Positions 1-42,874 of a stretch of DNA of 42,874 bases are shown in pieces. The notes under the pieces are model-generated. The model saw only the letters and a program-made list of their open reading frames with translations, searched no databases and was not told the DNA's origin. A program made the position numbers and the translations under genes. How positions within the stretch are numbered: the stretch's first letter is position 1; every line of letters starts with the position of its first letter. Source of the DNA: Lentimicrobium sp. (GTDB lineage: Bacteria > Bacteroidota > Bacteroidia > Bacteroidales > Lentimicrobiaceae); contig JANJXJ010000164.1 of the NCBI GenBank assembly GCA_024709105.1, forward strand, positions 1 through 42,874, in the 5' to 3' direction.

Positions 1-141
1 TGGGTCATAGCACGGCTTGGTGGCTGGAAAGGTTATGAAAGCAAACGTCATCCCGGCATAACTACACTTTGGATAGGGTTAAAATATTTTAAGGCCGCTT
101 ATGATGGCTGGCAAGTCCATAGAAATGTGTCCACACGATAG
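1..141 (+). CDS. IS4-like transposase, C-terminal end (partial, runs off left edge)
   Basis: Reading from base 1, 46 codons stay open and end with TAG at 139-141. The peptide starts WVIARLGGWKGYESKRHPG and continues with TTLWIGLKYF and a final VSTR. The ARLGGWKGY...PG..T.W.GL pattern is what I know from the extreme C-terminus of IS4-family (Tn5/IS10-like) DDE transposases; the catalytic residues would lie outside the window. Whether the full gene is intact cannot be judged. I could not identify the right inverted repeat of the element with confidence in the 130 bases that follow. The G-rich stretch 149-177 differs in composition from the flanking AT-rich DNA and may still belong to the element. 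Confidence 0.7.
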   Translation, partial: WVIARLGGWKGYESKRHPGITTLWIGLKYFKAAYDGWQVHRNVSTR

Positions 142-275
142 GCCATCGGCGGGGGGGCTAACACCGAGCTCACCGCCAAGGGCGGTTCGGATGTAATTAC
201 ACCGTTTCATAGGACTTTTGCGACTACCCCAGTAATTTCTGAATTAATCACTTTAATTTTCTTGATTTAACTAAC

Positions 276-317
276 ATGAAAAAGCAGTCAATAGAAAACT
301 AAAGACTGCTTTTTCAT
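276..317. terminator. Strong hairpin, probable bidirectional terminator
   Basis: A perfect 14-bp inverted repeat: ATGAAAAAGCAGTC at 276-289 pairs with GACTGCTTTTTCAT at 304-317 around a 14-nt loop. The A and T runs lie inside the stem, so it could end transcription from either side: the transposase on the plus strand or the LruC gene on the minus strand, whose stop lies about 90 bases away. Nothing else supportable is seen between 142 and 406. Confidence 0.65.
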
Positions 318-406
318 CTGATAAAAATCTCAATACCGGCAAAAGCTTCGGATGAAACATAGCCGGGATAAAAATGCCTGGCCAGAAAGAGTTATTTCAG
401 TAAATG

Positions 407-1888
407 CTAGTAAATTTTTTGAGCATCCCTGTAGCCTGGCTCGTCAGAAAACCAATCAGGAAAACTATTTCCAGAAGAAACAGCCCATGTATTGAATTTC
501 AGGTAAGCTTTATCTATCGCATTCTTTTCAACAGGATGTTCAAAACCTTGTAAAACGTTGATTGCCCAGGGTAGTTTATTAACAGTTTTATAATATTTGT
601 TTTGAGCAGGATTTGAATTGTCATCTCCGGTACCAAAAAGGGATATATCAGCGAGATTGGTAGGCACTCTGTCGGGAAGATGAATTTCACGGCCTCTCTG
701 TTCTGCTAAGAAAATGTAAAAATTAAACTTGTCAGGTGTGAGCTGGTTGATGTTTACAGTTCCTCCGGGAGCAGGTGTTCCATTATTAATAAATGTAACT
801 GTAAGTGTAAGTGTCTGGTATTCAACAAAAGGAGCATTTGGATTGGTATTAACTCCAGTACCGGAACCCTCTTTTGGCATAACGTTAAAGAAATTGTCAA
901 AAACAATTACATTGGCAAATTCCTGTCCGCTTTCCAAGCCTCCCTCATTAAAGACCAGCGTTGAAGTACTGCTTATGTTATTGCCACTTACTGACAATAC
1001 TTTGTCTGTGTCTATTCCATCAAGTTGCAGAGCAAAGCCATTCTTATAACCTGCACCGGAAGCTTTAAGTTTAAACTGTGCGATCAGTTCCACTACATTG
1101 TTACTTGCATTAGTTACTGTATTGATACGGTAATCAACCACAACATCGTTGAAATCATAGTCACCCTTATTTGGCCAAAGGTCTTCAAAGGCCAGTGTAC
1201 CAAAACCATTGGCTGATGGATAAACGCTGTTGTAGGCCCGGTTTGAGTCTGATGGATATGCATCTTCCCCATCAGCAACTCCATCACCATCGGAATCATC
1301 AATATTCATTAAAGGCAAACAGCTGTTTGATGGATCTGAATTATACGTTCCGGGAATAATAATGTCATCAACAAAAGCTCTGCTGTTACCACCCTGCCCT
1401 ATAAAGCTGATTAGAATTTTAAAAGATTCCGGGGAATTGGCTATCTCAGCAGGTAGCGCAAAAGTCAGATTCTGAATGGAGATATTCAGAGGTGTGGGGA
1501 AATTATATGAAGCGAATGTAGTTGTTTCACCCTCTTTGTGTGAAGTAGGAGCATCAGCATCATAGGGTATATAACTCAGAACTATTCCTCTGCTTATTCC
1601 GCTCGAGTTCTCCAGTCTGGCTTTGAGTGTAATATTCCCTGTTCCCGGAAGTATCCATGGGGTTTTTATCCAGCTCGAATTAATAGAAGGATTTGTTAGT
1701 TGATTGGTTCGTCCGCTCCAGTTGCCATTAATCCGGAATTCAAGGTTTGAATAAGAAACACTTCCGAATACCCAGCAATTGCCCTGCTCAATTGCTCTGT
1801 TACCTGATTCGAAATCAAGTGATAATTGAGCCATTGATGGAAAAGTCAGACTCAGCAATATTAAAAGAGAAAGATATATTTTTTTCAT
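407..1888 (-). CDS. LruC domain (DUF4842) surface protein with calcium-binding repeat
   Basis: A 493-residue exported protein with an N-terminal signal peptide (MKKIYLSLLILLSLTFPSMA). Residues about 25-190 form a beta-rich region. A thrombospondin type 3-like acidic segment follows at about 197-215 (DSDGDGVADGEDAYPSD), a typical calcium-binding linker. The rest, from about 225 on, matches the LruC/DUF4842 domain, with its hallmark FEDLWPNKGDYDFNDVVVDY. LruC proteins are common on the surface of Bacteroidota; the molecular role is not established. The gene starts 21 bases after the stop of an upstream lipoprotein gene, so the two are probably co-transcribed. I see no C-terminal T9SS sorting domain; the end (FPDWFSDEPGYRDAQKIY) is typical of LruC family ends. 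Confidence 0.85.
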   Translation of the reverse strand: MKKIYLSLLILLSLTFPSMAQLSLDFESGNRAIEQGNCWVFGSVSYSNLEFRINGNWSGRTNQLTNPSINSSWIKTPWILPGTGNITLKARLENSSGISRGIVLSYIPYDADAPTSHKEGETTTFASYNFPTPLNISIQNLTFALPAEIANSPESFKILISFIGQGGNSRAFVDDIIIPGTYNSDPSNSCLPLMNIDDSDGDGVADGEDAYPSDSNRAYNSVYPSANGFGTLAFEDLWPNKGDYDFNDVVVDYRINTVTNASNNVVELIAQFKLKASGAGYKNGFALQLDGIDTDKVLSVSGNNISSTSTLVFNEGGLESGQEFANVIVFDNFFNVMPKEGSGTGVNTNPNAPFVEYQTLTLTVTFINNGTPAPGGTVNINQLTPDKFNFYIFLAEQRGREIHLPDRVPTNLADISLFGTGDDNSNPAQNKYYKTVNKLPWAINVLQGFEHPVEKNAIDKAYLKFNTWAVSSGNSFPDWFSDEPGYRDAQKIY

Positions 1889-1909
1889 GATTTCAGATGT
1901 TTTTGTTGT

Positions 1910-2308
1910 TTATTCTTCTGTGTCTAAAGGAATGAAAGAGAAGTTTGCTTCACCATTGTTAACTTTTAACTCTTCCTTCAAATCTCCGAAACTCAAAATT
2001 AAGGTATTGAAGTTTGAAGGGATAGTCAGGTTAATGGTAAGATTTTCACTCATAAGGTGCATGCGGTTAAATACAACCGACCCATCAGGAAGGCTGATTT
2101 TCAGGGAAGAACGTATCGGAATAATGGTTGGCAGCCCTTGAATTTTGAGTTTTACTGTGGCTGCTGTATTCCAACTGAAAGAGTCACTGACATTCAATTC
2201 ATCAATAGAAACAGGAACATCAGTTTCGGTGTCTGGTAAATCCAGATCTTTGGCGCAACTGGTAAATAATAAAATACCGGCGAGAAGTAAGAAAAGATTA
2301 TTTTTCAT
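1910..2308 (-). CDS. Small putative lipoprotein, partner of LruC protein
   Basis: Taken from the ATG at 2308, this gives 132 residues starting MKNNLFLLLAGILLFTSCAKD. This is a signal peptide with a lipobox (LFTSC) and a mature N-terminal cysteine followed by AKD. A longer frame from 2350 would add 14 residues before the lysine and spoil the signal peptide, so I prefer the inner start. The mature part is a single small domain of alternating beta-strand-like segments; I do not recognise the family. It lies immediately upstream of the LruC gene on the same strand, so a paired surface function is plausible (inference). The upstream gap 2309-2470 is AT-rich with several short inverted repeats but no clear -7 box. 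Confidence 0.7.
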   Translation of the reverse strand: MKNNLFLLLAGILLFTSCAKDLDLPDTETDVPVSIDELNVSDSFSWNTAATVKLKIQGLPTIIPIRSSLKISLPDGSVVFNRMHLMSENLTINLTIPSNFNTLILSFGDLKEELKVNNGEANFSFIPLDTEE

Positions 2309-2470
2309 TGTTTTTGGTTTTTGTAAACCAATTGTCAACTCATATGCCAAATTAATAAAAAAATCATATTATATTGATTATGTGCTATATACATTCATAT
2401 AGATTATTGCATATAGTCCCTTATTGGGACATTTGTCCGAAATCTGCAACGATTTCTTGTCAAAAAGTGG

Positions 2471-4129
2471 TTAAAACTGAAAATAAATAAATGGCTGAAA
2501 ACTTGCAGAATAAGCCTGATAACATATTATCCCCGTTAAGACTGACAGAACCACTTTAGTAACTATATGACTTTCTGCAAAATAACGTTCAATAGCCACC
2601 TTGGTCCTTACGGGTAACCAATGCGTAAGATATCCCAGAAACATTACTATAAAAACGGTTTTATATTTAACGATTACATTCCAGGCTGTATCCCAGCCCA
2701 TATTGGTTGCAACCTGATTGAACCAGGCATTAATCTGTTCCATGCTTTCGCCTCTGAAATAGATACGGGTAAATGTAATAAATGTAAACGTGAGGAGTAT
2801 TTTCCAGAAAACGGAAAAACGGTTGTCGTATTTTTCCCAGGGGCTGATGCGGCGCCAGTATTTATATACGAGTATCCCCAACCCATTCAGCCCGCCCCAG
2901 ATCACAAATTTCCAGGATGCTCCATGCCAGAGTCCACCAATAAGCATGGTAAGCATAATGTTGATGTTGGTGAACAAATGTTTTCTGAAAACAGGAAATA
3001 CGAGTGCGAGAAATACAATCAGCAGAACAGAGCCTGTTGCAAGCAAGCCGGTTTTAACATCACCTATGGCAATTAATACACCGGTTAGCAAGAGAATTGT
3101 TATGATTGCAGAGCCATAAGAAACCCTTTTGTTCCCACCGAGCGGAATATACAGGTAGTCTTTTAAAAATGAGGATAGTGAAATGTGCCACCTGCGCCAG
3201 AAGTCGCTTGTGTTCAATGCTTTGTAAGGTGAATTAAAGTTCTGCGGAAGTTTAAAGCCCATGAGCAGCGCCAGCCCTATGGCAATATCGGTGTACCCGG
3301 AAAAGTCACCGTAAATCTGTAATGAATAACCTATCATAGCCATAACATTTGTGAAGCCCGAAAACATAGCAGGGGCATCAAAAACCTTGTCCATAAAATG
3401 CATGGCAATATAGTCGGCAAATATCATTTTCTTTATCATTCCTTTAAGAATGAGGAATAGTCCTGAATCAAAATCCTGCTTGCTGATATTTGTAGCCCGG
3501 TTGATTTGTGGGATAAACTCACCAGCTCTTACAATTGGCCCGGCCACCAACTGCGGAAAGAAGGTAACAAAAAGCCCGAAGTCAGCTGCTGAATCTATGG
3601 GTTTAAGCTTATTTCTGTAAATATCAACACAGTAGGTTAATGCCTGAAAAGTGAAAAATGAAATACCTATGGGAAGAACAATCTTATCAACTGTAAAATA
3701 GTTGGCACTTGCCAGCTGGTTTCCCCAGCTTGCCAGCCAGTGCGACACCTGCCATTGTGTACCCAATAAGTGATTGACCGAGTCGGTGAAGAAATAAGCG
3801 TATTTAAAATAACTCAGCACAAAAAGGTTGATACCCACACTTAAGGATACAAGCAGGAGCTTGATTACTTTAATATTTGACCTGTAAATTCCGGCACCGA
3901 GATAAAAATTACTGAGGGTTGTAAAAATCAGCAACCCCACAAACATTCCACTGGTTTTATAATAAAAGAACAATGAAATAATCAGCAGATAAAAATTCCG
4001 GATTTTAATTTTACGGTAAATCAGCGCAAAAACAAGGTAGATAATGGCAAAGAAAATCCAGAACGAAGCCTGAGTAAATATCAGGGGAAACGCTTCGGAA
4101 AAAGTAAATATTTCCCTGAGCCGGTTCAT
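2471..4129 (-). CDS. MBOAT family O-acyltransferase (AlgI/DltB-like)
   Basis: A 552-residue polytopic membrane protein with about 11-13 hydrophobic segments. The MBOAT signature is clear: TSDFWRRWHISLSSFLKDY followed by IPLGGN, and later LIGGLWHGASW, whose His402 corresponds to the invariant catalytic histidine of the family. Known members (AlgI, PatA, DltB) move acyl groups across the membrane for transfer to exported glycans or teichoic acids. Its ATG overlaps the stop of the preceding SGNH gene in ATGA form, which implies translational coupling. With two SGNH proteins encoded just upstream, it is predicted to supply acetyl groups for O-acetylation of a surface polysaccharide. The substrate is unknown. 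Confidence 0.92.
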   Translation of the reverse strand: MNRLREIFTFSEAFPLIFTQASFWIFFAIIYLVFALIYRKIKIRNFYLLIISLFFYYKTSGMFVGLLIFTTLSNFYLGAGIYRSNIKVIKLLLVSLSVGINLFVLSYFKYAYFFTDSVNHLLGTQWQVSHWLASWGNQLASANYFTVDKIVLPIGISFFTFQALTYCVDIYRNKLKPIDSAADFGLFVTFFPQLVAGPIVRAGEFIPQINRATNISKQDFDSGLFLILKGMIKKMIFADYIAMHFMDKVFDAPAMFSGFTNVMAMIGYSLQIYGDFSGYTDIAIGLALLMGFKLPQNFNSPYKALNTSDFWRRWHISLSSFLKDYLYIPLGGNKRVSYGSAIITILLLTGVLIAIGDVKTGLLATGSVLLIVFLALVFPVFRKHLFTNINIMLTMLIGGLWHGASWKFVIWGGLNGLGILVYKYWRRISPWEKYDNRFSVFWKILLTFTFITFTRIYFRGESMEQINAWFNQVATNMGWDTAWNVIVKYKTVFIVMFLGYLTHWLPVRTKVAIERYFAESHIVTKVVLSVLTGIICYQAYSASFQPFIYFQF

Positions 4130-5415
4130 GGTTTGCCAGTTAATTTGTTAAGAATTGTACCAGGTTCATATCCAAAGGCTATTTCCCACTTAGATGCCAG
4201 TGCTGTTAAAAGTAAATCAGCTTTAATGCTGTAGCCTAAAGGTGTAAAATGAATTCGGTCGCGGGGCATCAGTTTGTTGTTATACCAGCGCTGCGATGAG
4301 CCCAAACCACCCATTATGGCATAAAAATCCCAGACAGCAGCGTTGTATTCTGCTGCAAGTTTATGAATTATTTCCTGCTGTACGACAGTATTTCTATTGG
4401 GGTGCTTTCGCCTGTAATATGAGTCGTTGGGAACAGTTAATAAAAGAGCACATTCAGGATTGATTTTCAATACCGAATCGAGCAATGACTTATAGTACTC
4501 TCTGTATTTATCGGCCTTAAAATCTGTTGTATATGCATCGTTGGTGCCAATAGAAACAATAAAAAGATCAGGTTTATACAATGACAATTGCTTATAAAAT
4601 AATCCGCAGCGGGCAAATGATTCAAAACTTGCTCCATTTACTCCAATGGATGTATATTGCACACCTGGCATTGAATTTTGCAACTCAATTCCCATAAGGT
4701 TAAAACCACGATCTACAATGCTGTCGGAATAGCTGATAATCAGGCTTGCTGTTTGCATGGTGTCAGATAGTACATACTCTCTTATTGCAAAATCGCTGAG
4801 AACAGTATCTGATGTAATTCTCACCAGGCTATCTGTCAACCTCACACAATATGCAGAGGGATCAGCATCGGTAAACAACCTGATTTTGTCAAAGTAATAA
4901 GGTTTAAGGACATTGTTTTTGTGGTTGGCTTTGATAACCAGCGTATCAGAATCTGCAATCAGTGTAACATTTATCCCGGTTAACCCCCAGGTTGCGCTAT
5001 CACTTTTGACTGCAGACCTGTATCGTTGCCATTTTTCCTTGTTTCCTGAAACAGAATAATTGCCCGGATTATTGGTTCCCGCCAGCCTGTAAGGGAAAAT
5101 CAGTCCACGCGGAGATTCGTTGAAAGGGCTGTTGTTTCTGAGATATTCCCTGATTTTATTGGAATAGGCATCGGCCTGAATGTGCGACCCGCCAATGTGA
5201 ATGATTTGCAGACTGTTTTGTTTCCCTTTGTAAATACTGTCAAGGCTGACCAGGAATTTATTGAAATTCGCCGAAGAATCGGCGTATTGCAATACATTGT
5301 ACTCTTCTTTAATCAAATGACCCAGACTGGGCCTGATGCTGTCGAGCAGATATTTCTGAGCAAGAAGTTCCTGTGAAAATAAAAAGGTAAAAAGGATTAT
5401 TATTCTGATTTTCAT
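4126..5415 (-). CDS. SGNH/GDSL-type exported esterase or acetyltransferase (second of two)
   Basis: A 429-residue protein with a signal peptide (MKIRIIILFTFLFSQELLAQ). SGNH blocks are visible: block I IIHIGGSHIQAD with the nucleophile at Ser77, a block II glycine in SIGVNGASF, block III VSIGTNDAY with its Asn, and block V DRIHFTPLG with Asp386 and His389. All four hallmark residues are present, so activity is expected. It overlaps both neighbours by ATGA junctions, in an SGNH-SGNH-MBOAT operon. By analogy with AlgJ/AlgX and PatB it probably completes periplasmic O-acetyl transfer, or removes acetyl groups; which of the two cannot be decided from the sequence. Block I carries GGSH where the classic motif is GDS, a common variant. 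Confidence 0.85.
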   Translation of the reverse strand: MKIRIIILFTFLFSQELLAQKYLLDSIRPSLGHLIKEEYNVLQYADSSANFNKFLVSLDSIYKGKQNSLQIIHIGGSHIQADAYSNKIREYLRNNSPFNESPRGLIFPYRLAGTNNPGNYSVSGNKEKWQRYRSAVKSDSATWGLTGINVTLIADSDTLVIKANHKNNVLKPYYFDKIRLFTDADPSAYCVRLTDSLVRITSDTVLSDFAIREYVLSDTMQTASLIISYSDSIVDRGFNLMGIELQNSMPGVQYTSIGVNGASFESFARCGLFYKQLSLYKPDLFIVSIGTNDAYTTDFKADKYREYYKSLLDSVLKINPECALLLTVPNDSYYRRKHPNRNTVVQQEIIHKLAAEYNAAVWDFYAIMGGLGSSQRWYNNKLMPRDRIHFTPLGYSIKADLLLTALASKWEIAFGYEPGTILNKLTGKP

Positions 5416-6854
5416 TTTTTTAGGTCAAGATAAAATGCAGTAAAGAATAGTTCAGAAATAATTCGGGTTCCTTTTGGCGAGAAGTGAGTATAATCATTGG
5501 CTGCCAGACCTTGTTCTACCCAATAAGCCATGGAATTTTCGCCTCCCATGGCTTCATACATACTCCAGTAAGCCCAACCGTTTGACAAACATGTGTTTTT
5601 CAGTTGACGGTCAAGATAGGGCAGGAGAGGGTAGGTTGCCATGCTTCCGTTCATCATGGTACTCATATCCGACGGTCCGATAAAAATTACTTTGGCACCC
5701 GGAATTTGCCTCAAAACCCATTTTATATTTCCTGAAAGGTATCGGGCATAATTGTCAATGGCAGCAGAATCTTTTACATATGGAACTGTATTCCCACCAT
5801 ACTGAAAAATTACTATTTCGGGATTCAATCTGGCAGCCATAGCTCTGAACGACTGAGGGTTAATTGAGTTAAATACTGTTCCTGAAGCACCACGCATGGC
5901 GATATTATCAAGACTAATCCCTGAATTTCCATCAAGGGTTATTCCATAAAAATCAGGACTTACCCTGCTTTCCAGTTCAATTTTAATTTCGTCGGGCGTG
6001 GTGTTGGTAAGAATTTCAAAGCAATGGTAAGCTTTATCGGCAATTAACCGGTTTTCAGTGACAGGTCCCTGCCCGGTAGATACGGTTATTTTTACCGGAT
6101 AGGCTGCATTTCCATAATGAAGTCCGATTTTATTAAAACGGCGCAGATTTCCATAAGCGCTTTTGGAGGGGCGAATTATAATTTCGGCTTTTACCCAGGC
6201 CAGAGAATCATACATAACGCTATCTACCTGATAGTGATCAAAGGCCGTAAATCTTGACAATGAGGCATACAAGCCGTAATTTTTATCGTGTGTTTTTGCT
6301 TGTGTGGGATCAAAAGCTGCATATCTCAGCCAATGGTCGCTCACAATTATCTCGGCAGCCATTTGATGATACACCTGCCGTATGGGTAAAAACCCTGGTC
6401 CGCTGCCACCATATACCGATTGAAGCCTGTTTCGCAGATAACCGGAGATTCTGTCGCCTTCAAGCTGTGAATCGCCATAGTGTAAAATTCTGCATCTGCC
6501 TGAAGAGAGTAAACCTGCAATTTCGCTTTTTAATTGTGGATTATTCGAAGGATATGAAATCCTTTCGAGATTTAAGGTATCAATTTTCGAAAAATCGGGG
6601 ATGGATTTGGCCAGCAACGGCTCCGGCACACCTGTATCCAGAAGCATGATTACGCTGTCGGCCTTGAGGTTTTCAATCTTTTTCCCGGCATCTAAAAAGG
6701 CATCTATGGTTGGATATTTTATCAGTAGTTTTTCAGTGCCAAAGCCCTGTTCTTTCCTCATTCCCGGAAGCTCAACCGATCTGCTCAGCAATGTTACCAG
6801 CAACAATGCCCCGAGAACAGAAAATACAAACAAACTTATCTTCAGGGGCTTCAT
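5412..6854 (-). CDS. Membrane-anchored SGNH-family hydrolase/acetyltransferase (first of two)
   Basis: A 480-residue protein with an uncleaved-looking N-terminal hydrophobic segment (about residues 6-24) and a periplasmic body. After a linker of about 100 residues the SGNH domain begins with ILHYGDSQLEGDR (nucleophile Ser129). It continues with a block II glycine in AMRGASG, block III FQYGGNTVPY, and block V DYTHFSPKG with Asp454 and His457. It is the first gene of the three-gene operon and overlaps the next gene in ATGA form. Two non-identical SGNH proteins served by one MBOAT recalls alginate acetylation, where AlgJ and AlgX both carry SGNH-type domains. The assignment to glycan O-acetylation is inferred from context. 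Confidence 0.83.
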   Translation of the reverse strand: MKPLKISLFVFSVLGALLLVTLLSRSVELPGMRKEQGFGTEKLLIKYPTIDAFLDAGKKIENLKADSVIMLLDTGVPEPLLAKSIPDFSKIDTLNLERISYPSNNPQLKSEIAGLLSSGRCRILHYGDSQLEGDRISGYLRNRLQSVYGGSGPGFLPIRQVYHQMAAEIIVSDHWLRYAAFDPTQAKTHDKNYGLYASLSRFTAFDHYQVDSVMYDSLAWVKAEIIIRPSKSAYGNLRRFNKIGLHYGNAAYPVKITVSTGQGPVTENRLIADKAYHCFEILTNTTPDEIKIELESRVSPDFYGITLDGNSGISLDNIAMRGASGTVFNSINPQSFRAMAARLNPEIVIFQYGGNTVPYVKDSAAIDNYARYLSGNIKWVLRQIPGAKVIFIGPSDMSTMMNGSMATYPLLPYLDRQLKNTCLSNGWAYWSMYEAMGGENSMAYWVEQGLAANDYTHFSPKGTRIISELFFTAFYLDLKK

Positions 6855-6935
6855 TATTTGAGATTACTTTTGAAACGGTTTATTTGAATTTAAGCAAAAC
6901 AACGCTTTTTTGTTGAGATTCAGAGCTGGTTTTTT

Positions 6936-7433
6936 TCAGTCGTAAAGACATAAAAACTCTCTTGTATTTCCGCAAAAATCAAGAAATTTGACAAAATCCT
7001 GATATTCAACAACAAGAGAAGCGGTATTGTCATTAGGATGAAAACTGATCCGGGGATTCTGGCTTAAATTCTCATCTAAAAACAGATGAACGTGTTTGCC
7101 GGTATCATGTATGAGTCCAAACGGAGAGACTGAACCTGGCTTTAAACCAAGATATTTTCCCATTCGCTCTTCTGATGCGAAACTGAGTTTACCTTGTTTC
7201 AATCGCTTCTCCAGGTCGTGAATTGCCAGTGACTGCCTGTGGTCGAATATCACCAGGTAATGCCTGTTGCCTTTGTGATTTCTGAAGAAAAGATTTTTGC
7301 AGTGAGTTGTGTTTTCAATATCTTTCCAATACTGAACAGCCAGCTCAATGGTGGGTGCCGGCGGATGTTCATGATATTCAAAACTTATACCCAGCTGGTC
7401 AAGTATTTGATAAAGCAACGGATCGCCATTCAT
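6936..7433 (-). CDS. prdX: Prolyl-tRNA deacylase, YbaK/ProX family
   Basis: A 165-residue stand-alone editing domain of the YbaK/EbsC superfamily, resembling ProX/PrdX, which hydrolyses mischarged Ala-tRNA(Pro). Visible family features are the N-terminal EYHEHPPAPTIELA segment, KNLFFRNHKGNRHYLVIFDH and the LGLKPGSVSPFGL loop that shapes the active site. Its length is normal for the stand-alone enzyme. It starts 21 bases downstream of the gltX stop on the same strand, so it is probably co-transcribed with glutamyl-tRNA synthetase. This is functionally coherent as a translation-fidelity pair, although the tRNA substrates differ. Confidence 0.87.
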   Translation of the reverse strand: MNGDPLLYQILDQLGISFEYHEHPPAPTIELAVQYWKDIENTTHCKNLFFRNHKGNRHYLVIFDHRQSLAIHDLEKRLKQGKLSFASEERMGKYLGLKPGSVSPFGLIHDTGKHVHLFLDENLSQNPRISFHPNDNTASLVVEYQDFVKFLDFCGNTREFLCLYD

Positions 7434-7454
7434 AACTCGTGCAACAAAATCAGA

Positions 7455-8984
7455 TTATATAGCCAGATTATCAAGTGATTGAATGGCCTTTTCAATTCTG
7501 CGCAGGGTTTCAGTTTTTCCCAGCAAGGCAATTATTGCTGCCACACCCGGGCCAAAACTTCCGCCAACCAGCACCAAACGCAGTGTATTCATCACCTGGC
7601 CCATGCCCAACTCATTGTCGTGAATAAATGCTTTGACAATAGTTTCAACCGACTCTGCCGAGAAATCAGCAGCGGCATCCAACACAGCAGCCAATTGCCT
7701 TAAAAGGGCCGGGGTTTCAGGTTTCCAGAACTTCTGTACTACTTTTTCGTCGTATGATTCCGGCTCAGTAAAGAAAAACCATGACTGATTCCATAAATCG
7801 GGCAATAAAACAACCCGCTCACGGGTAATGCGGCATACCTCAGAAGCATAGGATTTATCGGCAGAAATTCCCTTTTCTTTCAGAATGTCAATCAGGTGTG
7901 TTGACAGATTTTCATCCGTTAATTCCTTAATATAGTGATGATTGAACCATTTGGCCTTTTCAGGATCAAATTTTGATCCCGATTTTCCAACTCTTTCTAT
8001 TGAAAAGGCATCAACCAGTTGTTCCATACTGAATATTTCCTGTTCGGTGCCGGGATTCCAACCTAAAAAAGCCAGCATATTAATAAAAGCTTCAGGCAGG
8101 TAACCCGATTCCCGATAACCCGATGATACCTCGTTGCTGAAAGGATCTGTCCATCTGAGCGGGAATACCGGAAAACCAAGTCTGTCACCATCTCGTTTGC
8201 TTAACTTCCCATTTCCATCAGGTTTAAGCAACAGCGGAAGATGCGCAAACTGAGGAGCTTCCCAACCCAGATATCTGTACAACAGCACATGCAAGGGTGC
8301 TGAAGGAAGCCACTCTTCACCACGGATCACATGGGTTATTTCCATGAGATGATCATCCACAATATTGGCCAAATGATAAGTCGGCATTCCATCAGACTTA
8401 AACAATACCTTATCATCAAGCCTTGATGAGTGTACCTTTACTTCACCGCGTATAATATCATCTACCTGAATTTCTTCATTTTCAGGAATCAGTATCCTGA
8501 TAACAAAAGGTTCTCCTGAATTAAGTCTTTTTTCGGTTTCCTCCTTGCTCAAAGTCAGGGAGTTGACCATTTCGCCCCGGGTAAAGGCATCGTATTGAGG
8601 AGTGGCCACTCCACGTGCTTTCAGGCGTTCGCGCATGGCCTCAAGTTCTTCGGGAGTATCGAATGCATAATATGCTTTCCCAGTATTGATAAGCACATCG
8701 GCAAATTCACGGTAAAGTTCCTTGCGTTCACTCTGGCGGTATGGTGAGTGGGGTCCACCTACACCAACTCCCTCGTCATAGGCAATGCCACACCATTTCA
8801 ATGATTCAATAATGTAATCTTCGGCACCCGGCACATAGCGCGTCTGGTCAGTATCTTCAATGCGAAGAAGAAATTTTCCGCCGTGTTTTCTGGCAAACAA
8901 ATAGTTATACAAGGCAGTACGAACACCGCCAATATGCAGCGGGCCGGTTGGGCTGGGGGCAAATCTTACTCTTACTTCGTTCAT
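7455..8984 (-). CDS. gltX: Glutamyl-tRNA synthetase
   Basis: A 509-residue class I aminoacyl-tRNA synthetase that charges tRNA(Glu). The HIGH signature is in RFAPSPTGPLHIGGVRTALYN at the N-terminus, and the KMSKS-type loop reads KLSKRDGDRLG near residue 265. The C-terminal half is the helical anticodon-binding region. Length is normal. I use the ATG at 8984; the TTG one codon upstream (8987) is a less likely start. A TAnnTTTG box lies 22 bases upstream of the start. prdX follows downstream in the same orientation. Confidence 0.97.
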   Translation of the reverse strand: MNEVRVRFAPSPTGPLHIGGVRTALYNYLFARKHGGKFLLRIEDTDQTRYVPGAEDYIIESLKWCGIAYDEGVGVGGPHSPYRQSERKELYREFADVLINTGKAYYAFDTPEELEAMRERLKARGVATPQYDAFTRGEMVNSLTLSKEETEKRLNSGEPFVIRILIPENEEIQVDDIIRGEVKVHSSRLDDKVLFKSDGMPTYHLANIVDDHLMEITHVIRGEEWLPSAPLHVLLYRYLGWEAPQFAHLPLLLKPDGNGKLSKRDGDRLGFPVFPLRWTDPFSNEVSSGYRESGYLPEAFINMLAFLGWNPGTEQEIFSMEQLVDAFSIERVGKSGSKFDPEKAKWFNHHYIKELTDENLSTHLIDILKEKGISADKSYASEVCRITRERVVLLPDLWNQSWFFFTEPESYDEKVVQKFWKPETPALLRQLAAVLDAAADFSAESVETIVKAFIHDNELGMGQVMNTLRLVLVGGSFGPGVAAIIALLGKTETLRRIEKAIQSLDNLAI

Positions 8985-9005
8985 CAATGTAACAATTTAA
9001 CCCTG

Positions 9006-9013
9006 CAAAGATA
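9006..9013 (-). promoter_or_regulatory. -7 box for gltX
   Basis: On the minus strand the bases read TATCTTTG, a match to the Bacteroidota -7 consensus TAnnTTTG, 22 bases before the gltX ATG. At the usual distance upstream there is CTG (9034-9036) rather than TTG, so only the -7 element is convincing. Confidence 0.45.
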
Positions 9014-9135
9014 GGAAAAGCGCTTCATTATGACAGAAGTGAGCTGAATATAACATTTGTTTAATGACCGGGCTGAGTTTACACTTGTGCAGAAAAGCAA
9101 ACTAAAAGAATTTATCGTTTTGGCATCCATTTCAA

Positions 9136-9143
9136 TATATTTG
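9136..9143 (+). promoter_or_regulatory. -7 box for the outer-membrane barrel gene
   Basis: TATATTTG matches TAnnTTTG and ends 50 bases before the ATG at 9194. A TTG exists at 9120-9122, but the spacing of 13 bases is short, so the -33 element is doubtful. Confidence 0.4.
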
Positions 9144-9193
9144 CACCGAAAGCAATTCAACTATTTTACCATCAGTTAAAAATCTATTTTACC

Positions 9194-9901
9194 ATGAAAA
9201 AACACATCATCATCCTGTTTTTCAATGTTTTAATATTTCCTGGCTCTTTGCTTTTTGCACAACCCGGGAAAGGAGACATTAATGTAACAATACGGGGAAG
9301 TATTTACAAACTGCAAAATCAAACCGGAGCAATTGCCAATGTAACAGCTGTAAAAGAACAGCATTTTTCTATTACCCCTTCCGTTGATTACTTTGTATCT
9401 GATCATGTTTCAATCGGATTTGAGTTTGGCATTGCAAAGCAAAAACAAAACATTTTCAACAACTTTTTTACATCTTCTTACTACATGGAGTCAGATGCGC
9501 GGGTTGAAGCACTGGTTTATCAGCCTTCATTAAGGATTGGTTTTGTATTAAAACCTGCAAAAAACCTTCATTTACAGTTTTTTTCCTCGGTCAATTACGC
9601 TCACATCAACCAAACGGATTCAATTACAATTCTCGGAGGAACTATTAATATACCGGGCTGGCCAAGCACTTCCAACTTAAATTTGCTTGAACCAGTCTGG
9701 ATTGACAAAAAAACAGAAACTCATGTTTTGAGTGTTTCAGTTTATCCACAGTTAACGTATTATATCTCAGAAAGAGTAGGGTTAAACTTAATAGCCGGCG
9801 GGGCAGAATTTGGTTTTTATGACTGGGACGAGGAAAACAATTACTGGCTGATAAGTTTCAGCCCTAAATACTGGAGGGTGGGTTTGAATGTGGTTTTTTA
9901 A
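9194..9901 (+). CDS. Outer-membrane beta-barrel protein
   Basis: A 235-residue protein with a signal peptide (MKKHIIILFFNVLIFPGSLLFAQ). The mature part is made of alternating amphipathic strands with aromatic ends (SVDYFVSDHVSIGFEFGIA, LRIGFVLKPAKNLHLQFFSS, YPQLTYYISERVGLNLIAGG) and ends in WRVGLNVVF, a terminal phenylalanine strand typical of outer-membrane proteins recognised by the BAM machinery. It resembles the small 8-stranded porin-type families of Bacteroidota. No specific function can be read. It is divergent from gltX and appears monocistronic; about 220 bases separate it from the cyclase gene. Confidence 0.8.
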   Translation: MKKHIIILFFNVLIFPGSLLFAQPGKGDINVTIRGSIYKLQNQTGAIANVTAVKEQHFSITPSVDYFVSDHVSIGFEFGIAKQKQNIFNNFFTSSYYMESDARVEALVYQPSLRIGFVLKPAKNLHLQFFSSVNYAHINQTDSITILGGTINIPGWPSTSNLNLLEPVWIDKKTETHVLSVSVYPQLTYYISERVGLNLIAGGAEFGFYDWDEENNYWLISFSPKYWRVGLNVVF

Positions 9902-10078
9902 ATCTGCTATTGCGTAAAATTTTGACACTCATTCACTTCCGGATGATTATCAGTTTATTGGAATATCAGATAAATTTGCTGGTCTTTCTATTCTGAAGCA
10001 ATAAGGGTCAAACCATTAATCATAAGCCCTTTCAACCATTTTTAGAAATATTTAACAGCAAACAAACCCGAATTGATG

Positions 10079-10086
10079 TAACTTTG
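10079..10086 (+). promoter_or_regulatory. -7 box for the cyclase gene
   Basis: TAACTTTG matches TAnnTTTG and ends 39 bases before the ATG at 10126. No TTG lies at the expected -33 distance. Confidence 0.4.
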
Positions 10087-10125
10087 TTGGTTAAGTATCG
10101 TTAATTCTGTAAACCCCTGCCATAT

Positions 10126-12318
10126 ATGGCTTCACCTGCTACCCGGAAAGTTAAAATTCCCAAATACAGAACCGGCAGAATTTTCCTTTTCCCGATTCTG
10201 TTGTATTTTCTTTTGGTTTTCCCGGTTCTGGGATTTATGCTGCTGAAAAGTTTTCCTGAGATACAGGAGAAAAGAGGATTTTCTTCGGTGATAAAAATTG
10301 ACTCCACCGAATTTGAAAATATCAGGCAGAATGGCGATCCTGTTGTAAGTTTTCAGAAAGGATTTGAAGCCGGTTTGAATTCAAAGAAACTTGAAAAAAC
10401 TAATGACAGTGTTGATTTGACTGTAATTGCTGATAGTTTGACGGCTTTGCTTGACTCCATTCCGGCTGACAGTGTACAGGTCACAAATTCCAATAAAACA
10501 TCTTCAGGTAAAAGAGGAGCATCAAGCGCTTTTTCTTCTTCAATTTCAAATCTTTTTAATTATGTTCTGATAATTTCTACACTGGCAGGGCTGCTGGTAA
10601 ATTATCCATTTAAGAGGTATTTCAGGCGAAAAAGGCTCAGAAAATCCATTTCGCCGCGTTTATACAGATATTGCAGAAAATTCCTGCTCTATACACCCAT
10701 CATTAACAGTGGTATTGTTTTCATTGCTTTCACTATAGTGCATGGAATCATGATTTTCCATTTGCTATCAGCAAACGATCTTGAGTATGATACAGGCAGA
10801 AGACTGTTTACCAATTACTTATTTATTTCGTTGGTTGCATCTCTGCTCACGGTGCTGTTTATTTATTTCTGGCAAAAGCATAGGGTTCATATCAAATACA
10901 TAGAGCATATTTATACCCGCGACGAGCTGCAGAAAAGGATTTTTGGGAAAAATCATGGTAAAATCAGAAACCGGCTATACATAGCCAGCGCCATGACAAC
11001 CTTATTACCACTTACGATAGTATTGTTGTATCTCATTTTGAGCCTTACGCCGGTAAAAGAAATGGGAGAGTTATCGCAGGAACAGATGAAAATAGTACTT
11101 GGACGGCTGGTAGATATACTAGGGCCAGAAGCCGATGTTGAGAAGCTGTTTAACTCAGATGGTTTCAACGGTTTGTATTATATCAGTGCCCTGGATAATG
11201 CATTGATGTTCGGGGGTATTTTAAGTGGTATTTTTGTTTCTTTTATATATATTCTGTTTTTTGTAAACTGGTCAACGGCTGGTATTGTAAGTCCTGTGAA
11301 TGAGCTTGTTACGAGTATGAGAAAAACCGGTGAAGGGATGCTCGACAATTATACCATTGTTAGGACCAACGACGAAATAGGGGTGATGTCCGAAGGTTAC
11401 AATATGATGACTACCCGGCTCAGGGATTATATATTCAGAGTATCCCAGATGAACGAGGCTTACAGCAGGTTTGTACCCAATCAGTTTCTGGAATTTCTTG
11501 GAAAAGAGAACTTTGTTGACATTCAGCTGGGCGATCAGGTTCAAAAGGAAATGACTGTTCTGTTTTCTGATATCCGCGGTTTTACCGAGTTGTCAGAATC
11601 CATGACACCCAAAGAAAATTTTGATTTTATCAATCATTATCTGGGGTACATGGAACCAGTGATCCGAGAGAATAACGGCTTCATTGACAAGTTTATAGGT
11701 GATTCTATAATGGCATTGTTCCACGTGAAAGTAGACGATGCGATTGATGCAGCGATACAAATGCGTAAGACTCTTAACCGGTTTAACGAGGATCGCACCG
11801 ATCAGGGCAAACCACCTATTGACGCAGGAATTGGCATACACACAGGTAATCTCATGCTGGGAGTAGTAGGCGGCGAAGGCCGCATGGATGGTACGGTTAT
11901 CTCTGATGCTGTAAATCTGGCTTCCCGGCTGGAGGGGCTTTCTAAAATTTATCATGTTAATATTATCATCAGTGAGGATACCCTCATCAAACTCGAAAAT
12001 CCATCAAAATATAGTTTCAGGTTTCTGGATATTGCCAGGGTAAAAGGTAAAAAGGAAGCAGTTTATGTTTTTGAGGTGCTCGACGGAGAGCCGGAAGAAA
12101 TCAGAAACCTGAAAATTGAAACCAAATCGCTGTTCGGAAAAGGTATTGACTTATATAAAAACAAAATGTTTGAAGATGCCCTTGAGGTTTTCTCAGAGGT
12201 AGTCAAAATTAATGCAAATGACAGTGTAGCAGCATTTTACATTAACCGTTGCAAACGTAACATCACACGCGGCATTCCTGACGACTGGAGCGGAATTGAG
12301 GTATTCGATGCAAAATAA
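10126..12318 (+). CDS. Membrane class III adenylate cyclase with HAMP domain
   Basis: A 730-residue protein. The N-terminal half has about six membrane segments (near residues 20-40, 140-160, 190-215, 230-250, 285-305 and 355-375), then a HAMP-like linker (about 375-430). The class III catalytic domain spans about 470-650. Metal-binding aspartates are visible at D482 (FSDIRGF) and D526 (FIGDSIMALF). K522 and D594 fit the adenine-selecting pair, and N597 and R601 (DAVNLASRLE) are the transition-state residues. So an active adenylate rather than guanylate cyclase is predicted. A C-terminal tail of about 75 residues looks TPR-like (AFYINRC). The gene also contains a parS-like sequence over the FHVKV codons. 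The DUF4175 gene follows 170 bases downstream. Confidence 0.9.
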   Translation: MASPATRKVKIPKYRTGRIFLFPILLYFLLVFPVLGFMLLKSFPEIQEKRGFSSVIKIDSTEFENIRQNGDPVVSFQKGFEAGLNSKKLEKTNDSVDLTVIADSLTALLDSIPADSVQVTNSNKTSSGKRGASSAFSSSISNLFNYVLIISTLAGLLVNYPFKRYFRRKRLRKSISPRLYRYCRKFLLYTPIINSGIVFIAFTIVHGIMIFHLLSANDLEYDTGRRLFTNYLFISLVASLLTVLFIYFWQKHRVHIKYIEHIYTRDELQKRIFGKNHGKIRNRLYIASAMTTLLPLTIVLLYLILSLTPVKEMGELSQEQMKIVLGRLVDILGPEADVEKLFNSDGFNGLYYISALDNALMFGGILSGIFVSFIYILFFVNWSTAGIVSPVNELVTSMRKTGEGMLDNYTIVRTNDEIGVMSEGYNMMTTRLRDYIFRVSQMNEAYSRFVPNQFLEFLGKENFVDIQLGDQVQKEMTVLFSDIRGFTELSESMTPKENFDFINHYLGYMEPVIRENNGFIDKFIGDSIMALFHVKVDDAIDAAIQMRKTLNRFNEDRTDQGKPPIDAGIGIHTGNLMLGVVGGEGRMDGTVISDAVNLASRLEGLSKIYHVNIIISEDTLIKLENPSKYSFRFLDIARVKGKKEAVYVFEVLDGEPEEIRNLKIETKSLFGKGIDLYKNKMFEDALEVFSEVVKINANDSVAAFYINRCKRNITRGIPDDWSGIEVFDAK
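11717..11732. other. parS-like site inside the cyclase gene (14/16)
   Basis: TGTTCCACGTGAAAGT differs from the parS consensus TGTTyCACGTGrAACA only at the last two positions. It lies within the coding sequence, in frame to encode part of LFHVKV. Because two better sites lie 5-7 kb away it could be a weak ParB site, but with two mismatches it may also be coincidental. Confidence 0.4.
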
Positions 12319-12367
12319 TTGCTTTTATGTTTGTATCGTATTATCTCAATGCTATTGGGTTTATATT

Positions 12368-12375
12368 TAATTTTG
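12368..12375 (+). promoter_or_regulatory. Possible -7 box for the DUF4175 gene
   Basis: TAATTTTG matches TAnnTTTG, 114 bases before the ATG at 12490. No TTG at a proper distance. It would give a long leader (about 100 bases), in which I see only weak hairpins. Confidence 0.3.
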
Positions 12376-12489
12376 TAAACTAAGGCCAGAATGGTCTTCT
12401 TCTGCTTAAATTTCTTCCAAACCTGGCTTGATTTCAGGCCATAAATGATTGTCTGAATAGCAAACTCAGTTGCTCAACCCAAACCGAAC

Positions 12490-15400
12490 ATGAACAACAA
12501 CTATAATATACTTCTCTCGAAACTTGATGCATTCATCAGGAAATACTACACCAACCGGCTAATCAGGGGAGGGCTTTACAGCATTGCCCTGCTGGGTTCC
12601 TTCTTTTTGATTTTTACTTTACTTGAATCTGTTGCCTGGTTTTCAACAACAGTAAGAACTGCGTTGTTTTACTCATACCTTGCCGGGGCAGTATTGATTT
12701 TGGTTAGTTTTGTTATCATCCCAGTATTAAAACTGGTCAGGGCGGGTAAAAGGATTTCACATGAATACGCAGCCGAAATTATAGGAAATCATTTTCCCGA
12801 AGTGAAGGATTCCCTCCTTAACATATTACAGCTCAATGCTTTATCTTATTCAAATACTGAAAATCAAGAGCTTATAATAGCTGGTATAAACCAAAAGTCT
12901 GACCGTTTGCGCCCTGTTCCATTTGCTTCGGCCATTGATTTGTCAAAAAACCGAAAATATCTTCCTTTTGCCTTACCCCCGGTGCTTGTACTGGCTGTCT
13001 TGCTTTTTGCGTCTCCTACTACCATCACCAACCCGGGCAAACGTTTACTCAACCACAACATTGCTTTTGAAAAGCCCATGCCTTTCGATATTATTGTTGA
13101 AAACAGTGACCTTAAGGCAATTCAACAGGAAGATTTTGAACTTAAAGTCCGTGTAAAAGGTGAAACATTGCCCGATCAGTTAACACTCATTACCAATGGC
13201 AGTGAAATTCTAATGCAAAAAGACAGCAAACTGAATTTCAGCTATAATTTCAGGAAAGTTCAAAAAGATCAGCGTTTTGTTATTTCAGCATCAGGATATA
13301 CAACAGCTACTTATGAACTAAAGGTTTACCCCAGGCCGGGAATTATAAATTTTGAGATTGAATTAAACTATCCGGCGTATACCAGAATTACTGATGAAAT
13401 CATTCAAAATTCCGGGGATCTGGTCGTTCCGCAAGGCACAACAGCTACCTGGAAATTCTATACCCGCGACACCCGGAATGTAAACTTCTTTGCAGATGAT
13501 AAACTTACGCAGCTTGAATCAGGAAGTTCAAATACTTTCAGCTTTTCGCGCAAACTGATGCAACCGTTTGTATACGCGCTCAGCCTGAGTAATGAATACA
13601 TGAAAGGCTCTGATTCGATGTCATTCAGCATAAATGTTATCCCCGATTTACACCCAACAATTATTGTAGATGAATACCGCGATTCTGTTTATGACAACCG
13701 TCTTTACTTTAAAGGGCTGATAAAAGATGATTACGGATTCAGCAAATTGGAGTACCGCTTGTCAAGGATACGGGACGACCGCACCGAATCAGCAGAAATT
13801 TCACTCCCTGTTATCATTGATAAGCAAAATACTGCACAAAGTTTTTATCATTATTTTGATCTGGCTGACGCAGGTTTACAGCCGGGAGAAGAAGTTGTTT
13901 ATTATTTTGAAATCTGGGACAACGATGCTATTAATGGCAACAAGTCGGCCCGTTCGCAAAAAATGACTTTCAGGGTGCCAACTTTGGAAGAAATCAATGA
14001 AATGGTAAAAAAGAATCAGGAAAATGTAAAAAGTGACCTTGAAAAGGGGCTGGATGAGGCAAAAAAGCTACAAAAAGACATTGAAAGTCTTCAGAAAAAT
14101 CTTTTTGAGAAGAAAAATCTGAATTTTCAGGATAAAAAGCAAATTGAAGATCTGCTCAACAGGCAAAAATCGCTGCAGAAACAGGTGGAGGAAATGATCA
14201 AACAGAATGAGAGCAGCAATAAAAAAGAGAGTCAGTACAAGGAAGTAAATCAAAGTATAGTTGAAAAACAGCAGCAATTAGAGAAGCTGTTTGAAGAAAT
14301 TATGTCTGATGATATGAAGAAACTCTTTGAAGAATTGCAAAAAATGATAGAAGAGATTGATAAAAACAAGCTTGACGATGTTCTGGACAAGATGAAATTC
14401 AGTGCAGAAGATCTTGAAAAATCTTTGGACAGAAATCTAGAGCTTTTTAAACAACTTGAGTTTGATAAAAAGCTTACAGAAACCATTGATCGCATAAATC
14501 AACTGGCAGAAGAACAAAAGAAGCTGGCAGAAGAGACCAGGGAAGCAAAAAAAGATCAGGCAGAAACTCTTTCGAATGAACAAAAGAAGATTGAAGACGA
14601 ATTTAAGAAAATAGGGGAGGAGCTAAAAGAGCTTCAGGAGAAAAACAAAGAACTGGAAGAGCCCAATAACTTTAAAGTTCCTGAAGAAAAACAGTCAGAG
14701 ATTCAAAAAGAACTTGAGCAAAGCGAGCAGAATCTGAAACAAAATCAGATGAAAAAAGCTTCCGAAAGTCAGCAAAATGCTGCTGAAGATATGGAAGAAA
14801 TGGGAGCTATGCTTGCTGAGATGCAGGAGGAAATGGAAGAAGAAGAGCTTGGAGAAGATATTGACGCATTACGCATGATTCTTGAAAATCTTGTTCGTAC
14901 TTCTTTTGACCAGGAGAATTTAATGCAACATTTGGCAAAACTTGGCAAAAATGACCCTCGTTACGGCAATGTAACCGAAAGGCAAAAATCAATAAAGGAC
15001 AATCTGTTGATGATTGAAGACTCTTTGTTTGCTTTAAGTAAGCGTCAACCTATGATTGAATCCTTTGTAAACCGTGAAATAAGTGCCATTAATGACAATG
15101 TTCGTCAAACCATGGATGCTTTGGGAGCCAGAGCATTTTCAAATGCATTGGGCAAGCAGCAGTATGTTATGACGTCGGTTAATAATCTTGCTTTGTTGCT
15201 TGCTGAGTCTCTCAAACAAATGCAGCAAAATATGTCGATGAAGTCTTCGGGTAAATCAGGAAAGAGTTGCCCTATGCCCGGGCAAGGTAAACCTTCGGCA
15301 AAATCTATGCGGCAGATGCAGGAAAAGCTTAATCAGCAAATGGAAGCAATGAAAAAAAGTCTGGAAAAGGGGAAAAATGAGAAAGGAAAAGGTGGTCAGG

Positions 15401-15834
15401 GAGGCATGAGTGAGCAGTTTGCACGTATGGCTGCCGAACAGGAAGCTTTGCGGAAACAGCTACAGGAATACCGCGACCAAATGCAAAAAGAAGGAAAACT
15501 TGGTGATAAGGGCATGAATAAGATGCTTCAGGATATGGAGCGAACCGAAACTGAACTTGTAAATAAGATTTTGAACCAGGAAACCATGCGCAGGCAGGAG
15601 GAGATTCTCACCCGCTTACTGGAATCGGAAAAAGCTGAAATGCAACGTGAGCAGGAAGAACGCCGGGAGTCGAATGAAGGCCGGGATATACCACGCCCAG
15701 ATCCATCCCGGTTTTTTGAAAATCAGGGGTTGCCCTCACGCGAAACAGAACTTTTGAAAACCATACCTCCATCTATGAACAATTATTACCGGAACAAAGC
15801 CAACGAGTATTTTATATCAATTCCGGCGAAATAA
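12490..15834 (+). CDS. DUF4175 family membrane-anchored coiled-coil protein
   Basis: A 1114-residue protein. Two hydrophobic segments near residues 28-46 and 58-80 and a third near 156-172 anchor it in the inner membrane. Residues about 190-500 are beta-rich and Ig-like. From about 495 to 800 there is a very long, charged coiled coil rich in E, K and Q, and the tail (about 900-1060) is rich in M, Q and K with many MQ/EQ/KM repeats. This layout matches the DUF4175 family found across Bacteroidota and Proteobacteria; its function is unknown. The length and segments suggest a large periplasmic structural or adaptor protein (inference). It is monocistronic: a strong terminator follows. Confidence 0.83.
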   Translation: MNNNYNILLSKLDAFIRKYYTNRLIRGGLYSIALLGSFFLIFTLLESVAWFSTTVRTALFYSYLAGAVLILVSFVIIPVLKLVRAGKRISHEYAAEIIGNHFPEVKDSLLNILQLNALSYSNTENQELIIAGINQKSDRLRPVPFASAIDLSKNRKYLPFALPPVLVLAVLLFASPTTITNPGKRLLNHNIAFEKPMPFDIIVENSDLKAIQQEDFELKVRVKGETLPDQLTLITNGSEILMQKDSKLNFSYNFRKVQKDQRFVISASGYTTATYELKVYPRPGIINFEIELNYPAYTRITDEIIQNSGDLVVPQGTTATWKFYTRDTRNVNFFADDKLTQLESGSSNTFSFSRKLMQPFVYALSLSNEYMKGSDSMSFSINVIPDLHPTIIVDEYRDSVYDNRLYFKGLIKDDYGFSKLEYRLSRIRDDRTESAEISLPVIIDKQNTAQSFYHYFDLADAGLQPGEEVVYYFEIWDNDAINGNKSARSQKMTFRVPTLEEINEMVKKNQENVKSDLEKGLDEAKKLQKDIESLQKNLFEKKNLNFQDKKQIEDLLNRQKSLQKQVEEMIKQNESSNKKESQYKEVNQSIVEKQQQLEKLFEEIMSDDMKKLFEELQKMIEEIDKNKLDDVLDKMKFSAEDLEKSLDRNLELFKQLEFDKKLTETIDRINQLAEEQKKLAEETREAKKDQAETLSNEQKKIEDEFKKIGEELKELQEKNKELEEPNNFKVPEEKQSEIQKELEQSEQNLKQNQMKKASESQQNAAEDMEEMGAMLAEMQEEMEEEELGEDIDALRMILENLVRTSFDQENLMQHLAKLGKNDPRYGNVTERQKSIKDNLLMIEDSLFALSKRQPMIESFVNREISAINDNVRQTMDALGARAFSNALGKQQYVMTSVNNLALLLAESLKQMQQNMSMKSSGKSGKSCPMPGQGKPSAKSMRQMQEKLNQQMEAMKKSLEKGKNEKGKGGQGGMSEQFARMAAEQEALRKQLQEYRDQMQKEGKLGDKGMNKMLQDMERTETELVNKILNQETMRRQEEILTRLLESEKAEMQREQEERRESNEGRDIPRPDPSRFFENQGLPSRETELLKTIPPSMNNYYRNKANEYFISIPAK

Positions 15835-15850
15835 CTGATTTTTTCACCCC

Positions 15851-15876
15851 AACCGGCCTGAGTGCCGGTTTTTTTT
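15851..15876 (+). terminator. Rho-independent terminator after the DUF4175 gene
   Basis: AACCGGC (15851-15857) pairs with GCCGGTT (15864-15870) around a 6-nt loop, followed by six further T residues. It begins 17 bases after the stop codon and isolates the DUF4175 gene from ybeY. Confidence 0.9.
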
Positions 15877-15923
15877 GCATTACAAGGATCTCAGCTATTG
15901 GTAAATAGTTTTTAAACGGAGGC

Positions 15924-15954
15924 TTGTTGTTTTCAATCATTTCCATTAGGTTTG
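15924..15954 (+). promoter_or_regulatory. ybeY promoter with both -33 and -7 elements
   Basis: TTG at 15924-15926, a 20-base spacer, then TAGGTTTG at 15947-15954. This is the complete Bacteroidota housekeeping consensus (TTG, 19-21 bases, TAnnTTTG). The expected transcription start is only a few bases before the ybeY ATG at 15968, so the leader would be extremely short. Confidence 0.65.
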
Positions 15955-15967
15955 CAGAAAAAACAGT

Positions 15968-16393
15968 ATGGCTTCAAAAATTGGCTTTTATTCCGAAGAT
16001 GTCCCTTTTCGATTGTCTGATATCAGGATTAAAAGACTATGGCTTGAAAAGGTTATAGAAAGTGAAGACAAAATCGCTGGTGAAATAAGCTATATTTTTT
16101 GTAGTGATGATTATTTATATAAAATGAATGTGCAATATCTTAACCATGATACACTTACCGATGTAATTACTTTTGATTACACAGAAGCCAATAAAATTTC
16201 AGGAGATATTTTCATAAGCATACCAAGAGTTGAGGAAAATGCTTCAGAATTTGGAAAGACATTCGCTGATGAGTTAAATCGTGTTATGGTACATGGAATA
16301 CTTCATTTATGTGGTTATAAGGATAAAACTACCAAGGACGAAAAAATAATGCGTTTAAAAGAAGATGAAAAACTGGAATTATTAAAAATGTGA
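15968..16393 (+). CDS. ybeY: Endoribonuclease YbeY (rRNA maturation)
   Basis: A 141-residue UPF0054 metallo-endoribonuclease involved in 16S rRNA 3'-end processing and ribosome quality control. Family features are LNHDTLTDVITFDY, GDIFISIPR and the metal motif HGILHLCGYKD. His109 and His113 are present, but the third canonical histidine (as in HxxxHxxxxxH of the E. coli enzyme) is Asp119 here. From memory, a DKT-type sequence at this place is common in Bacteroidota YbeY, so it is probably still a working enzyme with an altered ligand set. The gene has its own promoter. 290 bases separate it from mnmG. Confidence 0.92.
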   Translation: MASKIGFYSEDVPFRLSDIRIKRLWLEKVIESEDKIAGEISYIFCSDDYLYKMNVQYLNHDTLTDVITFDYTEANKISGDIFISIPRVEENASEFGKTFADELNRVMVHGILHLCGYKDKTTKDEKIMRLKEDEKLELLKM

Positions 16394-16575
16394 TTCAGGA
16401 ATTTTCTTTTCTAAATCATGAGTTCCTCTTGCAATTCTTTCGTTTGTCTTACTTTCTGAGTATTGAAGCTTCTATTTATTTCTTCTATTTCTAAAAATTC
16501 GATAATAGATTGATGGGTATTTTGAACAGCTTTGGGCTTCATTATATCCTTTATCAGTCGCATCTCAATTATTCG

Positions 16576-16583
16576 TAATTTTG
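16576..16583 (+). promoter_or_regulatory. -7 box for mnmG
   Basis: TAATTTTG matches TAnnTTTG about 77 bases before the first ATG (16660) and 100 before the preferred one (16684). No TTG at the correct distance. The transcript from here would carry the parS sequence at its 5' part. Confidence 0.4.
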
Positions 16584-16660
16584 CAAGCGGGAAAAAACTA
16601 TGGCTTTTTCGAACTGTTTACCAACGAAAAAGAAGAGGCTTAGTCCTTGAATTTTTTCCA

Positions 16661-16676
16661 TGTTCCACGTGAAACT
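16661..16676. other. parS site (15/16) at the start of mnmG
   Basis: TGTTCCACGTGAAACT matches the ParB (Spo0J) binding palindrome TGTTyCACGTGrAACA at 15 of 16 positions, only the last base differing. It overlaps an ATG (16660-16662), so that the bases would encode MFHVK if translated. parS sites are bound by ParB-CTP clamps to organise and segregate the origin region. Confidence 0.85.
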
Positions 16677-16683
16677 TTTTCTG

Positions 16684-18555
16684 ATGTTTAAAGAATATGA
16701 CGTAATTGTTGTAGGTGCCGGACATGCCGGGAGTGAGGCAGCAGCTGCAGCAGCAAATATGGGTTCTTCGGTTCTCTTAATTACCATGAACATGGCTGCT
16801 ATTGCACAAATGTCGTGCAATCCCGCTATGGGAGGCATTGCAAAAGGGCAAATTGTAAGGGAAATTGACGCAATGGGTGGGTATTCAGGCATTGTTACTG
16901 ACTATTCCATGATTCAGTTTAGAATGTTAAACAGGTCAAAAGGACCTGCCATGTGGAGCCCCAGAGCCCAAAGCGACAGAATGAAATTCTCTGAAAAATG
17001 GAGACTAATGCTTGAATCTACCACAAATGTTGATTTTTGGCAGGATACGGTAACCGGAATCATCACAAAAGATGGCAGGGTAGGGGGTGTTAAAACTTCG
17101 ATGGGACAGGAAATAAGGTCTAAAGCTGTTATTCTAACCAATGGCACCTTCCTGAATGGTATCATACACATTGGCACCAAGCAGTTTGGAGGCGGCCGTA
17201 TGGGTGATAAACCCTCACATGGAATTACAGAAAACTTAGTAAACCTTGGCTTTGAATCGGCTCGTTTAAAAACCGGAACACCAGTCAGGGTTGATGGCAG
17301 AAGCATTGACTTCAGCAAACTGGAAGAACAACCCGGTGATGAAAATCCTGGTAAATTTTCATATACAGATACACCAAAACTTACGAACCAAAGGAGCTGT
17401 TATCTGGCATATACCAGCCCGGTTGTTCATGACATTCTCAGATTGGGATTTGATGAATCTCCTATGTATTCCGGTAGAATTGAGGGCCGGGGGCCGCGTT
17501 ACTGCCCTTCAATTGAAGATAAAATTGACAGATTCAGCGATAAAAGCAGACATCAGCTCTTTGTAGAGCCTGAGGGATGGGATACTGTTGAATATTACAT
17601 CAATGGATTTTCTTCATCTTTACCAGACCATATTCAATACAAAGCGCTGCAACGTGTTCCCGGTTTTGAAAATGCAAAGATCTTCAGGCCCGGATATGCC
17701 ATTGAGTATGACTATTTCCCTCCCTATCAACTAAAATTCACCCTCGAAACACGGTTGATTGAAAATTTGTATTTCGCTGGACAGATAAATGGAACTACTG
17801 GTTATGAAGAAGCCGCCGCTCAGGGATTGATGGCAGGAATAAACGCTCATTTGAAGTTAAATGAAAAAGAGCCTCTCATTTTAAAACGCTCAGAAGCTTA
17901 TATTGGTGTTCTTATTGATGACCTTATTACCAAGGGTATTGATGAACCCTATCGTATGTTTACTTCCAGAGCAGAATATCGCATTTTATTGCGTCAGGAC
18001 AATGCTGATTTAAGGCTTACCCATCTTAGCAACAGGATTGGACTTGCATCAGATGATAGAGTTAAAAAAGTTGACTTCAAACTAGAGGCAATCCACAAGA
18101 GTATTGAATTCCTGAAAAATCTAAGCGTTTCACCTGACGCTATAAATGGGCTACTTGAACTGAAACAAACTGCACCAATATCTCAAAAGGTAAAGCTTGA
18201 CAATATTGTTTTGAGGCCTCAAATTTCTTTGCTGGAAGTAATTGAAACCATTCCACAGGCAAAAGAGCACTTTGCATCGTTTTCTGAACACCAGGCAGAA
18301 ATCATTGAAGAAACTGAGATTCTCATGAAATATGAAAGGTATATTGAAAAAGAACGCGAGATTGCTGACAGACTATCAAGAGTTGAAGACATGCCATTAA
18401 AACCTGATTTCAACTATCAGGCGCTGCCTTCACTATCTTTTGAAGCGCGTGAAAAACTTTCTAAAATCAGGCCAGCTACCCTTGGACAGGCCAGCAGAAT
18501 TAATGGAGTTTCTCCTGCTGATATTTCAGTTTTAGTTGTATTTTTGAGCAAATAA
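16684..18555 (+). CDS. mnmG: tRNA uridine-5-carboxymethylaminomethyl(34) synthesis enzyme MnmG
   Basis: A 623-residue FAD enzyme that acts with MnmE to modify the wobble uridine of several tRNAs. The Rossmann FAD motif is VIVVGAGHAGSEAA, followed by MSCNPAMGGIAKGQIVREIDAMGG, GTFLNGIIHIG and GRIEGRGPRYCPSIEDK, all standard for GidA/MnmG. Length is normal. The frame is open from an upstream ATG at 16660, which would add MFHVKLFL; that ATG sits in a parS site. I prefer 16684 because MFKEYDVIVVGAGHAG starts at the distance usual for the family. mnmG is often close to the replication origin, which fits the parS sites. Confidence 0.96.
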   Translation: MFKEYDVIVVGAGHAGSEAAAAAANMGSSVLLITMNMAAIAQMSCNPAMGGIAKGQIVREIDAMGGYSGIVTDYSMIQFRMLNRSKGPAMWSPRAQSDRMKFSEKWRLMLESTTNVDFWQDTVTGIITKDGRVGGVKTSMGQEIRSKAVILTNGTFLNGIIHIGTKQFGGGRMGDKPSHGITENLVNLGFESARLKTGTPVRVDGRSIDFSKLEEQPGDENPGKFSYTDTPKLTNQRSCYLAYTSPVVHDILRLGFDESPMYSGRIEGRGPRYCPSIEDKIDRFSDKSRHQLFVEPEGWDTVEYYINGFSSSLPDHIQYKALQRVPGFENAKIFRPGYAIEYDYFPPYQLKFTLETRLIENLYFAGQINGTTGYEEAAAQGLMAGINAHLKLNEKEPLILKRSEAYIGVLIDDLITKGIDEPYRMFTSRAEYRILLRQDNADLRLTHLSNRIGLASDDRVKKVDFKLEAIHKSIEFLKNLSVSPDAINGLLELKQTAPISQKVKLDNIVLRPQISLLEVIETIPQAKEHFASFSEHQAEIIEETEILMKYERYIEKEREIADRLSRVEDMPLKPDFNYQALPSLSFEAREKLSKIRPATLGQASRINGVSPADISVLVVFLSK

Positions 18556-18574
18556 TCTTTTACTAAAATAATCT

Positions 18575-19483
18575 ATGTTTCACGTGGAACAAACTGAATT
18601 TTCTTCAACTTTCCAATGCTTACTATGTGATAATAAGCAATTTACAAAACATCTCACCGTAAAAGACCATTTCTTATCGGGAGAAACATTTGAACTGATT
18701 TGCTGTTCGCACTGCGGATTGATTTCAACTACTCCCGGGTTAAAAGAAGAAGACTTGTGGAAATATTATAAATCCGAAAATTACATCTCACACTCTTCAA
18801 AAGCTGGCACTACTTTTGAAAAAATTTATCAGGCTGTCAGAAACTACACCATTTCAAAAAAAGTAAAATTAGTTTCAAGGTATTCCAGGGGCAAAAACAT
18901 TCTTGACATAGGTTGCGCTACCGGAGAGTTCTTAAATGCTTGCAGGCAACATGGGTTTTCTGTGGAAGGGATAGAGCCTAATGAAAATGCCAGACAGATT
19001 GCGCTGCAAAATCATAATCTAAGCATCCATGGTTTGGAGATGATCAAATCCCTTTCTGACAATAGTTTTGATGTGATTACATTATGGCATGTTCTTGAAC
19101 ATGTTCCAGATTTGAACGAAAGAATGAAGCAGATTTCACGTCTATTAAAACCAGATGGTACCGTATTTTTAGCATTGCCGAATCATGAGAGTTTTGACGC
19201 GAAACACTATCGGGAGTTTTGGGCTGCATATGATGTGCCCAGGCATATTTTTCACTTCAACAAAAAATCACTTGCTTATTTGGCTAACAAATTTAATTTT
19301 GTTGTTTCAGATATTCTTCCCATGAAATTTGATTCGTTCTATGTTTCTTTGCTCAGTGAAAAATATAAAACCGGGAAATCGTCGGTTGTTTCAGCAGTAT
19401 ACTTTGGCTTGTTGTCAAATTTTAAAGCAAGAGGCATACAACCCAATCATTCCAGCTTAATTTATGTACTAAAAAAGAAATAG
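18575..19483 (+). CDS. Zinc-ribbon class I SAM-dependent methyltransferase
   Basis: A 302-residue protein. An N-terminal treble-clef/zinc-ribbon is shown by C15-x2-C18 and C44-x2-C47. A Rossmann methyltransferase follows, with motif I NILDIGCATGEFLNAC and the acidic residue in VEGIEPNENAR, then DVITLWHVLEHVPD and LLKPDGTVFLALPN. This layout (zinc finger plus Methyltransf_23-type domain) is common for enzymes acting on small molecules or sugars; the substrate is unknown. The first codons MFHVEQ are dictated by a perfect parS site overlapping the ATG, and no other ATG is available before the zinc finger. It starts 19 bases after mnmG. Confidence 0.87.
   Translation: MFHVEQTEFSSTFQCLLCDNKQFTKHLTVKDHFLSGETFELICCSHCGLISTTPGLKEEDLWKYYKSENYISHSSKAGTTFEKIYQAVRNYTISKKVKLVSRYSRGKNILDIGCATGEFLNACRQHGFSVEGIEPNENARQIALQNHNLSIHGLEMIKSLSDNSFDVITLWHVLEHVPDLNERMKQISRLLKPDGTVFLALPNHESFDAKHYREFWAAYDVPRHIFHFNKKSLAYLANKFNFVVSDILPMKFDSFYVSLLSEKYKTGKSSVVSAVYFGLLSNFKARGIQPNHSSLIYVLKKK
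18576..18591. other. parS site, perfect 16-bp palindrome match
   Basis: TGTTTCACGTGGAACA matches TGTTyCACGTGrAACA at all 16 positions. It overlaps the start codon of the methyltransferase gene (ATG at 18575-18577). A second near-perfect site lies 1.9 kb away at the start of mnmG, which makes a chance match very unlikely. Confidence 0.93.
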
Positions 19484-19550
19484 CCGAATTTTAGGCTGTT
19501 TTACGCATTAAACACCTTCTTTAGTATCTTTACCCTAAATTTTGAAAAAA

Positions 19551-19573
19551 AGGCCTGAAAAGGCCTGATTTTT
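19551..19573. terminator. Hairpin with GAAA loop, probable terminator
   Basis: AGGCCT (19551-19556), GAAA, AGGCCT (19561-19566), followed by GATTTTT on the plus strand and preceded by an A-run that would be a T-run on the minus strand. It lies 67 bases after the methyltransferase stop and 50 before the histidine kinase gene, so it most likely ends the mnmG-methyltransferase transcript. Confidence 0.55.
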
Positions 19574-19621
19574 GATTGCATTTAAGTCGCTGTTTTTCTG
19601 CACTTTACTAATAATTCTACC

Positions 19622-22600
19622 ATGAACGGTAAAAAATCGAAAACATACCTCTTGTTTTTATCCCTTACGCTATTTTTTGGAGTAGCTTTGGTTTTCTTAA
19701 GTCAGTGGGAAAAACAAAAGTACAAACCAGAAAAAGTATCTGCTCAATTTGAGTCGGAATTAAATTCCAGGTATATAGCCGCAGCAAAATTGGCAGAAAA
19801 GTTCAGTACCGGAAAAAACGATGATGAAATTGTTAATACATACAACAGTCTTCCTAAAGTTGACAAAACCTTTGGCCTGGAAATTTATAAAAACAATTCG
19901 CTGATTTTTTGGAACGATCAGGCTTTTATCGATAATTCCAGGATCAGCAATATTAAAAACAATCGCATACTATATTTGCCCAATGGTATATATCAGTTTT
20001 ATACATATAAGACCGATAATTATATGATTGTTGTCAGTGATCTGATCAAACATACCTATCCTTATCGCAATAATTATCTATCATCAGGTTTTCAGGAAAT
20101 TTATAATGTACCTTCGACCTGGACAATTTCGGAAACCGGCGCAGGCTATCCCATCAGATCTTCTGACGGAAATGTACTTCTTTTTCTGAAAGAATCTTCT
20201 GAACCTTATCTTTCAGCATCAGGCGAAATATTACTATGGCTCACTGGTTTTCTTTTCATTTTGTTTTCGTCTTTACTTCTGTATTCCACCTATGCAAAGC
20301 TTGGTTTCTTCTACACAAACCCCTTCTCGTTTCTTCTATTTGCTGCTGATTTGTTAATTCTCAGAATAATAATCTATTTAATTCATCTCCCCGATTTAAT
20401 ATACATTTCAAGTTTATTTGATCCGGTATATTATGCGTCTTCACAGCTGTTTCCCAATTTGGGTGATTCCTTGATCACCATGTTTGTTGTTCTTTTGATA
20501 TCCATTTATTTTTTTATTTATAGTAACATATACTTCCATAAACATGGTATTAATAGCAAAATTGACAGGTATTTAACCAGCCTTGTCTATTTCCTCCTGC
20601 CTTTAATATATTATTTCAGCATATATTTTATAGATTCCATTTTCATAAATTCTACCTTTGAGTTGAATTTTACAAGAATTCAGGCATTTGGAGTACAGAG
20701 CATTCTGGGATTCCTGCTCATTGTATTTACCCTTTCATCCTTTATATTTTTAAGTCTTCCCCTGATCAGACATTTATCTTCAAGAGATAATCCCTTGAAA
20801 ATTCAAATTGTAATGCTTGCATCATCCGGTGCATTGCTGTTCTTTTTATCCCTGTCCGGAATTTATTCAATACATCCAGTATATCTGATATTTCTGATTT
20901 CTTATGTTTTTATTGCCAATTTGCAAATCAGGAAAAACAAATACTTCAATCTGAGTACTTTTATATACATTATTGTAATTCTAACTGCTGCTTCAGGATA
21001 CAGCCATTTCAGTAATCTTGAGGAAAAAGAAAGAAATGAAAGGAAATTGCTGGCCCTGAGAATATCCTCAGACCGCGACAATGTAGCTGAATACATGTAT
21101 CAGCAAATGGAACTGCAAATGAAGGCCGACCTGGCTCTCAAATCATTTATAGATTCTGCCTATGCCGACTTCAGACTTGAACAGGATGTTAAAACCTATA
21201 TCCGTAACAATTACCTCAAAGGCTACTGGAACCGCTATCTTGCTCAGATCACACTTTGTTACCCTGATAAAACGCTGAAAATAAAACCATCTGATCTGGT
21301 AATCGGATGCAGTAGATATTTTGAAGACATAATCAAGGATCTTTCTGAACCAACACAAAACGAGAATCTGCACTTTATTTCTGAATCCTACGACGCCAGT
21401 ACATACATTGCGGCAATACCTTTTTCATTGCCCGGCGATAGTATGGCCGGACAAATGAAAATAATAATAGAATTCTACAAAAAATATGTCCCCAAAGGTC
21501 TTGGCTATCCGGAACTGCTGCTCGATAACTCTGCCACTGCCTATACTGATATTTCGGGGTACTCCTATGCAATCTTTTCGGGAAAAGAACTGGTTAAGAA
21601 TGTCGGAGAATATAACTACAGTGAATATGATGCATTGATTTTGAGCGATTCAACCGATGGAAAATTTTACGACAGATCAGGATACAGTCATCTGGTTTAT
21701 AAAATTGATAATGGCAGGTCTATTATAATAAGCAAACAAAAAAACAAACTCATTGATAAATTAACCCCCTTTACGTATCAGCTTACCATGCATGTGTTTC
21801 TGCTTTTGATTGCTTATCTTATCTTCAGACTCATCAAGCCATCACTGCATCAATCACCAGATTTAAAAACCCGGTTGCAGATTATGACAGTGCTGCTTAT
21901 ATTATTTGCGTCAGGAATCATAGGCCTTGTTACCGTTAACAATATTATTGAGCAGAACACAAAGAAAAACAAAGATGTACTTAGCGAAAAAACACATTCC
22001 GTTCTTATAGAACTTGAACATAAACTATCCAGCGTAGATATTTTCGATATTTCACAACAAGCCTATCTTCAGGAGCTGTTAACCAAATTTTCGCTGATCT
22101 TTTTCAGCGATATTAATCTATATGATCCAACGGGCACACTGATGGCATCATCGAGAAAAGAGATCTTTAATGAAGGCCTGAAATCAATAAAAATGCAAAG
22201 GGAGGCCTATAATGAACTTGCTGTAAAGAAACGTACACTATTTATTATGGAAGAGGAGATTGGAAGTTATTCATACCTTTCTGCTTACATTCCATTCCGT
22301 AACAATGAAAATCAAACCACAGCATTTATCAATCTTCCGTATTTCGCCCGACAGCAGGAAATACAGCAGGAGATATCTTCTTTCCTGGTAACAGTAATTA
22401 ACATTTATGTAATACTTACTGCTTTTGCAATTCTGGTTTCTTTGCTGATTGCCGGATATTTAACCCGGCCTTTACAATTGATACGTGATAGATTCAGCAA
22501 ATTAAATCTGAACTCAGGTATTGAGAAAATAGAATATAGCCGGAATGATGAGTTGGGCGATCTGATTAATGAATACAATATTATGGTTGAGAAACTTGCT

Positions 22601-23308
22601 GAAAGTGCAGCACAACTTGCCCAATCAGAGCGGGAAAGCGCCTGGCGGGAGATGGCAAGGCAGGTTGCACATGAAATAAAAAATCCGTTGACACCCATGA
22701 AGCTTAGCATTCAGCACCTGCAAAGAGCATGGCATGATAAAGCACCCGACTGGCCGGCACGTTTGGAAAGAATCACTCAAACCCTAATTCAGCAAATCGA
22801 TAGCCTCTCAGCAATTGCATCTGCATTTTCTGATTTTGCAAAACTGCCGGCTGCAAGCAATAGCAAAATAGATTTAACATCCGCGTTAAGAGCCAGTATT
22901 GCACTGTTTTCAACCTACCAGCATATTAATATCCTGTTTAATGTTCCGGAAAAAGCTTGTTTTGTTTTTGCTGATGAGAAGCAGCTTTCACGTGTCTTTG
23001 TGAATCTGCTTACCAATTCGGTTCAGGCAATTCCTCAGGGTAAGGCAGGAAATATAACCATTCAGCTTTTCAGCAAATCCGGGTTGCACCATATCAGAAT
23101 AACCGATGATGGCACTGGTATGTCGGAAGAACAACAGAATAAAGTATTTTCACCTAATTTTACCACCAAATCCAGCGGCATGGGCCTTGGCCTGGCGATG
23201 GTAAAAAATATTGTGGAATCTGCAGGAGGCAGCATTTCTTTCAAATCCAGACAAGGAGAAGGAACTACTTTTGAAATAGTGCTTCCCGAATATAATGCCG
23301 GCAATTGA
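19622..23308 (+). CDS. Very large multi-pass sensor histidine kinase (NtrY-like C-terminus)
   Basis: A 1228-residue sensor kinase. Order of parts (approximate): TM near 10-28; extracytoplasmic region to about 205; a block of about eight membrane segments from 206 to 460; a second extracytoplasmic region to about 725; TMs near 727-743 and 758-778; a third extracytoplasmic region; TM near 926-946; HAMP about 947-1000; a dimerisation helix with phosphoacceptor His1017 in RQVAHEIKNPLTPMKL; and an ATPase domain with NLLTNSVQAIP (N box), DDGTGM (G1) and GMGLGLAMVKNI (G2). The kinase core looks complete and most resembles NtrY-type enzymes. No response regulator lies next to it, so its partner is encoded elsewhere. 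The signal is unknown. Confidence 0.88.
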   Translation: MNGKKSKTYLLFLSLTLFFGVALVFLSQWEKQKYKPEKVSAQFESELNSRYIAAAKLAEKFSTGKNDDEIVNTYNSLPKVDKTFGLEIYKNNSLIFWNDQAFIDNSRISNIKNNRILYLPNGIYQFYTYKTDNYMIVVSDLIKHTYPYRNNYLSSGFQEIYNVPSTWTISETGAGYPIRSSDGNVLLFLKESSEPYLSASGEILLWLTGFLFILFSSLLLYSTYAKLGFFYTNPFSFLLFAADLLILRIIIYLIHLPDLIYISSLFDPVYYASSQLFPNLGDSLITMFVVLLISIYFFIYSNIYFHKHGINSKIDRYLTSLVYFLLPLIYYFSIYFIDSIFINSTFELNFTRIQAFGVQSILGFLLIVFTLSSFIFLSLPLIRHLSSRDNPLKIQIVMLASSGALLFFLSLSGIYSIHPVYLIFLISYVFIANLQIRKNKYFNLSTFIYIIVILTAASGYSHFSNLEEKERNERKLLALRISSDRDNVAEYMYQQMELQMKADLALKSFIDSAYADFRLEQDVKTYIRNNYLKGYWNRYLAQITLCYPDKTLKIKPSDLVIGCSRYFEDIIKDLSEPTQNENLHFISESYDASTYIAAIPFSLPGDSMAGQMKIIIEFYKKYVPKGLGYPELLLDNSATAYTDISGYSYAIFSGKELVKNVGEYNYSEYDALILSDSTDGKFYDRSGYSHLVYKIDNGRSIIISKQKNKLIDKLTPFTYQLTMHVFLLLIAYLIFRLIKPSLHQSPDLKTRLQIMTVLLILFASGIIGLVTVNNIIEQNTKKNKDVLSEKTHSVLIELEHKLSSVDIFDISQQAYLQELLTKFSLIFFSDINLYDPTGTLMASSRKEIFNEGLKSIKMQREAYNELAVKKRTLFIMEEEIGSYSYLSAYIPFRNNENQTTAFINLPYFARQQEIQQEISSFLVTVINIYVILTAFAILVSLLIAGYLTRPLQLIRDRFSKLNLNSGIEKIEYSRNDELGDLINEYNIMVEKLAESAAQLAQSERESAWREMARQVAHEIKNPLTPMKLSIQHLQRAWHDKAPDWPARLERITQTLIQQIDSLSAIASAFSDFAKLPAASNSKIDLTSALRASIALFSTYQHINILFNVPEKACFVFADEKQLSRVFVNLLTNSVQAIPQGKAGNITIQLFSKSGLHHIRITDDGTGMSEEQQNKVFSPNFTTKSSGMGLGLAMVKNIVESAGGSISFKSRQGEGTTFEIVLPEYNAGN

Positions 23309-23309
23309 T

Positions 23310-24803
23310 ATGGCCATTAACCCACTTAAGAAACTTGCAGGACAAACGGCCATTTACGGATTGCCGACCATTGCAGGCCGTCTTCTTAATTATCTTCTTG
23401 TACCACTGTACACAAGAGCCTTTTTGCCTGCAGAATATGGTGTAGTAACCGAAATGTATGCATATGTAGCCTTTGCATTCATTTTACTTACCTATGGTAT
23501 GGAAACAGCTTTCTTCAGGTTCAGCACTCAGGAAAGCGACCGAAACAGGGTATATGGAACTGCTCTTTCATCTGTAACAGTAACCTCATTTATCTTTGTG
23601 ATTGCAGGTTTATTGTTTTCCGGTAATCTGGCTCAGGCAATGGGTTATTCAGGACATCCAGAATACATAAGGTGGTTTGTGCTTATACTTGCTACCGATG
23701 CCATTACTTCCATACCGTATGCCAATCTGAGGCTGGAGAACAAAGCTTTAAAGTTCGCTTTCATTAAAATAATCAATATAGCGACCAATATAGGATTTAA
23801 TCTGTTGTTTATAGTTCTGATTCCTTACCTTTTGAAAAATCACGCAGACTCAGCGGTTACAGGCTTATTCAAACATATTTATAATCCTGCAACCGGAATC
23901 GGGTATATATTTATTTCGAATCTGATTGCCAGTGTGCTGACATTTGCGCTGCTGCTTCCAGATATTCTGCGAAAAAGCGTTAAACCCGATCCTGAATTGC
24001 TCAAACGCATGTTATCATACGCCTGGCCATTGCTTATATTCGGGTTTGCAGGAATAGTAAATGAGACTTTTGACAGAATTATTTTAAAACATTTGTTGCC
24101 TGATGAGTCAAATCCAATGGCACAGCTCGGTATTTACGGTGCTTGTTATAAAGTTTCCATATTGATGACTCTTTTTATTCAAACTTACCGCTATGCTGCA
24201 GAACCCTTTTTCTTCGATCAGGCAGCGAAAAAAGACGCCAGAGAAACCTATAGCCGAATGATGCACCTTTTTGTAATTGTATGCTTGTTCATATTCATGT
24301 CAATTATGATGTATGAAGATATAGTTATACGGTTTATCGGGCCCGAATACAGGGAGGGCAGGGGAGTAATACCTGTTTTGCTTCTGGCGAACTTGTTTCT
24401 GGGAGTTTTTTATAATCTGAGCGTTTGGTTTAAACTTACAGATAATACCCGTAAAGGGGCTGCCATCTCGATAATCGGGGCAGGAATCACCCTGATTTTA
24501 AACTTCTTGTTAATACCCTTGTTTGGCTATATGGGCGCAGCCTGGGCTACTTTGATTTGTTACGCCTCCATGATGGTAATTTCTTATGTATGGGGCCAGA
24601 AGTATTACCGTATTAACTACAATCTGAAAGGGGCTGCAATTTATTTACTGGTAAGTCTCGTTCTATATGGTGGTTTTACATTGATTAAGACCGATTCCTT
24701 ACCTCTCAGCTTAATAACCGGAACTTTACTTCTGCTGGTATTTATTACCCTGGTAGCCTACCGCGAGAAAAGGTTTCTGCGAAGGGTAATTCTCAAAGTC
24801 TGA
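23310..24803 (+). CDS. Polysaccharide flippase (Wzx-like, MOP superfamily)
   Basis: A 497-residue protein with about 14 hydrophobic segments. The N-terminus, [23 protein letters not shown] and VPLYTRAF, is typical of Bacteroidota oligosaccharide flippases that move lipid-linked glycans across the inner membrane. I choose the ATG at 23310, one base after the kinase stop codon (23306-23308); an in-frame ATG at 23295 would overlap the kinase gene by 14 bases and give five extra residues. No glycosyltransferase cluster is adjacent, so the substrate (lipid II, O-antigen or exopolysaccharide) is open. Close spacing suggests co-transcription with the kinase. Confidence 0.87.
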
Positions 24804-24823
24804 GAGTCAATTTACCTTTTGCT

Positions 24824-24831
24824 TATTTTTG
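24824..24831 (+). promoter_or_regulatory. -7 box for dut
   Basis: TATTTTTG matches TAnnTTTG and ends 43 bases before the dut ATG. There is no TTG at the -33 position, so support is partial. Confidence 0.35.
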
Positions 24832-24874
24832 TAAAAAATTTAACTCAGCGCTCAAATTCAGCGACACTTTGAAC

Positions 24875-25309
24875 ATGACAATCAAAATAGTAAATAAATC
24901 CAGCAATGCCTTGCCTGCATATGAAACCAAAGCATCGGCGGGTATGGATCTCCGTGCATTTTTAGATCAGCCGGTTGTTATACAACCGCTTGAACGTGCC
25001 ATAATACCTACAGGACTTTTTATTGAACTTCCTTTAGGATTTGAGGCTCAGGTGAGACCCAGAAGCGGTTTGGCTGCCAAATCAGGAATTACTGTACTCA
25101 ATTCGCCAGGAACCATTGATGCAGATTACAGGGGAGAAATTAAAATTATTCTTGTCAATCTGTCAAAAGAAGCCTTTTCCATTAATAACGGAGACAGGGT
25201 GGCACAAATGATTATTTCAAGGCACGAACAAGCCGAATGGTTGGAAACTGTGCAGCTTGAAGAATCAGAAAGGGGAGCCGGAGGTTTTGGCCATACCGGT
25301 ACCAAGTAA
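24875..25309 (+). CDS. dut: dUTP diphosphatase (deoxyuridine triphosphatase)
   Basis: A 144-residue trimeric dUTPase that converts dUTP to dUMP, keeping uracil out of DNA. All five motifs are visible: ASAGMDLRA (1), [10 protein letters not shown] (2), [17 protein letters not shown] (3), GDRVAQMII (4) and [11 protein letters not shown] (5, the flexible C-terminal arm). I start at the ATG at 24875; a TTG at 24869 would add two residues. Length is normal. The gene for a TPR protein follows 34 bases downstream and may be in the same transcript. Confidence 0.96.
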
Positions 25310-25343
25310 TAAACATTCCGGAAAACGGAAAAATAACTGAAAA

Positions 25344-27086
25344 ATGTCCCTGAAATTTTCAAAATATCTTCTGCTGTTAATACTTATTCCGGTATTCGGA
25401 GTTTCTCAGGATCTGCCCGAAGGAGGTGAGGATATCCTTAATAAGGATCAGATAAGGCTGTTAAGAGAGAAACAAAAAGCCGACAATCTCTTTTTTGATG
25501 CCAACCGGGCAAAGCTCACCGACCAACCCGAAAAAGCTTTCAGGCTTTTTAAGGAATGTGTGGAAAACGACCCTTCCAATGATGCCGCCTGGTATGAGTT
25601 GTCGCAGTTGTATTACGCTTCAGGAGATGCCGCCGGCGCAATTGATGCTGCTTCAAAGGCTTATGGTCTTGTTCCAGGAAATACGTGGTACAGCCTGTCA
25701 TTAGCCATACTGTATCAGAATAACAATCAATTTGAAGAAGCAAAGAGTATATATGAAATCCTGCTCAGGAACGAGCCTGGCAATATTGATTACGCATTTG
25801 ACCTGGCCAATATCTGGTTAAAATTAAACAAACCTCAGGAGGCCATTAAGGTTTACGACCAAATGGAATCAAAACTCGGCGTGAATGAAGACCTGAGCAT
25901 GCGCAAGCACAAGATTTATCTGGCCACCGGAAAATCGAAAAAAGCGCTGGAGGAACTGGAAAAGCTGGCTAAAGCAAACAACTGGGACAGCCGCATTCTT
26001 TCCATGCTTGCAGAGTATTACAATCTCGAAGGTAAACAAGAAGAAGCCCTGAAAACATATAAGCGTATTCAGGAAGTTGACCCCGAAAATCCCTACATCA
26101 ACATTTCGCTGGCTGACTTTTACCGGCAGCGAGGTGAATTGAAGATGGCAATGGAATCACTGAAAAAAGGTTTTGCTAATCCTTATCTTGATTCAGATAC
26201 AAAGATTCAGGTGATGATGTCGTACTTTTCCCAGATTGGAGAATATGATGATTTGCAGTCCGACATCACAGAATTATCTCTTATTTTGGTGGAACTGCAT
26301 CCGAATGAGCCCAAGGTAATGATGTTCAGGGGAGAAGTGCTGATGTTCAATGAAAATTATCAGGAAGCTATTACGGTTTATCAAAAACTGGTTGAACAGG
26401 AACCAGGCACTTATCAGATCTGGGAAAATCTGTTGCGGGCACTTGCAATAACCGAAGACAATGTGTCATTGGCGAAATATTCAGAACAAGCCACAGGACT
26501 ATTTCCTATGCAGCCCCTGCCTTATTATTTTAACGGCGTTTCAAATTATCTCCTTAAGAAATATGATGATGCTGTAAAAGCTTTAAATTCAGGGGTAAAA
26601 TTGGTGGCCGGAGATAAAAAACTGGTTTCAGATTTCTATAGTCTTATTGGAGATGCTTATCACTCGGCAGGTAACAGCAGTGCATCTTATGAGGCATATG
26701 AAAAGGCACTCAAAGCAGTTCCGGAAAATGCACTGGTATTAAACAATTATGCCTATCATCTTTCCCTGGAAGCTGCTCAGTTAGACAAGGCCGCTGAAAT
26801 GGCTCAAAAGGCGCTTCAGTTAGACCCGGGCAATTCATATTATCTCGACACCTATGCCTGGGTATTATACAAACAGGGTGATTATTCAAAAGCTCTCAAC
26901 TATATCGAACAAGCCTTGAATGCTGGAAAAGAAGACAGTGCGACAGTGCTCGAACACTATGGTGATATTCTGTATCGCCTCAACCGCAAAGAAGAAGCTT
27001 TTGATAAATGGAAAAAAGCTGCAGAAGCCGGCGAAGGCTCAAAGTTTCTGGAATCAAAAATAAAAGACTCAAAACTTTATGAATAG
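25344..27086 (+). CDS. Exported tetratricopeptide repeat protein
   Basis: A 580-residue protein with a signal peptide (MSLKFSKYLLLLILIPVFGVSQ) and roughly a dozen TPR units. Typical unit signatures are WYELSQLYYASGDAAGAIDAASKAYGL, YAYHLSLEAAQLDKAAEMAQKAL and TYAWVLYKQGDYSKALNYIEQAL (each cut to the repeat core). It is a periplasmic or outer-membrane-associated scaffold; no catalytic domain is seen. Its end overlaps the DUF4292 lipoprotein gene by 8 bases, and EnvC follows, so the three probably form an operon for envelope work (inference). Similar TPR-DUF4292-EnvC strings recur in Bacteroidota as far as I recall. Confidence 0.85.
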   Translation: MSLKFSKYLLLLILIPVFGVSQDLPEGGEDILNKDQIRLLREKQKADNLFFDANRAKLTDQPEKAFRLFKECVENDPSNDAAWYELSQLYYASGDAAGAIDAASKAYGLVPGNTWYSLSLAILYQNNNQFEEAKSIYEILLRNEPGNIDYAFDLANIWLKLNKPQEAIKVYDQMESKLGVNEDLSMRKHKIYLATGKSKKALEELEKLAKANNWDSRILSMLAEYYNLEGKQEEALKTYKRIQEVDPENPYINISLADFYRQRGELKMAMESLKKGFANPYLDSDTKIQVMMSYFSQIGEYDDLQSDITELSLILVELHPNEPKVMMFRGEVLMFNENYQEAITVYQKLVEQEPGTYQIWENLLRALAITEDNVSLAKYSEQATGLFPMQPLPYYFNGVSNYLLKKYDDAVKALNSGVKLVAGDKKLVSDFYSLIGDAYHSAGNSSASYEAYEKALKAVPENALVLNNYAYHLSLEAAQLDKAAEMAQKALQLDPGNSYYLDTYAWVLYKQGDYSKALNYIEQALNAGKEDSATVLEHYGDILYRLNRKEEAFDKWKKAAEAGEGSKFLESKIKDSKLYE

Positions 27087-27903
27087 GATCAGGTTCAGAA
27101 GTTTTATTCTTTGGGCTGTAATTGCCACTGCCCTGTATTCGTGCAACCCGGTTAAAAGAGTAATAAGAGCACCCCTCAAGGAGCAGGGAGCTGAATTCCT
27201 TTTTGAAAACCTGAAAAAAAATGAACTCAAATACGATTATTTGTCAGCCCGCTTTTCGGCTTCGTTTGTAAAAGACAAAAATAAAACGGCCTTCAGCGGG
27301 CAGATTAGAATACAGCGCGACAGCCTGATATGGATTTCCATTTCGCCTGCCCTGGGGATTGAAATGGCCAGAATATTGATTTCAAACGATTCAATTTATT
27401 ACATGAATCGCATTGAAGGCTCCTATTTTGTTGGGAGTTTTGATTATATCAATACATTGATCAACAGCACGCTCGACTACGATATGCTGCAGGCTTTTCT
27501 TACCGGAAACGATTTTTCGTTTTACGAAAACAGTTCCTTTAAAGCCGGCATAGATAATCACGAGTATAAACTTATGACCACCGACAGGCGAAAGCTGAGA
27601 AAATATGTAAGAAATAACCGTGAAATCAGCATTCCAATTCAAAACATCTGGCTCGATGCTGAAACATTCAAAATCAGCAGGGTAATGGTTAGGGAATTGG
27701 CCCTGAACGGAAGAAAACTGGAAGGCAGGTACCAATACGTATTGCTTGACGGACAACTTGTGCCAGAAAAGATGGATTTTCAGCTCGAAACTCAGGATAG
27801 TAAAAACAGTATTGAAGTCAGTTACTCAAAAGTAAGTACATTGGGTGAACTTCAGTTTCCTTTTAAAATTCCTGAAAAATACAAGAGAGTAGAAGGGTTT
27901 TAA
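27079..27903 (+). CDS. DUF4292 lipoprotein
   Basis: A 274-residue protein with a lipoprotein signal (ILWAVIATALYSC, lipidated Cys22). The body carries the pattern of DUF4292, a LolA/LolB-like half-barrel family of Bacteroidota: SARFSASFVKDKNKTAFSGQ, RIQRDSLIWISISP, GIEMARILISNDSIYYMNR. By fold analogy it may bind or pass lipids or lipoproteins; this is not proven. It overlaps the TPR gene by 8 bases and precedes EnvC by 18 bases, which indicates one envelope-related transcription unit. Confidence 0.85.
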   Translation: MNRIRFRSFILWAVIATALYSCNPVKRVIRAPLKEQGAEFLFENLKKNELKYDYLSARFSASFVKDKNKTAFSGQIRIQRDSLIWISISPALGIEMARILISNDSIYYMNRIEGSYFVGSFDYINTLINSTLDYDMLQAFLTGNDFSFYENSSFKAGIDNHEYKLMTTDRRKLRKYVRNNREISIPIQNIWLDAETFKISRVMVRELALNGRKLEGRYQYVLLDGQLVPEKMDFQLETQDSKNSIEVSYSKVSTLGELQFPFKIPEKYKRVEGF

Positions 27904-27921
27904 CCGGTTAAGAAAGCAGGT

Positions 27922-29172
27922 ATGGTGATTTTCAGAAAATATTCCCGAATCGGGCTGTTGGCGATGCTTTTAACAGCGTTTTCCTGCATACATATAAAAT
28001 CGTATGCCCAGGATAAAAAAACGCGTCTTGAGCAGCAGAAAGCCAAAATAGAGGAAGAGATACAGTATACCAACAAATTGCTTGACGAAACTAAAAAAAC
28101 CAAACAGGTTTCATTGAATCAGCTGGTTTTAATAAACAGGCAAATTGAAAAGCGACAAGAATTGATTTCTTCCATTAATAATGAAATAAAAGGTTTAGAT
28201 ACTGAAATCAGGCAGAATAACGACACCATCAGGAAACTGACACAAACCATCAACAGGCTTAAAAATGAATATGCCCGCATGATTTATTATGCGCAAAAAA
28301 ACCGCAATTCATACAGCAGGCTGATGTTTATATTTTCTTCCCGGGATTTTAATCAGGCTTACCAGCGAACCAAGTATATACAGCAGTACAGTAGTTTCAG
28401 GCAAAATCAGGTACGTATAATCCTCGAAAACCAGGAAGTACTCAGAAAAAAAACTGCATTGCTTGAGCAGCAAAAGAAAGAAAGGGAAAAGTTAAGGCAG
28501 ATGGAAGAAGGGGAGAAGCAGAAATTAGGAAGAGAGAAATCAGCACAGGACGAAGCTGTAAAAAAACTGAGCAGACAGGAAAAAGACTTGTTGAAAAAAC
28601 TTCGTGATAACGAAAAAGCAGCCCGAAAACTGCAAAAAGCTATTGAAGACCTGATTGCCGAAGAAATAAGGAAAGCCAATGAGGCAGCCAAAAAAACAGG
28701 AAGCAAACCTGCTCCTGAAAACAAATTCGCTCTAACTCCGGCTGAATTGCAATTGTCTTCAAACTTTGCCTCAAACCGTGGAAAACTGCCCTGGCCGGTT
28801 GAACGCGGGGTTATTGCTGCAACTTATGGCGAGCATCCACATCCTGTGCTTAAAGGCATTAAAACCAAAAATAATGGCATAGACATTGCAACAGAAAAAG
28901 GGCAAACTGCAAGAGCTGTTTTTGATGGTGAGGTAACTTCAACCATGACCCTGCCTAATTACAACAATGTAGTGATTATCAGGCACGGTGAATACCTGAC
29001 TGTTTACTCCAACCTGGGTGAGTTGTATGTAAAAAAGGGAGACAAAGTCAAAACAAAACAACGCATCGGATCCATAGTTACTGATGAAACAGGTAAAACC
29101 CGCATGCACTTTGAGCTATGGCAGGGCAAAACACTGCAAAATCCGGAGCTATGGATTGCAAAATCGAGATAA
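27922..29172 (+). CDS. EnvC-like murein hydrolase activator (degenerate LytM domain)
   Basis: A 416-residue protein with a signal peptide (about residues 1-29), a long coiled coil (about 30-250, rich in K, E, Q and R) and a C-terminal M23/LytM domain (about 290-410). Zinc and catalytic residues of active M23 peptidases are replaced: Asn317 stands where H of the HxxxD motif is expected (NNGID, Asp321 kept), Arg394 replaces the first H of HxH (RMH), and the YxH position reads YSN. So it is predicted to activate amidases for septal peptidoglycan splitting, as EnvC does in E. coli, and not to cut peptidoglycan itself. Confidence 0.88.
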   Translation: MVIFRKYSRIGLLAMLLTAFSCIHIKSYAQDKKTRLEQQKAKIEEEIQYTNKLLDETKKTKQVSLNQLVLINRQIEKRQELISSINNEIKGLDTEIRQNNDTIRKLTQTINRLKNEYARMIYYAQKNRNSYSRLMFIFSSRDFNQAYQRTKYIQQYSSFRQNQVRIILENQEVLRKKTALLEQQKKEREKLRQMEEGEKQKLGREKSAQDEAVKKLSRQEKDLLKKLRDNEKAARKLQKAIEDLIAEEIRKANEAAKKTGSKPAPENKFALTPAELQLSSNFASNRGKLPWPVERGVIAATYGEHPHPVLKGIKTKNNGIDIATEKGQTARAVFDGEVTSTMTLPNYNNVVIIRHGEYLTVYSNLGELYVKKGDKVKTKQRIGSIVTDETGKTRMHFELWQGKTLQNPELWIAKSR

Positions 29173-29180
29173 ATATTTTT

Positions 29181-29209
29181 TGATTAAGGAATAATTATTC
29201 ACTTAATCA
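29181..29209. promoter_or_regulatory. 29-bp near-perfect palindrome next to the tatA -7 box
   Basis: TGATTAAG GAATAA / TTATTC A CTTAATCA: a 14-bp inverted repeat interrupted only by one unpaired A. It begins 8 bases after the envC stop and ends one base before a TAnnTTTG box. No T-run follows on either strand, so a terminator is unlikely; the position over the -35 region suggests an operator, regulator unknown. Confidence 0.45.
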
Positions 29210-29210
29210 T

Positions 29211-29218
29211 TACTTTTG
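29211..29218 (+). promoter_or_regulatory. -7 box for tatA
   Basis: TACTTTTG matches TAnnTTTG and ends 22 bases before the tatA ATG. No TTG is present at the expected upstream distance, where the palindrome lies instead. Confidence 0.45.
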
Positions 29219-29240
29219 TAACTCAATTAAACCTCTGTAC

Positions 29241-29429
29241 ATGATGAACGGGATAATTTTGGGTGTAATGGGACCCTGGCAAATCGTTATCATTCTTGTG
29301 ATTGTTCTTTTGCTTTTCGGCGGGAAAAAAATTCCTGAACTTATGAAAGGGCTTGGAAAAGGCATAAAAGAATTTAAGGATGGATTGTCGGGCGAAGACA
29401 ATAAAAAAGAAGATCAAAACAGAAATTGA
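29241..29429 (+). CDS. tatA: Twin-arginine translocase subunit TatA/TatE
   Basis: A 62-residue protein with the standard TatA plan: a short N-terminus, a transmembrane helix ([17 protein letters not shown]), a hinge with the FGGKKIPEL motif, an amphipathic helix ([15 protein letters not shown]) and a charged tail. TatA oligomers form the pore through which folded proteins cross the inner membrane. tatC is not in this window. The TatB-type elongated tail is absent, so this is the TatA type. It is monocistronic: flanked by its own -7 box and a strong terminator. Confidence 0.95.
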
Positions 29430-29479
29430 TTTTCCCCTTTAGCAAAATTAACCAAGCGGTATTTATCGTTTGATGGTAT

Positions 29480-29516
29480 AGACCTTCAGGATTCGTCTTG
29501 CAGGTCTTTTGTTTTT
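29480..29516 (+). terminator. Rho-independent terminator after tatA
   Basis: A long hairpin: AGACCT (29480-29485) and CAGGA (29487-29491), a TTCG tetraloop, then TCTTG (29496-29500) and AGGTCT (29502-29507), with one T/C mismatch in the middle, followed by TTTGTTTTT. The extra-stable UUCG loop and the T-run make this a convincing terminator. Confidence 0.88.
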
Positions 29517-29520
29517 ATCA

Positions 29521-29556
29521 ATAAAAAAAGCTTGCAAATCATTGATTTACAAGCTT
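29521..29556 (-). terminator. Rho-independent terminator after tRNA-Ala
   Basis: Inverted repeat 29528-29541 with 29543-29556 (arms of 14 with one position that is a G-U pair on the minus strand). On the minus strand it is followed directly by a run of seven T. It starts 6 bases after the 3' end of the tRNA gene and ends its transcript. Confidence 0.85.
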
Positions 29557-29561
29557 AAGAG

Positions 29562-29635
29562 TGGAGCGTAGGGGAGTCGAACCCCTGACCTTTAGACTGC
29601 CAGTCTAACGCTCTAGCCAACTGAGCTAACGCCCC
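29562..29635 (-). tRNA. tRNA-Ala (anticodon GGC)
   Basis: 74 bases fold into a full cloverleaf on the minus strand: acceptor stem GGGGCGT/ACGCTCC, D arm, anticodon stem TTAGA/TCTAA with loop CTGGCAG (anticodon GGC, reads GCC), 5-base variable loop, and T arm AGGGG/CCCCT with TTCGACT. The acceptor stem carries the G3-U70 wobble pair, the identity element of alanine tRNAs. The CCA end is not encoded. It has its own promoter and terminator. Confidence 0.97.
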
Positions 29636-29666
29636 TTAAAAAGAACATTTCCCTGAAAAGGGACTG

Positions 29667-29695
29667 CAAAATTAAAATTTTTTCTGATTTATCAA
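29667..29695 (-). promoter_or_regulatory. Promoter of tRNA-Ala
   Basis: On the minus strand: TTG (29695-29693), an 18-base spacer and TAATTTTG (29674-29667). The -7 box matches TAnnTTTG exactly and lies about 31 bases before the mature tRNA 5' end. The spacer is slightly shorter than the usual 19-21. Confidence 0.55.
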
Positions 29696-29747
29696 GAAAT
29701 ATTTTTCAATCTTTTTTCATCTTTGCACGCTCAACATTGCTGTAACG

Positions 29748-30311
29748 ATGGAAACTAAACGCTTGTTTGCTGCCATTAAGATTGAACCAGGAAAGGAATT
29801 CCTTGAAATTTACAATAGTATCAGGCAAATTCTTGATTTTAACATCATTAAATGGGTAGAGCCTGAAAATATTCATATTACCCTCAAATTTTTCGGCGAA
29901 ACCTCCACTGATGAAGTGCCGGCAATTGCAGAGGCACTTTCATTATCTGCAAACGGAATAGAGCCTTTTGAACTTACCCTGGAAAACACGGGAATCTTCG
30001 GGTCCTATTATGCTCCCCGGGTAATTTGGGTTGGAATCAAGCACAATGAAATGTTAAACAGGCTGGCTGGTCAGGTAGTGGAAAACCTTGAAAAATCAGG
30101 TTACCTGAGCGATCGTCAGAATTTTGTACCTCATCTGACTTTGGGAAGGATTAAAGAAATTAAAGATAAAAACCATTTTCAGGAAGTGATTTCTCATTTC
30201 AGTAAGTACAGCTACCAAAAACAGCAGATTACCGGCTTTGAGCTTTACGAAAGCATACTCAGGAAAGAAGGTCCTGAGTATCATGTTGTTGAAGAGTTTA
30301 ACTTCAGGTAG
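29748..30311 (+). CDS. thpR: RNA 2',3'-cyclic phosphodiesterase (LigT/ThpR)
   Basis: A 187-residue protein of the 2H phosphoesterase superfamily. Both HxTx signatures are present: HITLKFFGE near residue 43 and HLTLGRIKE near residue 127. The start METKRLFAAIKIEPG is typical. It opens 2',3'-cyclic phosphate RNA ends; the in vivo role is uncertain. It meets the minus-strand DUF6249 gene end to end with a 2-base gap, so neither has room for its own terminator. Confidence 0.92.
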   Translation: METKRLFAAIKIEPGKEFLEIYNSIRQILDFNIIKWVEPENIHITLKFFGETSTDEVPAIAEALSLSANGIEPFELTLENTGIFGSYYAPRVIWVGIKHNEMLNRLAGQVVENLEKSGYLSDRQNFVPHLTLGRIKEIKDKNHFQEVISHFSKYSYQKQQITGFELYESILRKEGPEYHVVEEFNFR

Positions 30312-30313
30312 TC

Positions 30314-30685
30314 TCAATCCCTTTCGGAAAATTCTACCGGCTTGTTTTCCAGTTCTGCTTTGGCCCTTTTTTTTGTGATACTTACTTCAAGTAAATAATC
30401 CACAATAAGAGCAATACCACCAAACAGAGAAACCAGCGAAAAATAGGCAGCCTCGCGTTCCATTGCGTTGGTCCTTACCAAAATATTGGCCAAAAGCAAG
30501 CCCATTCCTATTCCGGTAAAAAGAAGCCCATACTTGAGTGATGAAAAACTTGTGCTTTCCTTTTCGAAGGATTTTGGGTCCAGGCCTCTGTCTAGGAGGG
30601 CCATACGCTCTTTTTTACGGATGTTCAGATACACTATTCCGTAAATAGTGGCAAAAACTGAAGCCGGGATTAAAATTGCTTCCAT
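30314..30685 (-). CDS. DUF6249 small membrane protein
   Basis: A 123-residue protein with three hydrophobic segments (about residues 3-21, 53-70 and 82-100) and a cytoplasmic loop with RKKERMALLDRGLDP between the first two, a pattern I know from DUF6249 proteins of Bacteroidota. Such genes often sit beside ECF sigma/anti-sigma genes; here the sigma gene is divergent, 440 bases away. No function is known. Confidence 0.78.
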   Translation of the reverse strand: MEAILIPASVFATIYGIVYLNIRKKERMALLDRGLDPKSFEKESTSFSSLKYGLLFTGIGMGLLLANILVRTNAMEREAAYFSLVSLFGGIALIVDYLLEVSITKKRAKAELENKPVEFSERD

Positions 30686-31126
30686 GTTGTTATTTTTAAG
30701 TGAATGATTGGTTAGTTCGCTTTTTTTGACGCCGGCAAATTGTTTTGGTTACAAATATTCATCAGGCCCTAAAATGACAGATGGAAAAGAAAATACCGGA
30801 TTAGATATCAGTAAAAATTTGAACCTGTAATACCAATGTTATTGCTTTTTAAAATTTTTAAGGTTGTCTCATTTTTCCATGCACCATACAATGAACTGAA
30901 TATGCTAAATCCAGCAGGGATTGCCCATTTGTGCAATACGACCTGAAAAACAGAACTCCGGAGTGGGCTCCTCCATGATAAAGGGCAACTCCTGAGGGAG
31001 TTTTTAAGCAGACCCTGAATAATTTACAGTAAAAATATCGTTGTAAAAATCAGAAATATTTTTTGAATGTTTAATTTTACCAGTGTAATGTAACCCGGGC
31101 ATGTTTCGTGCGTCAAAAAGCCATCC
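30686..31126. other. 441-bp intergenic region with hairpins, no gene seen
   Basis: It separates the divergent DUF6249 and ECF sigma genes. I see no convincing ORF and no exact TAnnTTTG box for either gene. It contains a 10-bp palindrome ACTCCGGAGT at 30955-30964, and a hairpin AACTCC-TGAG-GGAGTT at 30987-31002 followed by TTT on the plus strand, which looks like the end of a small transcript. The GC-richer block 30910-31015 between AT-rich flanks could be a small RNA or a dispersed repeat copy. Confidence 0.4.
30987..31005 (+). terminator. Terminator-like hairpin in the intergenic region
   Basis: A 6-bp stem (AACTCC/GGAGTT) with a TGAG tetraloop, running into five T residues. No annotated gene ends before it on the plus strand, so it would serve an unrecognised transcript or be a repeat element. 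Confidence 0.4.
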
Positions 31127-31693
31127 ATGAACCGTAACGACGACATTTTTGTAATCAGCCGCGTGCTTGAAGGCCAAACGGGTATGTATTCCGTTTTGGT
31201 TGACAGGTATAAGGATATGGTGTATTCGATGGCGCTAAAAATTGTTCGTAGCCGGGAGGAAGCTGAAGAAGTTGCCCAGGATACTTTTTTAAAGGCATAT
31301 CATGCACTTCCCAGATTTAAACATGAAGCCCGTTTCAGTACCTGGCTTTTCAGAATTGCTTACAACACTGCCATTTCGCGAACACGAAAAAAGCAAATCA
31401 CTACTCAGGCTATTGATGACCGTTTAGTTGAAAATTACAGTACCGATGAAATCAGGGAAAATGTAAATCAATTAGATGAAGATCAACAGATTGAGCTGAT
31501 GAAAAATACACTGAAAAGCCTCGCCGAAGATGAGCAGATGCTCATTTCGCTCTTTTATAACAACAAGCAGTCCGTTGAAGAAATCAGCCAGATTACAGGC
31601 CTTTCTGAATCGAATGTTAAGGTAAAATTGCACCGCATACGTAAAAAACTGTATGCCGGTATGAATTCAAATCTTAAACCTGCTCATGTGTGA
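31127..31693 (+). CDS. ECF-type RNA polymerase sigma factor
   Basis: A 188-residue sigma-70 family protein. Region 2 (about residues 18-90) reads FVLVDRYKDMVY-like with LVDRYKDMVYSMALKI, AEEVAQDTFLKAY and FSTWLFRIAYNTAIS; region 4 (about 120-178) has LISLFYNNKQSVEEISQITGLSESNVKVKLHRIRKKL with its helix-turn-helix. It directs RNA polymerase to stress or envelope promoters; targets are unknown. An anti-sigma-like membrane protein is encoded 29 bases downstream, the usual partner position. No match to the housekeeping -7 box is seen upstream. Confidence 0.94.
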   Translation: MNRNDDIFVISRVLEGQTGMYSVLVDRYKDMVYSMALKIVRSREEAEEVAQDTFLKAYHALPRFKHEARFSTWLFRIAYNTAISRTRKKQITTQAIDDRLVENYSTDEIRENVNQLDEDQQIELMKNTLKSLAEDEQMLISLFYNNKQSVEEISQITGLSESNVKVKLHRIRKKLYAGMNSNLKPAHV

Positions 31694-31722
31694 TTTTGTG
31701 TTTTTTACTAATTTTGTAACCG

Positions 31723-32166
31723 ATGAAAACTTTTCCAGATATAGAACCCGATGATCAGTTCCTGATGGATCTGATGCAAAAAATGCCCGTTGAAAAGGCT
31801 CCAGAAAGCTTCACTTCGGGAGTTATGCAACAGGTGTACTCAGGTTTTGAACCACAAACCGATACTCCTGAAGTCAGGAGGCAGGTTCTTTTTGGATATT
31901 TTGCCCTTCTGGCAGCAGTTGTTATTATCGGACTGATGATTTTTGCCCAGCTGCCTTTCCTTAAGTTTAATTTTCTTAGCGATACCGACTACCTGAGAAA
32001 TATATTAAACGCTTCAATGGGCATACTGGAAGGCGTAAAGCGTTTTTCAACCTTCCTCAAAGAATCTTCAACCGTCATTATCATTCTGTCTTCGGTAGGG
32101 CTGTTGCTGATTTTTGAAAGAGTACTCAGGCGCGGCCTGCCTCAGGGAAGATTTTTCTCTTTCTGA
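31723..32166 (+). CDS. Membrane protein, probable anti-sigma partner
   Basis: A 147-residue protein with a cytoplasmic N-terminus of about 57 residues (MKTFPDIEPDDQFLMDLMQKM, then PESFTSGVMQQV), a TM helix about 58-80, a periplasmic loop and a second TM about 112-130 with a basic tail. PESFTSxVM-type segments occur in many Bacteroidota anti-sigma proteins. The classic zinc motif HxxxCxxC is absent. Position directly after the ECF gene is the main reason for the call. TAATTTTG at 31709-31716 matches a -7 box and could give it a separate promoter. Confidence 0.65.
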   Translation: MKTFPDIEPDDQFLMDLMQKMPVEKAPESFTSGVMQQVYSGFEPQTDTPEVRRQVLFGYFALLAAVVIIGLMIFAQLPFLKFNFLSDTDYLRNILNASMGILEGVKRFSTFLKESSTVIIILSSVGLLLIFERVLRRGLPQGRFFSF

Positions 32167-32208
32167 ATTAAAAGATAGCTGATATAACCTTTCTGAATAT
32201 TGCTGCTC

Positions 32209-33090
32209 ATGTTTCCCGATTCTATCCTTAATGAAATAAACCTGAATTTCGGTAAATCAAATCCGGCTTTTCAGAAATTTCGTCCCATAAAAGCGCTTTC
32301 AGGAGGCTGTATCAATGATTGTTATGAACTTGGGAACGCCCATAAGCACATTTTTGTAAAGTTCAATTCCGCCGGAAAATATCCGGGAATGTTTGATGCC
32401 GAAAAAAAGGGACTGGAATTGCTGAAAACTGCAAAATGTATCAGTGTTCCTGAAGTGCTGATGTGCACAAATGCCGGTGAATATTCTTTTCTTGCGCTTG
32501 AATTCATTAGCCCAGGAAACAGCTCAACCGATTTTTGGGGAGACTTCGGCAGAAAACTGGCACTTCTGCATAAAAATCATGCTGATACATTCGGGCTAAA
32601 CCACAACAATTACATTGGTTCACTTGCTCAAAACAATAATCAATGCAATAGCTGGACTGACTTTTATGTGACTCAGCGGCTTGAACCTTTGGTTAAACAA
32701 GCTTATGAAAAAGGGCTTTTGTCGAATAGCAATACTGCTGATTTTAACAGATTGTTCTCCATCCTTGATGATCTTATTCCCGGTGAACCTGCATCTTTAT
32801 TACACGGTGACCTATGGAATGGTAATTTTCTGATTGATAAAAACGGAACTGCCTGTCTGATAGATCCGGCTGTTTATTATGGCCACAGAGAAATGGATAT
32901 AGCCATGACCAAACTATTCGGGGGATTTTCGCCGCGATTCTACGACTCTTATAATCAGGAATATCCTTTGGAGAATGACTGGAAAGAAAGAGTGAAACTG
33001 AATCAGCTGTATCCCTTACTGGTTCATTTGCTGTTGTTTGGTTCTTCTTATGGTTTGCAAATCAGAAGTATCCTGAATGATTTTGTTTAA
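32209..33090 (+). CDS. Fructosamine kinase family protein
   Basis: A 293-residue kinase of the fructosamine-3-kinase/APH-like fold. Seen are the glycine loop-like LSGGCINDCYEL, the lysine in IFVKFNSAGKYPGMF, catalytic LHGDLWNGNFLID and the DPAVYYGHREMDIAM metal motif. Such enzymes phosphorylate fructosamines or ribulosamines on proteins and so repair glycation. I use the ATG at 32209; a TTG at 32200 would add three residues. Its relation to the upstream sigma pair is only by proximity (42 bases), and it ends convergently with lutB. Confidence 0.9.
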   Translation: MFPDSILNEINLNFGKSNPAFQKFRPIKALSGGCINDCYELGNAHKHIFVKFNSAGKYPGMFDAEKKGLELLKTAKCISVPEVLMCTNAGEYSFLALEFISPGNSSTDFWGDFGRKLALLHKNHADTFGLNHNNYIGSLAQNNNQCNSWTDFYVTQRLEPLVKQAYEKGLLSNSNTADFNRLFSILDDLIPGEPASLLHGDLWNGNFLIDKNGTACLIDPAVYYGHREMDIAMTKLFGGFSPRFYDSYNQEYPLENDWKERVKLNQLYPLLVHLLLFGSSYGLQIRSILNDFV

Positions 33091-33113
33091 ACTTCAGGTT
33101 TCACAGGAAAGGG

Positions 33114-34502
33114 CTATTTGATTTTACCTTCCCGTCTTTCTTCCCAAAGTTGTTTAAAATTCCTTTCGCTTATCTGAGGAAGTTGTCGCTTGCTGCCCCA
33201 TAGGCGGGAGAAAGCTTTATTTAAAACGAAATTTTTTAAACGGGCACTTCCGGTATCCATCCACTTTCTGTTGAGCATAATGGTTTTCCATATCCACATC
33301 GAAAAAGAATCGAATGCAGAATAGTTTCCGTTTTTAACACTGTCGTTTCGATTATAAAGCAGCAATTGATGCAGGTTGATTTTTACCGGACAAACCTCAG
33401 TACAACTTCCGCAAAGCGAAGAAGCGAAACTCATATGTTTATATTCTCCCAGGTCTTTCATCCAGGGAGTAATAACTGATCCGATAGGTCCGCTGTATGT
33501 GGTTCCGTAAGCATGGCCGCCAATGGTTTTGTAAACCGGACAAGTATTCAGACAGGCACCACATCTTATACAGGTAAGGGCTGAACGTTGATTTTTACGC
33601 GACAACAGTTCTGTGCGTCCGTTATCAATAAGAACTACATACATTTCCCGTGGGCCATCGGTTTCGTCTTCGCGCTGAGGGCCGCTGATTATGCTGTTAT
33701 AAGCTGTTATATTCTGTCCTGTGCCATGTGTGGCAAGCAGGGGCCACAACAATGAAAGATCAGTAATAGATGGAATTACCTTTTCGATTCCGGCAACCAC
33801 GATGTGAACATCGGGAAAAGAAACGCTCATCATTCCGTTACCCTCATTTTCGGTTAAGCAAACCGAACCTGTGTCAGCTACCAGAAAATTGGCTCCTGTA
33901 ATTCCCACTTTGGCGTTAAAGAACTTTTCGCGCAATTTACCTCTTACAAATTGTGTAATCTGCTGTGGGGAGCTGTTTTCGGGCAAACCGAATTTCTGGT
34001 GGAAGAGTTCAGCAACATCTTCCTTCGATTTGTGCATGGCAGGTGTTACAATGTGGTATGGGTGCTCATCAGCCAGTTGAACAATGTATTCCCCAAGGTC
34101 TGTTTCAATGCTGTCAATCTGATTACCGGCAAGATGTTTATTCAGGCCAATTTCTTCGCTGACCATGGTTTTTGACTTAACCACATATTCAGCATCATGT
34201 TTTTTAATGATGGCCGTAATTTCTCTGAGTGCTTCCTCTGCATCCACGGCCCAGATAACTTTACCGCCGTTTTTCTCAAAATTTACTTCAAATTCGGTAA
34301 GAAACTTTTCGAGGTCACCTATTACCTTATTTTTGAGCCATGCAGCCCGTTGTTTGGCAAGTTCAAGATCAGAAAACTGATTTTTTCCACGTTTCACAGC
34401 CTCATCATACTTACCGATGTTGTGTCCGAGTTTATGCCGGTGCACTGTATCAGCAGCTTTGAGGCGTGAATCGTTTTTAAACTTGTTATAAATTTCAGTC
34501 AT
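33114..34502 (-). CDS. lutB: LutB-type iron-sulfur protein of lactate utilisation
   Basis: A 462-residue protein with an N-terminal LUD domain (about 60-300) and two 4Fe-4S motifs: CIRCGACLNTCPVY near 305-318 and CGSCTEVCPV about 50 residues on. It matches LutB/LldF, part of the LutABC complex oxidising L-lactate to pyruvate. Neither lutA nor lutC lies in the window, although they commonly flank lutB. It starts 2 bases after rpiB, so the pair is co-transcribed and may be translationally coupled. Confidence 0.93.
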   Translation of the reverse strand: MTEIYNKFKNDSRLKAADTVHRHKLGHNIGKYDEAVKRGKNQFSDLELAKQRAAWLKNKVIGDLEKFLTEFEVNFEKNGGKVIWAVDAEEALREITAIIKKHDAEYVVKSKTMVSEEIGLNKHLAGNQIDSIETDLGEYIVQLADEHPYHIVTPAMHKSKEDVAELFHQKFGLPENSSPQQITQFVRGKLREKFFNAKVGITGANFLVADTGSVCLTENEGNGMMSVSFPDVHIVVAGIEKVIPSITDLSLLWPLLATHGTGQNITAYNSIISGPQREDETDGPREMYVVLIDNGRTELLSRKNQRSALTCIRCGACLNTCPVYKTIGGHAYGTTYSGPIGSVITPWMKDLGEYKHMSFASSLCGSCTEVCPVKINLHQLLLYNRNDSVKNGNYSAFDSFSMWIWKTIMLNRKWMDTGSARLKNFVLNKAFSRLWGSKRQLPQISERNFKQLWEERREGKIK

Positions 34503-34504
34503 TA

Positions 34505-34957
34505 TCAGTTGATGATGTGGTTGATTTTATTCACCCGGGTTTCGTGTCTGCCTCCTTCAAAATCAGTATTCAGAAATAATTTTACTGCTTTTATGGCTTC
34601 ATCGAAATCAATAAACCTTCCGGGCAATGCAAGTACATTGGCGTTATTGTGCCTGCGGGTAAGTTCGGCCTGTTCACTGTTCCAGCATAAAGCCGACCGC
34701 ACTTCAGGGTATTTGTTAACAACCATATTAACTCCGTTTCCGCTTCCGCAGATAACAATGCCGCGCTCAAATTCGCCGGTATTTACAGCACTTCCAAGCT
34801 TATGTGCAAAGTCAGGATAATCAACACTGGCAGTGGAAAAGGTTCCAAAATCATGAAAGTTGTATCCTTCGGCAGATAAAACTTTCATTAAAAACGATTT
34901 TAATTCAAACCCTGCATGATCACTTGCCAGTGCCACAAATTCATTTTTATTCCACAT
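34505..34957 (-). CDS. rpiB: Ribose-5-phosphate isomerase B
   Basis: A 150-residue RpiB/LacAB-family isomerase converting ribose 5-phosphate and ribulose 5-phosphate. The start has ALASDHAGFELK, and the phosphate and catalytic region reads GIVICGSGNGVNMVVNKYPEVRSA, where the cysteine is the active-site base of the family. The downstream TRRHNNANVLALPGR completes the site. Length is normal. A TAnnTTTG box lies 19 bases upstream. It heads the rpiB-lutB operon, leading leftward away from the candidate origin. Confidence 0.94.
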   Translation of the reverse strand: MWNKNEFVALASDHAGFELKSFLMKVLSAEGYNFHDFGTFSTASVDYPDFAHKLGSAVNTGEFERGIVICGSGNGVNMVVNKYPEVRSALCWNSEQAELTRRHNNANVLALPGRFIDFDEAIKAVKLFLNTDFEGGRHETRVNKINHIIN

Positions 34958-34976
34958 TGTTAATAAAATTTAAGGA

Positions 34977-34984
34977 CAAAATTA
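34977..34984 (-). promoter_or_regulatory. -7 box for rpiB-lutB
   Basis: On the minus strand TAATTTTG, an exact TAnnTTTG match, 19 bases before the rpiB ATG. 20 bases further upstream is CTG in place of TTG. The region 34985-35250 beyond it is AT-rich with short palindromes and no gene. Confidence 0.45.
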
Positions 34985-35251
34985 AGCAATTAATTCCCTG
35001 ATATCAGATAATGCTTAAAATTAGGCCTTTAAACTTGAATACTGGTAATGGTTTATTTTAATGTAAAAAATCATAAATAGCATTTCAAACCGCAATGGCA
35101 TAAAATTATGATTTTCAACACCATAATTCTTGATTTTATTAAGTCAGACAAATAAGACAAAATCTTAGTTCATTAATTTTCAACCAGATAGAAGTAAGAT
35201 ATTAATTGTATACCATCTTTTTTAAGATACTGTTTTACAATTCCTTACGTT

Positions 35252-35635
35252 TTATTAACAACATTTTGTTAATCAACGATAAATATTGTTGGAAAAATTT
35301 GAAAAAATGGCCGGGTAATTGTTAATAGGAATGAATCGGGGCAGTTAATCGTGTTAAAGAGTTAACTTGTTAAAAACAATCAACAACCGATTAACAGGAA
35401 TCCGACTGTTTTGAATACTTTTGGGCCTGTTGATTCAACTTTTTCAACAGCATGTTAATATGTACAAAACAAGTTGAAATTCAGCTATCAAAAGGTTTTC
35501 AGGTTGTTAATAAACCGTTGAAAAACTACTGAAACTGAGAAATCAAAACAAAAAGTTAAACAACTTGTCAACACTATTAACAGGCCCAATAATAATAATG
35601 CTTTTTTATTAAAAAATTTATTATTAAATATTGAA
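35252..35635. other. Candidate replication origin (oriC): box cluster plus AT-rich element
   Basis: Thirteen TGTTRA words occur between 35252 and 35582. Plus strand at 35267, 35320, 35352, 35368, 35428, 35453 and 35505; minus strand at 35252-35260, 35377-35385, 35388-35396, 35441-35449, 35565-35573 and 35574-35582. The fullest forms, TGTTAATAA and TGTTGAAAA, differ at two positions from the E. coli DnaA box TGTGGATAA. GGGCCTGTTGAT at 35423-35434 is repeated inverted at 35576-35587 (one mismatch). Directly after comes a 48-bp stretch (35588-35635) with three G/C bases, ending at the nadA ATG, as expected for an unwinding element. No gene is seen in 34958-35635. Confidence 0.5.
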
Positions 35636-36616
35636 ATGACCCTTTCAGCTGAACTCAAGCCTGCCATCCCGACCGATGCAGAACTGATTGAACGAATTGC
35701 CGGATTAAGAAAGCAAAAGAATGCTGTAATCCTGGCGCATTATTATCAGGTGCCCGAAATACAGGACATCGCCGATTTTGTGGGCGACAGCCTTCAATTG
35801 TCGCAGCAGGCTGCCGAAACCGATGCAGAGATTATTGTATTTGCCGGCGTTCATTTTATGGCCGAAACTGCAAAGATACTAAGTCCGCAAAAAAAAGTTC
35901 TGCTGCCCGATCTTAATGCAGGCTGTTCTTTGGCCGACAGCTGCCCTCCGGTGGATTTTAAGCGCTTCATTGATGCTCACCCGGGGCACAGGGTCATTTC
36001 GTATATAAATTGCTCTGCAGCCATTAAAACCATGTCGGATGTAATTTGTACTTCCAGCAATGCAAAAATTATTGCAGATTCCTTCCCGGCAGATGAAAAA
36101 CTCATTTTTGCTCCCGATAAAAATCTTGGTTCCTATATCAACGGCCAGACTGGCAGAAATATGGTGCTTTGGGACGGAAGTTGCCATGTGCACAATCAGT
36201 TATCGGATGAACGGGTGATTCAGTTAAAAGTTGAAAATCCTGATTACAAGCTTATTGCACATCCCGAGTGCCGGGGTCCGATTCTTGCGCTGGCCGATTT
36301 TATTGGTTCAACTGCTGCCTTGCTTGAGTACACCAAAAAAGACAGTCACAAACATTATATTGTTGCAACCGAAGGTGGAATTATTCACCAGATGCAAAAA
36401 GCTTCTCCCGACAAGGTATTTCTGGTTGTACCTTCCGATGAAACCTGCTCGTGCAACGATTGCCCCTACATGAAACTCAACACGCTGCAAAAACTGTATC
36501 TCTGTCTTAAAAACGAAACACCCGAAATTTTACTTGATGCAGATGTTATCGAAAAGGCACGTAAACCCATCGTAAGGATGCTTGAGATTTCAAAAGCAGC
36601 AAACATTATCAAGTAG
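35636..36616 (+). CDS. nadA: Quinolinate synthase A
   Basis: A 326-residue 4Fe-4S enzyme that condenses iminoaspartate with dihydroxyacetone phosphate to quinolinate in NAD synthesis. Family features: ILAHYYQVPEIQDIADFVGDSL at the start, LPDLNAGCSLADSCP, and CSCNDCPYM near the end. Cys97, Cys183 and Cys271 are spaced like the three cluster ligands of known NadA proteins. nadB and nadC are not adjacent. The start codon follows directly on the AT-rich part of the candidate origin; I see no TAnnTTTG box close by. Confidence 0.96.
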   Translation: MTLSAELKPAIPTDAELIERIAGLRKQKNAVILAHYYQVPEIQDIADFVGDSLQLSQQAAETDAEIIVFAGVHFMAETAKILSPQKKVLLPDLNAGCSLADSCPPVDFKRFIDAHPGHRVISYINCSAAIKTMSDVICTSSNAKIIADSFPADEKLIFAPDKNLGSYINGQTGRNMVLWDGSCHVHNQLSDERVIQLKVENPDYKLIAHPECRGPILALADFIGSTAALLEYTKKDSHKHYIVATEGGIIHQMQKASPDKVFLVVPSDETCSCNDCPYMKLNTLQKLYLCLKNETPEILLDADVIEKARKPIVRMLEISKAANIIK

Positions 36617-36654
36617 CTAAAGTTTCTGTTTAAGGAATTGATTACCTTTACACC

Positions 36655-38175
36655 ATGCAAAAGATTCTCGCCGTTTTACTTGTTTTACTGGCTGCTGCCT
36701 TCAGTTTGCAAGCCCAGGACAATACCATTAATCCCAATGGCAGAAATGTATTTTATCATGCAAATGGTAAAATTTCGAGCGAAGGTACTATGCGTGATGG
36801 TAAACCTGATGGTTACTGGAAAACTTACTATGAAAGCGGAATCATAAAATCAGAGGGAAACCGCAAAAATTTTGAGTTGGACAGTTTGTGGACTTTTTAT
36901 GATGAAACCGGAAAAGCCAATTTGCAAATCAATTACCTGAATGGTAAAAAGGAAGGAATTCGCCGCACCATTCGTGAAAATGAAATTATTGAAGAGAATT
37001 TTTCAAATGATATAAAACAGGGCCTTACCGTTTATTATTTTCCTGATGGAAAAATAATGAGAACCATAAACTTTGAAAATGGATTGGAAAATGGATTTGC
37101 CCGCGAATTTGATAAAGAGGGAACAGTTATTACACTTATTGAATACAGAAGAGGCTTTGTTGTTGATCGTGAAAATATCAACCGCCGCGACAGGAACGGA
37201 TTAAAACAGGGCAAATGGAAGTATTTTTATGCAAATGGCAAAGTTAAAACCGAAGGAACTTTTCGCGATGACAAACGAAACGGCTATTTCAAAGAGTATG
37301 ACGAAAAGGGAATGCTCACTGATGTTTCGAAATACGTAAACGACATCAGGCAGGTTGAGGTTCCTGAACTTGTAAAACTTGATATACGCACCGATTATTA
37401 TCCCGATGGAAATGTGAAAACCCGCGGAAGTTACAAAGGTGATGTTGCCGAAGGAATAAGAAGAGAATATGCTCCTGACGGAAAAGTTGTTGCTGCCTAT
37501 ACTTTCAAAAACGGGAATATAGTTGCCGAAGGTATCATTGATGATGAAGGCATACAGGATGGTCCGTGGAAAGAATTTTATGAGAATGGCAGTCTGCGTT
37601 CCGAAGGCATGTACCGAAACGGCAAAAGAACCGGTAAATGGAAATTTTATCATTCCAACGGCAATCTTGAGCAGGAAGGTAACTATAACAACCAGGGAAA
37701 TACCGATGGATTGTGGAAGTGGTTTTATGAAGACGGGCAGCTGCTCAGAGAAGAGAATTACCTGAATGGAAGTTCAGAAGGCATTTTCACCGAATACGAT
37801 GAAAATGGAAAGGTGATTATACAGGGTGAATATGTCGAAGGTCTTGAAGAAGGATTGTGGACCTATAATCTGGGTGACCACCGCGAAGAAGGAACATACC
37901 GGGGAGGCATGAGAAACGGTGAGTGGAAATACTTTTACGACGATGGAGTAAAGAGTTTTCAGGGCTCATTTATTGATGATAATCCCAACGGCAGACACAT
38001 CTGGTACTGGCCCAACGGAAAGAAAAAGGATGAGGGCGAATATCTGATGGGTATGAAAGTGGGCGACTGGATTCAGTATAACAGCGACGGAACCGTTTTT
38101 ATGGTAATTACCTATCAGAATGGCGTTGAAAAGAAGTACGATGGTGTAAAAATCAAGCCGGAATTTACCGAGTAA
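36655..38175 (+). CDS. Exported YwqK/MORN-type repeat protein
   Basis: A 506-residue protein with a signal peptide (MQKILAVLLVLLAAAFSLQAQ) and about 18-20 tandem repeats of roughly 22-24 residues with the core GxxKxGxWKxYYxNGxxxxEG, as in KQGKWKYFYANGKVKTEG. Databases usually label these toxin-antitoxin YwqK-family antitoxin or MORN repeat variant. No toxin gene is adjacent and the protein is exported, so I do not treat it as an antitoxin; an extracellular or periplasmic beta-hairpin solenoid is more likely. It follows nadA by 38 bases and may share its transcript. Confidence 0.85.
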   Translation: MQKILAVLLVLLAAAFSLQAQDNTINPNGRNVFYHANGKISSEGTMRDGKPDGYWKTYYESGIIKSEGNRKNFELDSLWTFYDETGKANLQINYLNGKKEGIRRTIRENEIIEENFSNDIKQGLTVYYFPDGKIMRTINFENGLENGFAREFDKEGTVITLIEYRRGFVVDRENINRRDRNGLKQGKWKYFYANGKVKTEGTFRDDKRNGYFKEYDEKGMLTDVSKYVNDIRQVEVPELVKLDIRTDYYPDGNVKTRGSYKGDVAEGIRREYAPDGKVVAAYTFKNGNIVAEGIIDDEGIQDGPWKEFYENGSLRSEGMYRNGKRTGKWKFYHSNGNLEQEGNYNNQGNTDGLWKWFYEDGQLLREENYLNGSSEGIFTEYDENGKVIIQGEYVEGLEEGLWTYNLGDHREEGTYRGGMRNGEWKYFYDDGVKSFQGSFIDDNPNGRHIWYWPNGKKKDEGEYLMGMKVGDWIQYNSDGTVFMVITYQNGVEKKYDGVKIKPEFTE

Positions 38176-38256
38176 GATTCAGAAATTTTGCAATTTTCCT
38201 TTCAGTTTCAGATTTTGAGGTTTTCACCCTTAAATACGGGTTGGAATAAGTTCGCT

Positions 38257-40212
38257 TTACTCTGAAATATTTTTGTAAGGTGCATATAACCAAACATACT
38301 GGTTATCGGGGGTTTGATTTATGTAATCAATTGAATTATAGAATATTTTATTTTCATTAACAGTTGTTGAAACAACACATTCCACATCTGTTGAAAATCT
38401 GCCTGAAGAAGCTGTGAGATTATTTACCAGAATATGTACTGGTTTAAGAGGGTGCCTGTAGCTGTTTCTGAATAATGGATACTCCCAGTCTTCTCTGCCA
38501 ATTATCAAACCAATTTTTCTGAATCTTGAATCACTGATAATGTCAGAAGTTTGCATATATTCTTCAAACAGGTATAATTTGTTGGCAAACAGTTTTTTAT
38601 CGCGGTTATCATTAATTGAAATATTGGTAGTAAACCTGGTAGAAACATAAGGTCTTGAACTGTTTAGCAGTACCACAGCATAGCCATACACAATAGATAA
38701 AACGGTAAGTATTTTCAGCATTTTCAGATATTTGTCATTCATTCTGAAAAAGTAGATAATCAGTGGAATGGCCAGTATAAAAACCGGAGTGTGTAAACGG
38801 GTATGCCAGGGTTGCCATTTAAGGTAAAAACTGAATAGCAAAAGTTGAATGATCATAGCAATGGCCAGATATACCATAAGTCCGTTTATCTTTTTTCTGC
38901 GGATAAATGCAATTAATATCCACAACAGTGAGATGATGGTTAATAAAAGATGCAGAGGATTTGGTGCGGTATCCTCATGCGTCGGGAAATCAGGAGCTCC
39001 TTTATAAATTTCACCGGGGAAGTTGGTGCGGGGGTCATGCGGATCAAGCCCGGCAAGCTGGTGTAAAGCGTTCACTCCTTCCCGTGCTGCTCTGTTGAAA
39101 GGGAAAGGCCCTATATGATTACTCACATTTTTTGCCATATTCAAAACCAAATGGGCGGGACTCATTACTTCCATAGCATATCGCGAATGTTCCGATTCAT
39201 CAACACCCAAAATGCCTCCGCTCATTTCATAATTTCTGTAATAATGTCCCGAATTGACTGCAATGGTTATTAAAGCAGCCATAACCGACCAGCCCAGATA
39301 TTTTAAATTCCATGTTTTGTAGGTTTTTATTGCAATCGCAGCTGAAAAAAACAACAAAACCGGCGCTAAATATATATATGAAGTTCCTTTGGTTAAAACA
39401 GCCAGACCTATTGAAAGTCCCAGATAGAAATAGTTTTCGATGGTGTTTTCTTTGAGAGCTCTTATTACGAACAAAACAGCAGCAAGAATAAAAAAAGATA
39501 CCACTATGTCGTTTTGGGTACTGGAAGCCTGAAGAAGCACTTCGGGGATCGTAATGAGCAGCACTGCAGCAATTGATCCGAATCTGTGTTTCAGGCCCAG
39601 CAGTTGCAGCAGAAAAAGAATTACAGTTATGCTGAACAACAGGAAGAAAAACTGCACAGAATTGGATAAATAATCATTGAGATTCAGCAGATTAATATTT
39701 AGAATCACGAATTCGGCAAAAGGAGGCTGATAAACCTGCCTTACAATATGTGTTGGAAAATGAGCAATGGACTCATGACTGATCCAGGCAGTTATTCTGG
39801 CCAGATGGTACGTCATGGAATCCCAGTTATTGGGCGGATTGATGATTCCCTGGATAAATACAAGAGCCAGTAAAACGATAACTGAAATTATTCCAATGGT
39901 TGTACTGCCGGTCAGTTGCCTTCTGTAGCCTGAGAGCTTATTTGTGAAATAATTTGTATAATCAGATAAGGTTTTACGTTTTATTATCAGGAAAAGAACC
40001 AGAGTTACAGGAAATACAATCCAAAAAGACAGAAAGGTAAGATGATTGATTTCGTTGAAAAGACTGGCAGTTTCAGTAACAAGAGTAATAATCAGAGAAA
40101 AAATAAGAATGCTTTTAATCAGGTTGTCCTTTATTCCGGTATTTTGCCTCAGTGAAACTGCACGGGCAAAAAAAATCAGAATCAGCGAAAGCAGGATCAG
40201 CAGCGAAAGCAT
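38257..40212 (-). CDS. GT39-type membrane glycosyltransferase (ArnT/PMT-like)
   Basis: A 651-residue protein with about 12 membrane segments. The first large extracytoplasmic loop begins GIINPPNNWDSMTYHLARI, with an aspartate at the place of the catalytic acid of GT-C glycosyltransferases, followed by HFPTH and QPPFAEF, typical of the family. A short periplasmic C-terminal domain of about 110 residues follows the last membrane helix. Such enzymes move sugars from polyprenyl phosphate donors to lipids or proteins; the acceptor here is unknown. It is convergent with the repeat gene on the left (81-base gap, only a weak hairpin). Confidence 0.85.
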   Translation of the reverse strand: MLSLLILLSLILIFFARAVSLRQNTGIKDNLIKSILIFSLIITLVTETASLFNEINHLTFLSFWIVFPVTLVLFLIIKRKTLSDYTNYFTNKLSGYRRQLTGSTTIGIISVIVLLALVFIQGIINPPNNWDSMTYHLARITAWISHESIAHFPTHIVRQVYQPPFAEFVILNINLLNLNDYLSNSVQFFFLLFSITVILFLLQLLGLKHRFGSIAAVLLITIPEVLLQASSTQNDIVVSFFILAAVLFVIRALKENTIENYFYLGLSIGLAVLTKGTSYIYLAPVLLFFSAAIAIKTYKTWNLKYLGWSVMAALITIAVNSGHYYRNYEMSGGILGVDESEHSRYAMEVMSPAHLVLNMAKNVSNHIGPFPFNRAAREGVNALHQLAGLDPHDPRTNFPGEIYKGAPDFPTHEDTAPNPLHLLLTIISLLWILIAFIRRKKINGLMVYLAIAMIIQLLLFSFYLKWQPWHTRLHTPVFILAIPLIIYFFRMNDKYLKMLKILTVLSIVYGYAVVLLNSSRPYVSTRFTTNISINDNRDKKLFANKLYLFEEYMQTSDIISDSRFRKIGLIIGREDWEYPLFRNSYRHPLKPVHILVNNLTASSGRFSTDVECVVSTTVNENKIFYNSIDYINQTPDNQYVWLYAPYKNISE

Positions 40213-40310
40213 TAATTATCAATATTGAACCATCAATAACCGGCTGATAGTTATAATTTGGAATTGCAAAATAAACACATTGATAAACAGTAAGTTCAGG
40301 TTTAACATAA

Positions 40311-40344
40311 AAATAACGCCGGCAGATGATGATATCTGCCGGCG
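40311..40344 (-). terminator. Rho-independent terminator after the PKD protein gene
   Basis: A perfect 11-bp stem, CGCCGGCAGAT (40317-40327) with ATCTGCCGGCG (40334-40344) and a 6-nt loop. On the minus strand it is followed by TTATTTTTA. It starts 40 bases after the stop of the PKD gene. Confidence 0.85.
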
Positions 40345-40384
40345 CTTGATCAGGGAATGGGCTTTCCTCTGAAGGGAGAAAAGT

Positions 40385-42874
40385 TTATTTTACAAATTTT
40401 CGCTGCACGGGTTGATATCCGCTGGCAGTAATCCTGAGTATATAAATACCTTTGGATAGATTGCTGCTGTTTATTGAAATGCGGTTATTTCCACCGGCAA
40501 GAGAAAGTTCCTGCGAAAGGATGATCCGGCCCTGAAGATCCAGGATTTCAGCTGAAACTTTTCCGCTTAAAGCGGCATTCAGTTCGAGGTACAGAGCATC
40601 TGTAACAGGGTTGGGGAATACATTGCCGGCTTCAAGTTTGGGCAGGTTGTTTTCGTCGCGGCCAAGGGCATTGATTTCGGTAGCAGAGATCACAAAATCA
40701 ACACTTGCATTTGAAGTTTCGTCAGAAAGCATCACCACCATAACCTGTGTGTGTTTACCGGCCATTTCGGCATGTACAGTATATTCTCCGTAGGGCAGAT
40801 TTTCGAATTTAAAGCTGCCGTCGTTGTGCGAGAAGGTATAAGCTACCGGCAGACCCGTGCTGTTGAACAGAACAATTTCAACATTGGCAGCCGGCGAACC
40901 ACCGGATTTAAAGGTTCCAGTCCAGAAAATGGTACCGGTGATGGAAGCATTGCCCTGATTCAGGGTACTGGCCGGAACCAGATTTACGCTGTACCAGCCA
41001 CTGCTGTCGGCAGTAGTAACAATGGTAGCGCCCTGCCAGGTGAGAGAGTTCTGATAGTAAGTAGGCAGGTAGTCAGCAAAACCTGCTGCATCGGGAGTAA
41101 GCATCGCATAGATGTAGTACGACCCGGCAGGAACGCCTCCAAAGTTGTAAGTACCATTTGATTCAATAAGGGTTTCGGCAAAGTAGAAGTTGTTTGCTCC
41201 AATCAGCCAGACCATTCCTGTTTCAGCCATGGCATTTCCGGCTGTAACATCACCTGCTATGGTATAATCACCTCCGGTGGTGCCGGCAAAAATAGTGAGG
41301 CAGAAAGTGCTGCTGCAGCTTGTTCCATTCTCAATGGTAAGACAGGCAACATAAATTCCAGCTTCGGCGTAAGTATGAACAGGGAATAACTCATCAGAAG
41401 AAGTTCCATCGCCAAAATCCCAGGTCACGGAAGTGTATCCGGGGAAAGAGGTGTTGATAAACTGGTAGGTAAGAGAATTGGCAGATGAATCGGCCGGGAA
41501 AGCGAAGAAAGAAGCTTCACATTCAGGTTGAATCAAATCAACCCATATTTCCTGACAGGTTTGATCCCAGCAGTTGTTCAGGCTATCGCCAACCATGAGG
41601 CAGGCAAAATAAATACCGGGTTCGGCGTAGGTATGTACCGGATTGGCTTCGGTTGACTGATTGCCATCACCAAAATCCCACAGGCGGAAACTGCTTCCAA
41701 CCGAAAGGTCGGCAAACGACCAGGTGTATCCGCTAGAATCGGGTGTAGCTGACATGATGGCCTGGCATCCTGATCCTGAACCGGTGAATATCATCTGGCA
41801 ACTGGTGGAATAGCAGCTATCGGGTGTATTCAGCGAATAGGTGGTAAGGCAAACATTGTACACATTTTGCTGGCCTGAGGCAAAAGTATGGGTAACCATT
41901 TGCCCTGTTGCGGTGGTTCCATCGCCAAAATCCCAGAAAAATTCAGCATTTTCACCATTCAGCAGATAACCGGTAAACTCATAGGTTTCACCATCATTGC
42001 TGGTGGCATAAAAGAAATTTTCGCAAGGTGAAGAAATGTAGGTAAATACTTCCTGGCAATAAGTGTAGGTACAGCTGCTGCCATCGGGGCCAGTACCTGT
42101 AGTGGTAAGGCAAACATTATAAACCTGATTGGTGCCGGCAAAGATATGAGTAACCGTTTGTCCGGTTGCGGTGGTACCATCTCCGAAATCCCAGGTCCAT
42201 GAATCTACATTGTTGTTCATTGACCAGCCTTCAAATGTAAAACTGTTGCCAGCCGGTTCTGGGTAATACCAGAAATAACTTTCGCAGGGATCAGGAACAT
42301 AAATGAATACCTCCTGGCACGAAGTATATTCGCAAGTCTGTCCATCGGGTCCTGTACCGGTGGTAGTTAAGCAAACATTGTAAAACTCGTTGGGATTGGC
42401 AAAAGTGTGTGATACAATTTGTCCGGTAGCTGTAGTTCCGTCTCCAAAATCCCAGGTCCAGGTTTCGGGATTACCGGTAAACGACCAGCCTTCAAAAATA
42501 AAACCTGTTCCGGTGGAATCGCAGTAATACCAGAATGTACTTTCGCATGGGTCGGGAGTGTAGAAAAATACCTCCTGACAACTTACTGATGTACAAGGCA
42601 TGCCATCAGGACCCATTCCTGTGGTGGTAAGGCAAACCATGTAAACAGTGTCGTTGCTGGTAAACTGATGCGATACAGATTGTCCTGTAGCTGTGGTGCC
42701 ATCGCCAAAATCCCAGGTGTATGAATCGGCTGAACCGTTAAATACAAAGCCTTCAAAGGTAAAAGCTCCTGTAGGGTCGGGGTAATAATGGAAGTAATTT
42801 TCGCAACCACCGGGGAGTACATAACCTGCGTCCACAGGCAGGGTAATGCCGCTAAAGCAGGAACTGTCGCTGCC
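40385..42874 (-). CDS. PKD-repeat surface protein with T9SS type A sorting domain (5' end outside window)
   Basis: The frame is open to the right edge; the codon at 42835 is GTG inside the frame, not a credible start, so the gene is truncated by the window. At least 829 residues are seen. Six PKD-like domains each show WDFGDG; the first four form a cysteine-containing tandem array. Two carboxypeptidase-regulatory/SdrB-like beta domains follow (GGDYTIAGDVTAG..., GNASITGTIFW...). The last 80 residues are a type A T9SS sorting domain (NVFPNPVTDALYLEL, LQGRIILSQ, SKGIYILRI). The protein is thus exported by the Sec and Por (type IX) machinery and attached to the cell surface. Adhesion or matrix binding is likely but not shown. 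Confidence 0.9.
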   Translation of the reverse strand, partial: GSDSSCFSGITLPVDAGYVLPGGCENYFHYYPDPTGAFTFEGFVFNGSADSYTWDFGDGTTATGQSVSHQFTSNDTVYMVCLTTTGMGPDGMPCTSVSCQEVFFYTPDPCESTFWYYCDSTGTGFIFEGWSFTGNPETWTWDFGDGTTATGQIVSHTFANPNEFYNVCLTTTGTGPDGQTCEYTSCQEVFIYVPDPCESYFWYYPEPAGNSFTFEGWSMNNNVDSWTWDFGDGTTATGQTVTHIFAGTNQVYNVCLTTTGTGPDGSSCTYTYCQEVFTYISSPCENFFYATSNDGETYEFTGYLLNGENAEFFWDFGDGTTATGQMVTHTFASGQQNVYNVCLTTYSLNTPDSCYSTSCQMIFTGSGSGCQAIMSATPDSSGYTWSFADLSVGSSFRLWDFGDGNQSTEANPVHTYAEPGIYFACLMVGDSLNNCWDQTCQEIWVDLIQPECEASFFAFPADSSANSLTYQFINTSFPGYTSVTWDFGDGTSSDELFPVHTYAEAGIYVACLTIENGTSCSSTFCLTIFAGTTGGDYTIAGDVTAGNAMAETGMVWLIGANNFYFAETLIESNGTYNFGGVPAGSYYIYAMLTPDAAGFADYLPTYYQNSLTWQGATIVTTADSSGWYSVNLVPASTLNQGNASITGTIFWTGTFKSGGSPAANVEIVLFNSTGLPVAYTFSHNDGSFKFENLPYGEYTVHAEMAGKHTQVMVVMLSDETSNASVDFVISATEINALGRDENNLPKLEAGNVFPNPVTDALYLELNAALSGKVSAEILDLQGRIILSQELSLAGGNNRISINSSNLSKGIYILRITASGYQPVQRKFVK
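41780..42814 (-). repeat. Four tandem PKD units of about 87 residues (261 bp)
   Basis: Units cover residues 8-93, 94-180, 181-267 and 268-352 counted from the GTG at 42835. The second and third are exactly 87 residues long and highly similar. Each keeps WDFGDGTTATGQ, VCLTT and four cysteines, one near the start (PDPCES) and three in the second half (VCLTT..., then CxxxxCQ). Regular 261-bp spacing points to duplication within the gene. Confidence 0.85.

Follow-up and report, generated by a model that had tools for sequence, protein, structure and literature searches.

Organization of the locus

The window, by which we mean the whole stretch of 42,874 nucleotides analysed here from a Lentimicrobium sp. 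assembly, contains mnmG followed by a gene for a SAM-dependent methyltransferase (Table 1). Two parS words bracket mnmG, one upstream at 16661 and one downstream at 18576. An earlier note on this DNA had reported that the downstream word matches the ParB/Spo0J consensus at all 16 bases, and we confirm the match, scoring against the 16-bp consensus of the ParB/Spo0J type. The site begins directly after the A (18575) of the methyltransferase ATG and covers the gene from bases 2–3 of codon 1 through bases 1–2 of codon 6. The encoded protein has an N-terminal CxxC...CxxC that appears zinc-ribbon-like by eye, and no NCBIfam model scored above its cut-off for the methyltransferase.

Table 1. Features of the parS–mnmG–parS locus and related sites in the window
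Feature	Position	Strand	Remarks
Weak parS-like site	11717..11732	.	14/16, CACGTG core intact; inside adenylate-cyclase ORF 10126–12318, 5 kb upstream of the pair
Second parS, TGTTCCACGTGAAACT	16661..16676	.	15/16; in mnmG leader; homologous site in 16 genus loci and 1 more
mnmG (gidA)	16684..18555	+	GIDA, E 6.3e-160; likely start ATG 16684 (MFKEYDV)
Class I SAM-dependent methyltransferase	18575..19483	+	Methyltransf_23, E 2.2e-33; ORF start MFHVEQ, MFHVEQTEFSSTFQCLLC
parS, TGTTTCACGTGGAACA	18576..18591	.	16/16, 0 mismatches to TGTTYCACGTGRAACA; 20 bp after mnmG stop
Core GTG of CACGTG, rival start codon	18584..18586	+	In frame in 19/19 genus genomes

The longest open reading frame would start mnmG at 16660 (MFHVKL...), a start that we rejected. 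In 16 genus loci, the mnmG-side parS is spread over all three frames (6, 5 and 5 loci), and the canonical ATG follows it in 16/16. Because the upstream parS changes frame while the place of the ATG at 16684 is kept, 16660 is improbable, and mnmG probably starts at 16684. Gene callers may miscall the mnmG start likewise wherever parS precedes the gene.

The window holds three sites with up to three mismatches, a number reached by none of 100 shuffles (shuffle mean 0.56), and the whole genome holds six with up to two mismatches, compared to one for a reversed-pattern control. The word at 11717 was considered as a third parS and set aside, since it is weak, lacks a counterpart at the matching distance in one genus mate (L008, up to two mismatches) and is possibly a chance match.

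The genome encodes a single ParB_N match (E 1.6e-33) with a ParA-like ORF directly upstream, forming a parA-parB operon. This ParB scores above the TIGR00180 cut-off and below that of the Noc model (243.7 of 315 bits). Among solved structures, ParB and Spo0J chains match it best, and Noc chains only slightly less well. The window word, when compared with the Noc-binding site consensus, has the ParB core CACGTG. We rejected the Noc-binding site reading on these two grounds, the ParB score and the core. Judged from sequence, the 16-mer at 18576 is very probably a chromosomal parS.

Sites with at most one mismatch occur in each of the 18 genus mates, one to three per genome and 37 in total, and the reversed-pattern control at the same threshold has matches in one of these genomes. 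The mnmG/methyltransferase locus accounts for 34 of the 37: 18 at the methyltransferase start, 15 at the mnmG start by coordinates and one further mnmG site. The genome-wide search thus finds sites clustered rather than evenly spread, and parB is present, as the earlier note's assignment would have it. Of the remaining three, found at other places, one is an exact match and two are without the CACGTG core. This exact word (G077:C107, at 1480 of locus L264) is the third exact parS of one genus-level genome. Its contig is 3.5 kb long, and a divergent ORF that is transposase-like by eye lies about 50 bp away; the word could be a mobile-element parS or a binning error.

Association with mnmG across Bacteroidota

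We searched a phylum set of 60 genomes, our own included, for exact sites. Such sites are present in 44 genomes and absent from 16, and the reversed pattern matches in none. Among the matches listed for 40 phylum genomes (own genome left out), at least one exact site lies no more than 1 kb from mnmG in 37 genomes, 62 of 74 sites are that close, and 12 genomes carry parS on both sides of mnmG within 200 bp. Exact sites also lie about 5–13 kb from mnmG in G003, G008, G049 and G029, so that in some lineages the link with mnmG is less close.

For the methyltransferase, 80 named loci were fetched with six peptide patterns, one of which, MFHVEQTE, may enrich for overlap, and the 18 genus mates were found by searching whole genomes for the protein, which matched in 18/18. 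With four repeats of named contigs and the window's own copy left out, 106 loci were analysed. Only two of the 80 named loci lack mnmG; both are from Chitinophagaceae and both lack parS, and only one of them (L042) is informative, as the other (L035) has 282 bp upstream. Where an mnmG stop could be located upstream, parS with up to two mismatches lies between mnmG and the methyltransferase in 101 of 102 loci.

The gap from the mnmG stop to parS has a median of 18 bp (68 of 101 within 30 bp), whereas the gap from parS to the first conserved part of the methyltransferase has a median of 93 and an interquartile range of 41–529. This difference ties the site to mnmG. The methyltransferase is not universal, since at E 1e-40 the whole-genome search gave no match in 44 out of 80 relatives, and these 44 all fall outside the genus. 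In 73 of the 106 loci the methyltransferase frame excludes parS, which is then leader only, so the overlap is lineage-specific. The site belongs to the end of mnmG and not to the methyltransferase.

A literature search of titles and the beginnings of abstracts, with few subscription papers, returned no report of mnmG-flanking parS in Bacteroidota or of a parS that provides a start codon. The link of parS with mnmG may nevertheless have been published before.

Position relative to the replication origin

Our own assembly being too fragmented for this purpose, we sampled 20-kb stretches from five other genomes for their GC skew and took the origin interval from the best two-arc fit. In three of the five, parS lies inside the best interval (G056, G028 and, at its edge, G042). 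The best interval has its middle about 93 kb from parS on contig 1 of G060, a genus mate, and about 440 kb from it in G032, where the skew is weak. We rejected dnaA as an origin marker, because in G056, G028, G032 and G042, the four genomes in which we located it, 0.55–1.33 Mb separate it from the skew origin of the best fit. In G051, dnaA is about 9 kb from mnmG; with this exception, the single-contig genomes that we looked at have parAB and dnaA far from parS.

Origins were likewise placed by parS cluster and skew in a Hi-C study of 12 gut bacteria, including two Bacteroidetes; it used TGTTTCACGTGAAACA as the parS consensus and reported that dnaA and the origin do not coincide in every case (PMC10197239, accessible text). 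Unlike here, that text mentions neither mnmG nor an overlap with a start codon. The parS–mnmG–parS arrangement would mark a segregation locus, at or near the origin, in many Bacteroidota. A 1.4-Mb contig of G060 (C2, L167–L180) has a plus-to-minus GC-skew of its own and is possibly a second replicon or a misassembly.

Function and effect on expression

By its family, the parS at 18576 would most likely serve to load ParB for segregation of the chromosome. ParB from the distant parAB operon would be expected to load there and spread. To judge from the sequence, the site most likely shapes the methyltransferase N-terminus passively.

The earlier note also raised the possibility that ParB loading affects expression, in which case loading or spreading would repress or time the methyltransferase or mnmG. 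We regard such a regulatory role as possible but unlikely. The placement of parS in the mnmG leader and on the methyltransferase start speaks for it, as does the example of Pseudomonas aeruginosa, in which ParB represses promoters beside parS3 and parS4 and the adjacent genes rise without ParB or functional parS (PMC5521831, accessible text). The same text, however, refers to an earlier parB-mutant comparison with no obvious change beside parS. The P. aeruginosa sites stand beside gene starts near the origin, as ours probably do, but they are intergenic, whereas the window site overlaps a gene, and regulation was shown for them and is a candidate role here.

RNA around the methyltransferase start, moreover, is not unusually structured. 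Folded by themselves, the parS words give -3.4 to -6.3 kcal/mol, and 60-nt windows average -5.0 in the 19 genus genomes versus -5.1 at 23 further gene starts in the window, which are unverified. These averages give no sign of a regulatory mRNA hairpin at the start, and we rejected that reading.

The translation start

Across the 19 genomes of the genus, the base before parS is A in nine, T in four, G in three and C in three. The codon flush with the site, formed by this base and the first TG of parS, is accordingly ATG in nine, TTG in four, GTG in three and CTG in three. The earlier note held that parS overlaps an ATG start with no other Met before the zinc finger. The overlap is there in the window, but the ATG is conserved in only 9/19; the second statement is true of ATG, but the parS core contains an in-frame GTG, a legal start. 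That ATG is not enriched at the flush codon (P=0.21) counts against a start there. An A at -3 of the flush codon, which counts in favor of it, occurs in 15/19 (P=0.0006 if the background is set to 40%; the measured value is 42%), and A at this position aids initiation in Flavobacterium johnsoniae (PMC6847099, accessible text).

Because the flush codon is ATG in only nine genomes and CTG in three, the core GTG is a rival start. In the genus loci L118, L121 and L126 it is the sole ATG, GTG or TTG before the first Cys. Outside the genus it is the sole such codon before the conserved part in L010, L012 and L015, and in these three loci an in-frame TAG stands directly before it. Translation of the methyltransferase probably starts inside parS; going by the sequences, we favor the flush NTG as the start codon, with initiation at the core GTG a real but lesser possibility.

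Another reading keeps parS in the untranslated leader, or has it translated but not used for initiation, which would occur instead at a TTG on either side of the site or at some non-standard codon. In most relatives parS is indeed leader, the flush codon is CTG in 3/19, and an in-frame TTG exists outside parS in 4/19 (L008, L119, L134 and L139, at +32, +35, +38 or -40). This reading nevertheless seems improbable to us, as the other 15 genomes offer no ATG, GTG or TTG outside parS. In addition, the frame of the methyltransferase-side site is kept in 19/19 while the mnmG leader copy drifts, which argues for a start inside parS.

Conservation of the DNA word

For the genus comparison we aligned the methyltransferase-side parS of our genome and its 18 mates. 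The site is exact and in frame in 19/19, and its distance to the first Cys is 41 nt in 17 genomes and 35 nt in two. All 16 positions are invariant except degenerate position 12, which is G in 12 genomes and A in seven; this exchange, as parS allows, flips residue 5 between Glu and Lys. The flanks vary, with A in 13, T in four and C in two genomes directly after parS (+17) and all four bases directly before it (-1).

In 77 columns the residue is degenerate and does not vary; just three of them also keep a single codon, namely F2 (TTT), H3 (CAC) and V4 (GTG), all inside parS. The chance of hitting just these three columns is 1.4e-5, and CAC and GTG are minority codons elsewhere in these genes (30% and 24%). 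The 19 rows are related and are not 19 independent cases; the 77 columns were used as the control because they share this relatedness. Frozen parS codons next to drifting flanks point to selection on the DNA word.

MFHVEQ might instead be conserved for the function of the protein, the palindrome being incidental, and F, H and V are in fact invariant at residues 2–4 in 19/19. Their codons are invariant too, however, unlike in 74/74 other invariant-residue columns; residue 5 (E/K) and residue 6 (Q/H) change where parS or its border permits; and parS is outside the methyltransferase frame in the 73 leader-only loci. The frozen codons together with the E/K and Q/H changes led us to reject conservation at the peptide level and leave this explanation very little room. 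The view of the earlier note that the DNA site dictates the N-terminus is therefore upheld: when the first codons of orthologues are compared, the DNA word is conserved rather than the peptide, and beyond codons 2–4 the peptide varies only as parS allows. The peptide FHV(E/K)(Q/H) would be a by-product of parS, presumably neutral.

Taken together, these observations support a model in which the window site is the downstream half of a widespread Bacteroidota parS–mnmG–parS arrangement, and the first methyltransferase codons are selected as the DNA word of a ParB site and not as peptide. We put the probability of this explanation as a whole at roughly 0.85. The idea that the 16-mer arose by chance or serves another regulator has in its favor that the motif is short and has a single exact copy per genome (in our assembly of 4,468,264 bases in 239 contigs, 96.8% complete, the one at 18576), but against it stand an expectation of 0.0047 exact sites per genome at the window's base composition, the exact word at the same place in all 19 genomes, the unmatched reversed pattern in 60 genomes and the encoded ParB; a chance origin is excluded, and another regulator is hardly credible.

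Origin of the overlap

Several relatives outside the genus have an ATG 6–12 bp after parS, for example L011, L014, L023, L029, L030 and L054. The 106 loci divide into 23 that start in parS, six whose frame is open through parS with an ATG kept downstream (L026, L034, L041, L048, L135 and L143), 73 with parS in the leader and four without a site. Besides the 19 genus loci, those starting in parS are L010, L012, L015 and L146 (4 of the 87 other loci classified); L012 and L015 have an inner second parS site. In L013, L017, L036 and L057, stops separate parS from the conserved part.

On a tree of the 106 methyltransferases, built by a quick method with SH-aLRT support only, with the root not inferred and two long branches meeting, a start in parS requires at least five changes. 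A repeated origin is thus likely on the sequence evidence. Loss of an ATG just downstream of parS would leave the start inside the site, and in the window's genus the ATG after parS would have gone and the methyltransferase frame come to begin within parS. Bacteroidetes mRNAs lack Shine-Dalgarno sequences (PMC6847099, accessible text), and a ParB site at a gene start may perhaps be tolerated for this reason. The absorption of parS into the gene start is lineage-specific and is constant in the window's genus.

A more far-reaching scenario, which we consider speculative and rather improbable, is that parS–mnmG–parS is the ancestral Bacteroidota centromere, left behind with mnmG as parAB and dnaA moved. 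Initiation without Shine-Dalgarno sequences would then have let ParB sites settle on gene starts, CACGTG would have become both ParB centre and initiation codon in one genus, and ParB loading would set methyltransferase, and perhaps mnmG, expression with the cell cycle.

Relation to known parS systems

The locus resembles chromosomal ParABS systems in its 16-bp word, its clustered sites, its chromosomal-family ParB and, in three of the five sampled genomes, its place in the best skew-origin interval. It differs in the link of the sites with mnmG, in their distance from parAB and dnaA in the single-contig genomes (dnaA of G051 excepted), and in that one site, in the window's genus, probably includes a start codon. 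In P. aeruginosa, nine of ten predicted parS lie within genes (PMC4368675, accessible text), so there too a ParB site doubles as coding sequence. The accessible text mentions no start codon for those sites, whereas here the site gives the N-terminus and probably the initiation codon.

The window thus offers a clean natural case of a segregation site that sets a protein N-terminus, with base-level evidence that DNA and not peptide is conserved. It suggests that in Bacteroidota chromosomes and metagenome bins the centromere and probable origin can be located simply by turning to mnmG instead of dnaA, and it cautions that N-termini reading FHV(E/K)(Q/H) next to mnmG are parS in translated form. 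Whether ParB loading disturbs gene starts also becomes testable, as does the question which codon within parS ribosomes can use.

Finally, several Flavobacterium loci (L053, L060, L063, L072, L084 and others) carry tandem parS arrays upstream of mnmG, with up to about ten exact or near-exact words spaced about 40–50 bp apart, compared to the two sites that a genome of the window's genus carries.
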